A DNA stretch of 64,000 bases, taken from contig CAIKAS010000317.1 of the NCBI GenBank assembly GCA_903825445.1, forward strand, positions 1-64,000, given 5' to 3'. The notes below the pieces were generated by a model, which worked only from the letters and a program-made list of their open reading frames with translations, made no database searches and was not told the DNA's origin. Shown here one piece after another: positions 1 through 64,000 of this stretch; within the stretch, counting starts at the first letter, position 1, and each line of letters starts with the position of its first letter. The position numbers and the translations under genes are program-made. Source of the stretch: an uncultured Acidobacteriia bacterium. GTDB taxonomy: Bacteria; Acidobacteriota; Terriglobia; Bryobacterales; Bryobacteraceae.

Positions 1-411
1 AAGAAAGTGTTGATCGTGATCAGTGATGGTGGTGATAACGCCAGCCTCTTCGATTTTCCACGGTTGCTGAAAAAAGCCAGCGATTCCAACGCTGAGATCT
101 ATGCCATTGGAATCTATGATGCCGAGGATGCGGATCGAAACCCGGACGTACTACGGCGCCTGGCTCACGCAACTGGCGGCGAGGCGTTTTTCCCCGACGA
201 GTTAGACGAGGTCGTCGCAATCTGCGAGCGGATCGCAAGCGACATACGCTACCAGTACACGATGGGGTATGTTTCTTCCAACACATCAAAGCCCGCCGGC
301 TATCGCACCATTAAGGTAGTTGCCCGTGCTGCAGGGAAGGACCTGACAGTACGCACGCGCGCGGGTTACACAGCAAGCGTGGCAGCCAAATCAGGCGCGC
401 CAGCCAAATGA
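1..411 (+). CDS. VWFA-related domain protein, C-terminal part (5' end outside window)
   Basis: The reading frame is open from base 1, so this is the end of a longer gene. About 136 residues are visible. They include the late part of a von Willebrand A fold (LIVISDGGDNAS near the start, then a Rossmann-like AEIYAIGIYD strand) and the tail typical of acidobacterial VWFA-related proteins (QYTMGYVSSN, then a beta-rich IKVVARAAGKD and VRTRAGYTA). The family is usually secreted or periplasmic and its function is poorly known. The stop overlaps the ATG of the downstream sortase gene (ATGA), so the two are probably translated together. The C-terminus ends in AAKSGAPAK and carries no LPXTG-like motif, hydrophobic segment or positive tail, so nothing marks it as a substrate of the neighbouring sortase. 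Confidence 0.85.
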   Translation, partial: KKVLIVISDGGDNASLFDFPRLLKKASDSNAEIYAIGIYDAEDADRNPDVLRRLAHATGGEAFFPDELDEVVAICERIASDIRYQYTMGYVSSNTSKPAGYRTIKVVARAAGKDLTVRTRAGYTASVAAKSGAPAK

Positions 412-1031
412 CGTTAAGAGTTCCCCGCAGATCGGCAGCCCGAATTATCCGCGTGACGCAGTGCGTACTTTTTAGTGGCGCTTTTGTGCTGCTCGGCTAT
501 TGCGCCTGGGTGATGACCGATGCGTGGCGATTCCAGCAAGATGCACAACTCGACCTGTCGAGGCAATTGCAGGAAACTGCAACAGCGGTGAACCCGCCAC
601 ACGATCCGCCCATTCAAGGCATGATCGGTCAAGGCATGATCGGTCGTCTAGACGTCGCCAGACTCGGTCTCTCGGTCATGGTTATGGAGGGAACCACGGC
701 CCGCACGCTTCGGCACGCGGCTGGCCACGTTGAGGGCACGGCGTTTCCGGGGCAGAACGGAAACATCGGAATATCCGGACATAGGGACACATTTTTCCGG
801 TCATTGAGAAATATCCGGGACAACGACATCATCACGATTGTGACGCCCAACGGTCATTATCGTTATCGGGTTGTATCTACGAAGGTCGTAGACCCGGCGA
901 ATCTGGCAGTGCTTGACTCCGACGGAACCGAGATCCTCACTCTGATTACCTGTTATCCGTTTTACTTCGTAGGCCCGGCGCCGAACAGGTTCATCGTGCG
1001 GGCCCAGAGAGTCGACGATTCACAAATCTGA
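408..1031 (+). CDS. Class D sortase (membrane transpeptidase)
   Basis: This 207-residue protein has one N-terminal membrane segment (about residues 18-38) followed by a sortase barrel. The catalytic triad is visible: His125 in SGHRD, Cys182 in TLITCYP and Arg194 in NRFIVRA. Sortases cleave a C-terminal sorting motif and join the substrate to an amine. In Gram-negatives, class D-like enzymes often sit beside a single dedicated target gene. Here the partner by position is the VWA protein that overlaps its start by ATGA, but that protein lacks a recognisable sorting signal. A short internal duplication, GMIGQGMIG (residues 71-79), lies in the linker before the catalytic domain. The family call is firm; the substrate is unknown. 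Confidence 0.9.
   Translation: MTLRVPRRSAARIIRVTQCVLFSGAFVLLGYCAWVMTDAWRFQQDAQLDLSRQLQETATAVNPPHDPPIQGMIGQGMIGRLDVARLGLSVMVMEGTTARTLRHAAGHVEGTAFPGQNGNIGISGHRDTFFRSLRNIRDNDIITIVTPNGHYRYRVVSTKVVDPANLAVLDSDGTEILTLITCYPFYFVGPAPNRFIVRAQRVDDSQI
615..644 (+). repeat. 15-bp perfect tandem duplication inside the sortase gene
   Basis: The 15-mer caaggcatgatcggt occurs twice in a row, in frame, and encodes a duplicated QGMIG unit in the linker between the membrane segment and the catalytic domain. It looks like a slippage duplication. Because it is a multiple of three it leaves the frame intact. Confidence 0.9.
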
Positions 1032-1084
1032 CGAATTGCGACGATGGTCCGAGTTTGGCATCTGATCTGCCTATAACCTGCATT

Positions 1085-1891
1085 ATGTCGACGACTGCCG
1101 TTCCGCGCCCATTCCTCCAGGACGTGCGTGCATTTGGCAAACCGCTCCAAAGAATGGTCGAATGGATGGGCGACCTGGGTATCTTCTGCTGGCGTGTGGC
1201 CAGGTCGCTTTTTTCGCTTCCCTTTGAAGGCGCGGAGTTCCTGCGTCAGTTGGACTCGGTCGGCGCTAAGTCGCTTCCTCTGGCGGCACTCGCTGGTGCG
1301 GCGACCGGCGTGGTCCTGTCGATGCAAACACGGGACAGTCTCTCCAGATTTGGCGCTAAATCTCTATTGCCCGCCGTCATAGTCTATTCGATGGTGAAAG
1401 AGACCGGACCCATCATCGCCAGTCTGATCGTGTGCGGCCGTGTGGGCGCCGGAATCGGAGCTGAGATTGGTTCCATGCGCGTCACGGAACAGATCGACGC
1501 CATGGAAGTATCGGCGGTAGATCCATATAAGTATCTGGTCGCAACCCGGGTGCTGGCATGCATTGTAGCCATGCCACTGCTTACGGCGGCCACCGATTTT
1601 GTTGGTATCTTCGTCGGCTGGATTGCGACCACCTTGGCCGACCCGGTGCCACTGAAGCTGTTTCTCGCAAACGGGTTTAAAGGCGCTGCGTTTAGCGACA
1701 TTCTTCCTTCCACGTTCAAAACCGCCGTCTTTGGCTTCATCATTGGGGCCGTTTCCTGCTTTCAGGGCATGCGGACACGGGGCGGTACGGAAGGCGTGGG
1801 GCGCTCTGCTACCAGTTCAGTAGTGCTCGCGACCCTGTTCATCATGTTGACGGACGTAGTGCTGGTTCGCCTGATCATCGAGGTGTTCTGA
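1085..1891 (+). CDS. mlaE: MlaE-type ABC transporter permease
   Basis: The 268-residue protein belongs to the MlaE/YrbE permease family, with several membrane segments and the characteristic stretch ELGSM-like IGAEIGSMRVTEQIDAMEVSAVDPYKYLVATR (given here as positions about 135-165; key residues are the conserved E, G, M, E, Q, D and A). It forms the membrane channel of an MCE lipid transport system moving phospholipids between inner and outer membranes. I chose the ATG at 1085; a TTG ten codons upstream is also in frame but would add nothing conserved. Its stop directly abuts the ATG of the ATPase gene, so the three genes 1085-3733 form one operon. No separate MlaB or MlaC gene is present here. 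Confidence 0.9.
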   Translation: MSTTAVPRPFLQDVRAFGKPLQRMVEWMGDLGIFCWRVARSLFSLPFEGAEFLRQLDSVGAKSLPLAALAGAATGVVLSMQTRDSLSRFGAKSLLPAVIVYSMVKETGPIIASLIVCGRVGAGIGAEIGSMRVTEQIDAMEVSAVDPYKYLVATRVLACIVAMPLLTAATDFVGIFVGWIATTLADPVPLKLFLANGFKGAAFSDILPSTFKTAVFGFIIGAVSCFQGMRTRGGTEGVGRSATSSVVLATLFIMLTDVVLVRLIIEVF

Positions 1892-2644
1892 ATGGAACCG
1901 AAGACTGATTCCGAGCCGCCCGTTTCAGTAACCGGGCTTCGAAAATCATTTGGAGAACAAAGAGTTCTCGACGGGCTGACTTTTCAGCTGGATACCGGCA
2001 AAGTGACCTGCGTTCTGGGACGGAGCGGCACTGGAAAGAGCGTGCTGCTGAAGCTAATGATTGGACTTGAGACGCCGGATGCCGGGTCGATACGCCTGGC
2101 CGGTTACGACATTTCAACGGCCTCGCCGAAAGAGCTGAACGAAGCCCGTATGAAAGTAGGCTTTCTCTTTCAACAGTCGGCCCTCTACGATTCCATGACG
2201 ATCGAAGAAAATGTAGCGTTCCCTCTGCGGCGGCACACCAAACTCTCTGCCGCCGAGCGCCGGGATCGCGTTCAACAGTTGCTGGTGAGCGTCGGGATGG
2301 AAAAGGCAATCGCTAAGATGCCATCGCAAATCTCCGGCGGGATGCAGAAACGTGTTGGCCTGGCTCGCGCCCTTGCGCTGGAACCGGCCATCGTCATGTT
2401 CGACGAACCCACCGCGGGTCTCGATCCAATCACCGCGGCGGAGATCGCGAGCCTGATTGTCGAACTCAGGGACAAGCGGCGCATCACCTCGATCGTGGTT
2501 ACGCATGACCTCCATACTGCCCGCACCATTGCGGATCGACTGATTGTGCTCGACGTAGGGAAAACCTTGTTTGACGGCACGTTCGGAGACTTCAATAAGA
2601 GTGAAATTCCGTTTGTCGCCCAACTTCTGAAAGATGCGGCATGA
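1892..2644 (+). CDS. mlaF: MlaF-type ABC transporter ATP-binding protein
   Basis: The 250-residue protein is a complete ABC ATPase. Visible motifs are Walker A GRSGTGKS (residues 43-50), the Q-loop FQQ (92-94), the signature SGGMQKR (148-154), Walker B VMFDEP (168-173) and the switch histidine in VTHD (His205). SGGMQKR is the form usual in Mla/Ttg2A ATPases. It should power the adjacent MlaE-type permease. The ATG follows the permease stop with no gap and the MCE gene starts 10 bp after its own stop, so translation is probably coupled. Confidence 0.93.
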   Translation: MEPKTDSEPPVSVTGLRKSFGEQRVLDGLTFQLDTGKVTCVLGRSGTGKSVLLKLMIGLETPDAGSIRLAGYDISTASPKELNEARMKVGFLFQQSALYDSMTIEENVAFPLRRHTKLSAAERRDRVQQLLVSVGMEKAIAKMPSQISGGMQKRVGLARALALEPAIVMFDEPTAGLDPITAAEIASLIVELRDKRRITSIVVTHDLHTARTIADRLIVLDVGKTLFDGTFGDFNKSEIPFVAQLLKDAA

Positions 2645-2653
2645 GGTGAAAGT

Positions 2654-3733
2654 ATGTCACGAAGTTTTCGTTTAGGTTTTTTTATACTGGCCACTCTGGC
2701 CATTCTGGCCGCCGGCGTGTTTCTTGTCGGGCGGCAGGAGTTGAAATTCGGCTCGAACTATCTGCTTCGAAGTGACTTCACCAGCGTCGCGGGCCTGAGC
2801 GAAGGTGCCGATGTTCGCGTAGGCGGAATCCGCAAGGGGACAGTCCAGACTATACGCCTTCCGAAAGCTCCGGACGGCAAAGTCGTCGTGACGATGGATC
2901 TGTCCCGGGACACGCAGGCGATCGTGAAGCAGGATTCTGTCGCAGCCATTCAATCCGAAGGCCTTCTGGGCGACAAGTTCGTCGATATTTCCTTCGGCTC
3001 CGTGGATGCAGCCAGCCTGAAGGGCGGTGAAACGATAGAGAGCGCCCCTCCCTTCGATGTGTCGGATCTGTTCCAAAAGGCAAATCAGATTATGGACACG
3101 AGCCAGGACGCGCTCGACAGCATCCAGGGAGCTGCCGACAACATCGACGTCATTACGGCCAAGATCAACACGGGGCGGGGAACGATCGGAAAACTGATCA
3201 ACGATACGACGCTCTATCAACAGGCTACGGCGGGAGTGACATCGATTCATGAGGACGCCGAAGCCATGCAGCACAACTTCCTGCTGCGCGGGTTCTTCAA
3301 GAGCCAGGGCTATACCAACCCGGCCGAAATCACCCAACATCAGATTGCGCAGCTTCCGAAAGAGCAGCCTGTCAAGACCTTTCTCTTCAATCCGAAGAAT
3401 CTGTTTGACAAGCCGGATGCAGCCAAGCTGAAAAATGAAAAAAGTCTTGACGCGGCGGGGCAGTTTCTGCAAAGCCAGAAGTTTGGTCTGGCGGTGGTGA
3501 CAGCGGCGACGGCGAGAACGGGAGATTCCGATAAGGATCAGGTGTTGAGTGAAGGCCGCAGCTTCGTCGTTCGTAAGTATCTGGTGGATCACTTCCCGAT
3601 GGACGACTCCCGTCTGAAAACTCTCGGACAGGGGAAGGCCACAGACTCGAGTCCGGACGGCAGTATTCAGATTCTGATCTACGCCGACACCCCGGCCGTT
3701 GCGGTGCCGCGAAAAACAACCGCAAAGAACTGA
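2654..3733 (+). CDS. MCE/MlaD-family lipid-binding protein with C-terminal OmpA-like region
   Basis: The 359-residue protein has an N-terminal membrane anchor (about residues 7-26) followed by an MCE domain (about 35-115, with GLSEGADVRVGGIRKGTV and EGLLGDKFVDISFG). A helical stretch follows (about 135-215). The last roughly 100 residues read like an OmpA/peptidoglycan-associated fold: a helix ending in AAGQFLQ, a strand VVTAAT, then TGDSDKDQVLSEGRSFVVRKYLVDH (about 291-315) and RLKTLGQGK. The aspartate of the usual TD..G turn is not clearly kept, while the arginine of the helix is. MCE proteins form the periplasmic shuttle of Mla systems; an OmpA-like tail could fix the complex to peptidoglycan, which is inference. 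A strong GAGGTGA ribosome site precedes the ATG. Confidence 0.87.
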   Translation: MSRSFRLGFFILATLAILAAGVFLVGRQELKFGSNYLLRSDFTSVAGLSEGADVRVGGIRKGTVQTIRLPKAPDGKVVVTMDLSRDTQAIVKQDSVAAIQSEGLLGDKFVDISFGSVDAASLKGGETIESAPPFDVSDLFQKANQIMDTSQDALDSIQGAADNIDVITAKINTGRGTIGKLINDTTLYQQATAGVTSIHEDAEAMQHNFLLRGFFKSQGYTNPAEITQHQIAQLPKEQPVKTFLFNPKNLFDKPDAAKLKNEKSLDAAGQFLQSQKFGLAVVTAATARTGDSDKDQVLSEGRSFVVRKYLVDHFPMDDSRLKTLGQGKATDSSPDGSIQILIYADTPAVAVPRKTTAKN

Positions 3734-3956
3734 TTGGCGGAATAACCCGCGCGTTCCCTCATGCGTTTTCCCTGCGGAAGAACCGCGTGGAATCCGGGCG
3801 AAAGAGCAGCCAGGCGATAACCGCAAGAAAAACTCCGTGGACAGCCGTTTCCCATAACGGCGCCAGAAACACCGGATTCTTCGATGGCTGCGTTCTTCGA
3901 AAGTGTTGCGCCTACCCATCGAAGATCGATATCCATCGGTCGCACGGGCCAGGGAT

Positions 3957-4961
3957 TTACGAAAACGGGCGCGCGGGGCCCGTCGAGTCGCGCACGACCA
4001 GTTCCGGCGTGATTGCGAATTCCCGGCCGACCAACTCCTTTGCCCTGTCGCCATGGGCAAGAGTCCGAAATACCATGTGCCCGATCTCATCCCGCGGGAT
4101 GTGCACGGTCGTCAGAGACGGATAGCAGTACTTGGCCAGTTCGATGTCGTCGAAACCCGTGACGGAGATGTCGCGGGGAACCTGGAGGCCGCGCTCCCTG
4201 ATTTCGAGCAGAGCGCCCACGGCCATGATGTCGTTGACGCAAATAATCGCCGATGGCGGCCGGCCTGTGGAAAGAAGTTCGGCGGCGGCACGTCCTCCAC
4301 CGTGCAGGCTGTCATCATTCGAGGCCTGCCGGACGGTGGTGATGGAGTTGGCTGCCCGAGCGCTGTCGAGCACAGCGCTGCACCGGTCCAGGAGGGGACC
4401 CAATGCCGCGTGATGGGAGATTAAACCCAGGTCAGTATGGCCCAGCGAGGTTAGATAGTCCACCACGCGCTCCACACCTCTCCGGTAATCGACTCTGACC
4501 TTTGTTACATGCCCACCGGCCTTGCCCACGTCATAGAGCACGACAGGCATGTCGCCCAGAGTCAGTTCGTCAATGAGGAGGTCATCCACTTCCGAAACAA
4601 TAAGCGCCAGTCCGGCAACACGCCTGCCGATCATCATGCGGACACTCGCAGCGAGTTGTTCAGGCCGGTACAGAGTATTCGCTACGACCACTTCATAACC
4701 ACTGGCGTGGCAATCGCTCTCCACTGCGCGGTAGACGTCGAGAAAAAACGGGTTGTCGAGATTGGAAACGATCACGCCAATCGTCTTACTCGTAGCGCCG
4801 GCGAGGCTGCGGGCATGGAGATTTGGGTGATATTTCAGGTCCGCAACAGCTTTCATGACGCGTGCACGCGTGGAGCTCTTCACGGTATCCACTCCATTGA
4901 GGACGCGTGAAACCGTGGCGGTAGAGACCCGGGCTCTTTCTGCAACAGCTTGCAAACTCAT
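3957..4961 (-). CDS. LacI-family transcriptional regulator
   Basis: The 334-residue protein starts with a LacI-type helix-turn-helix (LQAVAERARVSTATVSRVLN, residues 3-22) and a hinge (YHPNLHARSLAGATS). A periplasmic-binding-protein-like sensor domain follows, starting TIGVIVSNLDNPFFLDVYRAVE and ending near VTGFDDIELAKYCYPSLTTV. These regulators release or bind DNA when a sugar is bound. The recognition helix STATVS resembles that of CcpA, whose sites read TGNAANCGNTTNCA; a perfect site of that form lies at 10923-10940 between the two glycan-degradation operons. It is the likely regulator of the locus. The effector sugar cannot be read from the sequence. Confidence 0.92.
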   Translation of the reverse strand: MSLQAVAERARVSTATVSRVLNGVDTVKSSTRARVMKAVADLKYHPNLHARSLAGATSKTIGVIVSNLDNPFFLDVYRAVESDCHASGYEVVVANTLYRPEQLAASVRMMIGRRVAGLALIVSEVDDLLIDELTLGDMPVVLYDVGKAGGHVTKVRVDYRRGVERVVDYLTSLGHTDLGLISHHAALGPLLDRCSAVLDSARAANSITTVRQASNDDSLHGGGRAAAELLSTGRPPSAIICVNDIMAVGALLEIRERGLQVPRDISVTGFDDIELAKYCYPSLTTVHIPRDEIGHMVFRTLAHGDRAKELVGREFAITPELVVRDSTGPARPFS

Positions 4962-5211
4962 CGCCGCCTCAGTTTATCGCACCAGGGCGGCGTGACTCGG
5001 CAACCCGTTCCGCAGTCGTTTCGACGCCTGCAAAACTTAACGGCCCAGAATGCGTCAGGGCCCGAAAGCTCCTGAATTGACGAGATACTCGGGCGCGGGC
5101 GGAGGGAACCTGGCCTTCGGCGAGTTTTCGACGTGTTCTGATACCAGCTAAAAGCCTTCGCTAATAATTTCAGCGTGAACAGCCGTCATACGGCACCTGT
5201 CTGAAATCGGC

Positions 5212-7122
5212 TCAATCCAGCACGCATTCGACTGTGGCGCCTTCTCTGGCAAGACTCACGTGTTGTGTTTTGGAGCTGGCACCCGCCTTTACGTTGACTT
5301 CGTAGTCGCCCAGGAAGCCACGGGTCCGGTACGTCCCCTGTGCCCCGGTCTTGCCATCAGCATTCGTCCACCATTGTTTGAATACCAGATCCTTGTAAAC
5401 CTCGCCGTTTGGCTTAAGGGACCAGTCGCGCCGAAACATGGCTCCATTCGGTCTCCAGTGAGCGCCTTCCCAAAAACCCCACATGACAAACGCCTTTACC
5501 GAAGGATTGCTGAACGCTACGGTCATGAAGTCGCGGGTGTAATCAGCCTGAGTGGCTTCATCGGCTGTGTCGATATCGAATTCGGTGATCTCGAGATCCT
5601 TGCCGAAGGCCGCGAAACGGTCGAGGCGTTTCAGGACCTCTTCGATCGGCGTGACGCGCGCGGGAAAGTGGCTTTGCAGGCCGATGCCATCGAGCGGCGC
5701 ACCCTGACCGATCAGGTACTGGATAGTGGCCGCGTAATCGTCCTGGTGAGCCTTGTCTTCGCCGGAGAGAATACTGAAGTCGTTGACGTAGAGTCTGGCT
5801 TTCGGATCGCCGGCACGCGCAGCATTGAACCAGTCGACCATGGCGTGGCGTCCGAGGATATCCATGAAATCGTGATTGGTGAAAGGCTCGTTGAGCACGT
5901 CCCAGTTCACGACGCGCCCACTGAGAGCCGCAGTGGTTTCGGCGATATGGTCGAGGATGACTTTTGCGAGGGCAGCGGGATCGTTCCGGGCGTCCTGTGC
6001 GGCTTTCACGTTGGTGTTGTTCCAGGAGGGCCATACCAGATTGTGGCCGCGAACCTGGAGGCCGTTTTCGCGAAGCCAGTCAATGGTGGTGATGGTCGCT
6101 GGGCGAGAGGCTTCATTCGCCCACTGCGGCCACTTGGTCTCGTTTTCCATCACCGAGAAATTAAACAGCTGAGGAATGTGCTGCTTATAGATCGCCAGGT
6201 TTTCCGGCGTGATACGAACGCCTGAGAACGCGGCTCCGCTCACCGCGGTGCCAAAGGGGAAGGCATGTTTTTGCATTCGAACGGACACTTCCGCACCCCG
6301 AACCGGCTTGCCATTCTTGTCTTTTACCAGCACCGTAAGATCGCTTTTGCGGATCTTTTCGATCTGCGCTTCCGCAGTCTTGCGCCAGCGGGCGTTGGGT
6401 TCACTTCCGGGGTAGCCCAATTTAGTGAACGGTAATTCAGCGACCTTTTTGGTGGTACCGAAATCCACCAGTTCGATGCCGCCGATCTCGACGGTCTGCT
6501 GACGCAGTCCCAAGGTAAAGTAGATTTCGACGTCTCCTTTGTTGTAGGCACGCGTTAAGGCAAAGGGGAACTGAATGCGTTTCCATGTAGTTCCAGCCTG
6601 GGCGGCAGCGTTCAGCACGGGCTGAGCGAGGAAGCCTCCCGGTCCGCGGCCTCTTCCGGTTCCCGACGCACCAAACGGACCAGACGCACCTGGTGCTCCC
6701 GCCGTTGCAGGCCGCGCCGGAGCACCGGGTCCACGCCCGGCTCCGAGTGTTCCTGCTGCAGTCGGTATGGCGCGGAAGCCAGCATCGAGCGTCGCGTCGC
6801 CGGTGGTTGCCGAGCGCATCCAGAGCGAGAGCAGCAGGACGTCGCCGCTGGCCATGGAAGCGTCCACCGGAGCAGTGAGCTGCACATCTGCGGCGCGCTG
6901 GGGTTTTATAGTCACGTCAATATGCAGCGCGCCGGGGAACGGCTGGCCAGTGACCGGCACGGTAGACATCCGGGCAAACGGGCCCGCGCTGGCGCCGAGT
7001 TTGAACGAGGAGGATGCGTTCGCCGGCAGCAGCGGCGTCCCTCCGCTATCTGCCGCATAGCCGAGGCATACCAGCGCCATTAAGACCGCGCCGAGAAGAA
7101 CGGTACGTATTCGGATCGTCAT
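5212..7122 (-). CDS. Secreted GH10 endo-1,4-beta-xylanase
   Basis: The 636-residue protein has a signal peptide (RTVLLGAVLMALVCLGYAA) and an N-terminal beta-sandwich region (about 25-225) of the carbohydrate-binding type. The GH10 barrel covers about 260-590. The acid/base is Glu412 in WDVLNEPF and the nucleophile Glu514 in EITEFDID; the GHNLVWP motif is also present. Family members cut internal bonds of xylan. A Gly/Ala/Pro/Arg-rich insert lies in the N-terminal region (about 125-165). The ATG at 7122 is chosen because it has an AGGAGA site upstream; a TTG at 7146 is less likely. It is the last gene of the leftward five-gene operon, about 30 bp after the esterase gene. Confidence 0.93.
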   Translation of the reverse strand: MTIRIRTVLLGAVLMALVCLGYAADSGGTPLLPANASSSFKLGASAGPFARMSTVPVTGQPFPGALHIDVTIKPQRAADVQLTAPVDASMASGDVLLLSLWMRSATTGDATLDAGFRAIPTAAGTLGAGRGPGAPARPATAGAPGASGPFGASGTGRGRGPGGFLAQPVLNAAAQAGTTWKRIQFPFALTRAYNKGDVEIYFTLGLRQQTVEIGGIELVDFGTTKKVAELPFTKLGYPGSEPNARWRKTAEAQIEKIRKSDLTVLVKDKNGKPVRGAEVSVRMQKHAFPFGTAVSGAAFSGVRITPENLAIYKQHIPQLFNFSVMENETKWPQWANEASRPATITTIDWLRENGLQVRGHNLVWPSWNNTNVKAAQDARNDPAALAKVILDHIAETTAALSGRVVNWDVLNEPFTNHDFMDILGRHAMVDWFNAARAGDPKARLYVNDFSILSGEDKAHQDDYAATIQYLIGQGAPLDGIGLQSHFPARVTPIEEVLKRLDRFAAFGKDLEITEFDIDTADEATQADYTRDFMTVAFSNPSVKAFVMWGFWEGAHWRPNGAMFRRDWSLKPNGEVYKDLVFKQWWTNADGKTGAQGTYRTRGFLGDYEVNVKAGASSKTQHVSLAREGATVECVLD

Positions 7123-7152
7123 GCCTGCTCTCCTGTTTCCATGCAAATTGCC

Positions 7153-8319
<1,167 letters not shown>

Positions 8320-8350
8320 TTAAGTACTCGCCACGCGGCCGAACAGATTA

Positions 8351-9289
8351 CTAATTACCGCCAGGACCGCCACGCCCACCACGCCCGGCACCCACGTTGA
8401 TGCTGTCGACGTGCTTACTGAGGTCGCGGGCCACGCCCACGATGAGGAATTCGAGAGGCTCCGTGCCCGTGTTTTCAAAAGAGTGGACATCGCTCAGCTG
8501 GACGGGCACAGCGTCGCCTTCTTTGATTGGGGCTGTCTCCGCGCCACCGCGTCCGCCTCCGATTGTTGCCGTACCGGAACCTTTCATCACGTAATAAAAC
8601 TCCGCGACTTCGCGGTGCATGTGCGGACCGACTGAACCTCCGGGAGGCAGGACGAGATGGTCAACATAGGCCCAGGAAGTGGAAAAGATAGTGGGATCGA
8701 ACACGCGCCGGTACTGCGCTGTTCCCTTTCCGCCGTTCATCGCCTCGACGGGTCTGAGCAGAGCGCGGTCGAGTCGCATACTGATAAATTGCGGAACGGC
8801 GTCGAGCTGAACGCCTACCCTGGGGTCGCCCAGATCAAAGTTATCGTACTGGTCCTTGACCATCGAGACGTTGATGTTCAGCCATTGGACCGGCTTGTCC
8901 GTCGCGTTATAGATGGCGTGCGAATGCCCCAAGCGGCAGGGTGCGCCGGCTGGCCCCCTAATTAACGATGTATGGCCATCGATGGTGAACTCGGCTTCGC
9001 CGTCGAGAATGACGAACATCTCTTCACACTGATTGTGAAAGTGGGCTCCGATTCCGCATTTGGGCTGAATCACGCCGCGGTGGAGGAACTGGAGGTTCGG
9101 CTCCAGTGTATGGGCGTCAAACAACGCCGTGAAATTGAGGGTGCCGGCTCCTCCGTGTACCGCCGGACTGGGCCTGTACCTGGCGGGATCGCTGTGGGCG
9201 ATGCGAGCTGCCAGCGGCTCACGCGCCACCATTGGCAGGAACGTCATGAATCCTAACCCCAACACAAGCGCTGCCTGATAACGTTTCAT
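8351..9289 (-). CDS. Secreted two-cupin protein
   Basis: The 312-residue protein has a signal peptide (ALVLGLGFMTFLPMVA) and two cupin folds. The first shows HFHNQCEEMFVILDGEAEF (about 83-101) and the second GPHMHREVAEFYYVMKGSG (about 220-238), each with the His-x-His...Glu metal-ligand pattern. The tail GAGRGGRGGPGG is glycine/arginine-rich. Bicupins include dioxygenases, isomerases and sugar-binding proteins, and nothing here picks out one activity. It sits in the xylan operon, so a sugar- or aromatic-related role is plausible. A strong AAGGAGAA ribosome site precedes the ATG. Confidence 0.8.
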   Translation of the reverse strand: MKRYQAALVLGLGFMTFLPMVAREPLAARIAHSDPARYRPSPAVHGGAGTLNFTALFDAHTLEPNLQFLHRGVIQPKCGIGAHFHNQCEEMFVILDGEAEFTIDGHTSLIRGPAGAPCRLGHSHAIYNATDKPVQWLNINVSMVKDQYDNFDLGDPRVGVQLDAVPQFISMRLDRALLRPVEAMNGGKGTAQYRRVFDPTIFSTSWAYVDHLVLPPGGSVGPHMHREVAEFYYVMKGSGTATIGGGRGGAETAPIKEGDAVPVQLSDVHSFENTGTEPLEFLIVGVARDLSKHVDSINVGAGRGGRGGPGGN

Positions 9290-9322
9290 CGTTTTCTCCT
9301 TTGCGCATCCCCGGTGTTATTT

Positions 9323-9718
9323 CTATTTCGAGTCGAAGAGAAGAGTTGCGTAGTCTTTCGACGCCAGCGTGTTTTCCACCGTAGGCCACACCTTCTGGTG
9401 TACGTCAGATTTGATCCACTTCTGGCGAAGTTCTTCACTTTCATACGTCAACTGAAAGCGGTAATTCACGTTCGGCGGAGCAGAGCCCGTGTAGACCGTC
9501 CGCAACTTCAGGAGCTTGACGTCGATGTAGCCTGCAAACTTTACCGCGGCTGGTTTAAAGATGTTATGGAAGTTGTCCAGCATCTGCTTTTCGTGGGCAG
9601 AGTCTACAGACAGATCGCAATACAACACAATCGGGTTCTTCGGCGCGGGCTGAGCGAAGACAGCCTTCGTGCCGGCGAAGATGGCGAACATGGCAGTGAA
9701 ACAGGAACGTCGTTGCAT
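9323..9718 (-). CDS. Small secreted protein, possible dimeric alpha/beta-barrel (ABM-like) fold
   Basis: The 131-residue protein has a short signal peptide (to about residue 22, VFAQP) and one compact domain. The pattern VLYCDLSV...HEKQMLDNFHNIFKPAAVKF, a central FQLTYESEELRQKWIKSDVHQKVWPTVE (about residues 88-115) and the ending YATLLFDSK resemble antibiotic-biosynthesis-monooxygenase/dimeric alpha-beta-barrel proteins. No catalytic residue can be assigned. It lies between the bicupin and lactonase genes with short gaps, so it belongs to the leftward operon. The ribosome site GGGAGA is five bases from the ATG. The fold assignment is tentative. Confidence 0.6.
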   Translation of the reverse strand: MQRRSCFTAMFAIFAGTKAVFAQPAPKNPIVLYCDLSVDSAHEKQMLDNFHNIFKPAAVKFAGYIDVKLLKLRTVYTGSAPPNVNYRFQLTYESEELRQKWIKSDVHQKVWPTVENTLASKDYATLLFDSK

Positions 9719-9735
9719 GGTTTCTCCCTATGGCT

Positions 9736-10761
9736 TTATTGGTACGTCTGAAACAGAGGCCTGGTGCCTGGCACCGAGAGTCTGATGCGGTAGACGCTGG
9801 TGCTCGCTGTGATGTATAAAGTCTTGCCGTCATCACCCCAACCGCAGTTGGCTGCGGTCTCTGGGAGTTGAAGTGTGCCAATATGTCGGCCATCGGGCGA
9901 AAACACCCAAATGCCGCCAGGGCCCGCAGCGTAGACATTACCCTGCGAGTCCACTTTGATTCCGTCCGGAATGCCCTGCTCTTTCGAGTCGGCAAGATCG
10001 TAGAACATGCGCCCATTCGACACCGTACCGTCGGCGGCGATATCGTAGCGCCTCCAGGACCGTTTTTTCTCGTCGGAATCGGCAACATAGAGAGTCTTCT
10101 CGTCAGGAGACAGCGCGATTCCGTTCGGCCGGTTGAGGTCTTTGATTATGGCTTTCAGTTTGCCTGCGGAATACAGGAACACGCCATTGAAGCTCAGCTC
10201 TTTGGCCGGATCGTCATCCTGCTTCGTCAGGCCATAGGGCGGATCAGTGAAATAGAGCGCTCCGTCTGAGCGGTAGACCAGATCATTGGGGCTATTGAAA
10301 CGTTTTCCTTCAAACCGTTCCAGGTAGGGTGTCATCGTCAGATCCTTTCCAACCCGGACAATCCGCCGGTTGCCATGCTGGCAAAGAAGCACATTGCCAT
10401 CTTTGTCGGCGATCATGCCGTTAGGTCCGATGAACGCCCCTGGAGGCGCGCTGATATTGCCACCTGCGTTCTGAATGAGCACCTTCACGTCGCCGGTGGC
10501 AGAAACGGAGCGGACCAGGTTGCCGGGCACATCACTGAACCAGAGGAGGCCTTCCGGCCTCCATAGCGGGCCTTCAGTAAAAGTGAAGCCTGTGGCCAGT
10601 TTTTCAAGCCGGGCGCCTGCTGGTACGAGGGAGTCGAAGGCTGGATCCAGACGAACAATTCTCCCGACGGAGGTATCGACACTGGCCGAAGGAGGTGGCG
10701 GAGGAGTCCGGGCCCAGGAGGTCAGGAGGAGACTGACGGGCAGTACGCAGGTAGCCTTCAT
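9736..10761 (-). CDS. Secreted SMP-30/gluconolactonase-family beta-propeller protein
   Basis: The 341-residue protein has a signal peptide (possibly lipoprotein-free; ATCVLPVSLLLTSWA) and a six-bladed propeller of the SMP-30/gluconolactonase/LRE type. Visible motifs are FTEGPLWRPEGLLWFSDVPG, GPNGMIADKDGNVLLCQHGNRR (about 112-133), RFNSPNDLVYRSDGALYFTDPPYG and RPNGIALSPDEKTLYVADSD. The repeated Asn/Asp positions fit the divalent-metal site of sugar lactonases. It could hydrolyse aldonolactones such as xylono- or arabinonolactone made in the locus, which is inference. It is the first gene of the leftward operon, facing the shared promoter region. Confidence 0.87.
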   Translation of the reverse strand: MKATCVLPVSLLLTSWARTPPPPPSASVDTSVGRIVRLDPAFDSLVPAGARLEKLATGFTFTEGPLWRPEGLLWFSDVPGNLVRSVSATGDVKVLIQNAGGNISAPPGAFIGPNGMIADKDGNVLLCQHGNRRIVRVGKDLTMTPYLERFEGKRFNSPNDLVYRSDGALYFTDPPYGLTKQDDDPAKELSFNGVFLYSAGKLKAIIKDLNRPNGIALSPDEKTLYVADSDEKKRSWRRYDIAADGTVSNGRMFYDLADSKEQGIPDGIKVDSQGNVYAAGPGGIWVFSPDGRHIGTLQLPETAANCGWGDDGKTLYITASTSVYRIRLSVPGTRPLFQTYQ

Positions 10762-10899
10762 AAAATAGATCGCTGTTGGCGCGTCACGTCCGTAAAGGCT
10801 CTTCTATCGGGATTTAGCGACCGCCAAGGTCCCTGCAAGCTCAAAATACGGCAACTTGCCGGTAATGAGCATATCATCTGTGAAGACATCGGTAGCGAC

Positions 10900-10929
10900 A
10901 TTCTACTTTGGTTCGACCAAACAATGCAA
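10900..10929 (-). promoter_or_regulatory. Candidate leftward sigma-70-type promoter of the xylan operon
   Basis: Read on the minus strand, TTGCAT (10929-10924) is followed after 18 bases by TAGAAT (10905-10900), five of six matches to TATAAT. The -35 hexamer lies inside the left arm of the 10923-10940 palindrome, so a bound regulator would block it. The start codon it would serve is at 10761, leaving about 130 bases of leader. Confidence 0.45.
10907..10921. promoter_or_regulatory. Second inverted repeat (TTTGGT-tcg-ACCAAA) in the divergent promoter region
   Basis: Six-base arms separated by three bases form an imperfect palindrome in the spacer of the proposed leftward promoter. It lies one base from the LacI-type palindrome. 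It differs in sequence from that site, so it may bind a second regulator. It could also be coincidental, being short. Confidence 0.4.
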
Positions 10930-10940
10930 GCGCTTGCATT
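10923..10940. promoter_or_regulatory. Perfect 18-bp palindrome, probable LacI/CcpA-type operator
   Basis: The sequence AATGCAAGCGCTTGCATT reads the same on both strands. Its core TGCAAGCGCTTGCA fits the TGNAANCGNTTNCA form known for LacI-family/CcpA sites exactly, including the central CpG expected for hinge-helix insertion. It lies between the two divergent glycan operons, and each arm also supplies a TTGCAT hexamer usable as a -35 element for one direction. The LacI-family gene at 3957-4961 is the obvious candidate to bind it. Confidence 0.8.
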
Positions 10941-10960
10941 ATAAAGGGGATTGATATAAC
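10934..10960 (+). promoter_or_regulatory. Candidate rightward promoter overlapping the operator
   Basis: TTGCAT (10934-10939) in the right arm of the palindrome is followed by TATAAC (10955-10960) with a 15-base spacer, which is short. An alternative -10 is TATAAA at 10940-10945, but it has no good -35. The first rightward gene starts at 11039. Confidence 0.35.
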
Positions 10961-11038
10961 ATCGCAGTTGCTTTGGCCATTGGAAAAGGTTCACTCCGGG
11001 TCAAGGCGGATGGCAAAACCGACGTACCGCAAACACCC

Positions 11039-12127
11039 ATGAAAACCAATAGGAAAACCAGCAACTTTAACCTGCTCCGAGTGTTCGGGATCGCGCTCGG
11101 ACTCACGCTGGCAGCTTATGCTCAGGTTGCCACCGAGGTGCCTCCAGTCGTACCTGGCGCGAAGCCGGTAGCAGTGGAGCACATAAGAGTGCATGGCACT
11201 GCGCTCGAAGGAAATCTCGAAGGCGACGATGTGGACCGGGAAGTGATCGTATTCATGCCGTCCAGCTATGCGACGGAGAAGAACCGGCGTTATCCAGTGG
11301 TCTATGCGCTGCACGGCTATTCGATCGGAGCTGAGCAATGGACGAAAGAAATCCACGTGCCGCAAACGATTGAAGGCGCTTTCGCGCAGGGCGCTGCAGA
11401 CATGATCGTGGTCCTGCCCGATTCGAAGACGGTCCACAACGGATCGATGTATTCAAGTTCCGTGACAACCGGCGATTTTGAGAAGTTCGTTGCGCATGAT
11501 GTGGTGGCGTGGATCGACACGCATTACCGCACCATTCCCCGGCGTACGAGCCGCGGCCTGGTTGGGCACTCCATGGGTGGTTATGGCGCGAGCCGCATCG
11601 GCATGAAGTATCCGGATGTTTTTGGCAGTCTTTACATCATGAGCCCGTGCTGCATGAGCGCGCGTCCGGCCGGTCCCGCGAATGCAGAGACGGAGAAAGC
11701 GCTGGCGGCCGTCAAGACGCCGGCCGATTCCGCCAGTCTTTCGTTTGGCCTGCGCGCGCAACTGGCTTCTGCCGCGGCCTGGTCACCGAACCCGAAGAAC
11801 CCCCCGCTCTATCTGGATCTGCCGTCGAAGGACGGAAAAGTGGATCAGGACGTGATCGCCAAGTGGGCAGCCAATGCGCCGCTGGCGTTTGTCGATCAGT
11901 ATATCGGCAACCTCAGGCAGTACCGGGGGATTGCGATCGATGTGGGCGATCAGGACAGTCTGCGCGCGGGGGCGGCGAAGCTGCACGAAATTCTCGACAG
12001 CTATGGCGTGGCCAACATTTTCGAAGTCTACCCAGGTACTCACACCAGCGCAGTCTCCGTCCGGTTCCAGAACCACGTGATGCCGTTTTTCAGCAAGAAC
12101 CTCTGCGCCACCGCGAGTTGCAAATGA
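11039..12127 (+). CDS. Secreted esterase of the feruloyl/acetyl-esterase D type
   Basis: The 362-residue protein has a signal peptide (LLRVFGIALGLTLAAYAQ) and a single alpha/beta-hydrolase domain. The nucleophile is Ser178 in GLVGHSMGGYGASR. Likely partners are the Asp in VGDQDSL (about 305) and His335 in PGTHTSA. The sequence YPVVYALHGYSIGAEQW gives the oxyanion region. Unlike the esterases at 7153 and 18052 it lacks the N-terminal E-set domain. It probably removes acyl groups from hemicellulose side chains. The ATG at 11039 is chosen for its signal peptide over an in-frame start 22 codons upstream. It opens the rightward operon. Confidence 0.85.
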   Translation: MKTNRKTSNFNLLRVFGIALGLTLAAYAQVATEVPPVVPGAKPVAVEHIRVHGTALEGNLEGDDVDREVIVFMPSSYATEKNRRYPVVYALHGYSIGAEQWTKEIHVPQTIEGAFAQGAADMIVVLPDSKTVHNGSMYSSSVTTGDFEKFVAHDVVAWIDTHYRTIPRRTSRGLVGHSMGGYGASRIGMKYPDVFGSLYIMSPCCMSARPAGPANAETEKALAAVKTPADSASLSFGLRAQLASAAAWSPNPKNPPLYLDLPSKDGKVDQDVIAKWAANAPLAFVDQYIGNLRQYRGIAIDVGDQDSLRAGAAKLHEILDSYGVANIFEVYPGTHTSAVSVRFQNHVMPFFSKNLCATASCK

Positions 12128-12164
12128 GTGCGCGCGGGGAGCGACAACGCAACAAATAAGCCTT

Positions 12165-13754
12165 ATGAAATATTCCATTCCAGTTGTGGTAACAGCGCTC
12201 ACGGTGGCATCCCTTGCCCTCGGGCTGGACGGCCAGTCAGGGATCCACGACCCTTCGACCGTCGTGTTGTGCAACGGCAAATACTATACCTACGGCACGG
12301 GCGGCAGTTCGCTCGTTTCCGACGATGGCTGGACGTGGCGCGCAGGCACGACGCTGCCGCGCCGCGGCCTTGCGCCCGACGTGATTCACATTGGCGACCG
12401 CTACTACGTGTACGTCGCGGCGAACATCGGGGCGCAGCCCAAAGCCGCAGTCAACATGATCTGGAGCAAGTCGCTCGATCCGGATTCGCCCGATTACAAG
12501 TGGGAAGAGGGCGGCGTGGTTGCGTCGTCCGACGGCGTTGAAGATTCCAATGCAATCGATCCGGGTGTGTTTCTCGATCCAAACGACGGCAAGCTCTGGT
12601 TGGTTTACGGCTCTTATTTCGGCTATATCCGGCTGGTGGAACTCGATCCGAAAACAGGCAAGCGGCTTCATCCGGGCGATGTACCCCGCAACCTCGCGGT
12701 GAACTGCGAAGCGTCCGACATGATCTTTCACGATGGCTGGTATTACCTGCTGGCCACACATGGCAGTTGCTGCCGTGGAACGGACTCCGGCTACAACATC
12801 CGCATGGGCCGGGCGAAGAAGGTGACAGGCCCCTTCATCGACGGCGAGGGCGTGGACATGATTCAGGGCGGCGGCAAGCTCCTGATTGGCTCGCGGGCCA
12901 CGCAGATTGGACCCGGCCATTTCGGACTCCTCGATCTGGGCCAGGGTGTGCAGAAATTCTCGCTGCATTATGAAGCCGACCTCGACAAGGGCGGCGCCAG
13001 CGTGCTCGATATTCGTCCATTGCTCTGGAGAGATGGTTGGCCCGTTGCCGGCGAAAATCTGAAGGCAGGAACGTATGAACTGGAATCGGCGCGCACGGGG
13101 ACTGCGCTTGAGCTCGCTGTTGAGGGAATGCCCGTTGGTGGACGGGTTGGCCGAGGCGGCGGCGGAGGCAGAGGACCGGGTGGCCGTGGTGGCTCCGGGG
13201 GTTTTGGTGGTGGGCGGGGAGCATCGGGTTTTGGCGGTGGCATTCCGGCTGGTATTGGTGCCGGCGGTGGCCGAGGCACATCCGGAGGCGCTGCCGGTGC
13301 ACCTGGGGGCGGGCGAGGACTGTTCGCGGGACAGGGCGGCGTTATTCCGCCGCAGGATGCCGCGCAGGTCTCGGCGAACTGGCCCAGCGGTAAGGTGGAT
13401 CCCCGGATGGCCATTTACCTGAGTCAGGCACAGCAGAAGTGGGCGATTAACCCGGTTGCTAACGCCGGAGGCTATCCTGGTTCACCGTATTTCAGGATCT
13501 CGATTGCGGGCACGGAAAGAACGCTTGCTGCTACCGAAGGCGCGGAACTGGTAGTTCTGCCCGGTTTCACGAACGCACCAGAGCAACTTTGGCGGTTCGA
13601 TGAACTGGCCGATGGCTCCTGGCGCATTATGCCAAAGGCCATCCCGAATTCCAAAGAAGCCGTGGCACTTTCGGCGGTTGGCAGCAGTTTCGCCACGCTG
13701 TCAAAATACGACCCCGCCAGCCAGAAGCAACGGTGGCTGCTGAAGACGCCGTAG
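12165..13754 (+). CDS. Secreted GH43 arabinanase/arabinofuranosidase-like enzyme with Gly-rich linker and C-terminal ricin-like domain
   Basis: The 529-residue protein has a signal peptide (to about residue 24) and a five-bladed GH43 propeller (about 25-300). Candidate catalytic residues are Asp29 in IHDPS (base), Asp132 in NAIDPG and Glu182 in NCEASDM (acid). GH43 enzymes of this shape act on arabinan or arabinoxylan side chains. A glycine/arginine-rich linker (about 322-400) follows. A C-terminal segment (LWRFDELADGSWRI and a closing QRWLLKTP) resembles a ricin-B-type sugar-binding domain. It starts 37 bp after the previous gene in the rightward operon. Confidence 0.88.
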   Translation: MKYSIPVVVTALTVASLALGLDGQSGIHDPSTVVLCNGKYYTYGTGGSSLVSDDGWTWRAGTTLPRRGLAPDVIHIGDRYYVYVAANIGAQPKAAVNMIWSKSLDPDSPDYKWEEGGVVASSDGVEDSNAIDPGVFLDPNDGKLWLVYGSYFGYIRLVELDPKTGKRLHPGDVPRNLAVNCEASDMIFHDGWYYLLATHGSCCRGTDSGYNIRMGRAKKVTGPFIDGEGVDMIQGGGKLLIGSRATQIGPGHFGLLDLGQGVQKFSLHYEADLDKGGASVLDIRPLLWRDGWPVAGENLKAGTYELESARTGTALELAVEGMPVGGRVGRGGGGGRGPGGRGGSGGFGGGRGASGFGGGIPAGIGAGGGRGTSGGAAGAPGGGRGLFAGQGGVIPPQDAAQVSANWPSGKVDPRMAIYLSQAQQKWAINPVANAGGYPGSPYFRISIAGTERTLAATEGAELVVLPGFTNAPEQLWRFDELADGSWRIMPKAIPNSKEAVALSAVGSSFATLSKYDPASQKQRWLLKTP

Positions 13755-13771
13755 TTACCAAGGAACCCTCC

Positions 13772-14452
13772 ATGAATCTTTTTCCGAAATACCGTATACC
13801 GGCGCTCGGTCTCCTCACCATTGCCGCGTTGCTAAGCGCGGCGGCCCAGGCGCCGCCTGTCGTACTGACCAAACCAGTCACACCGGAAAAGACGACGGGC
13901 GCCGATGGCTTCATTCAGCGCTGGCTTCTGCTGGAGCCGATCGCGGCCAATGGACTCACCGACAGCATCGTCCAGACAACTGTCAAGAAAGAGTATTTCC
14001 CGGGACAATTCACTGCCGTGCCTCACGATGGCGACAAGGTGACGGTCAACGGCGAGGAACTCAACTGGCATGCCGTGGATACAAAGGACTACAACATCAA
14101 CCTCTATCGCTTTGCGGAATCGCATGGCAAGAAGACATCCGACGTGTTGTTCTGGGCCGTCACCACGGTCAGCGGTCCGAAGGAGATGAGCGGCTTGCGG
14201 CTGGCCATCGGCTCGAACGCGGCGTCGGTTTGGTGGGTCAACGGCGAGGAAGTCATTGGGATCTATGGAGACCGTCAGACGGTGATCGACGACGGAGTGT
14301 CGAAACGCCTCACCCTGAAGAAGGGGCCGAACGTGGTGCGGGCCGCGATCATCAATGGCGGCGGCGCCACCGATTTTTGCGCGCGGTTTCTCGACGCCGA
14401 CGATCAACCGGTAAAAGGTTTGGTGGTGAGCGTCGGTGAAGTTCGCAAATGA
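13772..14452 (+). CDS. Secreted protein of unknown function, galactose-binding-like beta-sandwich
   Basis: The 226-residue protein has a signal peptide (LGLLTIAALLSAAAQ) and a beta-rich domain. Patterns such as FIQRWLLLEPI, VTVNGEELNWHAVDTKDYNINLYRFAE (about 91-117) and ASVWWVNGEEVIGIYGDRQ recall the beta-sandwich modules attached to some carbohydrate esterases and glycosidases. No catalytic residues can be named. Its stop overlaps the upstream start of the acetylxylan esterase frame (ATGA at 14449), so it is likely made with that enzyme and may help it bind substrate, which is inference. Confidence 0.75.
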   Translation: MNLFPKYRIPALGLLTIAALLSAAAQAPPVVLTKPVTPEKTTGADGFIQRWLLLEPIAANGLTDSIVQTTVKKEYFPGQFTAVPHDGDKVTVNGEELNWHAVDTKDYNINLYRFAESHGKKTSDVLFWAVTTVSGPKEMSGLRLAIGSNAASVWWVNGEEVIGIYGDRQTVIDDGVSKRLTLKKGPNVVRAAIINGGGATDFCARFLDADDQPVKGLVVSVGEVRK

Positions 14453-14475
14453 GAAGAACTGAATTGGAGATTGTC

Positions 14476-15864
14476 ATGACTCGACCGGGTCCACGTTTGA
14501 TATTCGCCGTTTTACTCGCGGCCGCGACCGCATTTGCACAAGGAGGACCGCCTCCGCAACGGCCGCAGATACAGCAGCAGCTGACATTTGTGCCTTATCA
14601 TGCCGGCGGGATTTACGACGTGGATGAAACGGTGGGCTGGACCGTGACGCCGGGTCCGGATAAGCCAACTTACAGCTACAAGTGGACGGTGCGTCGTAAT
14701 AATGCCGTAGTCCTCAAAGAAGGTAAGCTGGATCTGTCTTCGGGACAGGCGAAGATCGAGATCACAGCGGACCAGCCTGAGATGATCTACGTTGCGGTAG
14801 AACCGTATGCGAATCTCGTCATCGAAGCGCTCCCGGCGGGTGCAGTCGCGCCAGCACCAGTGGACCCGACGACAGGTTATCTGGGTGGAAACACGGGGCG
14901 CAACAACGGCCTCTATGCCGTGGGGGCCGCGGTAGCGCCAACCAAGCTCGGGCTTTCGACGCCGCGCCCGGCCGACTTCGACGCTTTCTGGAATCAGAAA
15001 CTGGCCGAGCAGGCGAAGATCCCGATCAATCCAGTGCTGACGCCGGTGCCGACCGATGTGGCGGGAGTGGAACTGAACATGTTCGTCCTCGATGCACTGG
15101 GATCGAAAACGCACGGGTATGTGGCGAAGCCCGCAAAGGAAGGCAAATTTCCCGCCGTGATTCAACTGCAGTACGCGGGCATTTATGCGTTGAACGCGCG
15201 CGCCGCCGCGCAGCGCGCCGCCGAAGGTTGGCTCATGATCAACGTCGATTCGCACGACAAGCTGCCTTCCGATCCTGCCGGCGATGTCCCGAAGGGATAC
15301 CAGGCGGTGGGCAACACGGACCGCGAGAAATCGTATTTTCTGAACATGTATCTGCGCGATTCGCGCGCTCTCGATTACCTGCTGACCAGATCCGACTGGG
15401 ACGGAAAGACGATCGTACTGACCGGCGGCAGCATGGGTGGCCAGCAAAGCCTGATGCTGGCGGGACTGCGCCCGGAGAAGATCACGTCGGTGCTGGTGTG
15501 CGTCCCCGCCGGAGCGGACAGCAATGGAGATCTTCACGGCCGCAAAGCAGGCTATCCGAACTGGGCGACGACCAACCCTGATGTGGCGACGACGGCGCTT
15601 TACTTCGACACCGTCAACTTCGCTTCGCACATTCAGGCGCCGGTGATGGCGGGCATGGGGTTCATCGACACTATCTCACCGCCGGCGGGCGTGTGGACCG
15701 CGCTGAACCAAATTCGCGCGCCGGTGGAGCCACTACCGATGATCGAATCCGAACATGATAACCTGACGCCGATGAAGGGACGAGCCTGCCCTGCGAGAAC
15801 CAGGGAACTGCTGGATGTACTGGTGAAGGGTGGCGAGTTCAGACCGAATGGTATCCGGCAATAG
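14476..15864 (+). CDS. Secreted acetylxylan esterase, CE7/AXE1 family
   Basis: The 462-residue protein has a signal peptide (LIFAVLLAAATAFAQ), an N-terminal beta domain and an AXE1-type alpha/beta-hydrolase domain from about residue 155 (STPRPADFDAFWNQKL is the typical family entry). The nucleophile is Ser319 in TGGSMGGQQ; Asp398 in GFIDTISPP and His427 in ESEHDN complete the triad. It should remove acetyl groups from xylan. The ATG at 14476 has a GGAG site and gives a clean signal peptide. The ATG at 14449, overlapping the previous stop, would add nine residues and is possible. Confidence 0.88.
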   Translation: MTRPGPRLIFAVLLAAATAFAQGGPPPQRPQIQQQLTFVPYHAGGIYDVDETVGWTVTPGPDKPTYSYKWTVRRNNAVVLKEGKLDLSSGQAKIEITADQPEMIYVAVEPYANLVIEALPAGAVAPAPVDPTTGYLGGNTGRNNGLYAVGAAVAPTKLGLSTPRPADFDAFWNQKLAEQAKIPINPVLTPVPTDVAGVELNMFVLDALGSKTHGYVAKPAKEGKFPAVIQLQYAGIYALNARAAAQRAAEGWLMINVDSHDKLPSDPAGDVPKGYQAVGNTDREKSYFLNMYLRDSRALDYLLTRSDWDGKTIVLTGGSMGGQQSLMLAGLRPEKITSVLVCVPAGADSNGDLHGRKAGYPNWATTNPDVATTALYFDTVNFASHIQAPVMAGMGFIDTISPPAGVWTALNQIRAPVEPLPMIESEHDNLTPMKGRACPARTRELLDVLVKGGEFRPNGIRQ

Positions 15865-15904
15865 ATCGCGGTCGAAGTTGCGAACGGATTTAGAGGACAT
15901 TCGC

Positions 15905-17983
15905 ATGAAGAACAAGAGCACTTCCAGACCGACCCGCCGTTCGTTTGCAGGAGCGATGGCAGGCATGGGCGCAGCTGCTACGCTGGCAGCTCAGCAGCCA
16001 GCCGCGCCACCGAATCCGACCGCTGTAACGCCGACACGCCCGGGTGGTCCGCCGCCCGAGGTGCAGCCCTTCGCAGCGCCTATTGAATTCACGCGGCGCG
16101 ATGTGGCGCTGAAGGTCAAGCCGTTTCCGATGTCCCAGGTTCGGGTCACCGGCGGAGTCTTCAAGGCAGCCGAAGACGCAAATCGTGGTTATATGAGCCG
16201 CCTCGCTGCCGACCGTCTGCTCTACAACTTCCGCCAGAACGCCGGTCTCGACGTGAAGGGCGCGGAGCCTCTGGGCGGTTGGGAGGCGCCGGCCGACGGG
16301 AAGCATGGCACCGAATTGCGCGGCCATTTCACCGGACATTTCCTTTCCGCCAGCGCCAACCTGTATGCTTCCACGGGCGACAAAGAAGCGAAGGCCAAGG
16401 CCGATTACATGGTCGCGGAGCTGGCGAAGGTGCAGCAGAAACTGGGTGGCGGCTATCTTAGCGCATTCCCTACTGAGTTATTCGACCGGCTCGACACGCT
16501 GAGCGGCAAGCCGCGCCCGGCCGGGCCGCCGCAGCCGGGCCAGCCCCAGATGCCGTGGGCGCCGTTTTATACGATCCACAAGATCTTCGCGGGGATGCTC
16601 GACATGCATACGCTGGCGGGCAACGCGCAGGCGCTCGAGGTCGCGAAGGGCATGGGCGACTGGGCCGACAGGTGGTCCGCTTCGAAGACCGAAGAACACA
16701 TGCAGGAGATCCTGAACGAGGAGTTCGGCGGCATCGCCGAATCGCTTTACAACCTCGCCGCGATCACTAATAACGACCGGTATGCGAAGGCCGGCGACCG
16801 CTTTACGAAGAAGCGTTTCGTGAATCCTCTGGCGCTGCGCCGCGACGAACTTCGCGGGCTGCACGTGAATACGCACGTTCCGCAGGTCATTGCCGCAGCG
16901 CGGCGCTATGAGATCTCCGGTGACCTGCGATTCCACGACGTTGCGGATTACTTCCTGATGGAAGTTTCATCGGCCCGCAGTTACGTGACGGGCGGCACCA
17001 GCAATGGCGAACTCTGGCAGGCCGAGCCGCGGCGACTTGCGGCTGAGCTGAAGCGCAGCACTTCAACCGAAGAATGCTGCTGCTCTTACAACCTGATGAA
17101 GCTCACGCGGCACCTGTATAGCTGGAATCCCGATCCGAAGTATTTCGATTATTTCGAGCGAACGCTGCTCAACGAGCGCATTGGCACGATCCGGCTCGAT
17201 AAGGGTTATACGCAGTATTATTCGTCGCTGACTCCAGGCGCCTGGAAGACGTTCAATTCCGAAGACAAGGCTTTCTGGTGCTGCACCGGGACAGGCGTGG
17301 AGGAATATGCCAAGCTGAACGACAGCATCTACTGGCATGATGAACGCGGACTCTTCGTCAACCTCTATATACCCTCCGATCTGGACTGGCGTGAAAAGGG
17401 ATTGAAACTACGTCAGGAGACGAACTTTCCCGACGACCATACCAGCAGCCTAACCGTTACGGCGGACAAGCCAGTGCAGACCGCGTTTCGCCTGCGTATT
17501 CCTTCCTGGACCAGTTCGGCGCGAGTGAAGCTGAACGGACGAGCGCTTGAAGCGACCGCGGAGCCGGGAAGTTATCTGACTCTCGACCGCACCTGGAAGA
17601 CCGGCGACCGCATTGACCTGGAAATGCCGATGCGTCTTACGGTCGAAGCCATGCCCGACGATCCGAACATGCAGGCGTTCCTCTACGGCCCGCTGGTGCT
17701 GGCGGGAGACCTGGGTGACGAAGGACTTACTGAACAGATGATCATCGGCCAGCAGGGTCCCGCTGTAAGAAGGCCCGACGGGCCCGCTGGCAATCCTAAT
17801 CGTCCGCTACTGGAGGCGATTGTTGTCCCGCTGCATGCGGCCAGTCCAGATCCTGCATCCTGGATCAAGCCTGCGGATAAGCCGCAGACGTTTCGCACCA
17901 CAGGCCAGAAGCGGGATGTAACTCTCAAGCCGCTCAACAAGATGTTGGATCGCCGGTATTCGGTCTATTGGGAAGTGTCGTGA
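15905..17983 (+). CDS. Tat-exported GH127 beta-L-arabinofuranosidase (DUF1680)
   Basis: The 692-residue protein starts with a twin-arginine signal (TRRSFAGAMAGMGAAATLAAQ). An (alpha/alpha)6 barrel of the GH127 type follows, then a C-terminal beta region. The known zinc-thiolate site of the family is visible: Glu390 and Cys392 in TEECCCSYN, and Cys459/Cys460 in FWCCTGTG, where the first Cys is the nucleophile in characterised members. Such enzymes remove terminal beta-L-arabinofuranose. A GAGGA site precedes the ATG at 15905; a longer frame starting at 15830 would overlap the esterase gene and lose the Tat signal position. Confidence 0.92.
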   Translation: MKNKSTSRPTRRSFAGAMAGMGAAATLAAQQPAAPPNPTAVTPTRPGGPPPEVQPFAAPIEFTRRDVALKVKPFPMSQVRVTGGVFKAAEDANRGYMSRLAADRLLYNFRQNAGLDVKGAEPLGGWEAPADGKHGTELRGHFTGHFLSASANLYASTGDKEAKAKADYMVAELAKVQQKLGGGYLSAFPTELFDRLDTLSGKPRPAGPPQPGQPQMPWAPFYTIHKIFAGMLDMHTLAGNAQALEVAKGMGDWADRWSASKTEEHMQEILNEEFGGIAESLYNLAAITNNDRYAKAGDRFTKKRFVNPLALRRDELRGLHVNTHVPQVIAAARRYEISGDLRFHDVADYFLMEVSSARSYVTGGTSNGELWQAEPRRLAAELKRSTSTEECCCSYNLMKLTRHLYSWNPDPKYFDYFERTLLNERIGTIRLDKGYTQYYSSLTPGAWKTFNSEDKAFWCCTGTGVEEYAKLNDSIYWHDERGLFVNLYIPSDLDWREKGLKLRQETNFPDDHTSSLTVTADKPVQTAFRLRIPSWTSSARVKLNGRALEATAEPGSYLTLDRTWKTGDRIDLEMPMRLTVEAMPDDPNMQAFLYGPLVLAGDLGDEGLTEQMIIGQQGPAVRRPDGPAGNPNRPLLEAIVVPLHAASPDPASWIKPADKPQTFRTTGQKRDVTLKPLNKMLDRRYSVYWEVS

Positions 17984-17991
17984 TCTGATGA

Positions 17992-19299
<1,308 letters not shown>

Positions 19300-19302
19300 G
19301 AA

Positions 19303-19343
19303 GTAAGAGAGTTGCGAACGGGCCAGACTCGCAGCTCTCTTAC
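19303..19343 (+). promoter_or_regulatory. Strong intercistronic hairpin without a T-run
   Basis: Bases 19303-19317 pair with 19329-19343 over 15 positions with a single G-U pair, closing an 11-base loop. The hairpin starts four bases after the esterase stop and is followed by gcaagag, not by thymines. It is therefore unlikely to be an intrinsic terminator. An RNA stabiliser or partial attenuator before the DUF1080 gene is more likely. Confidence 0.6.
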
Positions 19344-19379
19344 GCAAGAGCCCCGTATCGAAACGCCGGGAGGACGCCC

Positions 19380-20270
19380 ATGGTAAATCGGAGATCGTTC
19401 GCCAGACAAGTTATCGGTTATCTGCCAGTCTATGCCGTAGCAGCGTCGGTTGCGGCACGCGCCGACGCCCAGCAGGTACCAACTGGAGGAACAGGCCAAC
19501 AGTACCCGCCGGGACGAGGCCCGTTTGATGGTAGTCCGGTTGGCGACCCGCTGCCTGGGCAGAAGTGGCTGGTTCACGACCACACGAGGCCGCAGCCGCG
19601 AAAGGTGACACCCGGCCAGCCGATTTCCACGATGTCGGCGCCATCCGATGCAATTGTGTTGTTCGACGGCAAGGATCTCTCGAAGTGGAATGCTGTCGGC
19701 GGCGGACGTGGCGGCGCTGCTCCTTCCACCGAACCCCAATGGAAGATCACAGACGGCCACGCCGAGATGCGCGGCGGCATTGCCACCAAAGAAAGCTTCG
19801 GCGATATTCAACTCCATGTCGAGTGGACAACGCCGCCGGTGGACGATCCTACACGCGTCGGACAGCAGCGCGGCAACAGCGGTATCGTTTTCATGGGACG
19901 CTACGAGGTGCAGATACTCTCGGGCTTTAACAACCCCACCTACGCGGATGGCGGCGTGGGCGCCATCTACGGAGTATACCCACCGATGGTCAACCCCTGT
20001 TTGCCGGAAGGACAGTGGAATACTTATGACTTTGTTTTCGAAGCGCCCAGGTTCGAGGGAGAGAAGCTGGTCAAACCGGCGTTTCTCACCTTATTCTTCA
20101 ACGGTGTGATCGTGCACAACCGGGCGCAGTTTCTCGGATCAACGGCGCACGAGCCGATCGCGGTGTACACTCCGCACGCGGCGGAACTCCCCCTTCAGTT
20201 GCAGGGGCATGTCGGACCCGCCTGGTATCGAAACATCTGGGTTCGTCGCTTGCCTGGCTACGATGCATGA
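19380..20270 (+). CDS. Exported DUF1080 (3-keto-disaccharide-hydrolase-like) protein
   Basis: The 296-residue protein has a twin-arginine-like signal (NRRSFARQVIGYLPVYAVAA). The DUF1080 jelly-roll is recognisable from VLFDGKDLSKWNAVGG (about 94), GDIQLHVEWTTP, GNSGIVFMGRYEVQILSG (about 163-180) and the closing GPAWYRNIWVRRL. Family members are concanavalin-like and some cleave 3-keto-glycosides. Here it is the last large gene of the rightward glycan operon, 80 bp after the esterase gene with a hairpin between them. Substrate is unknown. Confidence 0.88.
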   Translation: MVNRRSFARQVIGYLPVYAVAASVAARADAQQVPTGGTGQQYPPGRGPFDGSPVGDPLPGQKWLVHDHTRPQPRKVTPGQPISTMSAPSDAIVLFDGKDLSKWNAVGGGRGGAAPSTEPQWKITDGHAEMRGGIATKESFGDIQLHVEWTTPPVDDPTRVGQQRGNSGIVFMGRYEVQILSGFNNPTYADGGVGAIYGVYPPMVNPCLPEGQWNTYDFVFEAPRFEGEKLVKPAFLTLFFNGVIVHNRAQFLGSTAHEPIAVYTPHAAELPLQLQGHVGPAWYRNIWVRRLPGYDA

Positions 20271-20440
20271 TCGGCTATACCTTTGAGCTTGGGCTGTTGC
20301 GCGATTTCTTTGCGCGCGGTCTGATGCCGGAATGCATTCTTGACATCCAGCACGCGGAACGACGGCTTCAAGACGCGCAGCAGGCGAACGAAAAACACCA
20401 AGACTCACAACTGTATATCCCGCTGAAGACTAATCCGTGA
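20267..20440 (+). CDS. Possible 57-residue protein coupled to the DUF1080 gene
   Basis: An ATG overlapping the DUF1080 stop (ATGA) opens a 57-codon frame (MIGYTFELGLLRDFFARGL... ending LYIPLKTNP). The predicted peptide is amphipathic-helical with no known motif. The overlap favours reinitiation, but length and lack of a family make a real gene uncertain. Confidence 0.3.
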   Translation: MIGYTFELGLLRDFFARGLMPECILDIQHAERRLQDAQQANEKHQDSQLYIPLKTNP

Positions 20441-20624
20441 AATCGAATCAAGAAGCCCGGCGAGACGCCGCCACGACGTAGCTGCAAGCTTTTCGATAGG
20501 AGGGAGAAAGCGCGCGGACCTTTGTCCGAGCTGCTTGGGGCTGCCTGCGGCGATCACATCTACAAAATCATCTACAGTGGGTTTTCGGGAGCCGTGGCAA
20601 CCTCCCGCATCTGATTGAAAATAT
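20441..20624. other. Intergenic stretch with no supported gene
   Basis: Between the small frame after DUF1080 and the tRNA-Pro gene I see no convincing gene, terminator or repeat, apart from a short direct repeat of ctaca/atc-type words near 20557-20577. A minus-strand frame covers it but runs through the tRNA and is not credible. Confidence 0.5.
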
Positions 20625-20701
<77 letters not shown>

Positions 20702-20838
20702 AATAACCCAGTCTACACCGCCCCAATCGATACGCCTTCGTTGTACGGCGCTGTCGCAGCGGCCACACCATCGCAACACGCCCCAAAAACACCCTCCTCC
20801 CCGTGCGTTCCTCCAGCACAATATGCCACGATAGTGAC

Positions 20839-21771
20839 TTGATACTCACCCTCACAATGAACCCGGCGATCGACCGGACGATCGCCGTTGACCGGCTCGC
20901 TTTCGACGATCGCGCTTACATCCTCTCCACTAACGATTCCGCCGGCGGAAGAGGCATCAACGCCTCCTGCGTGATCCACTCTTTCGGCGGCAAAACCCTC
21001 GCTATTCTGCCAGCCGGAGGCGAACCTGCCATCCGTTTCGAGAAGTTCATGGACCACTGTGGTTTCCCCGTTGCCACGGTGCCGATCCGCAATGACATTC
21101 GCCTGAACCTGACCATCACGGATCGCCACGGCCTGACGGTCAAGTTGAATGAAGCCGGACCACGTCTGGATGCCGAAGAAGTGGCCAACGTGGAATCTAC
21201 CGTGGAGGCTTATCTTGGTTCCGCGAAATGGCTCATGCTGTGCGGCAGCCTTCCGCCTGGCGTACCTGCCGATTTCTACGCTCACCTGATTACCCGCGCT
21301 AAGAAAAAGAACGTCCGTACGCTTCTCGATACCGACGGCGACGCGCTTTCCCGTGGCATTGAGGCCGAGCCCACGATTGTCACGCCCAATCAGCAGGAAG
21401 CGGAACATCTGCTCAACACGATACTGCTCACGCGTTCCAGCGCCATCGCGGCGGCGCGCCGCATCCAGACCATGGGCGCGGGATCGGTGGTTTTGTCGCT
21501 CGGTAGTCGCGGTGCTATCGGGGCGTCGGGCACTGAAATCTGGGAAGCAATCCCCCCACGCGTAGAGGCAATTTCCCCCATCGGCGCCGGCGATGCCATG
21601 GCGGCAGCATTGTTATGGTCGATGGAAAACGGCGACCCGTTTCAGCAGGCGCTTAGCTGGGGCGTAGCCGCCGGAACAGCGTCGGCGAAATTGCCGGGAA
21701 TGCAGTTTGCCACACTTGACCAGGCTCGCGCCGTTCGCAACGATCTCGACCTTCGCAGGATCGAGGCTTGA
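20839..21771 (+). CDS. PfkB-family sugar-phosphate kinase, 1-phosphofructokinase/tagatose-6-phosphate kinase type
   Basis: The protein of about 311 residues begins LILTLTMNPAIDRTI, the usual opening of 1-phosphofructokinases, and carries AGGRGINAS (normally GGKGIN), CGSLPPGVP and the C-terminal catalytic GAGDAMAAALL. It should phosphorylate a phosphorylated hexose in the cytoplasm. The start is uncertain: TTG at 20839 gives the family's normal N-terminus, an in-frame GTG lies at 20803 and an ATG at 20857. No partner PTS gene is near. Its stop overlaps the murJ start codon (TTGA). Confidence 0.85.
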   Translation: MILTLTMNPAIDRTIAVDRLAFDDRAYILSTNDSAGGRGINASCVIHSFGGKTLAILPAGGEPAIRFEKFMDHCGFPVATVPIRNDIRLNLTITDRHGLTVKLNEAGPRLDAEEVANVESTVEAYLGSAKWLMLCGSLPPGVPADFYAHLITRAKKKNVRTLLDTDGDALSRGIEAEPTIVTPNQQEAEHLLNTILLTRSSAIAAARRIQTMGAGSVVLSLGSRGAIGASGTEIWEAIPPRVEAISPIGAGDAMAAALLWSMENGDPFQQALSWGVAAGTASAKLPGMQFATLDQARAVRNDLDLRRIEA

Positions 21772-23420
21772 GCCAGAAGCCGGTTCCCGACCACGCGGCA
21801 AAGCGTGCGCACGACGGCTTTTTTCGATCCGCCGGTATCGTCTCCGCCGCGGTAGCGGCAAGTCGGCTCACCGGTCTGGTACGCGAGAGCGTGCTGAGCT
21901 GGCTATTTGGCGCCAGCGCCACGTTTGACGCGTATGCTGTGGGTTATCGTGTGGCGAACCTCGCGCGCGATTTGTTTGCCGAAGGTGCGCTCTCTTCGGC
22001 TTTCGTGCCTGCCTTTACCCGATACCTGACCACGAAGTCGCGCGCCGAGGCACGGGAACTTTCCAACATCACCGGCACGCTTCTGATCGCGATCGTCGGT
22101 AGCTTTTGCGCGCTGGGGATGCTGTTCAGCCCGCAGTTAGTGGAGGCGTTCGCTTCGGGGTTTCACGCCGTCCCCGGAAAGTTTGAACTGGCCACTCAAA
22201 TGGTGCGCACCATGTTTCCGCTTCTGCTGCTCGTTGCCGTGGCCGCGCAGGCGCAGGGCATCCTTTTCGCCTGCCGGCAGTATGGCGTACCGGCGCTTTC
22301 TTCCGCCATGTTCAACCTCGGCTCGATCGTTTCGGGGCTGGCGCTGGGGTATTGGCTCGGGCCAAAACTTAGCATCTCTCCCGTGCAGGGGATGGCGTAC
22401 GGAATCCTGTTCGGCGGTGTGGCGCAGCTTGGATTTCAGCTTCCAGCAGTTTGGCGGGCCGGCTTCGCGTGGCGGCCCCAATGGAATCCCCGACACGAAG
22501 GCGTCCGGCAGATCTTGCGCTTGATGGGGCCCGCTATTTTAGGTGGTGCCGCCATGCAAATCAATCTGCTGGTGAATACCAACATTGCCGCGGGCCTGCG
22601 GGATGCGGCTGGCCATGCGTTGAACGGGCCAGTGAGCTGGCTTTCGTACGCGTTCCGTTTCATGCAATTGCCCATGGGACTCTTTGGCGTGTCGATTGCC
22701 TCGGCCACGCTGCCGCGCATTTCCAAAAGTGCCGCGGAAGGTGACCTCGCTGGCTTTCGCGACACGCTCGCCCGGTCAATTGTGACAGTGCTCCTGTTGA
22801 CGATCCCTTCTTCGGTCGGCCTGCTTTTGTTGGGCGAGAGCATGATCGAAATTGTGTATCAGCATGGCCATTTTCTGGCCTTCGATACGCATCAGACTGC
22901 TACGGCGCTGTCGCTCTACGCCCTGGGCCTGGCTGGTTATGCGACCGTGAAACTGCTGGCGCCGGCTTTTTATGCGCTGGGCGACGCGCGCACTCCTATG
23001 CTGGTTAGCATGGCGTCCGTAGTGATCAACGCGGTATCAGCGGTAGCGCTGGTTCACGGCGCGGGAATGGGTTATGCGGGCCTGGCGCTTTCTCTGTCTC
23101 TGGTCTCCACGTTCAATGCGCTTACCCTTGCGGCGCTGATCCGGTCGCGGATCGGCAGCGGCGTCCTCGAAACTGCGCTCTTGCTCAGCCTGGGAAAAAT
23201 CTTGCTGTCTGCGGCTGTAATGGGCGCGATCGTTTACGCCGTGACGGTTACGTCACACACCTTCCTGGCTTCGGCTCGGCTTGCCGGTATCGCGAACATA
23301 GCATTCGGCGTACCCGTTGGGGCGCTCACGTTCTACGCGGCCGCATCGGCATTGGGCATCGCCGAGCTATCGGAAGCCCGCGACGCCGTGTTCCGCAAGT
23401 TTCGCCGCAGTGAGGCGTGA
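21768..23420 (+). CDS. murJ: Lipid II flippase MurJ (MviN family)
   Basis: The 550-residue polytopic membrane protein has the MurJ opening (SAAVAASRLTGLVRESVLSWLFGASATFDAYAVGYRVANLARDLFAEGALSSAFVPAF, residues about 26-83). The basic residues R and R in the first helices and the roughly 14 membrane segments fit the family. It moves lipid II to the periplasmic face for peptidoglycan synthesis. The likely start is a TTG overlapping the kinase stop. Length is normal for the family (about 510-550). Confidence 0.93.
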   Translation: MSQKPVPDHAAKRAHDGFFRSAGIVSAAVAASRLTGLVRESVLSWLFGASATFDAYAVGYRVANLARDLFAEGALSSAFVPAFTRYLTTKSRAEARELSNITGTLLIAIVGSFCALGMLFSPQLVEAFASGFHAVPGKFELATQMVRTMFPLLLLVAVAAQAQGILFACRQYGVPALSSAMFNLGSIVSGLALGYWLGPKLSISPVQGMAYGILFGGVAQLGFQLPAVWRAGFAWRPQWNPRHEGVRQILRLMGPAILGGAAMQINLLVNTNIAAGLRDAAGHALNGPVSWLSYAFRFMQLPMGLFGVSIASATLPRISKSAAEGDLAGFRDTLARSIVTVLLLTIPSSVGLLLLGESMIEIVYQHGHFLAFDTHQTATALSLYALGLAGYATVKLLAPAFYALGDARTPMLVSMASVVINAVSAVALVHGAGMGYAGLALSLSLVSTFNALTLAALIRSRIGSGVLETALLLSLGKILLSAAVMGAIVYAVTVTSHTFLASARLAGIANIAFGVPVGALTFYAAASALGIAELSEARDAVFRKFRRSEA

Positions 23421-23451
23421 CCTGCCCGGTTTGTTAAACTACTGATAATTC

Positions 23452-24231
23452 ATGCTTCCCGATATTCAGCACGCCATCCGTCTGCAGATTCTCGATGACA
23501 GGGTCGCCGCGCTGACCAAAGAGATCGCCGCGCTGCCGAAACATATCGCGGAGATCGAAAAGAAGCTCGAATCGCATCAGCGTCGTCTGGAAATCGACAA
23601 GGCCGCTCTGCTGGCCAATCAAAAGGACCGGAAACGCCTTGAAGGTGAGATCCAGGCGCACGAGCAGAAGGTCTCCAAGCTGAAATCGCAGATGATGGAT
23701 GCGAAAACCAATGAGCAATACCGCGCATTCCAGCATGAGATCGATTTCGCTGGCCAGGAAACACGCAAGGCCGAAGACCGCATTCTTGAATTGATGACCG
23801 ACGCCGAGCCGCTTGAAAAGGCCGTGAAAGCCGCCGAAGTATCGCTGGCGACGGAAAAGAAGCATGTGGACGCGGAAAAGGCAGCCGCGCGCGAGCGGAC
23901 CGCCACCGACCAAAAAGAGATTGATTCGCTGAAAGCCGAACGGGCGTCGATCGTCACGCAAATGACGCCATCGGTGGCCTCAAACTACGAGCGCATTCGC
24001 AAGGGCCGCGCCGGCGTGGGAATCAGCGAGGCTGCGGCAGGGCGCTGCGTACGCTGCAACATCGTGCTGCGCCCTCAGTTTTATCAGGATTTGAAGAAGG
24101 GCGAAACTATCATGACCTGCGAAAGTTGCGGACGGATTCTTTACTACAACCCCGCTCGCGGCGTCGATGATCTGAGTGGCGGAACCCGGGTCAATATGAG
24201 CGCGGGCACCGGCGTCGCCAGCGACGACTAG
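23452..24231 (+). CDS. Coiled-coil protein with C-terminal C4 zinc ribbon
   Basis: The 259-residue protein consists of a long coiled coil (about residues 10-170, rich in E, K, A and L heptads) and a C-terminal zinc ribbon (CVRCNIVLRPQFY ... CESCGRILYY, four cysteines). This is the widespread bacterial 'zinc ribbon domain-containing protein' family, whose role is unsettled; some members are linked to RNA or ribosome metabolism. It starts 31 bp after murJ on the same strand and may be co-transcribed with it. Confidence 0.85.
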   Translation: MLPDIQHAIRLQILDDRVAALTKEIAALPKHIAEIEKKLESHQRRLEIDKAALLANQKDRKRLEGEIQAHEQKVSKLKSQMMDAKTNEQYRAFQHEIDFAGQETRKAEDRILELMTDAEPLEKAVKAAEVSLATEKKHVDAEKAAARERTATDQKEIDSLKAERASIVTQMTPSVASNYERIRKGRAGVGISEAAAGRCVRCNIVLRPQFYQDLKKGETIMTCESCGRILYYNPARGVDDLSGGTRVNMSAGTGVASDD

Positions 24232-24253
24232 GTCCGAGCCGCCGACCTCGCGT

Positions 24254-25279
24254 CTACCGCAAAAAACGCGACGCCAGCAAGCCGAACCCTGCCACGATCA
24301 AATTCCGAAATAAGAAGCGGGATTTCTTCGGCGCCTTCGCCGCAAACGCGGGCGCGGGTACTTCCCCGTCAGGCGCCAGAACCTTGACCGAACCTGGTCC
24401 CGGCTCCTTCGGGCGATCTTCCTGGACGATCACCGGCTTAACCGGGTCGCGTCGCATCGCGTCATCAAACTGAGTTTCGAACGCCTGCCTGGCAATGTCA
24501 TAGGGATTGGAACGCGGGATCGGCGTCCGCGCGACTTGCGGTTCCGCAGCGGGAGCAATCAGTTGCGCTCGCTCGCACAGTTTCTCGATCGCGATAACCA
24601 GACGTTGAAGATTATTGTCGGTTTCGGTCGCCCGAACGCGCAATGACTCTATGGAACCTGCCTGATCCGCCAGTGCCTTCTCTATGGCACCGATTCGCAA
24701 CGAGATTTTTTCGCCGATTGCCTCTTCAAAACTTGCCAGCACACGCTGATGGGATTGTTCAGTTTCTGCGGCGAAACGGCTGCGCAGATCGTCGAAACGG
24801 GCAGACACATTCCTTTCCACAAGGTCTGGCAATTCCGCCCGGGTTTCCTCCACTTTCAATTGCACCGCGGCTACGGATGCATTGACGCTGCGCTCAGCTT
24901 CTGTCACGCGCTCGCGTAATAATTCCAGTTCTCGGGTATTCTCTTCCACCCTGCGGTCCAGATCCGCTAACAATGAGAAGTAGTTTCCGGAATCGGCGGG
25001 AATGGCAGCCGCCGCCCTTTCTTCCGGCCGGCTGATCGACTCAATGCGCGCTTCCACCCGTTCTAAACGGTCAAGAAGCGGCTCGATATTCAGGAATTCT
25101 TCCACTTCGTTAGACTCATCCGGTGCTGTTTCGGAGAAACTTGTCTTAGAATACGAGGGTGCGGAGTCGGGTGTCGCCCGCTCCCGGCCCGGGCGAGCAC
25201 GTGATCGTCCAGCGGTAAATCCCATAGCGATACCTGTGCCGGCCACCACTGCAAGTCCTCTGAGAATTCGGTTCGCCAT
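24254..25279 (-). CDS. Coiled-coil protein with hydrophobic segments at both ends, unknown function
   Basis: The 341-residue protein has a short hydrophobic N-terminus (ILRGLAVVAGTGIAMGF), a long helical middle (about 60-245) with heptad-like ELELLRERVTEAERSV, and a C-terminal hydrophobic tail (FLFRNLIVAGFGLLASRFLR) after a basic KKSR. It could span or tether to the membrane at the C-terminus. I do not recognise a family. It converges with the zinc-ribbon gene, leaving 22 bp between stops. Confidence 0.7.
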   Translation of the reverse strand: MANRILRGLAVVAGTGIAMGFTAGRSRARPGRERATPDSAPSYSKTSFSETAPDESNEVEEFLNIEPLLDRLERVEARIESISRPEERAAAAIPADSGNYFSLLADLDRRVEENTRELELLRERVTEAERSVNASVAAVQLKVEETRAELPDLVERNVSARFDDLRSRFAAETEQSHQRVLASFEEAIGEKISLRIGAIEKALADQAGSIESLRVRATETDNNLQRLVIAIEKLCERAQLIAPAAEPQVARTPIPRSNPYDIARQAFETQFDDAMRRDPVKPVIVQEDRPKEPGPGSVKVLAPDGEVPAPAFAAKAPKKSRFLFRNLIVAGFGLLASRFLR

Positions 25280-25371
25280 TCGAGTTTCCGATAATTAACG
25301 CCCGGACGCTACGACCTCAGTATAAGGACCGGGTGCCCTGGTTCGCAATACATTTCGTGTCCGGATTGTTC

Positions 25372-26028
25372 TTATGGTAGCGGCAGAGGGTCTTTCCCCT
25401 GCAGCCCGGAAGCCGATTGATTCGGCTGCCAGAGATTCTCCGCCGCTCCTGCTTTCCGGCTGGCCCAGCGGCTCCAGACAAAAAAAGCGTCGCTCAGACG
25501 GTTGAGATACGTTACAATTTCCCCGTCCACAGTCTCGTTCGCCGCCAGCGTGACGCAGAGTCTCTCAGCGCGGCGGCAGATCGTGCGGCATATATGCAGT
25601 TCCGCGTTCAACCGCAATCCGCCCGGCAGTACGAAAGACCGCAATGGCTCCAGTTCGTCGTTCATCCGATCCATCTCGCGTTCCAGCAGCGCGGATTCTG
25701 CGGACGTGATGCGGGGCTGCTGCGGATGCAGATCCTCCGGCAGAGTGGCAAGAACGGAGCCGGCATTGAAAAGTTCATGCTGCACTCGACGCAGAATCTC
25801 AGCCAGTACCGCCAGCGCGCCAACCCTTGCCGACAGTTCAATAGCGGACTCGCGCGCCAGGCCGACGAAGCTGTTGAGTTCGTCAATGGTCCCGTAAGCT
25901 TCGATGCGCAGGTCGTCCTTTCGACGCCGCTGTCCTCCCACCAAACTCGTCTGCCCCGTGTCGCCGCGCCGCGTGTACACGCGATTGATAGCCAGCCGGG
26001 GCTCGTTGAACGTTTTCGTCGGTTCCAT
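25372..26028 (-). CDS. Cob(I)alamin adenosyltransferase, PduO type
   Basis: The 218-residue protein carries the PduO-type signature (VYTRRGDTGQTSLVGGQRRRKDDLRIEAYGTIDELNS, about 17-53) and the later ICRTICRRAERLCVTLA and LNRLSDAFFVWSRWAS. It transfers the adenosyl group of ATP to cob(I)alamin in the cytoplasm. The ATG at 26028 has an AGGAAA site and lies six bases after the receptor gene. A longer start at 26058 would overlap that gene. Its place behind a BtuB-like receptor supports a role in corrinoid salvage. Confidence 0.92.
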   Translation of the reverse strand: MEPTKTFNEPRLAINRVYTRRGDTGQTSLVGGQRRRKDDLRIEAYGTIDELNSFVGLARESAIELSARVGALAVLAEILRRVQHELFNAGSVLATLPEDLHPQQPRITSAESALLEREMDRMNDELEPLRSFVLPGGLRLNAELHICRTICRRAERLCVTLAANETVDGEIVTYLNRLSDAFFVWSRWASRKAGAAENLWQPNQSASGLQGKDPLPLP

Positions 26029-26033
26029 ATTTC

Positions 26034-28250
26034 CTAGCGTGAACCCGCCAGACTCCACTTCAGGCCCAACACGACATTCAGCAGCGGTGCCGGATATCCG
26101 AAGATTTCTTCGTAACGCTGGTCGAGAGCGTTGTGCAGATTGGTATACGCGGTTAGTTTACCGTGAACGCGATAGTTCACGTTGATTCCGAGATCCTGAT
26201 AGCCCGGATTCACAAAGAGTCCTGCTGACACGCCTTGGTTAGGTTCCGCGTCCAGTGTGTGTCCACGCCAGCTGCCCACCAGATTCACATCCGCGCGCCC
26301 GTGTCGCAGCGTCGCCACGAAGGAGCCGGATTGTTTTGGACGTCGCAGCAGCGGTTCGCCGAGGTAGAAATAGGGCGCGACCAGCCCCGTACTGCCCTCG
26401 AGCGACAACACATCGGACTCCAGCCAGGTATAACCTGCCGTCAGTGACAGCCATCGGGTCGGTCTAAGTTGCGCCGATGTCTCGATGCCCTCGGCTCGGG
26501 CTGTGCCCAGATTGCCTGTGGCGTACGGTGAGAACTCGCCGTACGGCCCGCCAAGACTAACAATAAGATCGCGGTAGCGATTGTGAAACCAGGTGGCGTC
26601 AAGCGAAAGTTTGCTGGCGAAAAGCGTTTCTTCGATGCCGGCATCGTAGCCCTGCACGTGCTCTGGTAACAGTGCGGGGTTATTGGTAAAGACAATCGCT
26701 GCACCGCCCGGAGGTCGGATTCCCGTGCCATAGGAAGCATGAATCCGCGTGGTCGGGCGTATCAGATAGGATCCCGAAAGCCGCGGAGACACTTCCGTAT
26801 CGGATTGCGCCGGAAAGTCCGGACGTGGAATTACTGCGGTCAAGTCCCCCGGAATGAGTGGCGTCATATACGTTTCGGCACGCAGACCCAGATTGATATA
26901 TAGCTTCCGGATCGTCATGCGGGTTTCAAGGTATTCGCTGATCGCATCGCGCCGCAAAAGGAAATCGGAGCCCGCCGCATTCAACGCCACCGTGTCTCGC
27001 GTTTCTTCACGATCGACGACAACGCCGGCAGTCATCGTCAGCATCTTGCTGATCGTGTAGGTAGCCCGTAGTTCGCCATTGGCATTGAGATCTTTATCGA
27101 ACAGTGGGCTGGAACCCGGCCCGGTGGGGAAGGTCTCCAGGTTGTTATTCCAGTAAACGCCGCCGATAACGTCCAGTCGTAATTTGTCAGTCAAATCGCC
27201 GTTGTAATGCACGCCATAGTTGGACGTGTTGTTCTTGCTGCGGGCGATTTTGTTGAGACCAGGGAACAGACCGAGCGGGTTGGAACCGTAAGGCCCGGGC
27301 TCACCCACATTGTTTGAGTCGAAGTCGCCAAAAAATGAGATCTTATTCGTGCGCCAACGGTGGTCGAGCGCCAGCAGTCCGTTGTCGTTGCGGTAATCGT
27401 TGTTCGTTACCGGTCCGTTGCTGAGCAAACTGGAAAACGAGCCCGCCACTCCCCAGCCTCTGGCAAACATCGTCTCGCCACTGAGCGAGTCCCGATTCTC
27501 GTCGTGCGTTCCGCCTTCGGCAAGAACATCCAGCGCCGGCCCGTTCGCGGGCGAGCGCGTCTCGAAGTTCACCACGCTGCCGAGTGCGTACGATCCGTAG
27601 ACAGCGGATTGCGGCCCGCGCGCCACCTGCGCTTCTTCTACGGCATCGGCGGAAATGTGGGCGAAATCGAACAGCCCTCCACCGTAAAAGCCATTGAGTG
27701 GAACATCGTCCAGCAGTACGAGATTATAAGCGGGGTCGCCGCCCCGCACAAACAAGTCCGCCGTCGATCCGCGCGCCCCGCTCTGCGAAATCACCATGCC
27801 GGGCAGCGTTCGGAGCAGATCCACTGCCTGAGCTTCGTCGCGGTTCCGAAGGTCGTCGCCGGTGACAACGCTGACCTCGGTCCCCTGCTGCGCGGGAATC
27901 GTATCGATATTCGACGTGGCCGCGCGCACTGACTCAATCCGGGGCGCCAGCGACAGCCGGATCACGGCCGTCGGAGGAGAAACGACCGTGGCATACCCAG
28001 GTGCTGCCGCCCGCAGTTGCACGTTTTCGTAAAGTGGCGAAATGTAGAGATCGTAGATGCCGCGGTCGTCTGTAACTTGCCTCGTGATGATGCCCAGAGC
28101 ATTCACCGCTGCCACCTGCGCGCCGGGTATCGGATTGCCAGGCGGATCGAGAACCACCCCCTTGATTTCAGCCGCGTGAAGACCCAGCGAAAAAAAGGCC
28201 ACAGACAGCAACGCGCGGCGCAAACGGCGAAAATTACAAATCAGGCGCAC
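26034..28250 (-). CDS. TonB-dependent outer-membrane receptor, BtuB-like, with N-terminal CarboxypepD regulatory domain
   Basis: The 738-residue protein has a signal peptide, an N-terminal carboxypeptidase-regulatory-like domain (EIKGVVLDPPGNPIPGAQVAAVNALG, about 28-53), a plug domain (about 105-220; VVTGDDLRNRDEAQAVDLLRTLPGMVISQSGARGSTADLFVRGGDPAYNLVLLDDVPLN, positions about 127-185) and a beta-barrel ending in GLKWSLAGSR. Plug wording resembles vitamin B12 receptors. GTG at 28250 is preceded by CAGGAGA at a good distance and overlaps the cysteine-synthase-like gene by 17 bp. The following PduO gene suggests the cargo is a corrinoid, which is inference. Confidence 0.85.
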   Translation of the reverse strand: MRLICNFRRLRRALLSVAFFSLGLHAAEIKGVVLDPPGNPIPGAQVAAVNALGIITRQVTDDRGIYDLYISPLYENVQLRAAAPGYATVVSPPTAVIRLSLAPRIESVRAATSNIDTIPAQQGTEVSVVTGDDLRNRDEAQAVDLLRTLPGMVISQSGARGSTADLFVRGGDPAYNLVLLDDVPLNGFYGGGLFDFAHISADAVEEAQVARGPQSAVYGSYALGSVVNFETRSPANGPALDVLAEGGTHDENRDSLSGETMFARGWGVAGSFSSLLSNGPVTNNDYRNDNGLLALDHRWRTNKISFFGDFDSNNVGEPGPYGSNPLGLFPGLNKIARSKNNTSNYGVHYNGDLTDKLRLDVIGGVYWNNNLETFPTGPGSSPLFDKDLNANGELRATYTISKMLTMTAGVVVDREETRDTVALNAAGSDFLLRRDAISEYLETRMTIRKLYINLGLRAETYMTPLIPGDLTAVIPRPDFPAQSDTEVSPRLSGSYLIRPTTRIHASYGTGIRPPGGAAIVFTNNPALLPEHVQGYDAGIEETLFASKLSLDATWFHNRYRDLIVSLGGPYGEFSPYATGNLGTARAEGIETSAQLRPTRWLSLTAGYTWLESDVLSLEGSTGLVAPYFYLGEPLLRRPKQSGSFVATLRHGRADVNLVGSWRGHTLDAEPNQGVSAGLFVNPGYQDLGINVNYRVHGKLTAYTNLHNALDQRYEEIFGYPAPLLNVVLGLKWSLAGSR

Positions 28251-29223
28251 GGGTCTCCTGACTTGCGGACGCGGCAGAGGGCTGACCGGAGTACAGATCG
28301 CCAGCCAAATACTTCAGCCCACTGTCACAGGCCACGGTTACAACGGTCGCATCCGGTCCCAGTTCCACCGCCAGTTGAATTGCTGCCGTCACATTGAGAC
28401 CGGTCGACGTCCCCGCCAGGATGCCCTCCTCCCGTGCCAAACGTCGTGTCATGTTCCGCGCCGATGCTTCGTCTATCGTTCGTATTTCGTCGAAGTCGCT
28501 GTCGAGGAGATGGGGAGGCCGAAAGCCGACTCCAACTCCCTCTACGCGGTGTGCTCCACCACGTCCGGTGCTGATGACGGGTGATTCGGCTGGCTCAAGT
28601 CCGATAGTACGCGCGCGGCATCCGGCAGCCCGAAGGCCGCGGGAGACGCCCACCAGCATGCCGCCGGACCCGATTGCCCCGCAAAATGCCGTGATCCCAG
28701 GCCCCGCTCCGCGCCGCAGTTCGTTGGCCATCGGCATGTAGCCCGCAATGACGTCGTCATTGTTGAACTGATCCGCCCAAAATACACCCGGCTTAGACGC
28801 CTCGCGGGCCAGCGCTGCCTTCATGCGATCGAACAGGTCGTTCGTGATTCGCCCTCCATCGCTCGGCACCAGGATCACGTCGGCGCCCATCGCGCGCATC
28901 GATTCCAGTTTTTCCCGTCCAAACGCGTCAGAGGATACCGGTGTGAAACGATAACCCTTCAAGGAACAAACCATGGCCAGCGCACAGCCCGTGCTGCCAC
29001 CCGTGTACTCGATGACTCGCATACCAGGCCGGAGCGTACCGCGGCGTTCCGCGCCCTCGATCACGGCAAGCGCCATGCGGTCTTTGTACGACCCCGTCGG
29101 ATTGTAGCATTCCAGCTTTAGAAGCACTCGCCCCGCGCCAGCCGGAGTCACTCGCCGGAGTTCGACCAAAGGAGTGTTGCCGATAGCCGACAGTACGGAG
29201 GTGCTAACGGTAGGAGGGGTCAT
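28234..29223 (-). CDS. PLP-dependent cysteine-synthase-family protein
   Basis: The 329-residue protein is a fold-type II PLP enzyme: Lys47 in NPTGSYKDRM is the Schiff-base lysine, EYTGGSTGCALAM binds the substrate/phosphate region, and AIGSGGMLVGVSRGL is the PLP phosphate loop. It resembles cysteine synthase A/CysM-type enzymes, but the substrate may differ. The ATG at 29223 matches the family N-terminus (STSVLSAIGNTPLVEL); a longer frame would run into the next gene. Its 3' end overlaps the BtuB-like receptor start, so these genes are co-transcribed. Confidence 0.87.
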   Translation of the reverse strand: MTPPTVSTSVLSAIGNTPLVELRRVTPAGAGRVLLKLECYNPTGSYKDRMALAVIEGAERRGTLRPGMRVIEYTGGSTGCALAMVCSLKGYRFTPVSSDAFGREKLESMRAMGADVILVPSDGGRITNDLFDRMKAALAREASKPGVFWADQFNNDDVIAGYMPMANELRRGAGPGITAFCGAIGSGGMLVGVSRGLRAAGCRARTIGLEPAESPVISTGRGGAHRVEGVGVGFRPPHLLDSDFDEIRTIDEASARNMTRRLAREEGILAGTSTGLNVTAAIQLAVELGPDATVVTVACDSGLKYLAGDLYSGQPSAASASQETRAPDL

Positions 29224-29252
29224 AACCGCGCTGCCGCGCCGGATATTCTTAA

Positions 29253-29657
29253 CTACTGTCTCGCCAAAGGTGCCGTGGCGTGGCGCTTCAGAATCACCGG
29301 TAGGTTCTGGGCGAACACGCTCCGCGCCACCACCATATCGCAACCGCTGTCCTGCGCCTCGAGTTTCAAGTCGGTCTGCACATGCGAAACGAAGCCAATT
29401 GTGCTGACGCGCTTGGTTTCCGGATTGCTCTTCATGGCGCGGATAATGCTGAGCGGTTCGGCCGCATCGCAGTTAAGATCGAAAATTACCAGCGACGGCT
29501 TCTCCTTTACCCGTTCGAGAACGGTCGGCTTGTCTTTCAGGAATTCGACGGACATCCCGAATTTCTTCGCCATATCGTGAATCTTGGCGGAAAAAAACAG
29601 ATCCGTCATCACCGCAAGGATTTTTCGTGTGTGCACTGGCGCTGTCTGAACTGGCAT
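29253..29657 (-). CDS. CheY-like receiver-domain protein, probably degenerate
   Basis: The 134-residue protein has the alternating strand/helix order of a receiver domain: KILAVMTDLFFSAKIHDMAKKFG, LVIFDLNCDAAEP with the putative phosphoaspartate, and STIGFVSHV. At the position of the conserved lysine after the fifth strand it reads CDMVVARSVF, with arginine instead, and the acidic pair of the first strand is reduced to one Asp. It may be a pseudo-receiver or scaffold. It lies 30 bp upstream of the cysteine-synthase-like gene on the same strand. Confidence 0.7.
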   Translation of the reverse strand: MPVQTAPVHTRKILAVMTDLFFSAKIHDMAKKFGMSVEFLKDKPTVLERVKEKPSLVIFDLNCDAAEPLSIIRAMKSNPETKRVSTIGFVSHVQTDLKLEAQDSGCDMVVARSVFAQNLPVILKRHATAPLARQ

Positions 29658-29749
29658 CCGGCTGAAAAAGGGAGGAAATCGAATGGTAGCGCGACCGGCG
29701 TACTCGCCGCAACCGAACGCTACTTGGTTCTACGTTACCATGAAGGGCG

Positions 29750-30040
29750 ATGACACCCAACCCTCCCCGGATCGTCCTCCACAAGACGGCAGATTACCGG
29801 GAAAGCTATGCAAACAGCGTCCAGGTCCGCGTGAACCTGTGGGATTTCTACCTGATGTTCGGAACCGTAAACCAAACGTCGCAGGAACAGGTGGAGATCC
29901 AGAATTTCCAGGGCGTCTATCTTAGTCCACAGCAGGCAAAGGCGCTGCTGGGCCTGATGCAGCAAAATGTGAGCCAGTACGAAGCGGCGTTCGGTGAGAT
30001 CAAGCTCGAATCCCGAACCGGATCGGGATTCGTTCAATAA
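29750..30040 (+). CDS. DUF3467 family protein
   Basis: The 96-residue protein shows the DUF3467 pattern: YANSVQVRVNLWDFYLMFGTVNQ, VEIQNFQGVYLSPQQAKALLGLMQQNVSQYEAAFGEI (about 47-83). Members are short cytoplasmic proteins of unknown function. It ends five bases before the glycosyltransferase ATG, so they may form a two-gene unit, and it is divergent from the receiver-like gene. Confidence 0.8.
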   Translation: MTPNPPRIVLHKTADYRESYANSVQVRVNLWDFYLMFGTVNQTSQEQVEIQNFQGVYLSPQQAKALLGLMQQNVSQYEAAFGEIKLESRTGSGFVQ

Positions 30041-30044
30041 TAGA

Positions 30045-31574
30045 ATGTTTCAGGTGCGCAGAAGGGTCCGCCCCCAGACGTACCTCATAATTTACGCCAT
30101 CGCCGCGGTGACGCTGGTGATGTTTCATCTGCCACTGTTGGAAATCCCTTATTACTGGGACGAGGCCGGGCAGTTTATTCCGGCAGCGAGCGACCTCTAC
30201 CACACCGGCGCCTGGATAGCCCACAGCGCAACGCCGAATGTACATCCGCCCGGCGTCATGGCTTGGCTCGCTCTTTTGTGGCATTTGCTTGGGTTTTCCA
30301 TCTTGAGCACGCGGATCGCGATGCTGATGCTGGCGGCGTTTGGCGTCCTCGCGACATTTCTGCTTTCGATCGAGCTCTCGCGGGGCAGTCCCGGCAGCCC
30401 CGCTTTTGCGGCCGTGACGCTGCTCTGCATTTCGCCGCTTTTCTACGCCCAGTCAATAATGGCTTTGCTCGATATGCCCGCCATGGGTTTCACGGCGCTG
30501 GCCTTGCTGCTGTTCCTGCAAAATCGCATCCGGGCCTCGGCGCTGGTCTGCATCGTGCTGGTCCTGATAAAGGAAACCGGCATTGTGGTGCCTCTGGTAT
30601 TCGCCGCATGGAGTTTTTGGGAGCGACGGGGCGACCAATGGAGCAATAGAAGTCGCGCCGAAGCCCTGTGGTTTTTCGCGCCGCTAGTGCCTCTGGGCCT
30701 CTGGCTGATCGCACTTCGGCATTTCACCGGGAGCTGGTTCGGTAACTCCGTATTCGCGCACTACAATATTTCGTTTCCGCTTAATCCGGTTCGCCTGATC
30801 TTTGCCCTTCTCCGTCGACTTTACTATTTGTTGATCGGCTCCGGACATTTCATCGGCACCGCGACTCTTTGGTATGCGTGGAAGCGGATGCCTTTGTTGC
30901 GCGACCGTCCGTGGCGTGTGGCATTCACGCTGGCTGCCGCGCACGTTTTGGCGGTCACGGTCCTCGGCGGCGCCGTCCTTGAACGCTACCTTCTGCCGGT
31001 TCTGCCGATTCTTTACGCGGCCTTTGCGGTTTCGCTTCGGGCTCTGATGGAAAGGCCCCGAAAAATCGTCATGGGCGTCATGGTCGCCTGCCTGATCGCG
31101 GCGAACTTCATCAATCCGCCTTACCCGTTCCCGTTCGAAAACAACCTCATGTTCGTGGGTTTCGTCGATGCCAGTCGCGATGCCGCATTCGCCGCGGACA
31201 CCTACCCGGGGTTAGTTGCCACCACTTTTCCGATGACGACGGCCTTGGCGCATCCCGATAACGGTTACCTGCTCTTTCCTCATCCCGTTCTGGAATTGCC
31301 CGATTTCCGGCCAGCCACTATTGCCGCGCTAGAGGGCAACCCGCCCCCGCTGATGATCGTCTACGATACTGAACTCGATAGCTGGCATATCCGCTCTACC
31401 CGGGCATTTCAGTGGTTTTTCGGGCGCTTTTACAACTACCAGCGGCCGATGAGCGCACTGGAGATCTCGCAGTTGCTGAAGATGCGGATCGCCCGGCACT
31501 GGGAAAACCACGGCTTCTCGATGTTCCTGCTCGTGCATGAAGACGCCAACGTGCCGCGATATCTCAGGCACTGA
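30045..31574 (+). CDS. GT-C membrane glycosyltransferase, ArnT/PMT-like (GT39/GT83 superfamily)
   Basis: The protein of about 509 residues has roughly ten to twelve membrane segments. The first periplasmic loop carries the acidic motif IPYYWDEAGQFIPAASDLYHTGAWIAHS (about 37-64), where D-E is the expected catalytic site of polyprenyl-phosphate sugar transferases, and the later VHPPGVMAW. It should transfer a sugar from a lipid carrier to an unknown acceptor on the outer face of the membrane. The ATG at 30045 is preferred over a frame start that overlaps the DUF3467 gene. Its 3' end overlaps the convergent MFS gene by 11 bp. Confidence 0.83.
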   Translation: MFQVRRRVRPQTYLIIYAIAAVTLVMFHLPLLEIPYYWDEAGQFIPAASDLYHTGAWIAHSATPNVHPPGVMAWLALLWHLLGFSILSTRIAMLMLAAFGVLATFLLSIELSRGSPGSPAFAAVTLLCISPLFYAQSIMALLDMPAMGFTALALLLFLQNRIRASALVCIVLVLIKETGIVVPLVFAAWSFWERRGDQWSNRSRAEALWFFAPLVPLGLWLIALRHFTGSWFGNSVFAHYNISFPLNPVRLIFALLRRLYYLLIGSGHFIGTATLWYAWKRMPLLRDRPWRVAFTLAAAHVLAVTVLGGAVLERYLLPVLPILYAAFAVSLRALMERPRKIVMGVMVACLIAANFINPPYPFPFENNLMFVGFVDASRDAAFAADTYPGLVATTFPMTTALAHPDNGYLLFPHPVLELPDFRPATIAALEGNPPPLMIVYDTELDSWHIRSTRAFQWFFGRFYNYQRPMSALEISQLLKMRIARHWENHGFSMFLLVHEDANVPRYLRH

Positions 31575-32817
31575 CCGGAACACGTTCCACTACGCGTGCG
31601 GCGGTGAGCAGCAGCACGCCCGCCATCGCATACACGGCGGCCGCCATAGCAATCGCACCACCCAGACCATAAGAACCAGCCAGCCACGCGATGACGATTG
31701 GCGCCGACCCGCCACCGCCCAGCCAGCCCACCGTATTCATCAGCCCGGCGGCCGATCCCCGCGCCTCCGGCCGAATGACATCGAAGACGGAAGCGAAGAT
31801 GTTGGCGTCGTAGAGGCCCTTGAAGAACCCCCACACCGTTAGCGCGGCAATCAGCCATCCCAGCGATTGCGTCATCCCGCAGAGCACCACGCAGGGCGCG
31901 CCGCCGAAGACGCCCACCATTTGCACCAACATACGTCCGCCACGCCGTCTGGTGCGCCACTTATCCGCCAGCCAGCCGCCGAAAATGGCTCCCACCATGC
32001 TGGCCAGTTGCACGTAAATAGTCGCCGTCAATCCGGACATCGCGAGGCTCATGCGGAAGCGATCAAACAGAAATTTCGGCATCCACGTAAGCAACACCAC
32101 GGCCACGAAGTTCGCGCATAAAAACGCGCCGAGCAACAGGATTGCCGCGGGCTGCCCCAGAATAATGCGGAGCGTTTCGCCGAGCGGCAGCTTGGCGGCC
32201 ACTTCGATTTGTTCCGCCGCGCCGCGCTTCGGCTCGCGCAGCCAGCGGCTCAACACAAAGCCCAGCAGGATTCCAAGGCCACCGAACACAACGAAGGACC
32301 ATCGCCAGCCGTAGTGCTGCCCGATGAGTCCGGCGAAAAATCCTCCTGCGATGGTCCCCACATAAACACTGGTCTGATGTGCGCCGATGGCCCGAGATCT
32401 TGTCGCCGGGCCGTGATAGTCGCTGACTAAAGACATCGACGCCGGGAAGTAGAACGCTTCCCCCATGCCCTCCAGCGCACGCATCGCGAAGAGCCCGCGG
32501 AATCCACTCACGGCAGCGGTGCACACGCAGATCCCGCTCCAGACGTAGAGCCCGCCCAGGATCGCAGTCTTCCTGCGCACCCGGTCCACAATGTTCCCGG
32601 CAAAGAGAGCGCCCAGTCCGTAGACCCACGCAAACGCACTCCCCAGCAGGCCGAGTTGCACGTTATCGAGGCCCATGGATTTCTGCAGCAGCGGGAAGAC
32701 CGAGAAGATCGCCTGGCGATCCGCGTAATTGAAGAATGCGATGCCCCACAACATTGCCACCACCTGCCAGCGGTAGCTGCCGGGCGCGTCCGGCGTCAGT
32801 TCTTTCGAATCAACCAT
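31564..32817 (-). CDS. MFS transporter, ACS/hexuronate-like
   Basis: The 417-residue protein has about twelve membrane segments and MFS motifs in the first half (FFNYADRQAIFSVFPLLQKSM, then GALFAGNIVDRVRRK). This wording is typical of the anion:cation symporter group, which includes glucuronate and galactonate carriers. Its start overlaps the 3' end of the upstream secreted glycosidase-like gene by 22 bp, so the two are coupled. A sugar acid released by that enzyme is a natural cargo, but this is inference. Confidence 0.83.
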   Translation of the reverse strand: MVDSKELTPDAPGSYRWQVVAMLWGIAFFNYADRQAIFSVFPLLQKSMGLDNVQLGLLGSAFAWVYGLGALFAGNIVDRVRRKTAILGGLYVWSGICVCTAAVSGFRGLFAMRALEGMGEAFYFPASMSLVSDYHGPATRSRAIGAHQTSVYVGTIAGGFFAGLIGQHYGWRWSFVVFGGLGILLGFVLSRWLREPKRGAAEQIEVAAKLPLGETLRIILGQPAAILLLGAFLCANFVAVVLLTWMPKFLFDRFRMSLAMSGLTATIYVQLASMVGAIFGGWLADKWRTRRRGGRMLVQMVGVFGGAPCVVLCGMTQSLGWLIAALTVWGFFKGLYDANIFASVFDVIRPEARGSAAGLMNTVGWLGGGGSAPIVIAWLAGSYGLGGAIAMAAAVYAMAGVLLLTAARVVERVPVSA

Positions 32818-35120
32818 ACTTCGCAGACCTGCGTGCCTCTCCCGTTGCCGCCCAAGCCTGCTTGTCGGGACCATTCCAGCGTTAATTCACCAGATTGGGT
32901 CGCTTCTTTAGGTATATCGAACTCCAGCGGCACTTGCGGCATTGGCTTATCCCGCAGCGGATGAATCTCATATCTCTCATTTGCCATGAGCCGTATCTGA
33001 ACTTTGGGAGCATCTCCGCCGTACACCACGCGAATAGCGTACTGCGCCTTGCTGTCGAGATTGGCGTAGTGCATCTTCAGCGGATTTTCGGCCAACGTCT
33101 GCGCGGTGGAATACCAGGATACACGTGCCCCGTTTCGGGGATCCACATTACCGAAACCGGTAAACGGACTGGCCAGAAAATCGGGATCACGGTCATACAG
33201 CTCGCCGCGCACCAGGTGGGGCTGGCGCGCGGGATTGCCAAGGTCGTCATAGAAGCCGCCGGGGCCGGGATCGGTCCAGTTGACGATGCGATCGATCATC
33301 TTGGCTTGCTGCTCCTTGGGCGCTTTCGCAATCTTCCCAAATTCGTTCTCCAGCCAGACGCGGTTATTTAGTGCGAAATCGATGGAGTCGAGATTCGCTC
33401 CGCGGCCGAGGCCAATCGCCTGGTATTTCGCCACACTCAACTGCATATGAATGCTTTGGAACAGCGCTTCGGCTAGTTCGAAAACGCGTGTCCGCAGCGC
33501 TCGCGCTTCCTGCGTTAATTCGTCGGCATCAAGGATGTTCCTGGCGGCTGTCATCGCGTCCGCAGGACTGGAACGCGTATTCTTAAGCGCGGCTACGGCT
33601 CGTGCTTCCTGGTCGGTTTCTATCGCCAGTCGCTTCTTTATGAACGCGTCATAGTAAGCCCGATAAAGCGCCTGCTGAAAGCGCCAATTCAGTTTGTCCC
33701 GGGGCGTCGCGCGTTTTTCCATGCTCTGGAAGACAGCCAGCGTTGCGTCCACACCACTATTTGCAGCCAGCGGACCTTTCCAGTTACTCTCGAGGCCCAT
33801 CAGTCCCTTGCTGAAGTCGTCGGCGAGCGCATCGCTTATGAAGTACCGGCTGAAATCGTGAACAATGTCATCGACCTTCGCGCCGGGGTTCCAGCCGAGA
33901 CTGCTCCAGAGAATCTTATTGAAATCGTCGTTGCAGCCTTCGGAATACGTCACAAAGCCGTTCGATGACTGCGCATAACGCCGAAAAATCGCAGCTTCGG
34001 CCACCGGACGCGGATTAATGATTTCTCTCGCCTCAGTATCGGCATACGCCGGGTCCCAGTCTTCCACCGGAAACTCCGCCTCCCGCGAGTGCGTGATATC
34101 GGGATAGAATCGCACCTGATATCGCTTCGGCACACGCGCGCGCAATTGCTCGATGCTGCCACGCGCCTGTGGGCCAAACACGACGCCCGTCAGCCATTCG
34201 GGCTGCTTGTCCAGAATTCCGTAAAACTCATCGAGCCACGCCTGATTGAAGCTCTGCGGCGAGACCCACATCTGCGCTTTCGGGTGCGTGCGGTGTAGTA
34301 CGGCAGTCTCTTTCTCGAGTAGTGCCATCAGATACCTGGGCTGCGTATCGCCCGGATCGCCGCCAGGCACGAACACGGCGTCGATGCGGGGCAACTTTCG
34401 AAATACGTTCCCCCACTCTTCCAGCGCAAAATCCACCGTCTTCGGATCCGAATAGTCCTTGTCCATCGCCGGATACCAGATCGAGACATCCATCGCGTAG
34501 TCGTTTGCGATTCGCGACATCTCGGCCATCATTTCGATTTGCGGCAGCGGAAAATGAGGACTATCCGCGTCGTCGTCGGAGCGCGGTGGAATTACTTCAA
34601 TTGTGTTGGTGCCAAAGACTGCCAGGTCACGAATGTACTGTTCCCACATGGGAACTGACCAGGCATCGTAGGTGTTAGATTTCGGCCGGTAGCCCAGTTG
34701 ATGGCCGCGTATCTGAGTCTTCGGCTGTTCCTGTACATCCAGATCGGCCGCCAATTCCAGTTTCTGCCGCGCCATGTGGAATTGACGCAACAGATACCCT
34801 GCGCCAAAAACAACGCCACGGTCGTCGAAGCCCTTCACGGCCACGATCGCCCGCTCGCCCTCGTGCGACGAAGTCACCGTAAACCCTTCAGGCCCTGGCT
34901 GCGTTCCACGCCGTAACGAAATTGCCGGACCCTTGGCTGGCATCGTCGCGGTAACCGGTAACCGCAGCTGAGTTCGCTTTTCAATCTCTTCGCTCAACAT
35001 GCGCGCGGCAGTTTTTTGCGGTACCGTGGCGCCCGCGGGCAGCACAATGCTCCCGCCGCTGAAATCCAGCGCTATCGCGCTGACGGGCACGCTCAGAAGG
35101 AAGAAAAGAAACCGTCTCAT
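32796..35120 (-). CDS. Large secreted glycoside-hydrolase-like protein with GH20/GH67-type N-terminal domain
   Basis: The 774-residue protein has a signal peptide (FLFFLLSVPVSAIA). Its N-terminal domain (about 17-125; IVLPAGATVPQKTAARMLSEEIEKRT) is of the type found before the barrel of alpha-glucuronidases and hexosaminidases. A TIM-barrel-like region (about 130-460) follows, with EVIPPRSDDDADSPHFPLPQIEMM and WSVPMWEQYIRDLAVFGTN, then a helical region and a C-terminal beta domain. I cannot place it in one GH family or name catalytic residues with confidence. It is coupled to the MFS carrier gene. The ATG at 35120 gives the signal peptide. Confidence 0.72.
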   Translation of the reverse strand: MRRFLFFLLSVPVSAIALDFSGGSIVLPAGATVPQKTAARMLSEEIEKRTQLRLPVTATMPAKGPAISLRRGTQPGPEGFTVTSSHEGERAIVAVKGFDDRGVVFGAGYLLRQFHMARQKLELAADLDVQEQPKTQIRGHQLGYRPKSNTYDAWSVPMWEQYIRDLAVFGTNTIEVIPPRSDDDADSPHFPLPQIEMMAEMSRIANDYAMDVSIWYPAMDKDYSDPKTVDFALEEWGNVFRKLPRIDAVFVPGGDPGDTQPRYLMALLEKETAVLHRTHPKAQMWVSPQSFNQAWLDEFYGILDKQPEWLTGVVFGPQARGSIEQLRARVPKRYQVRFYPDITHSREAEFPVEDWDPAYADTEAREIINPRPVAEAAIFRRYAQSSNGFVTYSEGCNDDFNKILWSSLGWNPGAKVDDIVHDFSRYFISDALADDFSKGLMGLESNWKGPLAANSGVDATLAVFQSMEKRATPRDKLNWRFQQALYRAYYDAFIKKRLAIETDQEARAVAALKNTRSSPADAMTAARNILDADELTQEARALRTRVFELAEALFQSIHMQLSVAKYQAIGLGRGANLDSIDFALNNRVWLENEFGKIAKAPKEQQAKMIDRIVNWTDPGPGGFYDDLGNPARQPHLVRGELYDRDPDFLASPFTGFGNVDPRNGARVSWYSTAQTLAENPLKMHYANLDSKAQYAIRVVYGGDAPKVQIRLMANERYEIHPLRDKPMPQVPLEFDIPKEATQSGELTLEWSRQAGLGGNGRGTQVCEVWLIRKN

Positions 35121-35177
35121 CACTACGCGATTATATGCCCGTACAGCCACGCAACTGCCGTGACATCATAAAAATTC

Positions 35178-35885
35178 ATGTTGCAAGCCGCACGCAATGC
35201 AGTTCACGATGCACGCAGAATCGCCGTGCTCACGGGCGCTGGCGTCTCTGCCGAAAGCGGCATCCCGACGTTCCGCTCCAACGGCGGATTCTGGCGCAAC
35301 AACCGCTTTGAAGATCTCGCCACACCCCAGGGCTTCGCGCGCGATCCACTTTTCGCTTGGCAATGGTATGAAGAGCGACGCCGAGGAATCGCGGCCGCCC
35401 AGCCGAGCGCAGGACACGCCGCACTCGTCGAACTCGAAAAGCGCCTGGCCGAATTCACGCTCATCACGCAAAATGTAGATGGCCTGCACGACCGGGCAGG
35501 TTCGAAGAACATTGTCAAACTGCACGGCGATATCTGGACTGTGCGTTGCCTTGCTTGCGGCGTCGAGCGAACCGAGCATGGCGAGTTGACTGAACTCCCG
35601 CCCCGTTGCGCTTGCGGCGGCCTGTTGCGTCCCGGTGTGGTCTGGTTTGGCGAACAGTTGCCGGAAGGTGCAATAGAGCGCGCTATCACGGCGGTGCAAA
35701 CGTCTGACGCTTTCATCGTCGCCGGCACCTCCGCGCAGGTTTATCCGGCGGCTAGCCTGATTCCGCTTGCGCTGGAATCAGGCGCCCAAGTGATTGAAAT
35801 CAATCCGGAGACCACGGACTTCTCCGGTGAAGTCGCATTCTCTCTGCGGGGGAATTCGGCGGTAATCCTGCCGCAACTGCTCTGA
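35178..35885 (+). CDS. cobB: Sir2-family NAD-dependent protein deacylase (CobB-like, class III)
   Basis: The 235-residue protein has the NAD motif TGAGVSAESGIPTFR (19-33), TQNVDGLHDRAG (97-108), catalytic His116 in KLHGDIW, and four zinc cysteines (C124, C127, C144, C146). Tyr64 and Arg67 in WQWYEERR are the YxxR pair that favours acidic acyl groups such as succinyl, so it is probably a desuccinylase/deacetylase. It starts 57 bp from the divergent glycosidase-like gene and ends three bases before gluQ. Confidence 0.92.
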   Translation: MLQAARNAVHDARRIAVLTGAGVSAESGIPTFRSNGGFWRNNRFEDLATPQGFARDPLFAWQWYEERRRGIAAAQPSAGHAALVELEKRLAEFTLITQNVDGLHDRAGSKNIVKLHGDIWTVRCLACGVERTEHGELTELPPRCACGGLLRPGVVWFGEQLPEGAIERAITAVQTSDAFIVAGTSAQVYPAASLIPLALESGAQVIEINPETTDFSGEVAFSLRGNSAVILPQLL

Positions 35886-35888
35886 TTT

Positions 35889-36743
35889 ATGTATAAAGGA
35901 CGCTTCGCCCCCTCGCCCACCGGCCCCCTGCACTTTGGCTCGCTGGTCGCAGCCCTGGCCAGCTACCTGGACGCGCGTGCCGCAGGCGGCGAATGGATCG
36001 TCCGCATGGAAGATGTCGATACACCCCGTTCCGCCCCGAACGCCGATATCAATATTCTGCAAACGCTCGAAGCGTTCGGTTTCCAATGGAGCGCACCCGT
36101 CGTCTATCAAGGCCAACGCACGGAAATGTATCGCGCCGCGCTGGAGCGTTTAAAGAAGCATGGCGTCGCATATGCCTGCTCTTGCTCGCGCCGTGAAGCT
36201 GGTGCAGGAATCTATCCGGGGACCTGTCGTGAAGGCGCGCAAAATGCGGAAAGACCGCTGGCATGGCGAATCCGTACGGACGGATTGACCGCAGCCTTTG
36301 AAGACCGCGTGTTCGGCCACTACCGACAGCACCTCGCCCGCGACGTCGGCGATTTCGTAGTGCTTCGTTCCGACGGCCTCTTCGCCTATCAATTGGCTGT
36401 GGTTGTCGACGACGCGGCGCAGCGCATCACCGACGTAGTGCGAGGAGCCGACCTGCTCGATTCCACGCCGCGTCAGCTTTATCTGCAGCACCTGCTGCAA
36501 CTGCCGCGACCACGGTACCTTCATGTGCCGGTGGTTACGAATGAGGCGGGAGAAAAGCTGAGCAAACAGACTTTCGCGCCGACGCTCAACGCTCGAGACC
36601 GAATTGGAGAACTGCGAGCCGCCCTGCGATTTCTGGGTCAACCCGACCAGGAAGGCGCGACGCCATCCGCAGTGTTGCAGGCAGCAACAATCGCATGGAA
36701 TCCGCAAGCGATACCGCGCCGGGTTAGTGCGACGCGCGAATAA
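35889..36743 (+). CDS. gluQ: Glutamyl-Q tRNA(Asp) synthetase
   Basis: The 284-residue protein is a truncated GluRS-like enzyme: the HIGH-type GRFAPSPTGPLHFGSLVAA (4-22), the zinc ligands CSCSRREAG...YPGTC, and KLSKQ in place of KMSKS. It lacks the anticodon-binding domain and attaches glutamate to queuosine in tRNA-Asp. It follows the sirtuin gene by three bases. Its last 20 bases overlap the 3' end of the convergent Sua5-type gene. Confidence 0.92.
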   Translation: MYKGRFAPSPTGPLHFGSLVAALASYLDARAAGGEWIVRMEDVDTPRSAPNADINILQTLEAFGFQWSAPVVYQGQRTEMYRAALERLKKHGVAYACSCSRREAGAGIYPGTCREGAQNAERPLAWRIRTDGLTAAFEDRVFGHYRQHLARDVGDFVVLRSDGLFAYQLAVVVDDAAQRITDVVRGADLLDSTPRQLYLQHLLQLPRPRYLHVPVVTNEAGEKLSKQTFAPTLNARDRIGELRAALRFLGQPDQEGATPSAVLQAATIAWNPQAIPRRVSATRE

Positions 36744-37602
36744 TACGGTCCCGCACACCCGCCCACTCCGGCGTATCCGGCGGCAGTTCGACAGCGATCC
36801 AGTCGTAGCCCTGCCCATCCAGTTCGTGCAGCTTTCCGTACAACTGTTCCGCAAACGTCGCCGCATCCTGGGGCATGTTGGTCGCATCCAGCCGAATTCC
36901 GCGCCCTTCGGTCGGCGCATTCCCGATGACTACCCGCGTGCGCGGGCTGTAATGCTTCGGATGCTGGCCCGGCGATTCCGCGCCTGCGCCCGTTTCCACA
37001 GGCCCGATGACGTCTTCAATCTGCGTGCGCGAAATCATGCCCGGCCGCAGAATTCGCGGAATCGGTCCGGCAAGAGAAACTACAGTGCTTTCAATGCCAA
37101 CTCTGCACGGGCCGCCATCCAGCACGAAATCGACGGCATCCCCCAAACCATCGCGAACATGTTGCGCACTGGTCGGTGAGAGCTGCGTGAATCGATTCGC
37201 ACTCGGCGCTGCCAAGGGTACCTGCGCGGCGGAAATCAGCGCAAGCGCCACGGGGTGCGCCGGCATTCGCAAGGCCACGCTCGGCAAGCCCGCAGTGACA
37301 ATATCAGGAACCACGTCGCGCTTCGGCACGATGATCGTCAGCGGTCCCGGCCAGAATCGCGCCGCCAGCGCTTCGGCCTGCGGCGTCCATTCGGCGGCTA
37401 GTTCCCGAGCCATCGCGACATCGGCAACATGCACGATCAGCGGACTCGAATGTGGACGACCCTTGGTCGCGAAGATTCGCTGCACCGCCGCTTCGTCCAG
37501 GGCATTCGCGGCCAGGCCGTAAACGGTCTCGGTCGGAATCGCTACCAGCTTCCCTGCGCATAGCAATTCCGCGGCGTGCGCGATTTCGGCAGCGGAGGCC
37601 AT
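36724..37602 (-). CDS. L-threonylcarbamoyladenylate synthase (Sua5/YrdC/YwlC family)
   Basis: The 292-residue protein opens with the YrdC core (GKLVAIPTETVYGLAANALDEAAVQRIFATKGRPHSSPLIVHV, about 17-59), continues with PLAAPSANRFTQLSPT and ends with a shortened Sua5 domain (SPGQHPKHYSPRTRVVI). It makes threonylcarbamoyl-AMP for t6A37 tRNA modification. The ATG at 37602 lies five bases after the prfB stop, so both genes are probably co-transcribed. A TTG at 37611 would overlap prfB. Confidence 0.92.
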   Translation of the reverse strand: MASAAEIAHAAELLCAGKLVAIPTETVYGLAANALDEAAVQRIFATKGRPHSSPLIVHVADVAMARELAAEWTPQAEALAARFWPGPLTIIVPKRDVVPDIVTAGLPSVALRMPAHPVALALISAAQVPLAAPSANRFTQLSPTSAQHVRDGLGDAVDFVLDGGPCRVGIESTVVSLAGPIPRILRPGMISRTQIEDVIGPVETGAGAESPGQHPKHYSPRTRVVIGNAPTEGRGIRLDATNMPQDAATFAEQLYGKLHELDGQGYDWIAVELPPDTPEWAGVRDRIIRASH

Positions 37603-37607
37603 AACAA

Positions 37608-38742
37608 TCAATCTTCTATATCGTCCGCGCCGGCGCCAGCCGTTTTACCGGTCTTGCACCAAACCAGGAACGCGTGCTGCAACTGCTCCAGATCGCCATC
37701 CAGCACTTTATCCACGTCGCCGATCGAAAGCTTCGTGCGATGGTCCTTAATCATGCGGTACGGCGCCAGCACGTAGCTGCGAATCTGACTGCCGAAATTG
37801 ATCTCCAGCTTGGAAGCTTCGGTCTTCCTTGTTTCCTCGCGCTTCTTCTCAAGCTCGTGCTCATACATCCGCGCGCGCAATTGCTTCATGGCGCTGTCGC
37901 GATTCTTGTGCTGCGAACGTTCGTTCTGACACTGGACGACAATGCCCGTGGGAAAGTGCGTGATCCGAACAGCCGAATCCGTCATGTTGACATGCTGTCC
38001 GCCGGCGCCGCCCGCGCGGAAAGTATCGATGCGCAAATCTTCCAGCTTGATATCGATCTTGATCTCGTCATCGATCTGGGGGAACACGAATACGGACGCA
38101 AACGACGTATGCCGCCGTGCGGCGGAATCAAAAGGAGAGATGCGAACCAGCCTGTGAACTCCGATTTCCGACTGGAGCAGGCCATAAGCGTTTGGTCCAT
38201 TGACCTCAAACGTCACCGACTTGATGCCCGCGCCTTCGCCTTCCTGACGATCGGTAATCACGGTCCCAAACTTGTTTCGCTCGCACCAGCGCAGATACAT
38301 ACGCATCAGCATCTCGGCCCAGTCCTGGGATTCCGTGCCGCCTGCGCCTGGATGAATCGTCACGATTGCGGGAAGCGAGGCATTCTCGCCCGAGAGCAGC
38401 ATCTGCGTTTCCAGCTTCGACAACAGCTCCCCGTAGCCCTTCATCTCCCGCACGATATCGGGCGTTACCGCTTCGCCTTCGCGCGCAAGTTCAAATAAAG
38501 TGTCAAGGTCGTCCGTAAGGCCGGCAATTTGCGCATCGGAATCGACTGCTTCCTCCAGGCGCTTGCGGTCCTGCATGACCTTTTGGCTCTTCTCGGGATT
38601 CTGCCAGAAATCGGGCGCGGCGATCTGTTCCGCCAGTGCTTCTATTTGTTTCGTTTTTTGGGCCGCGTCAAAGATAACTCCGCACGGCAGATGCCTGTTC
38701 ACGGAGCGGCGCGTATTCGCGTTCGAGTTCTTCCAGCGTCAT
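37608..38742 (-). CDS. prfB: Peptide chain release factor 2 with programmed +1 frameshift
   Basis: The gene starts at ATG 38742, reads 24 codons (MTLEELEREYAPLREQASAV, then RSYL) and meets an in-frame TGA at 38670-38668. After the CTT codon the ribosome must skip one base and continue with GAC (38669), giving about 377 residues. The second part has the RF2 marks: SPF in VRISPFDSAAR, which reads UGA/UAA, and the GGQ of AGGAGGQHVNM, which acts at the peptidyl-transferase centre. A continuous frame from 38702 is a shadow that lacks the true N-terminus. No clear ribosome site is seen before 38742. Confidence 0.93.
38667..38682 (-). promoter_or_regulatory. Programmed frameshift site of prfB
   Basis: The minus-strand sequence CGGAGTTATCTTTGAC contains the Shine-Dalgarno-like CGGAG, the slippery CTT and the TGA stop followed by C. 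This is the arrangement known from other bacteria for autoregulation of RF2: low RF2 makes termination at the weak TGA-C slow and favours +1 slipping. Confidence 0.93.
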
Positions 38743-38939
38743 AGGTTGAAAACATTCAGTTTACAGGATGGAGAGGCGTAATTGTCGACCGATGAGGGGT
38801 TTACACGGGTCCAGTTGCTGTCTGAACATTTTTTAAGACGCCAGTAATATCCGTACTGGTTCGCGACACACCATAGTCGATACGCAGGTGCGCACCGGTC
38901 CACAACGTGGTAGCGCCCGTATCCGGAGGAGAAGTTCCA

Positions 38940-41900
38940 ATGCGGAAGATGAATTTAGCCGTACCTTTGCTATGCCTGTTCACAGCACTGGCCGGCAGTG
39001 CCCTGGAAGCACAAACAGTTGCGGTTTCGCCAGGGGGCTACATAGCAATCGGAGCCAATGCAACGCAGCAATACACTGCCACTGTTACAGGCACCACGGG
39101 AAGCACTGCGGTCATTTGGCTGGTTGCGGATGTGGTGGGCGGCAATTCCACAGTTGGCACCATCAGTTCCACCGGACTCTACACGGCGCCCGCCAGCGTG
39201 CCTGCCTATGTGGGCTATGGCATTAAGGCGGAACTTGCGAGTAACACAAAGATCTCGGGGTCTCAAGCCATCACGCTGCTGACCGCCGGACCCCAGATCA
39301 CCTCTATCACGCCAACCCCAATGCCGAGCGGCACCGTGAATATTACGATCAACGGGACAGGATTCCTGCCCGGCGTCACAGTGCTGGATGGCACCACGCA
39401 GTTGTCTACAGGTGCAGTGACACCCACAACTATTACGGCATCTGTGTGGCATCCTTCCAGTCAGACCAGCACTACGTTCACGGCGAGAAATCCGATGTCC
39501 GCGTACGGAAACGTTGTTACGGTGCTAATAGGTTCGGCGCCTTCCATTTCGCCAGCCTCCGTAAGCGTGACGTTGTCCGGCACCGAGCAGTTCACTGCTA
39601 CTGGCGCGACCAGCTGGACGGCCGTAGCAGGCACGATTTCGTCGAAAGGCTTATATACCGCCCCCTCGACCATGCCCGCATCGGGCACCGATACCGTGAC
39701 CGCGACAAACAACGTCGGTTCTTCTTCAGCCGCCATCACACTGAAGCTGCCGGCCGCACCGGTTATCTCACCTGCGGCTGTGACGGTCACACTGGGCAAG
39801 ACTCAACAATTCAAGGCGTCGGGCGCCACCACATGGACCGCTGTCGCTGGTACGGTCACCGCTGCGGGTCTGTACACGGCACCGAGCACAATGCCTGCGT
39901 CAGGCAAGGACACCGTGACGGCCTCTAATATGGCTGGCTCATCAAACGCCACGGTCACACTGCAAACCAACATCCCTCCTTCGATCTCACCGGCCACGGT
40001 TTCGGTACAACTGAACGGGACGCAGCAATTCTCCGCACCTGGCGCCACCAGCTGGACCGCTCTCTCCGGCACCGTGACCTCGGCCGGATTCTATACCGCA
40101 CCGTCCACAATGCCTTCTTCCGGCACTGACACGGTTACCGCCATCAACGCGGCCGGCAAATCTGCCGCGGCGGTCACGCTGCTCCCGAATGCGGCGCCTG
40201 TCATCTCGCCTGCGTCTGTTTCCGTGATGCTGACGAAGACACAACAGTTCAGCGCGCCCGGCGCGACAATCTGGACGGCGGCAGCAGGGACAGTGACGTC
40301 GGCTGGCCTCTACACGGCACCCGCGACGATGCCCGCATCGGGTAACGATACCGTAACGGCGTCGAATTCCTTAGGCTCGTCTGTGGCTGCCATCACATTG
40401 CAAACCAACATCGCGCCTGTCATTTCGCCAGCTTCGGTTTCGGTCTCGCTAGGCGCAACCCAGCAGTTCACCGCGCCTGGCGCCACTAGCTGGACGGCTG
40501 TTTCGGGCACCGTAACGTCGGCCGGCCTGTACACGGCCCCTGCAACCCTACCCGCGTCGGGAATCGACATGGTGAAGGCCATCAATGCGGCTGGTTCTTC
40601 ATCTGCCCTGGTAACACTGGTCAACAACGTTCCGCCGGGCGCCATTAAACCAGCTGGCGCCAGCGTCATGCTCGGCGCGTCGAAGCAGTTCACTTCTACT
40701 GGGTCCATCAACTGGACCGCGGTTTCGGGCACCATCACCTCAACGGGCTTCTACACCGCTCCGGCTACCATGCCCGCCTCCGGCAGCGACACCATAACCG
40801 CACTGAACGCAGTGGGTCAGGCTGTCGCCACCGTAACACTGGTCTCCAATCTGCCTCCGACAATCGTTTCGCTCGGAACATCACCACTGCCTCTGGGCCT
40901 CTTTTCCACCACGGTAAACGGAACCGGGTTCACGCCAACGTCAACTGCGCAACTGGGCTCGGTAACGCTGACAACGACTTACGTGAATTCGACCACGCTG
41001 ACCATCTCCGGTTTCGCCGGGCCGGCCAGCACGGAAAACCTGACGATCGCCAACGGTACGCTGGTCTCGACGCCGTTCGCTGTACCGGTTGGTGTTGCTA
41101 ACCCGATGGTTTCCGTTTCGGCCGCCCGGCGCTTCCTTGAGCAGGCGGCTTTCGGGCCTACGCCCGCCGACGCCGCCAACGTACAGACCCTGGGGTTCCA
41201 GGGCTGGATCAATCAGCAGTTGGCCATGCCCGTCGTATCCAACTACAACAATCTGGTCGCCTCCGGCGCAAGTCAGGGAGGCATGGCGGAGACCTTCCTC
41301 GCCAATGCCGTCACCAACCCCGATCAGCTTCGCCAGCGCGTGGCCTTCGCGCTGAGCGAGATCTTCACCATCTCCATCACCAAGATCATCTGGGATGGCG
41401 ATATGATCCCTTACGAACAGATGCTGATCAATGATGCGTTCACAAACTATCCGCAGATCCTGAGCGACGTTACTCTCAGCCCAGGGATGGGTGAATATCT
41501 GGACATGGCGAATAACGCGAAAGCGAATCCGGCGTCCGGAACCGTGGCGAACGAAAACTACGCTCGCGAAATCATGCAGTTGTTCAGTGTGGGTGACGTG
41601 ATGCTCAATCAGGATGGCAGCGTACAGACGGATGCCACCGGTGCGCCGATCCCAACCTATCTGCAACCGACCGTTGCCGAACTCGCCCGCGTTTTCACGG
41701 GCTGGACCTACACGCAAGGCAGCAATCCGCCAAACTGGGGCGCTTATATCAATTCCAGTGCACCGATGGTTCCCTACCAGGGTGAGCATGATTTCGGCTC
41801 CAAAACGCTGCTCAATGGCTATGTGGCCCCGTCTAACCTCACCATGCAGCAGGATCTGCAGGGTGCGCTGAACAGCATCACAACCCACCCGAACGTGGCT

Positions 41901-42593
41901 CCGTTCATCTCCAGGCAATTGATCCAGCATCTGGTCAAGAGCAATCCGAGCCCGGCCTATATTCAGCGTGTGGCCCAGGCGTTCACCTCAAGCAACGGCG
42001 ATATGCCCACAGTAGTCACCGCTATCCTGCTCGATCAGGAAGCGCGCGCTAACGATGCCGGCGGCAATGATCAGCCCACCGACGGCCACCTGCAGGAGCC
42101 GGCACTCTTCGTCCCCGGTTTCGTCCGTGCCTTCAGCGGCACTATGACGACCGGCAATTACTACCAGCAGACACTGGGGATGCTGGGTCAGGATATTTAC
42201 AATCCCGTCAGCGTATTCAGCTACTTCTCGCCTGGCTACCTTGTGCCTGGTGCTGGCGGCCTGCTCGGTCCTGAATTCGAAATCGACACACCGAATGCGG
42301 CGATCCTTCGCGAGAACCTGGTGGCGGAGTTCTTCAACCAATGGTCGAATCCCGTGCAGAACAACGGACCGGGAACTCTGATAGATCTGACTCCGTTCCT
42401 GCCGCTGGCCGCAACGCCGCAGACGCTAATCAGCGCTCTGGATCTCACCCTGACTCACGGCACCATGCCGGCGCCGATGAACCAGATCATTACCAACGCT
42501 GTCACGGCTGACAAGACAAATGGCGCGCTCTTCCAGGTGGAAGAAGCGATCTACCTGATTCTGGAATCCGGTTACTACAACGTCTGGCACTAG
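38940..42593 (+). CDS. Large secreted protein with tandem Ig-like repeats and C-terminal DUF1800 domain
   Basis: The 1217-residue protein has a signal peptide (LAVPLLCLFTALAGSALEAQ), a diverged first Ig-like unit, an IPT/TIG-type domain (about 120-199), six 73-residue repeats (about 200-638), a second IPT/TIG-type domain (about 639-720) and a DUF1800 region to the end. DUF1800 begins near AARRFLEQAAFGPTPADAANV and has RQRVAFALSEIFTISI, NENYAREIMQLFSVG and the ELARVFTGWTY motif. DUF1800 function is unknown; such genes usually precede a DUF1501 gene, as here 37 bp downstream. GGAGGA precedes the ATG. The leader holds a CCAGTA/TACTGG inverted repeat at 38841-38859. Confidence 0.9.
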   Translation: MRKMNLAVPLLCLFTALAGSALEAQTVAVSPGGYIAIGANATQQYTATVTGTTGSTAVIWLVADVVGGNSTVGTISSTGLYTAPASVPAYVGYGIKAELASNTKISGSQAITLLTAGPQITSITPTPMPSGTVNITINGTGFLPGVTVLDGTTQLSTGAVTPTTITASVWHPSSQTSTTFTARNPMSAYGNVVTVLIGSAPSISPASVSVTLSGTEQFTATGATSWTAVAGTISSKGLYTAPSTMPASGTDTVTATNNVGSSSAAITLKLPAAPVISPAAVTVTLGKTQQFKASGATTWTAVAGTVTAAGLYTAPSTMPASGKDTVTASNMAGSSNATVTLQTNIPPSISPATVSVQLNGTQQFSAPGATSWTALSGTVTSAGFYTAPSTMPSSGTDTVTAINAAGKSAAAVTLLPNAAPVISPASVSVMLTKTQQFSAPGATIWTAAAGTVTSAGLYTAPATMPASGNDTVTASNSLGSSVAAITLQTNIAPVISPASVSVSLGATQQFTAPGATSWTAVSGTVTSAGLYTAPATLPASGIDMVKAINAAGSSSALVTLVNNVPPGAIKPAGASVMLGASKQFTSTGSINWTAVSGTITSTGFYTAPATMPASGSDTITALNAVGQAVATVTLVSNLPPTIVSLGTSPLPLGLFSTTVNGTGFTPTSTAQLGSVTLTTTYVNSTTLTISGFAGPASTENLTIANGTLVSTPFAVPVGVANPMVSVSAARRFLEQAAFGPTPADAANVQTLGFQGWINQQLAMPVVSNYNNLVASGASQGGMAETFLANAVTNPDQLRQRVAFALSEIFTISITKIIWDGDMIPYEQMLINDAFTNYPQILSDVTLSPGMGEYLDMANNAKANPASGTVANENYAREIMQLFSVGDVMLNQDGSVQTDATGAPIPTYLQPTVAELARVFTGWTYTQGSNPPNWGAYINSSAPMVPYQGEHDFGSKTLLNGYVAPSNLTMQQDLQGALNSITTHPNVAPFISRQLIQHLVKSNPSPAYIQRVAQAFTSSNGDMPTVVTAILLDQEARANDAGGNDQPTDGHLQEPALFVPGFVRAFSGTMTTGNYYQQTLGMLGQDIYNPVSVFSYFSPGYLVPGAGGLLGPEFEIDTPNAAILRENLVAEFFNQWSNPVQNNGPGTLIDLTPFLPLAATPQTLISALDLTLTHGTMPAPMNQIITNAVTADKTNGALFQVEEAIYLILESGYYNVWH
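39537..40853 (+). repeat. Six tandem 219-bp repeats encoding Ig-like units
   Basis: Units begin at 39537, 39756, 39975, 40194, 40413 and 40632; the last is one codon longer. Each encodes ISPASVSV...QQFTAPGATSWTAVSGT followed by GLYTAPATMPASG-D-V-A-N and a VTL strand. Protein identity between units is high while DNA has drifted at third positions. That suggests old duplication with selection on the protein, or ongoing partial homogenisation. Confidence 0.93.
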
Positions 42594-42630
42594 AGCCAGG
42601 AGCCTAAAACAAAAACAGGAGGAATAAAAA

Positions 42631-43989
42631 ATGCTAATCAAATCCAGACGTGACTTTTTGAAAGCGGCGGTAACATCCGTGGGAGCACTGGGCGCTCTTG
42701 GCAAGTTCGGTGAGATCAATGCACTGGCCTCAACCTCGGCGCCGTACCAGGCGCTGGTGTGCATCTTTCTCTCCGGCGGCAATGACGGGCACAACACGGT
42801 GATCCCCATCACGACGGCGAAACAGAACTACAGCCTCTACGCGCAGGGCCGTCAGGGACTCGCGCTGGCGCAGTCCTCGCTGCTGCCGATCTCGAACGGC
42901 ACCGATGTTTACGGTTTGCACCCGCTGATGCCGGAAATCGCGGCCCTCTACAATGCGGGTAATGCGGCGGTCGTCGCCAATGTCGGCATGCTGGTGCAGC
43001 CCACAACGCCGGCGATCTTCCAGGCGCAGAACCTCTCGCAGCTGCCGCCGCAGTTGTTCTCACATTCCGATCAGGCCAACCAGTGGCAGGCAGCGATCCC
43101 CAGCGGAACCGTTTCCACAGGCTGGGCTGGTCGCGTAGAAGACAGCATCAACTCGCAATACAACTCCGGCGCTAATTTCACTCCGATCGCGGCCACCGCA
43201 GGTTGCGGTCTCTTCTGCACCGGGCAGAGCATCTTCCCTGCCAGCGTCCCCCCTACGGGCATTGCACTGCTCGAGGGAACCAGCTCCGCGGCGCGCGCCG
43301 CAGCAGTCCAGCAGCTGATGCAGTTCGATAACGGATTGAAGCTTGTCACGGCGGCCAACTCCAACTTCGGCCGCGGTGTCTCTTACTCCGTCGCGTTGTC
43401 GAATGCACTGAAGAATGCCTCTGTGAAGACTGTGTTTCCCGGTTCTCAGATCGGCCAGCAACTGCAAACTGTAGCGCAGATCATGAGTGTTCGCTCGGCG
43501 CTGGGTCTCGGTCGCCAGATTTTCTATTGCGAGCTCGACGGCTTCGATACACACGGCGCGCAGTCCGGCACGCAGGACCCGCTCCTGCAGCAACTCAGCC
43601 AGGCAGTCGGCGCCTTCTACACGGCGACGCAGGAAGTTGGCACTGCTGCCAACACTACTACTTTTACCGCTTCCGAATTCGGCCGGACCGTGCAACCAAA
43701 TGGCAGCGCGGGTACAGATCACGCCTGGGGCAATCACCATTTCGTGATTGGAGCCGGGGCCGCCAGCGGTGGCGCGCTCAAGGGTGGCCAGTTCTGGGGT
43801 CAGTTCCCTTCGCTCGCTCTGGGCGGCCCGGACGACGCCAATACCCGTGGCACCATCGTTCCCACGCTCTCGGTCGATCAGTATGCAGCGACGCTGGCCC
43901 AGTGGTTTGGCGTCAGCCCCGCCGTGGTGCCGTCGATCTTTCCGAATGTGACGAATTTCCCGACATCCAATATCGGGTTTCTCGGCTAA
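42631..43989 (+). CDS. Tat-exported DUF1501 protein
   Basis: The 452-residue protein starts with a model twin-arginine signal (SRRDFLKAAVTSVGALGALGKF). The DUF1501 fold, related to alkaline-phosphatase/sulfatase-type proteins, shows in LVCIFLSGGNDGHNTVIP (about 41-58), YCELDGFDTHGAQSG (about 298-312) and FGRTVQPNGSAGTDHAWGNHHFVIG (about 350-374), with conserved Asp/His. The function is not established. A perfect AGGAGGA ribosome site precedes the ATG. It forms an operon with the DUF1800 gene and is followed by a strong terminator. Confidence 0.92.
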   Translation: MLIKSRRDFLKAAVTSVGALGALGKFGEINALASTSAPYQALVCIFLSGGNDGHNTVIPITTAKQNYSLYAQGRQGLALAQSSLLPISNGTDVYGLHPLMPEIAALYNAGNAAVVANVGMLVQPTTPAIFQAQNLSQLPPQLFSHSDQANQWQAAIPSGTVSTGWAGRVEDSINSQYNSGANFTPIAATAGCGLFCTGQSIFPASVPPTGIALLEGTSSAARAAAVQQLMQFDNGLKLVTAANSNFGRGVSYSVALSNALKNASVKTVFPGSQIGQQLQTVAQIMSVRSALGLGRQIFYCELDGFDTHGAQSGTQDPLLQQLSQAVGAFYTATQEVGTAANTTTFTASEFGRTVQPNGSAGTDHAWGNHHFVIGAGAASGGALKGGQFWGQFPSLALGGPDDANTRGTIVPTLSVDQYAATLAQWFGVSPAVVPSIFPNVTNFPTSNIGFLG

Positions 43990-44020
43990 AACAAACCCCC
44001 TTTGTTTTTGGACGAGATTG

Positions 44021-44067
44021 CGGCGTAGCGGGCGAATCGGAGAGTCCGCCCGCTACGCCGATTTTTT
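44021..44067 (+). terminator. Intrinsic terminator after the DUF1800-DUF1501 operon
   Basis: Bases 44021-44034 pair perfectly with 44047-44060 (14 bp, GC-rich) around a 12-base loop, followed by A and six T. It lies 32 bases after the DUF1501 stop. Confidence 0.93.
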
Positions 44068-44073
44068 AGCCGG

Positions 44074-45414
44074 TTAGTAGAATGTCCCGTGCTTTGCCGT
44101 CCCCAACTTGCGCGTCTCGCGGATTACCTGCCCGTGCCGCGTTCGGTATTCCACTGCAAAACAGCTATCGCTCTGCCTGACTCCGGGATGCTCAAACACG
44201 ACTGCGGTCCCGACACTTTTCAGTACCTCGATCGTCACAAAATCCGGCAGTGGCACGCAATCCACGGTGATGGATCCATCGGATTCCAGCGCTGCTTGTT
44301 TTAGCAGTTCAGAAGGTTCAGCGCGCTCGCGGAACTGCGCCATCTTCTTTACCCACAAAATTTCCAGATTGACTCCGAGCGCGGCCACGCAGAGGACGGC
44401 CAGGACGGCGTACCGTTTTCGTTCACAGAGTCTGTTCGCCGCCGCGCCAAAGATCCACGCAAGTCCCGCGCTCGCAAGATAGGTCTGCCTGCTTGGCACC
44501 TGCATCATGTAAGTGAGAAAGCTATAGGGAAGCAGGCCGAGGACAATCCACACGGACGCCGCAACGACTAATCTGCGATCCGCTCGTTTGCCAACCCACA
44601 GCAGCGCAGCCAATGCTGCCAGCCCCCAAACAAATAAGAGGCGCCACCAGCTGTTGAGAACAATCCGCACCCAGGGCGCCGAGAGCGAAAATCGGATGTC
44701 CTGGTAAGCGGGATCCGCAACGCGACCGAGCCATGTCCAAATCATGTAGGCTGCCGCCATTCCCAAAAACGGAAGTGCGCCGGTCATGGCGCGCCGATTT
44801 TGTTTGTGATCAAACGCCAAAGGCAGCAGCATTAGAGGCGCAAAGATCCACACCGATTCCTTCGACGCAGCCGCGAGAAGGAATGACAGGATCGCGAGGG
44901 CGTACCACTTCCATCCACCGCCTTGCAGCCATTTGACCCAACAGACCCAGGCCGCAAGGCCGAACAGGAAGACGAACAAATCACCGGCTGCGGCCGGCCA
45001 CATCACCGCCTCCTGATGTCCCTCGAATACGGCAAAGAACGCGGCTGCCCAGAAACCGACTGACTCGCCGATCTCCGTCCATATGCCGCTCGCATAGACC
45101 AGCAGCACGCACAGCGCATGAAGAATGATACTGGCGGCGTAGAACGCCATGGGATGAAAACCGAATGTCTGGTCCAGCCACGCGCTCAACAGCATGTAGG
45201 TTGCGCGTGATCGCAGGTTCGGATTCAGCAGGAGCGGTACCCATCCCTCAGCCGCCCAGTGGCGCGCTAGCGCGATCTGATGATAATCATCGACGATGAA
45301 GGGAAGCCGCAGCGCGGGCAAATAGGCTACAATTGCGAGCGTCAGGAGGACGCCGATTTTCCAGCGCTTTTCTGGTTTATTTGAAGGAGCGATGTCTGCA
45401 GAAGTGGATGGCAT
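44074..45414 (-). CDS. Polytopic membrane protein, GT-C glycosyltransferase-like
   Basis: The protein of about 446 residues has roughly ten membrane segments and a soluble C-terminal tail of about 90 residues. The first loop carries RLPFIVDDYHQIALARHW, in which the DD pair stands where GT-C enzymes keep their catalytic acid. AASKESVWIFAPLM is also typical of this superfamily. Donor and acceptor are unknown. The ATG at 45414 is chosen; it ends seven bases from the terminator of the convergent DUF1501 gene. Confidence 0.72.
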   Translation of the reverse strand: MPSTSADIAPSNKPEKRWKIGVLLTLAIVAYLPALRLPFIVDDYHQIALARHWAAEGWVPLLLNPNLRSRATYMLLSAWLDQTFGFHPMAFYAASIILHALCVLLVYASGIWTEIGESVGFWAAAFFAVFEGHQEAVMWPAAAGDLFVFLFGLAAWVCWVKWLQGGGWKWYALAILSFLLAAASKESVWIFAPLMLLPLAFDHKQNRRAMTGALPFLGMAAAYMIWTWLGRVADPAYQDIRFSLSAPWVRIVLNSWWRLLFVWGLAALAALLWVGKRADRRLVVAASVWIVLGLLPYSFLTYMMQVPSRQTYLASAGLAWIFGAAANRLCERKRYAVLAVLCVAALGVNLEILWVKKMAQFRERAEPSELLKQAALESDGSITVDCVPLPDFVTIEVLKSVGTAVVFEHPGVRQSDSCFAVEYRTRHGQVIRETRKLGTAKHGTFY

Positions 45415-45455
45415 CCGATACGGGACCACCCGATTCTAACAGGCCGAATCAAATC

Positions 45456-47651
45456 TTATCTGACGACCAGATGAGCGCGTGGAAACGCGAATTTCCGGCT
45501 GACTTCATCCACAGCCGTTATCTGACTGGTGTATTCACCAGCCGGGATGTCCTTCAGTGGGATCTGGAACTGTACCGGCACCGCTTCAGGCCGCGTCGAT
45601 ATCACCTGCGTGGCATCGATCGGGCCCACTTCAAATGCCTTGACTCCGTTCTTATTGAACAGGCTCATACTGACTTTCACGCGTCGCGCCTTTGTGTCGG
45701 CCGGGTCCGGCAACGCATCGTAAACGTCGAAGTTCACGTAGAGCGTCTGTGAACGGCGGAACACTTTGGTTACGTTCGGAATGACCTTCTCCGTGCCTAC
45801 GACCAGCGGATTCGCCGCCAGAGTCTGCCTGGATGAGCGTTCAGCCGATCCCACCGCTGCATTTACAGCATTCCTCTGGTTGCTCAGAATAATTGAACTG
45901 AGCTTGAGGCCGTGTGTGTCGGCACTTAAATCCGGTATCACGAAGCGGGTTTCAAATGTCCCCATCTTGCCCGATATGTTCTCGCGAACTACAAATTTCA
46001 GGTGATATGTACCTGGCTGCAAAGTGAAACCGGCGTCGTATTGATACGTGCCCTTTGTTGCGCGCTCCGCATTCGCCCCATCGAGCTTTACTTTGATATT
46101 GTCGCGGACGTTACCGACCGCAGCGTGAGTGTCGTCCTGAACCTGACCGGCAAAATCGAGCTGCGTTTCGGCCGCTCCGCCTTTTTGCGCCACTGCCACC
46201 ACGGAACCAGGCACGCGAATCGATGCCGGGACATAATAGGCGGTCGGCGAAATACGGAAGTAGTCGAGTTGCAGCACCAGGGGCAGATCCGTCACCGGGT
46301 CGCCGGATGAAAGAGCCTGCGTCAGCTGATACTCCTTGTCCTCGCCGTTCATCTTTTGCCAGTTCTTGTCGGCGTAGTAACCCTCGCGGCCTTCGATCTT
46401 CGCGCCCGAGATTTTGCTGTTCAGTTTGTAGCTGATCTTGCGATACTTACCGTCCTCATTATTGTTATTGCTGTAGTAGCCCACCAGATAGTAGCTGCTC
46501 ATCGCCTTTTGAGCGTTCTGAATTCCAAGCGCGATGTTATTGCTGTCAACGAACATCTTGCCGCCCGTGTCGGCTGCCAGCGAATTCAGCGTGTCCTGTG
46601 ACGCGTTGATCCCGGAGCGCTGCGAATTGTAGGCAGAGCCGTTATAGAGGCCCGAACCTCGCGGACCCGCCGTGCTGGCACCGCCACCTGGAGGGTCTGC
46701 CATCAGACCGCGGGCGTCGATCGGGAAAATCGCCATGTTGGCTTTTTCTGCGAGATTGATGGTGGCCTCTAACTGTGCCTGATTCTCCATGCCTGTTCCA
46801 GAGACGCCGGAAGAAAAATAGATCAGGGCCTTCTTCTCGGGAAAACTTTTAAGCATCTTAGCGACTTGCCCGATGGCGATCAGCTTCTTGTCGGTGTTGT
46901 AAACGTTGAACTCGGTCTCGTCGGCAACGAACGCCGCTCCCGTGTCCTGACCGTTGTCATCGCCGGTGTCAGCCAGCCCTGCCAGTTCCGTCGCCTCGCC
47001 GATCGGCAGCTGGCGGATAACGTTGGTCAGCTCGTCACGGTCGTCCGTGAAATCCGTCAACACCACCGGCGTGCTCGTATAAAGCACAATTGCAACCAGG
47101 TCGTCTTTAGTGATGAACTTCTGCAGATAGTCCAGCGCCGCATCCTGGGCCCGCAATTGTTCGGCTACTGCCATAGAGGAAAAGTCGAGGTAGAAAACCA
47201 TCAGCCGCTTGTCTTTGAAGTGGAGCTGGCCTGGCGTCGGCGACGTGAGTTCTGCCTTCGGTTTCTCCGGCAGCTTCAGTTCATCTGCAAGTTTCAGTTC
47301 CTCCGGCGGCTCCGGCTCCATGACAAGCTCCTGATACTCAAAAACGGAGAGCTTCTGCGGCTTGCCATCTTCGTAAACCGTGATGTCTTCCTGTTTGAGG
47401 TTCGGGATAATGTTGCCGGCCTTGTCTCTCACCGTGACATCAGCGATCACCAGATTGCTGTTCGACCTGAATACGGGCGTTGCCGACTCCGATGCGGCAG
47501 CCGGCGCTTTCGCGGTCGTAGCAGCCGGAGAGGCTGGTTGGGCCGCTTGTTGTTGTGCCCACAGAAACTGGGTCGCCGTAGGGATCAGGAGCGCTATTCC
47601 GACCGCTCCAGCCGCAATGAGACCCTTCGTTCGCATTAGCTTGGTTTGCAT
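45456..47651 (-). CDS. Secreted VWFA-related domain protein
   Basis: The 731-residue protein has a signal peptide (KGLIAAGAVGIALLIPTATQFLWAQQ), an N-terminal beta region with DVTVRDKAGNIIPNLKQEDITVYEDGKPQ (about 72-100), and a von Willebrand A domain (MVFYLDFSSMAVAEQ to NSLAADTGGKMFVDSN). The MIDAS motif is DFSSM rather than DxSxS, so metal binding may be weakened. A long C-terminal region predicted to be beta-rich follows. Its ATG shares one base with the stop of the upstream Oar-like receptor gene (TGATG). The pair may form a surface complex, which is inference. Confidence 0.87.
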   Translation of the reverse strand: MQTKLMRTKGLIAAGAVGIALLIPTATQFLWAQQQAAQPASPAATTAKAPAAASESATPVFRSNSNLVIADVTVRDKAGNIIPNLKQEDITVYEDGKPQKLSVFEYQELVMEPEPPEELKLADELKLPEKPKAELTSPTPGQLHFKDKRLMVFYLDFSSMAVAEQLRAQDAALDYLQKFITKDDLVAIVLYTSTPVVLTDFTDDRDELTNVIRQLPIGEATELAGLADTGDDNGQDTGAAFVADETEFNVYNTDKKLIAIGQVAKMLKSFPEKKALIYFSSGVSGTGMENQAQLEATINLAEKANMAIFPIDARGLMADPPGGGASTAGPRGSGLYNGSAYNSQRSGINASQDTLNSLAADTGGKMFVDSNNIALGIQNAQKAMSSYYLVGYYSNNNNEDGKYRKISYKLNSKISGAKIEGREGYYADKNWQKMNGEDKEYQLTQALSSGDPVTDLPLVLQLDYFRISPTAYYVPASIRVPGSVVAVAQKGGAAETQLDFAGQVQDDTHAAVGNVRDNIKVKLDGANAERATKGTYQYDAGFTLQPGTYHLKFVVRENISGKMGTFETRFVIPDLSADTHGLKLSSIILSNQRNAVNAAVGSAERSSRQTLAANPLVVGTEKVIPNVTKVFRRSQTLYVNFDVYDALPDPADTKARRVKVSMSLFNKNGVKAFEVGPIDATQVISTRPEAVPVQFQIPLKDIPAGEYTSQITAVDEVSRKFAFPRAHLVVR

Positions 47652-50600
47652 CAGAATGAAAACCTCAGATTCATGGATACCGTTCTCATTTGCGAGGCGC
47701 CTGTTGCGATCCCGAAAGTGTTCGATGAGATGTTCGTACCGAAACCGGAGATCGTAGGATGATTCAGCGCGTTGTTGGTATTTAGCTGGAATGCCAGCGT
47801 CCGCTGCGACGCTTCATTGCCGAGGCGGAACGTGCGCCGAAAATTCATACTGAATGTCGCGTGCGGCAGGCCGGGAATCGTATTCCGCCCTGCATCACCG
47901 TACTCGCCAGGCAGCGGCGTGGTGAACGCAGCAGGATTGAAGAACTGATACCCTGGCGCGTCGATCGGCAGCCCTGTTGCTTCTGCACGCAACGTCCCGC
48001 CAATGGCGCCTCCACCACCGAGGTTCGACAGATTTCCAGACACTGTCGCGGTGGAGGGTGTGCCGGAAGTGAAGTTGAAAGAACCGTTCGTCGCCCACCC
48101 GCGCATCCATGTTGTGAACCATTTCGTGTTCCGGAAGCGGCCTCTTACACCCACCGGTGATGTCCACTGAAACGTCGTCGATAAATTATGCGGCTGAGCA
48201 AAATTCGAAAGGCCGCGCTCGAGATACAGGTTGTTGATGTACTGCACCACCGTGCCGCCTGGACCGCTGAAACTGGAAACATCATCAATCGACTTCGAGT
48301 AGGTGTACAGGGCCGTCGCCGCCATGCCGCCAGTCAGGCGCTTCGTCAGGCGGACTTGCCCGGCGTGATATATAGAGTTCCCGTTCGAACTCTGATAGGT
48401 GAATTGCGCGGCCGTTGGAATCGGCAGCACCCCAGTCAGTGAACGATTAGGCTCCTCGACAATACCCAGCCGCGTTCCTTTGGTGCCGATGTATTCGGTT
48501 TCCATCAAGACACCCCACTTGAGCGATTCCTGTACAGTCGCGTTCCAGGTCTGTGCGTAGGCCAACCGGTAATTCGGATCTATTGCATAAGTATCCGTTG
48601 TGGTGACCGTCGATGGCCCGAAAAATCCGTCCTGCAGCGTAAGCGGGTTCGCGATACCCTGCGTGCTGAAGGCCTGCGCGTTGACGAACGGCGGTTGAGA
48701 GCCCATCTGGCTGGCGATCTGGTTATACGCAGAGCCGCTGTAAAAAATGCTGTAGCCAAAGCGAGTCACTATGCTGTGTTTTTGTGAAGGCCGCCAGGCC
48801 AAACCGAGTCTCGGCGAGAATGCTTCCTTATCCGGACGCACCAGGCTCGAAGGCAATGTGCTGCCGTTGAACGGGTCCTTCATACCCGGAGTGACCACCG
48901 CGACAGCCGTCATTGCCGGATTCAGAACTACGTTTGCCAGATTGCCGCGCAACTCGGAGTCTGGCGAAAAGTACTCATACCGAACCCCGATATTCAGTGT
49001 CACTCCCTGCGAAATTCGGTAGTCATCCTGGGCGTAGGTGTTCATGTTGTGCTGGCGAAAATAGCGGTTTGTCGAGCCGAATTGCAGTGAACTCGACGCC
49101 GGCAACCCCAGCAGGAAGTCGGCAAAATCGTAGCCCGTGCCCGAAAGGGGTGTGCCCAAAGGCCCGGTTTCGCTGGTCAGCAGCCCTGTAAAGCTGAACG
49201 ATCCGCGGGTATTCGCATAGCTGAGATTGTTGTACTGCTGCCGCTGGTAAGTGTACCCAAAAGTCAAATTATGCTTTCGTCCAATGACGTAGGTAAATGA
49301 GTCCGTGAACCCCATCGTCTGCGGCCGGCTGGAACCAACGTTGCCGTCGCTGATGCCGCCGAAGTTCGTAAACCGAATGCTTGGGAGCCCCCAGGCGTTC
49401 GGGTCCTGCGTGACGCCGCCAATGCCCAGGTTCGACTCCACATTGGTCTTACTCTCGAAATAGTCCTTGTTGTTGGTCAGGTTGCGGCTCAACGTTACGG
49501 TGCCAACGTTATTGATCCGTGCCTTGAAGCTATGGTTCCAGCCGACCGACGCGCTGAGCCCGCTGCCCGTCGAAGGGTCCTGAAACTCGCCGTAGTTCTG
49601 CAGCGAATACGAATTCCTGTCCTGGAACTGGACATTAAAATTAAGCCTGTCCTTATTGCTCAGTGGCGCGTTGAAACGAACTCCGATGCTTTGGCTGTTC
49701 GATGGTGTGTTCGCAACCAGCCTGAAGTTCTGCACCAGGAGGCCGGTATATGTCGGAGTCGGGAAGTACTGCTCCAGCCCCACAGCAACGGGGCTGATCC
49801 GCGACTGTGGAATGATGTTCCCCGTAAACGGAGCGCCGCTGAGCGGGTCGTAAATAATGGAAGGCTTGCTGAGATCGTTAAAGTTCCCCGACATCAGGGC
49901 CGCTGTTGGCACTGTGGACAATTGGTCGATGCCGCTGAGGTTGTGCGATGCAGAGTAGCTAATGCTGTACTGCGAACGCACCCATTTCACGATGTGTGGC
50001 ACGACCAGTGGTCCACCGATCGTCGCGTTAAATGTATTGGTCATCGCTTGCGGTTTAGGCGCTGCTGTTCCGTTCAGGTTAAAAGGCGCCGCGTTCAGCG
50101 CGGAATTGGTCCCTGCCCAGGAGATCGTCCCCGTCGGCTTGTAAGGGTTCTTTCGACGGTTCCCGATCTGGTTGTATTGCCCGCCGAAGGCTCCGCGCAA
50201 AGCGGCGCTCGCCTGGGCATTGCCTCCACGGCCACCACCACGTCCACCGCCCCCGCCCCCGCCTCCTCCTCCGCCACCACCCCCGCCGCGTCCACCGCCG
50301 GCGCCGCCGCCTGGCGTAAATCCATTGCCGCCCAAGCCACCGCCGCCAGGCCCGGCCGCCGCCCCCACACCGAATCCGCCGTTGATTGCCGCTGCGCCAA
50401 ATCCACCCAGTCCCAACGAATCGTTGGTGACTGAAGTCATCCCCGGAGGCATTCCCAGGTTCTCAGCCAGCGACGAACTGTCCAGGGCAGCTGAAACCTG
50501 TCCGGCTGTCGCTCCGCCAGGACCGCCACGGCCACCACCCTGCTGCATCATGCGTTGACGCGCCGCTTCGTCCATACTCGATTGCGCCAGGCCGCCGCTC

Positions 50601-51367
50601 GTGCTGCCATTCACCAGAAACGCCTCGTCGCCGGCAACATCTTCAAACTCGGACGGCAAATTGCCTGGCGTTGGAGTGGAGCTGGCTGTCTCCGCAGGTG
50701 TCGTTGCGGGAGGCTGCCCCTCCTGTGCTGCCCTCACCTGGGCATTCTGAAAACCTCTGCCTGGGGCCACGGCGGCCATCTGAGTTCCGGTGGCGCCCGA
50801 AGTTCCGCTCGCACTGGCGGCGCCGGACGCCCCGGCTGCCCCGCGCCCGCCCCGCGCCTGCTGACCAAATCCTCCCGGTGCTCCGGGTGCGCCCTGGCCG
50901 CCAAATCCACCGCGTCCGCCTCTCCCACCGCGTCCACCCCGTCCACCACCACCCGCCTGTGCTCCCGCCTGCTGCGCGGCTGCGGCAGCGGCCACCGCGC
51001 CAGCCGTCGCCTGATCCGTCGTATCCGCCCCGGCTGTGCCACCGAGCCGCTCCCGGAGTCGCGGCATTTCGAGCGCCCATTCCTGCCGGGCAGGGGTGTT
51101 GGTGATCGTTACCTTGCCTGTTGACGTTGTAAACTCAAACATCTCGACGGCGATATCCCAGTTTCCAGGAGCCAGATCCATGCTGTAGCGGCCGTTCTCG
51201 TCGGTGTAAGCGATCACCTTGGCATCGCCTTTCCGGGCGGTGACCATCGCGCCCGGCACCGGCTGGTCGGCGGCCCGCACAGATCCGCCGTATTGCGCCG
51301 CCGGCAACGATCCGGACACCATGAGGATAAGGGCTGCGAGAGTCAATACATGGATTCGTGTTGGCAT
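47651..51367 (-). CDS. Oar-like TonB-dependent outer-membrane protein with carboxypeptidase-regulatory domain and long Gly-rich region
   Basis: The protein of about 1238 residues has a signal peptide (LTLAALILMVSGSLPAAQ) and a carboxypeptidase-regulatory-like domain (about 20-85; YGGSVRAADQPVPGAMVTARKGDAKVIAYTDENGRYSMDLAPG). Two Gly/Arg-rich stretches follow (about 130-190 and 325-385). The remaining sequence is a large beta-barrel ending in the outer-membrane signature MNLRFSF. Such proteins are abundant in Acidobacteria; cargo is generally unknown. The plug region is interrupted by the glycine-rich segments, which is odd. The ATG at 51367 gives the signal peptide. It is coupled to the VWA gene downstream. 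Confidence 0.85.
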   Translation of the reverse strand: MPTRIHVLTLAALILMVSGSLPAAQYGGSVRAADQPVPGAMVTARKGDAKVIAYTDENGRYSMDLAPGNWDIAVEMFEFTTSTGKVTITNTPARQEWALEMPRLRERLGGTAGADTTDQATAGAVAAAAAAQQAGAQAGGGGRGGRGGRGGRGGFGGQGAPGAPGGFGQQARGGRGAAGASGAASASGTSGATGTQMAAVAPGRGFQNAQVRAAQEGQPPATTPAETASSTPTPGNLPSEFEDVAGDEAFLVNGSTSGGLAQSSMDEAARQRMMQQGGGRGGPGGATAGQVSAALDSSSLAENLGMPPGMTSVTNDSLGLGGFGAAAINGGFGVGAAAGPGGGGLGGNGFTPGGGAGGGRGGGGGGGGGGGGGGGRGGGRGGNAQASAALRGAFGGQYNQIGNRRKNPYKPTGTISWAGTNSALNAAPFNLNGTAAPKPQAMTNTFNATIGGPLVVPHIVKWVRSQYSISYSASHNLSGIDQLSTVPTAALMSGNFNDLSKPSIIYDPLSGAPFTGNIIPQSRISPVAVGLEQYFPTPTYTGLLVQNFRLVANTPSNSQSIGVRFNAPLSNKDRLNFNVQFQDRNSYSLQNYGEFQDPSTGSGLSASVGWNHSFKARINNVGTVTLSRNLTNNKDYFESKTNVESNLGIGGVTQDPNAWGLPSIRFTNFGGISDGNVGSSRPQTMGFTDSFTYVIGRKHNLTFGYTYQRQQYNNLSYANTRGSFSFTGLLTSETGPLGTPLSGTGYDFADFLLGLPASSSLQFGSTNRYFRQHNMNTYAQDDYRISQGVTLNIGVRYEYFSPDSELRGNLANVVLNPAMTAVAVVTPGMKDPFNGSTLPSSLVRPDKEAFSPRLGLAWRPSQKHSIVTRFGYSIFYSGSAYNQIASQMGSQPPFVNAQAFSTQGIANPLTLQDGFFGPSTVTTTDTYAIDPNYRLAYAQTWNATVQESLKWGVLMETEYIGTKGTRLGIVEEPNRSLTGVLPIPTAAQFTYQSSNGNSIYHAGQVRLTKRLTGGMAATALYTYSKSIDDVSSFSGPGGTVVQYINNLYLERGLSNFAQPHNLSTTFQWTSPVGVRGRFRNTKWFTTWMRGWATNGSFNFTSGTPSTATVSGNLSNLGGGGAIGGTLRAEATGLPIDAPGYQFFNPAAFTTPLPGEYGDAGRNTIPGLPHATFSMNFRRTFRLGNEASQRTLAFQLNTNNALNHPTISGFGTNISSNTFGIATGASQMRTVSMNLRFSF

Positions 51368-51462
51368 ACTTGGTGTCAGATCCCGTGGAAGGGTAATTAT
51401 GATTGTCATCGACAGAGGTTTCGTGCCAGGCCGCCCGCAAAGATCTGTAAACGGACAATGAG

Positions 51463-52170
51463 ATGAGCTTATCGCAGTTTCTGGCCGAAAGGGGTCGAAA
51501 ACTCCAGAAGTCGTTTCGCTCGAAGCGAATGGGACGTTTTGCCGCGACCTTCCCCCTTACGGAATCTAAACGGATTCTCGACGTCGGCGGTACCCCTGAG
51601 ATATGGCGATTGCTTGGGGAGTCACTCCCGAACCGCGCGCCCTCCGTAGTTCTGCTTAACATGCCACGCGCCGATGCGGGTCGAGCATCCGCCGAAGCTG
51701 GTCTGGCATTTGTCCACGGCAATGGCTGCAACATCCCTTTCGCCGACGGCGCCTTCGATATTGTCTTCAGCAATTCCGTGATCGAACATGTGGGGGGACC
51801 GGCGGCACAACAGCAGTTTGCCGCCGAGATCATGCGAACCGGCCAAAGCTTTTGGGTGCAGACGCCGAACCGCTATTTCCCCATCGAGATGCATCTGCTC
51901 ACCCCGCTGGTCCATCTGCTGCCGCCAGCGATTCGGGATTTCATAGTCCGGCGGTTCTCGGTTTGGCAATGGATACGCAGACCCTCCCCGGACGAGAAGA
52001 ACTTTTACGTCGAGCACTTTATTGCCGACATTCATCTGCTCTCCGCCAGCGACATGCAGCGGCTCTTTCCGGATTCCATCATCCTCCGCGAGCGCTTTCT
52101 GTTGTTCACGAAATCGCTGGTCGCCTGTCGGCTTCCGGGGCCCCACGATAAGCGTCCAGCAACTCTCTGA
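51463..52170 (+). CDS. Class I SAM-dependent methyltransferase
   Basis: The 235-residue protein has the SAM-binding motif RILDVGGTPEIW (about 37-48), the acidic end of the second strand near VVLLNMP, GNGCNIPFADGAFDIVFSNSVIEHV (about 86-110) and a later WVQTPNRYFPIE, as in Methyltransf_11-type proteins. The substrate is unknown. It is divergent from the Oar-like gene. Its last 65 bases overlap the 3' end of the convergent histidine-kinase gene, an unusually long overlap. Confidence 0.85.
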   Translation: MSLSQFLAERGRKLQKSFRSKRMGRFAATFPLTESKRILDVGGTPEIWRLLGESLPNRAPSVVLLNMPRADAGRASAEAGLAFVHGNGCNIPFADGAFDIVFSNSVIEHVGGPAAQQQFAAEIMRTGQSFWVQTPNRYFPIEMHLLTPLVHLLPPAIRDFIVRRFSVWQWIRRPSPDEKNFYVEHFIADIHLLSASDMQRLFPDSIILRERFLLFTKSLVACRLPGPHDKRPATL

Positions 52171-54763
52171 CCCGCAGCAACAGAGTGGGCGATGAGAATG
52201 GCTTCTGAATGAAATTGACCGCCGCATCGTCGTGCAGCCAGAGACGGTCGTTGTAGCCGGACATGAACAGGATTGGCACGCCGGGATAAACGACGGCGAA
52301 CTGCGCGGCCAGATCCACTCCACCCACCTCCGGCATCACAACATCCGTCAGTAAGAGATGGATCGGCCCAGGATACCGGTGAACCACGTCCATAGCTTCG
52401 AGACCGTTCGATGCCTCCACAACGTGGTAACCGTGGCGCTCCAGAACATGGCGCACATAGCCGCGCACGCCAGCTTCGTCCTCAGTCAGCAAAATCGTTT
52501 CGTTCCCGCCTCCCTCAGCCTGCGCCACAACGGCGGGAGCTGCCACCACAGGTTCGTGCACCCCGGGCTCAACGGCGGGAAACAGGAGACGAAACGTGGT
52601 CCCCTTGCCAGGCTCGGTCTGCACAGAAATCGACCCCTTGCTTTGCTGCACTATGCCGTAAACCGTCGAAAGCCCCAGGCCAGTCCCCTTGCCACGCTCT
52701 TTCGTCGTAAAGAACGGCTCGAAGATCCTCGCTTTCACTTCTCCCGACATGCCGACGCCGGTATCGCTCACGGCCAGCATGACGTAATGCCCCGGTGTGA
52801 CCGCCAGCCGGCCCTGCGCCGATTCTTCATCTACATACAAATGCACCGTTTCCACCAGCAAGCGACCGCCCTCGGGCATGGCGTCCCGGGCGTTGATTAC
52901 GAGGTTGACTATCACCTGCTCGATGTGCCCTGAGTCGGCCCGGATTGTCCCTGCGTCCGCATCGAGCGAAAACTTCAGTTCCACGTCTTCGCCTATCAGC
53001 CTGCGCAACATCGTTTCTATGTTGCCCACTACATCGTTCACAACGACATCGGTTTGCTCGGTGGGTTGCCTGCGCCCAAAGGCAAGCAATTGGCGCGTGA
53101 GGGCCGCGGCACGCGCGGCGGCGCGAGAGATTTGCTCGACTGGTTCGCACACCGGATCGTTCGGATCCACACGGCTCAGAATTAGTTCCGAATAGCCGGA
53201 GATGATGGTCAGCAGGTTATTAAAATCGTGCGCAACGCCACCGGCAAGCTGGCCGATGCTGTCCAGTTTTTGGGCCTGCAGTAATTGCTCCTCCAGGTGT
53301 TTGCGTTCCGTAATGTCGCGCATGATTGCCGCAAAGCAGAGCAGCTGACCCGTCTCAGGATCGCTGACGGGAAACAGATTCATGAGCACGTCGATTGGCT
53401 GATGAGTTCCAAGATGGCGCAGTTGAGCTTCGCCGATCCAGTTGCCTTCTCCGCGGAGTATCGACGGCAGGATCTCACTGCTAAGCTTCGTCCACCACTC
53501 CTGCGGATGAAGGTCCGCGAACGGCGTCCCCGGTGCTTTGGTGCTCTCGAGTCCCACCAACCGGCATCCGGCCCGGTTAATGAAAAGAATCCCGCCATCC
53601 AGCCCGACCATACCGATGAAGTCATCGGTTTGCTCTACGAGCGAAACGAACTTCTGTCGTTCCTCTTCGGCGCGTCTCCGTTCGCTGATATCCCAGCAAA
53701 CGCCTGTTAGTTTTACAGGCTTGCCCGCCGTATCGTACGATACGCTGCCGCGCGCGCAAAGGCTGTGTAGACTGCCATCAGGCCAGATGACGCGGAATTC
53801 AACATTATAGGGAAGGCCAGCAGCGGCAGATTCGTCTGCAGCCGCGCGTAACGGCGCGCGATCCTTTGGATGAATGAAATTCAGGAAATTCTCATATGCT
53901 CCGACCGGGGTGCCGATTCTGAGCCCAAACAGCGGGTACATGAAATCGTCCCACGTCACCGTGTCGTCAGCCAATCCTGCGCTCCACGTTCCGACACCGG
54001 AAGACTTCAGTGCAAGATTGAGGCGTTCGTGCGCCTGTTGCAGCGCGGCGTCCCGTTCCTGTATCTGTGCCAACATGTCGTTGAAGGCGCCGATTAGCTC
54101 GGCAATTTCGTCCTGACTCCCGCTTTCAGGAGCTCGGACGTCGTACTTTTTCTCCCGCGAAACCACGCGGGCCACTCCGGCCAGCTGCAGGATCGGCCAT
54201 GTCGCCGATCTCTGGAAAATCGTCGAGAACAGCCATGCGGCGGGCAGCGAGATCAGCAGAACAACAATGACAATGCCGCCGTACCGCAGAAATCGGTCAT
54301 AGATTTCCCGCAAGTCAGAGCGAATGTAGACGGTGCCGATCCGCTTCCCCTGAAAGAGGACAGGCCGAATCAAGACCAGCGAATCGCGCGTGAAGTGGTG
54401 GGTTTCCACAGTGCCTGCGGCACTCGTGCCGAGTGGCCCGGGAATTGCCCCCGGTTCGCGCATATAGGTGGCGAATTCGTCACCGGAGGGCGTGTAGATT
54501 GAAACCGAAACGATATTGGGCGCGGCGCTGAGAGCCGATAGAGTATTACGTGCCGAATCAGGGTCTCCAAATAGTACTGCCGACGCACAGTTTGCTCCGA
54601 GGATCTGCGCTTGTACGGACAGGTTACGCACCATCGTCTGAGTTAAAGTAGCCAGTTCGTACGCCACAAACGCCGACGAAGCGATCAGCAGCGTGGCTCC
54701 GCTGACAAGCAGATTCATCCACGTCAGTTTTTTACGGAACGAGTAACGTCCAAAGTCCGGCAT
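52106..54763 (-). CDS. CHASE8 hybrid sensor histidine kinase with C-terminal receiver
   Basis: The 885-residue protein has two membrane segments (about 14-36 and 162-184) around a periplasmic CHASE8-type domain (QILGANCASAVLFGDPDSARNTLSAL, about 52-77). A HAMP (about 185-238), two PAS domains (about 245-365 and 370-490), HisKA with His512 in GGVAHDFNNLL, a HATPase (NLVINARDAM, DTGVGM, GKGTGLGL) and a receiver with Asp807 in LLLTDVVMPE and Lys854 follow. It probably senses a periplasmic signal and phosphorylates its own receiver; no DNA-binding partner is adjacent. CHASE8 is known from YfiN, whose periplasmic partner is YfiR. Here the ATG shares a base with the stop of a YfiR-like gene (TGATG). 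Confidence 0.9.
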   Translation of the reverse strand: MPDFGRYSFRKKLTWMNLLVSGATLLIASSAFVAYELATLTQTMVRNLSVQAQILGANCASAVLFGDPDSARNTLSALSAAPNIVSVSIYTPSGDEFATYMREPGAIPGPLGTSAAGTVETHHFTRDSLVLIRPVLFQGKRIGTVYIRSDLREIYDRFLRYGGIVIVVLLISLPAAWLFSTIFQRSATWPILQLAGVARVVSREKKYDVRAPESGSQDEIAELIGAFNDMLAQIQERDAALQQAHERLNLALKSSGVGTWSAGLADDTVTWDDFMYPLFGLRIGTPVGAYENFLNFIHPKDRAPLRAAADESAAAGLPYNVEFRVIWPDGSLHSLCARGSVSYDTAGKPVKLTGVCWDISERRRAEEERQKFVSLVEQTDDFIGMVGLDGGILFINRAGCRLVGLESTKAPGTPFADLHPQEWWTKLSSEILPSILRGEGNWIGEAQLRHLGTHQPIDVLMNLFPVSDPETGQLLCFAAIMRDITERKHLEEQLLQAQKLDSIGQLAGGVAHDFNNLLTIISGYSELILSRVDPNDPVCEPVEQISRAAARAAALTRQLLAFGRRQPTEQTDVVVNDVVGNIETMLRRLIGEDVELKFSLDADAGTIRADSGHIEQVIVNLVINARDAMPEGGRLLVETVHLYVDEESAQGRLAVTPGHYVMLAVSDTGVGMSGEVKARIFEPFFTTKERGKGTGLGLSTVYGIVQQSKGSISVQTEPGKGTTFRLLFPAVEPGVHEPVVAAPAVVAQAEGGGNETILLTEDEAGVRGYVRHVLERHGYHVVEASNGLEAMDVVHRYPGPIHLLLTDVVMPEVGGVDLAAQFAVVYPGVPILFMSGYNDRLWLHDDAAVNFIQKPFSSPTLLLRVRELLDAYRGAPEADRRPAIS

Positions 54764-55389
54764 CAGGGACCCCTCCTGACCACACGGGCAACCTTCAGCA
54801 GTTCCGAACTAAGCGTGAGGCCTGATTTCGTAGCGACCGATACGCTGATGTCAAATCGAACTCTGTTCCCGTCCAGCACGAACTGAATCATGCCGCCACG
54901 TCGGGAGAAATCCGGAAGGTCGGCTACCGTCAACACGGGGGAATCTCCCAGGGCGGCCAAAACAGCACTCAGCCGGTTTTCTTCACTGGACGATATAAAG
55001 AGAACCCGGCAACCCTGTGCATCCTGAGTGTTCGTTATCCGTTTTGCCACTAACGGAGCGCCCTCGATATTCTCGTCCCTAATGGCGGCATCGAGACTGG
55101 GGCCAAACGGATCTTGCCCCAGCACGCAGATCGCAAAGGGTTCATCTGCGGATGGTCTCGAGTGGGGTCCCCACGATTCTACGAAGCGGCCCAGGTTGGA
55201 AAGGTAGGCGGCCTTGACCTGATATTCGGTGGGCTTCGCGCCCTGGGCGACAGCGGGTAGCGGCATGATGAGGCAAATTGTCGCCAAAGCGAGGCCGAAG
55301 GATATCCACCGCTCAGGCGAGAGCAGGGTGCTGCGGACGAATCCGATCCGGCACAGTACCGACCGCGAGAACATGCTGCCGGTCGTCAT
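54763..55389 (-). CDS. YfiR-family periplasmic protein (DUF4154)
   Basis: The 208-residue protein has a signal peptide (ISFGLALATICLIMPLPAVAQ) and the YfiR/DUF4154 domain: EYQVKAAYLSNLGRFVESWG, FAICVLGQDPFGPSLDAAI, GCRVLFISSSEENRLSAVLAAL, VLTVADLPDFSRRGGMIQFVLDGNRVRFDISV (about 155-186). In Pseudomonas YfiR binds the periplasmic domain of YfiN and represses it. The ATG at 55389 overlaps the upstream receptor stop (ATGA); a GTG at 55398 is an alternative. Both junctions of this gene overlap its neighbours, indicating a tightly coupled operon. Confidence 0.9.
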   Translation of the reverse strand: MTTGSMFSRSVLCRIGFVRSTLLSPERWISFGLALATICLIMPLPAVAQGAKPTEYQVKAAYLSNLGRFVESWGPHSRPSADEPFAICVLGQDPFGPSLDAAIRDENIEGAPLVAKRITNTQDAQGCRVLFISSSEENRLSAVLAALGDSPVLTVADLPDFSRRGGMIQFVLDGNRVRFDISVSVATKSGLTLSSELLKVARVVRRGP

Positions 55390-57422
55390 CTTCTCCACGT
55401 GATCGCCGCTATAACATTGCGCTTGATGCCGACCAGTGATCCGGGGTCGCCACCGTACTCCGCATGATGCGGCTGCAGCAGATTCTGTCCGGTGACCGCA
55501 AACTCAAGATGCGAACTCGCGTGCCAGGCGAATCGCACATCGGCTGTTTGGTACCCCTGGACCAGTTCTGCCGGGAGAATGCTGACGTACCGGTAGATCT
55601 GGCTGAACTCCATGTGGCCCGGCAAATCCAGAAACGATTGAAAGCTAAGCAGGTGGCGAGGACTGGCGCCATCTTCACTGGTGACGGTAGTTGTATCCGT
55701 ACTGCCCGGTTTCGTGCGGAGATCCATACAGAGATAGGAGAAAGAACCCTGTAGCCGCCACCATGTGGTGGGTTTCCAACTGGGCGCCAGTTCAAATCCC
55801 TTCGTTGTTCCCAGTAAGCCGTTGCGGTTGACGAACGGATAAACAGTGTACGTTTCGCCATCCGTCGTGGTGGTGTAAGGAGTCCCGGGCTCAAGACTCT
55901 CAAGATTCTTGTAGTTGGTATAAAACGTCGCGAGATCAACGGAAAAACTGGGGATGATCAGCTGCCTGTAGCCGATCTCGTAGCTGACGCTTGTCTCTGA
56001 CGTGAAATATCCGTCCCCGCTGGTGACGTTGAATGCCAGGGGCTGCGTTGAGCGCAGTACAGTGTTTTGGAGAGTATCTTCGAGATCGGAAGGAGTCCGC
56101 ACGGCTCGCGTCACGCTCGCCCAGAAAGACTCGTGTTCCGATGGAGTCCAAAGCAGGCGCCCGCTCGGTTCAGTATTGAAACCTGCAAACGAACTGCGGA
56201 ACAGCTTGGCTCCGGCGGTGAAGGAGAGCCGGTCCGGAATGAGCGAGATCTCATCCTGTACGAATGCACTGTAAAGCTGATCGGTGCGGTTGTTTGGTGT
56301 GAATGCGTAAGTGGGGACCACGACGGGCAAATCGGCGGGACTCATGCGCGCGCCAAAACCCCAAGTAATGTCGTGCCGTTTGCTCCGTGCCAGGTGGTGG
56401 ACGAGGTCGAAATCGACTGTATTGCGATACTCCGCCTGGGTTGCCTGAAGCCTGTTTACACGGTCGTAATAAACCTGAATCTGGAGATCCGAACCGCTCT
56501 CGAATACGTGCTTCCAGCGGGCCAGAACATTGGCTCCGGAAAGATCAGCGTTTTGATTTACGACGTTCAGCCCAGGCGGAACGATGGCAGTGACCTTAGC
56601 GCTTTCTCCGGCCAGTCCATCATAGCCATCGCCCTGAATGGTTAGCGTGTCGCGACCGGTAGGTTCCCAGTCCATGCGGAATCCGCCCTGCGCCCGTCTC
56701 TGATCGTCAAACTGGTTGTTATCGTAGTGGTACTCGGGGCTGGTGGTGGAACCCTTCGCGTACACACGATAGCTGAAGTTGCTGCCGTTGCCTCCACCGT
56801 ACCGGAGGTCGAGATAACCTTCGGTCACATTCCCCCCACCCGCAGAAATCAGAGTTCCCCGAGTGTCGCGCGAGTTCTTCGTGATGATGTTGATGACACC
56901 ATCAACAGCATCGGGTCCCCATATCGTTCCGCCGGGCCCGCGGATGACTTCAATCCGGTCGATGTCTTCCAGCAGCGTGTCCTGAACCTCCCAGTAGACG
57001 CCGTGAAAAAGAGGATTGTAGACGTTACGGCCGTCTATCAGAACAAGGACGCCGCGGGCGAGACGTCCTTCAAAGCCTCGAATACCCACGGCCCATTTCA
57101 CGGAATCAATCTGCGAAACTTCTACGCCTGGAGCCAGGCGGAGCACTTCCGGCAGACTTACCGCTCCGGAACGCACAATATCCTGTTGCGTGATGACGTA
57201 AACTGCGGCCGGGGTCCGGGCGACGGAGACAGGCTCCTTTGAAACGGACGTGACTTCGATATTGCCGAGTTGCTCGAGACTCAGACCCTTGAGACTGTCC
57301 TGGAGTGCCGGATCGGGCGGCGGGGTTTGGGAGAGACACGAAACTGCCGCGCCAAAAAAGAGCAAAGCACGCCAACAGGCCCGCGCGCTTCGTTCCCGAT
57401 ATTGTCCGGAACGGATCTTCAT
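55386..57422 (-). CDS. TonB-dependent outer-membrane receptor
   Basis: The 678-residue protein has a signal peptide (ALLFFGAAVSCLSQ), a plug domain (SVARTPAAVYVITQQDIVRSGAVSLPEVLRLAPGVEV, about 65-100; IEVIRGPGGTIWGPDAVDGVINIITKNS, about 157-184) and a beta-barrel that ends GIKRNVIAAITWRR. It resembles catecholate or B12-type receptors without a carboxypeptidase-regulatory domain; the ligand is unknown. It precedes the YfiR gene with ATGA overlap and follows the DUF6526-like gene by 35 bp. Linked to a kinase, it may act as outer-membrane signal receptor or uptake route. Confidence 0.9.
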   Translation of the reverse strand: MKIRSGQYRERSARACWRALLFFGAAVSCLSQTPPPDPALQDSLKGLSLEQLGNIEVTSVSKEPVSVARTPAAVYVITQQDIVRSGAVSLPEVLRLAPGVEVSQIDSVKWAVGIRGFEGRLARGVLVLIDGRNVYNPLFHGVYWEVQDTLLEDIDRIEVIRGPGGTIWGPDAVDGVINIITKNSRDTRGTLISAGGGNVTEGYLDLRYGGGNGSNFSYRVYAKGSTTSPEYHYDNNQFDDQRRAQGGFRMDWEPTGRDTLTIQGDGYDGLAGESAKVTAIVPPGLNVVNQNADLSGANVLARWKHVFESGSDLQIQVYYDRVNRLQATQAEYRNTVDFDLVHHLARSKRHDITWGFGARMSPADLPVVVPTYAFTPNNRTDQLYSAFVQDEISLIPDRLSFTAGAKLFRSSFAGFNTEPSGRLLWTPSEHESFWASVTRAVRTPSDLEDTLQNTVLRSTQPLAFNVTSGDGYFTSETSVSYEIGYRQLIIPSFSVDLATFYTNYKNLESLEPGTPYTTTTDGETYTVYPFVNRNGLLGTTKGFELAPSWKPTTWWRLQGSFSYLCMDLRTKPGSTDTTTVTSEDGASPRHLLSFQSFLDLPGHMEFSQIYRYVSILPAELVQGYQTADVRFAWHASSHLEFAVTGQNLLQPHHAEYGGDPGSLVGIKRNVIAAITWRR

Positions 57423-57457
57423 ATTCTCGATATTCTTCGGAGCTATGTAGCGGACCG

Positions 57458-57892
57458 CTACAAGCGGTCGTGATCGGCCTTCCAGGCCTTGACGGCACGT
57501 TTGATGGCGTCGGGCGAAAGGCTCTCGTCGGCGGCACGCTGGGCCAGACCCACGAATTCATCGTCGGACGCAAAACGCAACCCGACGATTTGTTTTACCG
57601 ACAGCCTTTTGTCGAGAAGTTTCCCTGCCAGAACGTAGTGGCGCAGATTCTCTTCGGCGCGGATCGCCCGGTCCTGGGCCTGAAGCGCAAATGTCCGGCA
57701 GAAGAAAGCCAGGAAGAACATCGCGAAGGAAATCGCGGTGATCAGCGACGCATTGTAGAGCCTTGAATGATCGTCCAGCGAGTGGATCAGATTGACAACT
57801 GATCCGATGAGGGTCGCCAGCGCGATCGGCAAGAGGACGTAGTGGAACAGCGGCACGAACTTTGCGTGTTTTGCGTAGCTTTGTTCTTCCAT
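57458..57892 (-). CDS. Small membrane protein, DUF6526-like
   Basis: The 144-residue protein has two membrane segments (about 12-35 and 46-68) and a charged C-terminal helical part. The opening QSYAKHAKFVPLFHYVLLPI and AQDRAIRAEENLRHYVLAGKLLDKRLSVKQIVGLRFASDDEFVGLAQRA (about 72-120) match what I recall as DUF6526. Function is unknown. It is upstream of the TonB receptor gene on the same strand. Confidence 0.75.
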   Translation of the reverse strand: MEEQSYAKHAKFVPLFHYVLLPIALATLIGSVVNLIHSLDDHSRLYNASLITAISFAMFFLAFFCRTFALQAQDRAIRAEENLRHYVLAGKLLDKRLSVKQIVGLRFASDDEFVGLAQRAADESLSPDAIKRAVKAWKADHDRL

Positions 57893-57969
57893 TTTTACTG
57901 GTTTATCTCCCGTATTTGATTATAGATGCGAACTCTTCGGACGGCGCTGATATTTGACCTGTCGGGCAC

Positions 57970-57997
57970 TTGACACCGGATACAGGCATTCAATAGT
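57970..57997 (+). promoter_or_regulatory. Candidate promoter for the cytochrome-quinoprotein operon
   Basis: TTGACA at 57970-57975 is a perfect -35 match, followed after 16 bases by AATAGT (57992-57997), a weak -10. The cytochrome ATG is 36 bases further on. The -35 is good but the -10 makes this tentative. Confidence 0.35.
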
Positions 57998-58032
57998 CTG
58001 GAAGCCGCATTATAGGTTCGCGGGAAGGTCAA

Positions 58033-58983
58033 ATGACAACACAATTCAGAATCGCATTGTTTGCGGGACTCATCGTCTGCGCGGTGTCTCACCTTGCGGC
58101 GCAGGGTGGCGGCGGGCGTGGCGGTAGCGGGCGGGGCGGTGGCCGAGGAGTGGTCGGCATCGGCAATACACCGGCCAGCCCGACCTCGGGCACCTCGTTC
58201 GATCCGGCACAGGTGGCGCGCGGAGAGAAAACGTTCGGCGAGAAGTGCGCGTCGTGCCATCGCGCCAATGCGCGGGGAGGCACAGGCAAGGGCATCGCGG
58301 AAGTGGATCTGCTGCGTTCGCCCATGGTGCTGGACGATATTGGCGGAAGGGAGATCGGCGAGTTCCTGAAGTATGGCCGTCCCGAAAAAAACATGCCAAA
58401 ATTCGATGTGACGCAGCCGGAAGTCGCAGACATGGCGGCGTTCCTGCACAGGCAGATTGTGGCGGCGTCCGAACGCGGCACCTATGTACGGCTCAACGTA
58501 TTGAGCGGCGATGCCAAGGCAGGCGAGGCGTTCTTCAACGGGCCGGTTGGTAAGTGCAGCACGTGCCACTCGGCAACCGGCGACATGAAGGGTCTGGCGG
58601 CGAAGAACAACAATGACGCGTCGACGATTCAGGGACTGATCGTGGGCGGCGGCGCGGCGGGTGGCCGGGGAGGCGGACGAGGCCGGGGCGGAGCAGCGGC
58701 AGGCGGCGCACCAGACGCGCCACCGACGCCCTCGAAGACCGCGATCACGGCGACAGTGACGACAAAATCCGGTCAGAAGTTTGACGGCCTGCCCGTGCAG
58801 GTTACCGATTTCGTGGTGGTGATTCAGCCGACAACCGGCGGCCCGATCAAGTCTTTCCTGAAGCAGGGCGAGTGGCCGAAGGTGGAACTGCACAATCCAT
58901 TGCAGGCGCATGTGGATCTGCTCGGCAAGTACACCGACGCGGACATTCATAATCTGGCGGCGTATCTGGTGAGTTTGAAGTAG
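58033..58983 (+). CDS. Secreted diheme c-type cytochrome-like protein
   Basis: The 316-residue protein has a signal peptide (IALFAGLIVCAVSHLAAQ) followed at once by a Gly/Arg-rich stretch (25-45). Two heme c motifs are present, CASCH (72-76) and CSTCH (175-179), with Met121 in NMPKF as a likely axial ligand of the first heme. A second Gly/Arg-rich stretch (205-225) precedes a C-terminal domain resembling the heme-binding-domain-associated beta region seen in acidobacterial cytochromes. It starts an operon with the quinoprotein gene 15 bp downstream and probably accepts its electrons. Confidence 0.88.
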   Translation: MTTQFRIALFAGLIVCAVSHLAAQGGGGRGGSGRGGGRGVVGIGNTPASPTSGTSFDPAQVARGEKTFGEKCASCHRANARGGTGKGIAEVDLLRSPMVLDDIGGREIGEFLKYGRPEKNMPKFDVTQPEVADMAAFLHRQIVAASERGTYVRLNVLSGDAKAGEAFFNGPVGKCSTCHSATGDMKGLAAKNNNDASTIQGLIVGGGAAGGRGGGRGRGGAAAGGAPDAPPTPSKTAITATVTTKSGQKFDGLPVQVTDFVVVIQPTTGGPIKSFLKQGEWPKVELHNPLQAHVDLLGKYTDADIHNLAAYLVSLK

Positions 58984-58998
58984 AAGCTGAGGATCAAA

Positions 58999-60633
58999 AT
59001 GAACACACGTCACTTTTTCCTTTTTGTTGCGATCTCCGGCGTGCTCTCGGCGCAAACGCTCGATCCGGCGCTGCTGAAAAGGCCCGCTACGGATGCCTGG
59101 CCGACTTATCACGGCGATTATTCGGGCAAACGCTACAGCGTCCTCGACCAGATCAATCAGTCGAACGTCAACAAGCTGACCTTGCAGTGGTTCTGGAAAG
59201 CCAACATGACGCCGGACCCGGCGCGCACCGGCGGCGAGCATAAAGCCGGCGACCCATATTTCTGGGGTGGGCCTTCGGCGGCCGCGAATATCAAAGGTAC
59301 GCCGCTGATGGTCAATGGCGTCCTGTATCTGAGCTCGGTGGACAACGCCTGGGCGGTTGACGCGAGGACCGGCCGCGAACTCTGGCATTACACATGGCAA
59401 ACCACGGGCGGTATTCACATTGGCAATCGCGGCCTCGGCATGTATGGCAACTGGCTGTTCATGGAAACGCCGGATTGCTATGTGGTCTCGCTCGATGCGG
59501 CAACGGGCAAGGAGCGCTGGCATAAGCAGATCGCCGACGTGAAGCAGCAATACTTCTGCACGCCGGAACCGATCATCGTCGGCAACCATGTGCTGATTGG
59601 GATGGGCGGCGATTCGCTGGACGTGCAGGGCTGGCTGGAATCGCGCGATCCGGAAACCGGCGACGTGCAGTGGAAGTGGTACACGACGCCGCAGAATCCA
59701 GGTGACCCGGGCTACGACAGCTGGCCAGACGATTACGCGCGAAAGCATGGCGGCGGCATGACGTGGCAACCGCCGACCTACGATCCAGTGTTGAACCTTA
59801 TCTATGTGGCAACCGGAAATCCGAATCCGGTGGGCGCGACGCAGAGCAGGAAGGGCGACAACCTTTTCACCTGTTCGCTGGTGGCGCTGAACCCGGATAC
59901 GGGCAAGATGAAGTGGTACTTCCAAACCTCGCCGCACGATAGTCACGACTGGGACAGCACGCAGGTTCCGGTGCTGGTGGATGCGGAATTCGGCGGAAGG
60001 CAGCGCAAACTGGTGATTCAGGCCACCCGCAACGGCTACTTCTTCGTGCTGGACCGGGAGACTGGCCAGAACCTGGTGACCAAGCCGCTGGTGGAGTACG
60101 TGAACTGGTCGAAGGGCGTCGACGCCAAGGGGCAACCGATTCCGAACGACAAGAAGGAGCCATCGACGGATGGCGTGCTGGTAGGACCGGGTTCGGCGAC
60201 GAACTGGCCTCCGCCGAGTTTTTCGCCGCAGACGGGACTGTTCTACGTCGGTACGGCCGAGAGTTACGGGATGAGCTATCTCACGGACACCGATGAGCGT
60301 CCGGAAGGCTATGGCTTCACGGGCGGGGGCGGTGGTGGTGGCGGACACAGCGGAATTCGGGCGATCGATTACAAGACCGGGCAGATGAAGTGGATGCACG
60401 ATACAGCGGTGGGTGCGCAGGGATTGCTGACCACTGCGGGGCATCTGCTGTTCGGTACGGATGGCTACGGGAATTTCATCGCATTCGATCCGGCGAACGG
60501 AAAGATCCTTTGGCATACGGCGCTGCTGACGAATCCGAGCAACGGTCCGCAGACGTGGACGGTTGACGGCAAGCAGTTCGTCACTGTGGCCGGTGGCGAT
60601 ACGCTGTATGCGTTCACGCTGAGCGATCAATAG
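58999..60633 (+). CDS. Secreted PQQ-type quinoprotein (alcohol-dehydrogenase-like propeller)
   Basis: The 544-residue protein has a signal peptide (FLFVAISGVLSAQ) and an eight-bladed PQQ propeller: WPTYHGDYSGKRYSVLDQINQSNVNKL (34-60), repeated GRELWHYTWQT/GKERWHKQ blade ends, SPHDSHDWDSTQVPVLVD (about 313-330, catalytic-Asp region) and WTVDGKQFVTVAGGD. The vicinal Cys pair of methanol/ethanol dehydrogenases is not seen. A poly-Gly insert (GGGGGGGGHSG, about 441-451) lies late. It probably oxidises an alcohol or sugar in the periplasm and passes electrons to the cytochrome; substrate and cofactor occupancy are uncertain. Confidence 0.88.
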   Translation: MNTRHFFLFVAISGVLSAQTLDPALLKRPATDAWPTYHGDYSGKRYSVLDQINQSNVNKLTLQWFWKANMTPDPARTGGEHKAGDPYFWGGPSAAANIKGTPLMVNGVLYLSSVDNAWAVDARTGRELWHYTWQTTGGIHIGNRGLGMYGNWLFMETPDCYVVSLDAATGKERWHKQIADVKQQYFCTPEPIIVGNHVLIGMGGDSLDVQGWLESRDPETGDVQWKWYTTPQNPGDPGYDSWPDDYARKHGGGMTWQPPTYDPVLNLIYVATGNPNPVGATQSRKGDNLFTCSLVALNPDTGKMKWYFQTSPHDSHDWDSTQVPVLVDAEFGGRQRKLVIQATRNGYFFVLDRETGQNLVTKPLVEYVNWSKGVDAKGQPIPNDKKEPSTDGVLVGPGSATNWPPPSFSPQTGLFYVGTAESYGMSYLTDTDERPEGYGFTGGGGGGGGHSGIRAIDYKTGQMKWMHDTAVGAQGLLTTAGHLLFGTDGYGNFIAFDPANGKILWHTALLTNPSNGPQTWTVDGKQFVTVAGGDTLYAFTLSDQ

Positions 60634-60656
60634 GGGCGTCTCGAGCTGAGATGATG

Positions 60657-60687
60657 AAAGGGCAGGGCGGAAGCTCTGCCCTTTTTT
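60657..60687 (+). terminator. Intrinsic terminator after the quinoprotein gene
   Basis: AAAGGGCAG (60657-60665) pairs with CTGCCCTTT (60676-60684) around a 10-base loop, and the T-run continues to 60687. The antitoxin remnant's ATG follows directly. Confidence 0.9.
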
Positions 60688-60834
60688 ATGAAACCCGAGA
60701 TGCTGGCCAAAATTTCGACGCCGCCGACGCCGGATTGGATGAAGCTTGCGGGAGCCGGAACGGGACGAGAGCTGATGACTGCTTTCGCCGCGGACAAGAA
60801 GCTTGAGCGCGAGCACGAAGACTCGCGCTGCTGA
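60688..60834 (+). pseudogene. Remnant of a VapB/AbrB-type antitoxin (C-terminal tail)
   Basis: A 48-codon frame ends in DWMKLAGAGTGRELMTAF and KKLEREHEDSRC. The charged helical tail with a PDW entry is the toxin-binding end usual in AbrB-type VapB antitoxins. The DNA-binding N-terminus is absent, and the frame begins right at a terminator's T-run. Together with the PIN remnant downstream it reads as half of a decayed TA pair. Confidence 0.5.
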
Positions 60835-60839
60835 CTCTT

Positions 60840-61200
60840 CGGCAAGGGGGGCGCAAGTCTGCTATCGGCAAAATCGCAGCACTGCTTGATGCCGGAGCTG
60901 GTTGCCCACGTCTGCTGATGAGCGCCGTGAACAGCCCGCATAAGAATTACAGCCCCGAACCTAGTGAGTCGTAGAGAGGGTTCTCGGCCACTATTCCTGT
61001 CACCTTCGACGTTCGCGCTTGCGGCGGACATCTGGCGTGCAGCGAGATTAAAAGCGAAGTTCCCGATTGCCTGCGCTGAAACGTGCGCTGCCGCCTTGGC
61101 GCAAAAGCATCGATGCGCGCTGGTGACGGGCGAAACAGGGTTCCGTCTCGTGGGCGGGGAGTGGATCGATGATGTTGTCATGGTGGTGTTGAAAAGAGAA
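60840..61200 (+). pseudogene. Remnant of a VapC/PIN-domain toxin, frame-disrupted
   Basis: Pieces of a PIN domain lie in different frames. Around 60871-60950 the frame reads GKIAALLDAGAGCPRLLMSAVN, then loses the expected NWGE motif and hits a stop. From about 61000 another frame reads FALAADIWRAARLKAKFPIA, ALAQKHRCALVTGETGF and RLVGGEW, the C-terminal half. The N-terminal catalytic Asp segment is missing and the two later Asp positions read Glu. It should be inactive. No intact toxin is encoded nearby. Confidence 0.6.
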
Positions 61201-61232
61201 AGGGGCGACGCTCGCGCGTCGCCCCTTTTTTT
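61199..61232 (+). terminator. Intrinsic terminator after the VapBC remnant
   Basis: AGGGGCGACGC (61201-61211) pairs with GCGTCGCCCCT (61216-61226) around TCGC, with a run of seven T (61226-61232). Extra A-T pairs extend the stem. The left side is A-rich, so it may also serve the convergent minus-strand gene that ends at 61253. Confidence 0.92.
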
Positions 61233-61252
61233 GCAGACCAGAAAGTTTCGGG

Positions 61253-62851
61253 TCAGTTCTCGATGGGCTCCTGTTCTATGTGATCGATCACTAACACCTG
61301 CATTGGAGCTTTGCGGGTTTCGAGTTTCAGGCCGAGTTGGCGTTCCAGGGCTTCGAATACCGTTAGTCTGCCGTTGGGATCAGACGCTGCCGACGCCGGA
61401 CCGGCATCACCGCCACGGCCACCGCCGTTTTGCATCAGCCTGGCGGGCGTGAAACTGAGCACGAGATCCCATGAGCCTTTCAAGTCGGTGGCGTCGATAA
61501 CCGGGTGGTCGATATAGCCGCCCGCCATGTCACGGAGCTTGTCGGCCAGTTGGGACATCGCGATATTTTGGCAGGTCAAGCTCCTCGATAGAGGAGAATT
61601 CGCTCCGGCGGCCGCGGGCGTTGATCTGCAGTTGGTGCGATTGGAAGCATCAGCGGCGCGAAGTTTTGATTTAACGGCTGTCAATGCGAACACAGTGACT
61701 GGGCGTTCCTCATTGTGCGTGGCCAGCTTGAAACGAGATACGAGAAGATTCCGTGCCATCTCGCGGAGCGCGTCGAAATCCAGCTGAGGACCGGACGCCG
61801 GGTCGTCTGAAGGCGCTTTGGCGACCACGTCGAACCGCGCGGTATCCAGCCATTTCGGCCCGCCCACGAGCATATCGCTATCGCTTTCGTCGATGTCCCA
61901 CGCATAATGAATCAGTTCTTTTAGCGTGATCCCCCGCAGTTCTAGTTTGCTACCCCGAATATTCTCACTGGGTGTCTCGTCGGCGGGGCTGGGCTTGATG
62001 TCGGCCACTTCGAACTCACGCGGAGCGGTAGTCAGTTTTTGCGTGACGCCCGGTGGATTCGACGTTGGCTTGTCATTCACCTTTTCGACGACGACCACGG
62101 GCATCGGCACCTTTTGCAGTTCGAGCTTCAGACCGAGTTGTTTGTCTACCGCGTCGAAGAGTGAAATCCCGTCGCTGCCTGCGGCCTGGAGTTGTCCTCG
62201 GCCAGTGAATTTTAAGGTGAAATCCCAGCCTCCTTTCAGCCCAGTCAGGTCGACGGTCGGAAAACTACCGAAATACGCTCCCGCCAACCCGGGTAGTTGA
62301 GCGACGAGCGCTGTCATGGTCGTGTCGTGGCAGGACATCACGCGCATCGGGATTTCGCCCGGGCCCGCCGGTTTGCCCACCATCTGGCAGCCGCCGTCGG
62401 TTCCATCGCCAGAGGCTTCTTTCATGAGGGGGGCGTGTTTCCCAGCCATCAGGGCGTAGGCTTCGAGTGGCCTGGAGTCTTCGTGAACGACGAGGTTAAA
62501 CCGATCAGCAAGAAGTTTGCGCAACATCAGATTCGCCGTATCGCGGGTTGCTGAGTCGGGCGCTTTGGCGATCACGTCGTAGCGATTATCGTCGAGCCAG
62601 GCGGGTCCGCCGACAACTTTATCGCCGTTGTCGAGCGCCCATGCGAGACGGATGAGATCGACCATGGTGGCAGTGTGCAACTCATAACGGCCGCCCCGAT
62701 AGAACCCGCCGCGCATGGACGGGTTATTGCTGTGCGGGCTGACGTGGACGTCGGCTATGTCGAATGCCGGCGTGGGCGCGGCGTCGGGAGTTTGAGCGAA
62801 GGCTCCCGCGGCCAGCGCGAGGACGAATCCGATATGGGCGAGGGTTCTCAT
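61253..62851 (-). CDS. TIGR03435-family soil-associated protein, tandem-duplicated domain
   Basis: The 532-residue protein has a signal peptide (IGFVLALAAGAFAQ) and two copies of the TIGR03435 domain (about 25-265 and 283-532). Each runs from FDIADVHVSP / FEVADIKPSP, through VGGPAWLDDNRYDVIAKAPDS / VGGPKWLDTARFDVVAKAPSD and LLADRFNLVVHEDSRPLEAYALM / LLVSRFKLATHNEERPVTVFALT, to LGLKLELQKVPMPVVVVEKV / LGLKLETRKAPMQVLVIDHIEQEPIEN (partial quotes of each end). Family function is unknown. The fused pair is longer than the usual single-domain form, as in the next gene. AAGGAG precedes the ATG. Confidence 0.92.
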   Translation of the reverse strand: MRTLAHIGFVLALAAGAFAQTPDAAPTPAFDIADVHVSPHSNNPSMRGGFYRGGRYELHTATMVDLIRLAWALDNGDKVVGGPAWLDDNRYDVIAKAPDSATRDTANLMLRKLLADRFNLVVHEDSRPLEAYALMAGKHAPLMKEASGDGTDGGCQMVGKPAGPGEIPMRVMSCHDTTMTALVAQLPGLAGAYFGSFPTVDLTGLKGGWDFTLKFTGRGQLQAAGSDGISLFDAVDKQLGLKLELQKVPMPVVVVEKVNDKPTSNPPGVTQKLTTAPREFEVADIKPSPADETPSENIRGSKLELRGITLKELIHYAWDIDESDSDMLVGGPKWLDTARFDVVAKAPSDDPASGPQLDFDALREMARNLLVSRFKLATHNEERPVTVFALTAVKSKLRAADASNRTNCRSTPAAAGANSPLSRSLTCQNIAMSQLADKLRDMAGGYIDHPVIDATDLKGSWDLVLSFTPARLMQNGGGRGGDAGPASAASDPNGRLTVFEALERQLGLKLETRKAPMQVLVIDHIEQEPIEN

Positions 62852-62867
62852 TGTGATCTGCTCCTTT

Positions 62868-63701
62868 TCAGTTCTCTGTCGGGGCCTTTTCCATGTGGTC
62901 TATGACGATGGTTTCGACTGGCGTTTTTTTCGATTCGACAACGATACCGAGAGGCCGGAGAGAGTCGAACATCGGGCTTTCGCTGGCGGGGTCAGAGGCC
63001 GGACCCTGCGGGGAGATCGTTTGAGAATTAGAAAGCTCAAATGCGATCGGGTAAGTACCCTGCAAGTTGGTCTCGTCGAGCACGGGGCGGCCGACATCTG
63101 TGGACAGAAACTGCGCGAGTTTGGCGAAAGTGGAAAGTTCGAATCGCATTCGCCCGGCGTTCATTGAAATATTGATTCCCTTGCCTGAAAAGGCAGCGCC
63201 CTTCGGGTCGGTGGTCAAAGTCATTTCGCCCATCGGTGTCAGTACGGTGCCCGCATCCGAATGCGGTGGGTCCTTTGTTTCGACTGGCTGATTTGCCTTC
63301 AGCCTGAGGCCACCTTTCGCGACGACGAGCGCGTAGACCGGCTGGTCGCGGGTTTCGCGATGTGCGGTCATTTTGAAGCGTTCTGCGAACAGCGCCTGCA
63401 GCATTTCGGGAATCCTGTCTACAGGTGCTCCGTCCGGCAGCTTGGCGGTGATGTTGAAGGCCGTGGTTTTGAGCCAGTCGGGACCGGATATCAGGTAGGG
63501 CTGGACTCGATATGCCATGGCGAGCACGGTCTCCAGCGAGAGGGACGTAATGCTGACTTGTGACTTATCGATACGGACGCCGGTCATCATACCTGCCGGC
63601 CCGGCTACTCGTGGCGAAGGTTTGATGACCGCGACTTCGAAGGCCGTTTGGGCTAGGCAGTTGGAGCCGAGGAGCGCGAACAGCATCAATGCGGTTTTCA
63701 T
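62868..63701 (-). CDS. TIGR03435-family soil-associated protein, single domain
   Basis: The 278-residue protein has a signal peptide (ALMLFALLGSNCLAQ) and one TIGR03435 domain: FEVAVIKPSP, ISGPDWLKTTAFNITAKLPDG, LLQALFAERFKM-type segment LQALFAERFKMTAHRETRDQ (about 106-125), and ending VETIVIDHMEKAPTEN. It lies 16 bp upstream of the two-domain paralogue on the same strand, so the pair arose by tandem duplication. The ATG at 63701 gives the signal peptide; a longer frame from 63809 overlaps the preceding gene's end. Confidence 0.9.
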   Translation of the reverse strand: MKTALMLFALLGSNCLAQTAFEVAVIKPSPRVAGPAGMMTGVRIDKSQVSITSLSLETVLAMAYRVQPYLISGPDWLKTTAFNITAKLPDGAPVDRIPEMLQALFAERFKMTAHRETRDQPVYALVVAKGGLRLKANQPVETKDPPHSDAGTVLTPMGEMTLTTDPKGAAFSGKGINISMNAGRMRFELSTFAKLAQFLSTDVGRPVLDETNLQGTYPIAFELSNSQTISPQGPASDPASESPMFDSLRPLGIVVESKKTPVETIVIDHMEKAPTEN

Positions 63702-63705
63702 GAGG

Positions 63706-64000
63706 CTATTTCTCCAGCCAGTCGCTGAGTGTTCGTGCTGGAACCGTGACGTGGCGTGTGAAGTGGTCCAGAGGACGGTAGTTACGAATGACAATTTCTG
63801 CCTTGGCAATGTCGGCGGAGTCGACAGCGTAATGAAATTGCCCCTTCGGGTCGTGAAAGGAAATATCGTTCACGCTTGGGCCTGACTCCGCGTTCCCGAG
63901 GAACTGCGTGAAGAAAGGAGAGTAATCGCGGTTGCCACAATGCCAATCCTCCTCATTGCTTCGACCGGTGGACGGGTTGAGGATAAACAGGGAGTAGCAA
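63706..64000 (-). CDS. Unidentified protein, C-terminal 97 residues (5' end outside window)
   Basis: On the minus strand a frame open at the edge runs 97 codons to a TAG at 63708-63706, four bases before the next gene's ATG. It encodes CYSLFILNPSTGRSNEEDWHC..., with FHYAVDSADIAKAEIVIRNY and ending VPARTLSDWLEK. I do not recognise a family. The close spacing suggests an operon with the two TIGR03435 genes. Confidence 0.6.
   Translation of the reverse strand, partial: CYSLFILNPSTGRSNEEDWHCGNRDYSPFFTQFLGNAESGPSVNDISFHDPKGQFHYAVDSADIAKAEIVIRNYRPLDHFTRHVTVPARTLSDWLEK

Follow-up and report, generated by a model that had tools for sequence, protein, structure and literature searches.

A TonB-dependent receptor as a candidate outer-membrane partner of YfiR in an acidobacterial hybrid kinase operon

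What does a TonB-dependent receptor (TBDR) do in an operon whose other two products are a YfiR-family periplasmic protein and a hybrid histidine kinase? Signalling by TBDRs is known mainly from FecA-type receptors and sigma factors. The operon studied here lies in the window, that is, the whole 64,000-nucleotide stretch analysed (contig CAIKAS010000317.1 of assembly GCA_903825445.1, from an uncultured Acidobacteriia bacterium of the Bryobacteraceae). The first-pass annotation had placed the receptor in the position that the outer-membrane protein YfiB holds in Pseudomonas. The features are as follows.

57458..57892, minus strand: DUF6526 gene (PF20136, 178 bits), 35 nt upstream of the TBDR gene
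55386..57422, minus strand: TonB-dependent receptor, 678 aa, TOL_0244-like subfamily (Plug PF07715, 71.5 bits; NCBIfam NF053590)
57261..57299, minus strand: TBDR N-terminal periplasmic segment, residues 42-54, DSLKGLSLEQLGN, the proposed YfiR-docking segment; column 15 of its alignment shows covariation with YfiR column 65
57288-57290, minus strand: TBDR K45 codon (alignment column 15), within that segment
57237..57260, minus strand: likely TonB box, residues 55-62, IEVTSVSK, before the plug and conserved in receptor alignment A2
54763..55398, minus strand: YfiR-family periplasmic protein, 211 aa, GTG start (PF13689, 142 bits, cut-off 24.9; NF053591, 143.2 bits, cut-off 125)
55072..55074, minus strand: codon of YfiR E109, counting from the GTG start (column 65 of the alignment, equivalent to PAO1 A89)
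52106..54763, minus strand: hybrid histidine kinase, 885 aa, TM-CHASE8-TM-HAMP-PAS-PAS-HisKA-HATPase-REC by Pfam (NF053592, HK_near_YfiR_like, 201.3 bits, cut-off 194)
54323..54643, minus strand: CHASE8 periplasmic domain, kinase residues 41-147 (PF17152, 68.5 bits, cut-off 27)
54569-54583, minus strand: SAVLF motif in CHASE8, counterpart of AAVVF in PAO1 YfiN
54344-54346, minus strand: kinase K140 codon, in CHASE8

The open reading frames and Pfam matches place the whole trio on the minus strand, and the coordinates confirm the ATGA and TGATG overlaps read earlier at its junctions: the first, between the TBDR stop and the YfiR-like gene, is made by an in-frame ATG at 55389, and the second joins the YfiR-like gene to the kinase gene. 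The DUF6526 gene is possibly the first gene of the operon; it also lies upstream in two loci of the same genus (L231 and L223) and was not found in L228 or L221, both of which reach ~1.3 kb upstream. Scans for promoters (4 sites against 2.6 in shuffles) and terminators (5 against 6.2) added nothing. At the other end, the kinase gene shares its last 65 bp with a methyltransferase gene on the opposite strand.

The profile matches bear out the YfiR identity of the middle gene and the resemblance of the kinase periplasmic part to CHASE8. The AlphaFold model of the window YfiR (pLDDT 93) superimposes on P. aeruginosa YfiR (4zhu) with a Z of 17.3 and an rmsd of 2.5 over 144 residues, and the PAO1 hydrophobic-patch positions V160, F162 and L183 are V, F and V in the window protein. 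The CHASE8 model (pLDDT 93.6) has a PAS-like fold whose best experimental matches are the WalK and CitA sensor domains. The YfiN-type YfiR site is preserved as well: the Phe of the motif is kept in 140 of 141 sensors that adjoin a YfiR gene, a count that may include duplicate contigs, and in 7 of 9 with YfiR near but not adjacent. Loss of this Phe was considered as a sign of lost YfiR and rejected, as only 2 of 9 YfiR-less sensors are without it.

The window TBDR matches NF053590 over its full length with 608.6 bits, below the cut-off of 645. Its subfamily is well set apart: in 61 genomes members score at least 480 bits among the matches listed and other long TBDR matches at most 112, partial matches aside. 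In Pfam at E up to 1 the protein shows the Plug and a weak barrel match, and no N-terminal signalling domain was found. About 35 residues separate the likely signal peptide (judged by eye) from the plug; IEVTSVSK, which we take to resemble known TonB boxes, lies before the plug. An LSLEEL-type segment was tried as a mark of YfiR-linked receptors and rejected; it is present in 91 of 144 linked TBDRs and also in 7 of 12 unlinked ones, so it is not specific to YfiR linkage. Some TBDRs of the subfamily that lack a YfiR gene adjoin hydrolase or efflux genes.

A survey of gene order shows that the trio is recurrent rather than a one-off arrangement. Of 93 YfiR matches in 297 genomes from the phylum, 79 are followed after 33-143 nt (between profile ends) by a CHASE8-type sensor match, the sensor set being the best 103 matches, of at least 77 bits, among those listed; NF053592 exceeds its own cut-off in 34 of the 297, and GGDEF proteins are among its matches. 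When loci were sought by the receptor alone, YfiR was present in 64 of the 80 named ones. In the window's own genome and 60 relatives (33 receptor, 37 YfiR and 36 CHASE8 rows), YfiR lies within 1 kb of 27 of 30 TBDRs of the subfamily (at least 480 bits) and within 7 kb of 33 of 36 CHASE8 matches over cut-off, one weaker match being left out. This linkage exceeds chance.

The outer-membrane partner was surveyed with custom profiles (TBDR above 50 bits, OmpA-like above 60 bits). Of the phylum's 92 YfiR loci, 71 have a TBDR within 5.5 kb and 1 has an OmpA/YfiB-like gene; 21 have neither nearby. No OmpA-like match of the YfiB type falls within 3.5 kb of the window YfiR, and no fusion of YfiR to another part was seen in the window or in loci L034-L214. 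The survey leaves out L126-L134, L247-L276 and L112, which overlaps L102; L124 has no match. There is some overlap between the sets of the survey (L059 and L143 are apparently one contig), and the counts cited are each from a single set. Linkage of TBDR to YfiR recurs in several other phyla. Among 97 YfiR from Pseudomonadota, a receptor-family match of at least 250 bits lies within 8 kb of 46, or of 51 with five weaker matches added by hand; the receptor rows were 62 of at least 250 bits and 8 weaker ones, hand-picked for lying on contigs or genomes with YfiR, on which five YfiR matches depend (counted by eye). Of the 46 other YfiR loci, 40 were fetched: a weaker TBDR match is present in 17, a YfiB-like gene in 8 (all 8 with GGDEF), both in none and neither in 15.

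Covariation between YfiR and the receptor adds evidence beyond gene order. Charges at YfiR column 65 and TBDR column 15 are opposed with r = -0.71 (N 144; 500 shuffles went no lower than -0.42), and after phylogenetic correction, run on sequences filtered at 85%, the value is -0.54, rank 1 of 3,822 and below all 400 shuffles. The corrected values cited are from a replacement run; a very low branch floor had produced outliers, to -0.73 in a receptor-barrel control. Split by phylum, the pair ranks first on both sides, with -0.75 among 92 rows from Acidobacteriota (0 of 500 shuffles) and -0.66 among 51 rows from other phyla (19 of 500 shuffles). TBDR column 15 is basic in 24 of 33 loci with an acidic YfiR column 65 and in 0 of 90 with a basic one. 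On the tree, 8 branches are shared among 16 and 14 changes, all 8 in the matching direction, and in seven genomes with systems of both charge states a basic receptor residue accompanies 6 of the 7 acidic systems and none of the 8 basic ones. One locus, L102 (YfiR D, TBDR A), shows no charge match. Direct coupling analysis (DCA) of YfiR against four TBDR segments placed none above its single shuffle (maximum z 6.96 against 7.33), despite which 65-15 is the top YfiR-TBDR pair. In PAO1 the residue equivalent to YfiR column 65 is A89, which contacts YfiB in the crystal structure.

YfiR also covaries with CHASE8. Charges are opposed at 65-132, with r = -0.52, and at 155-65, with r = -0.49 (N 215; 500 shuffles went no lower than -0.34); the former ranks 2 in Acidobacteriota (N 117) and 1 in other phyla (N 97), the latter 1 and 5. 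The 215- and 144-row sets include three near-identical YfiR pairs, one of them L102/L112. After correction, 28-132, 65-132 and 155-65 take ranks 1-3 of 6,162 (family-wise P 0.018-0.040), and the top DCA pair, at z 8.4, stands above 14 of 14 shuffles. Six of the eight best YfiR columns map to the YfiB/YfiN surface of PAO1 YfiR, which covers 11 of 79 variable columns in a list compiled by hand from published text. For 65-132, independent pairs give 2.4 for and 2.0 against (recoded, 4.4 for and 0.3 against, p 0.125) and the tree 3 shared branches (P 0.10); TBDR column 15 against CHASE8 column 132 gives 4.2 for and 1.5 against (p 0.375). The paralogue L034 has YfiR K and CHASE8 R, with no charge match. 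On these pair and branch counts, the shared site claimed for column 65 is firmer for the receptor than for the kinase. The opposition between YfiR column 65 and TBDR column 15 is new here; that with CHASE8 is less firm.

Taken together, the paired charge changes seen across related operons point to one spot on YfiR as the binding site of both receptor and kinase. We favour, at a probability of about 0.6, the reading that the operon products form a signalling line across the envelope, based on the YfiR-YfiN periplasmic module, in which the TBDR would replace YfiB and compete with the kinase for YfiR. YfiR would bind the CHASE8 domain and hold the kinase in one state, probably off by analogy with YfiR-YfiN. 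The N-terminal periplasmic segment of the receptor, just before the TonB box, would dock on the YfiR face that meets CHASE8, and the use of one face by both would make them competitors. A change in the receptor, perhaps ligand binding or TonB engagement, would change the amount of YfiR retained at the outer membrane and thereby switch the kinase; from there phosphate would go to the kinase's REC domain and on, presumably, to some Hpt protein or regulator. Of the periplasmic proposals in the first-pass annotation, the receptor in the YfiB position gains the 65-15 covariation at a published YfiB contact, and a YfiR-CHASE8 logic like that of YfiN is made plausible by the protein identities, the SAVLF site and the YfiR-CHASE8 charge covariation.

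The foremost rival holds that the TBDR solely imports a ligand and that YfiR, with its fold resembling substrate-binding proteins, binds this ligand and sets the kinase by its loaded or empty state, receptor and YfiR never touching. The YfiR model does match Rhodothermus substrate-binding proteins and the Trp-bound 3lft, PAO1 YfiR binds Trp and vitamin B6, weakly, and the YfiR-less TBDRs beside hydrolase or efflux genes mean that the receptor may be a plain transporter. The corrected 65-15 covariation, the eight matching co-changes and the position of column 65 at the PAO1 YfiB contact argue against it, and we consider it unlikely.

Clearly less probable is a YfiR that switches the kinase in response to redox or envelope stress, the TBDR being an uninvolved neighbour. 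By alignment the window YfiR retains the two cysteines that form the redox pair C71-C110 in PAO1, PAO1 YfiR has been proposed as a redox sensor, and 14 of the 92 phylum loci pair YfiR and a kinase without a TBDR; against this, the structural pair C145-C152 is replaced by S and Q, and the TBDR is linked in most phylum loci and in several other phyla.

Equally doubtful is that the covariation goes back to common descent or to the swapping of operons, and that the genes simply form a transport operon and its regulator. Ancestry does inflate the raw correlations, YfiR against the cytoplasmic HAMP reaching -0.44 (shuffle low -0.33), and the 65-15 independent-pairs test falls short of significance (5.2 for, 0.6 against, median p 0.125), but HAMP does not exceed its null after correction, five control comparisons stay within theirs, and the corrected contrasts, branch counts and within-genome paralogue comparison oppose it.

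Returning to the favoured signalling line, its output was claimed earlier to be a phosphorelay. The HisKA-HATPase-REC output of a hybrid kinase stands (after CHASE8, Pfam finds HAMP, PAS_3, PAS_4, HisKA, HATPase and Response_reg, and no GGDEF); no Hpt or response regulator was found among the six window genes scanned, so that a complete phosphorelay is here only a possibility. Four of seven sensors scanned, from Geomonas, Desulfacinum, Methylicorpusculum and Sedimenticola loci, carry Hpt in the sensor chain, and in two cultured relatives it lies within the kinase chain. The paralogue L034 in the same genome ends in GGDEF-EAL, as do some relatives behind the same periplasmic front end, which would there drive GGDEF-EAL instead. 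At least six output changes fall on the sensor tree; because a single clade of the seven TBDR-linked GGDEF sensors is unrejected (AU p 0.20), we do not press a claim of many swaps. More broadly, and at slightly less than an even chance, the operon may exemplify a widespread class of TBDR signalling, in which an N-terminal segment vies with CHASE8 for one YfiR face, outputs are interchangeable (kinase, kinase-Hpt, GGDEF-EAL, or all of them in one chain) and one YfiR site would bear a charge code, E going with K and K or K going with E and D/T, that helps to separate parallel lines in a cell.

If receptors of this kind do work through YfiR, a large family of receptors that has a name but no explanation, and whose members range from Acidobacteriota and Verrucomicrobiota to Gammaproteobacteria, would be sensors feeding kinases or c-di-GMP, and many YfiR systems without YfiB would have their stand-in. 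Three named residues (YfiR E109, TBDR K45 and kinase K140) make the idea directly testable.

How much of this is already described? Systems of YfiR with a kinase output and without YfiB, both features of the window operon, were reported by Malone et al. 2012 (PMC3375315), whose supplementary alignment includes an Acidobacteria YfiR; 'TonB' is absent from the main text of that paper, and its section on distant systems offers no other outer-membrane partner. The window trio matches the NCBIfam families TOL_0243, TOL_0244 and HK_near_YfiR_like (NF053591, NF053590 and NF053592), the first and third over cut-off and the second just under; the names carry no mechanism. Searches of the open-licence literature, with preprints outside their scope, gave no paper that by its title concerns a link between YfiR/DUF4154 and a TBDR, an absence that is no proof. 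The earlier label of an under-described system therefore holds mainly for the receptor.

YfiBNR of P. aeruginosa, YfiR-DgcN-YfiB of E. coli and HmsCDE of Yersinia share with the window operon the YfiR domain, the CHASE8-HAMP sensor, the YfiN motif, the YfiR hydrophobic patch and the same predicted binding face. The window operon differs from YfiBNR-type systems in having a hybrid histidine kinase output in place of GGDEF, a TBDR where they have the OmpA-like lipoprotein YfiB, and no second YfiR disulfide (C145-C152).

FecA-FecR signalling combines a receptor bearing an N-terminal signalling domain with a membrane anti-sigma factor and a sigma factor. The proposed line would resemble it in that a TBDR signals via contact with a periplasmic protein. 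The window operon differs in that its TBDR has no N-terminal signalling domain that we could find, a soluble YfiR stands in for the membrane anti-sigma factor, and a kinase takes the place of the sigma factor.

The first-pass annotation had read the genes for a receptor, a protein of the YfiR family and a hybrid kinase as an operon joined by ATGA and TGATG overlaps, and these gene positions stand, all on the minus strand. The operon and other features of the window are as follows.

57458-57892 (-): DUF6526 gene, 35 nt upstream of the receptor gene
57422-55386 (-): TonB-dependent receptor (TBDR)
55398-54763 (-): YfiR-like protein
54763-52106 (-): hybrid kinase
51463-52170 (+): methyltransferase gene, tail-to-tail 65 bp overlap with the kinase 3' end; convergent in L223, a locus of the same genus, too
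47651-51409 (-): large outer-membrane protein of the OMP_b-brl_4 type (1,252 aa) containing long low-complexity stretches rich in Gly and Ala
20625-20701 (-): tRNA-Pro (ggg), the sole tRNA in the window per ARAGORN

Pfam places a Plug domain in the receptor and DUF4154 (YfiR/HmsC-like, 142 bits) in the second protein. The profile search also bore out the proposed CHASE8 domain of the kinase (68.5 bits), which is accompanied by HAMP, two PAS, HisKA, HATPase and receiver domains; Hpt is absent from the kinase, and the operon neighbours scanned with Pfam include no regulator. The DUF6526-first order recurs in two loci of the genus (L231 and L223) and was looked for and not found in two further loci (L228 and L221), so this gene may be a fourth operon member in part of the genus.

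Named matches closest to the window's genome belong to Acidobacteriota, probably its phylum. The YfiR family is above cut-off in 66 of 297 genomes of the phylum, with 93 matches. Compared with the best 103 matches (at least 77 bits) to NF053592, the NCBIfam CHASE8-type sensor profile, 79 of the 93 precede a same-strand sensor by 33-143 nt between profile ends, three have the sensor 2.5-5.1 kb upstream and 11 have none of these 103 nearby. Among 61 genomes (the window's own and 60 relatives), YfiR lies no more than 1 kb from 27 of the 30 receptor matches of at least 480 bits, and two of the remaining three reach a contig end; a receptor lies within 1 kb of 28 of 37 YfiR matches, and YfiR within 7 kb of 33 of 36 CHASE8 matches above cut-off. 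When named genomes were scanned with the receptor alone, the best 80 loci came from Acidobacteriota, Verrucomicrobiota, Planctomycetota, Nitrospira, Nitrospinota, Desulfo-/Geobacter-type groups and Gammaproteobacteria; YfiR and CHASE8 are present in 60 of these, YfiR only in four, a sequence end within 600 nt in four, and neither in 12. One receptor-adjoining gene was scanned (Pfam) at ten of these twelve loci, revealing a dipeptidase, an arabinofuranosidase, an amidohydrolase, a carotenoid gene, another receptor and an efflux protein, with no Pfam match in four. Three loci (L168, L183 and L205) have one receptor with two YfiR genes nearby.

In Pseudomonas aeruginosa PAO1 the outer-membrane partner of YfiR is YfiB, an OmpA-like lipoprotein. 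In the phylum, a TBDR lies within 5.5 kb of 71 of 92 YfiR loci, an OmpA-domain gene is found at one and neither at 21. The one, locus L045 (OmpA-domain gene at 5213-5626, +), is the sole classed locus at which genes of both kinds, OmpA-domain and TBDR, lie next to YfiR. In 299 Pseudomonadota genomes, 46 of 97 YfiR matches above cut-off have a receptor match of at least 250 bits within 8 kb (51 with five weaker hand-picked matches added), and YfiR lies within 8 kb of 46 of 60 full-length receptors. Forty of the 46 YfiR loci without those receptor matches were retrieved with 3.5 kb on either side; 17 contain a weaker TBDR match, eight a YfiB-like gene, none both and 15 neither. All eight loci with a YfiB-like gene have GGDEF output, whereas the TBDR-linked loci of the phylum have a kinase in 56 of 71 cases and GGDEF output in four, the remainder having none or not being assigned. 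Thus, within the sampled loci, YfiB accompanies the classical cyclase form and TBDR mainly kinases.

Pfam analysis of seven chosen sensors revealed several outputs. The second system of the window's own genome (L034, C189) has the order sensor, TBDR, YfiR and a CHASE8-HAMP-PAS-GGDEF-EAL sensor; similar sensor-first loci are present in several genomes of the genus. The Geomonas limicola and Desulfacinum hydrothermale sensors are CHASE8-HAMP-HisKA-HATPase-REC-Hpt, the Methylicorpusculum and Sedimenticola loci unite kinase, receiver, Hpt, GGDEF and EAL domains in a single polypeptide, one gammaproteobacterial locus has GGDEF-EAL and locus L187 GGDEF. Single chains of ~1,680 aa with CHASE8, kinase, three receivers, Hpt, GGDEF and EAL are encoded at L192 (11646-16670, +) and L208 (11410-16467, +). 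At locus L132 (2781-6512, +) a single open frame runs from CHASE8-HAMP-HisKA-HATPase through a signal-peptide-like stretch into a TBDR, with the CHASE8 Phe motif lost and YfiR not near; this frame is either a fusion or an assembly artefact.

The window YfiR model (pLDDT 93) matches the P. aeruginosa YfiR structure with Z 17.3. The YfiN site for YfiR, AAVVF according to passages of PMC3375315, has the window counterpart SAVLF, and the motif Phe is retained in 140 of 141 sensors adjoining YfiR and in 7 of 9 sensors without YfiR. YfiR was aligned in pairs with CHASE8 (215 loci), the kinase core (171) and TBDR (144). Mean-field DCA pairs the YfiR C-terminal helix with the CHASE8 helix after the motif (top z 8.4, whereas the highest of 14 shuffled pairings reached 7.9); where a kinase core was present (171 rows), YfiR-CHASE8 gave 7.7 versus 5.3 for YfiR-HATPase. 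Column pairs were also scored for opposite charge against 500 shuffles (alignment column numbers throughout). YfiR65-CHASE8 132 gave r -0.52 and YfiR155-CHASE8 65 r -0.49 (shuffle low -0.34). In Acidobacteriota only (N 117) the values were -0.53 (rank 2) and -0.55 (rank 1) of 6,642 pairs, each matched by 1/500 shuffles; in other phyla (N 97) they were -0.55 (rank 1, 0/500) and -0.45 (rank 5, 15/500). Six of the eight top YfiR columns correspond to PAO1 residues that passages of PMC4887326, PMC4655355 and PMC3375315 report for YfiB binding or propose for YfiN binding, against a background of 11 of 79 variable columns.

The strongest opposite-charge pair was YfiR65-TBDR15 (r -0.71, shuffle low -0.42 in 500, n=144), which ranked first in Acidobacteriota (r -0.75, N 92, 0/500 shuffles) and in other phyla (r -0.66, N 51, 19/500). 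TBDR15 is basic in 24 of 33 loci with acidic YfiR65 versus 0 of 90 with basic YfiR65. In the window, TBDR15 is K45 in DSLKGLSLEQLGN, the N-terminal periplasmic segment ahead of the likely TonB box, YfiR65 is E109 and CHASE8 132 is kinase K140.

Ancestry inflates the uncorrected correlations: YfiR versus cytoplasmic HAMP reached -0.44, beyond shuffles (-0.33), while YfiR versus HisKA/HATPase stayed within shuffles in the same test. By independent contrasts, with rows >85% alike removed, YfiR65-TBDR15 gave -0.54, rank 1 of 3,822 and below all 400 shuffles (lowest -0.45). The YfiR-CHASE8 pairs 28-132, 65-132 and 155-65 took ranks 1-3 of 6,162 (family-wise P 0.018, 0.038 and 0.040), and the HAMP, HisKA/HATPase, receptor barrel, CHASE8-receptor and kinase-receptor comparisons all fell within 5% nulls. 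By parsimony over 286 branches, YfiR65 changes 16 times and TBDR15 14 times; eight of these changes fall on branches common to both, each time with matching direction (P 3e-8 if changes are placed at random). For YfiR65 with CHASE8 132, the common branches number three (P 0.10). The stricter independent-pairs test was supportive for YfiR155-CHASE8 65 (9.7 for, 1.3 against, median p 0.02), only suggestive for YfiR65-TBDR15 (5.2 for, 0.6 against, p 0.125) and empty for YfiR65-CHASE8 132 as first coded (2.4 for, 2.0 against). Seven of 21 multi-system genomes looked at carry both acidic and basic YfiR65; in these seven, a basic TBDR15 accompanies six of the seven acidic-YfiR65 systems and none of the eight basic-YfiR65 systems, and CHASE8 132 has the opposite charge to YfiR65 in 12 of 15 systems, is neutral in two and has the same charge in one (L034).

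YfiR65 aligns in two alignments with PAO1 A89, among the residues touched by the YfiB N-terminal loop in passages of PMC4887326. The covariation at this residue would place the receptor N-terminus where YfiB docks, and the earlier proposal of a TBDR in the YfiB position gains support at the sequence level. Less firmly, YfiR65 also opposes the CHASE8 hairpin in charge. These data are compatible with a signalling line where YfiR meets CHASE8 and the receptor N-terminal segment at one overlapping face. YfiR would repress the window kinase, ligand or TonB engagement would shift this repression, and phosphate would presumably pass to a destination downstream of the kinase.

All three window proteins have models in NCBIfam release 20, indicating that curators had already met these parts. 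The window proteins score above cut-off for the TOL_0243 family YfiR-like protein and the "sensor histidine kinase, YfiR-like protein-associated" models, and the TBDR scores 608.6 versus a cut-off of 645 for the TOL_0244 family receptor. The first-pass view of an under-described system therefore holds only in part: the parts, named in NCBIfam, and the kinase output are already known, while a published role for TBDR in YfiR systems was not found in open-licence literature. According to passages of Malone et al. 2012 (PMC3375315), nearly all distant YfiR-YfiN systems are without YfiB, and many have GGDEF-EAL, Hpt or kinase outputs; "TonB" does not occur in its main text. In P. aeruginosa YfiBNR, one overlapping YfiR face has been reported for YfiN and YfiB.
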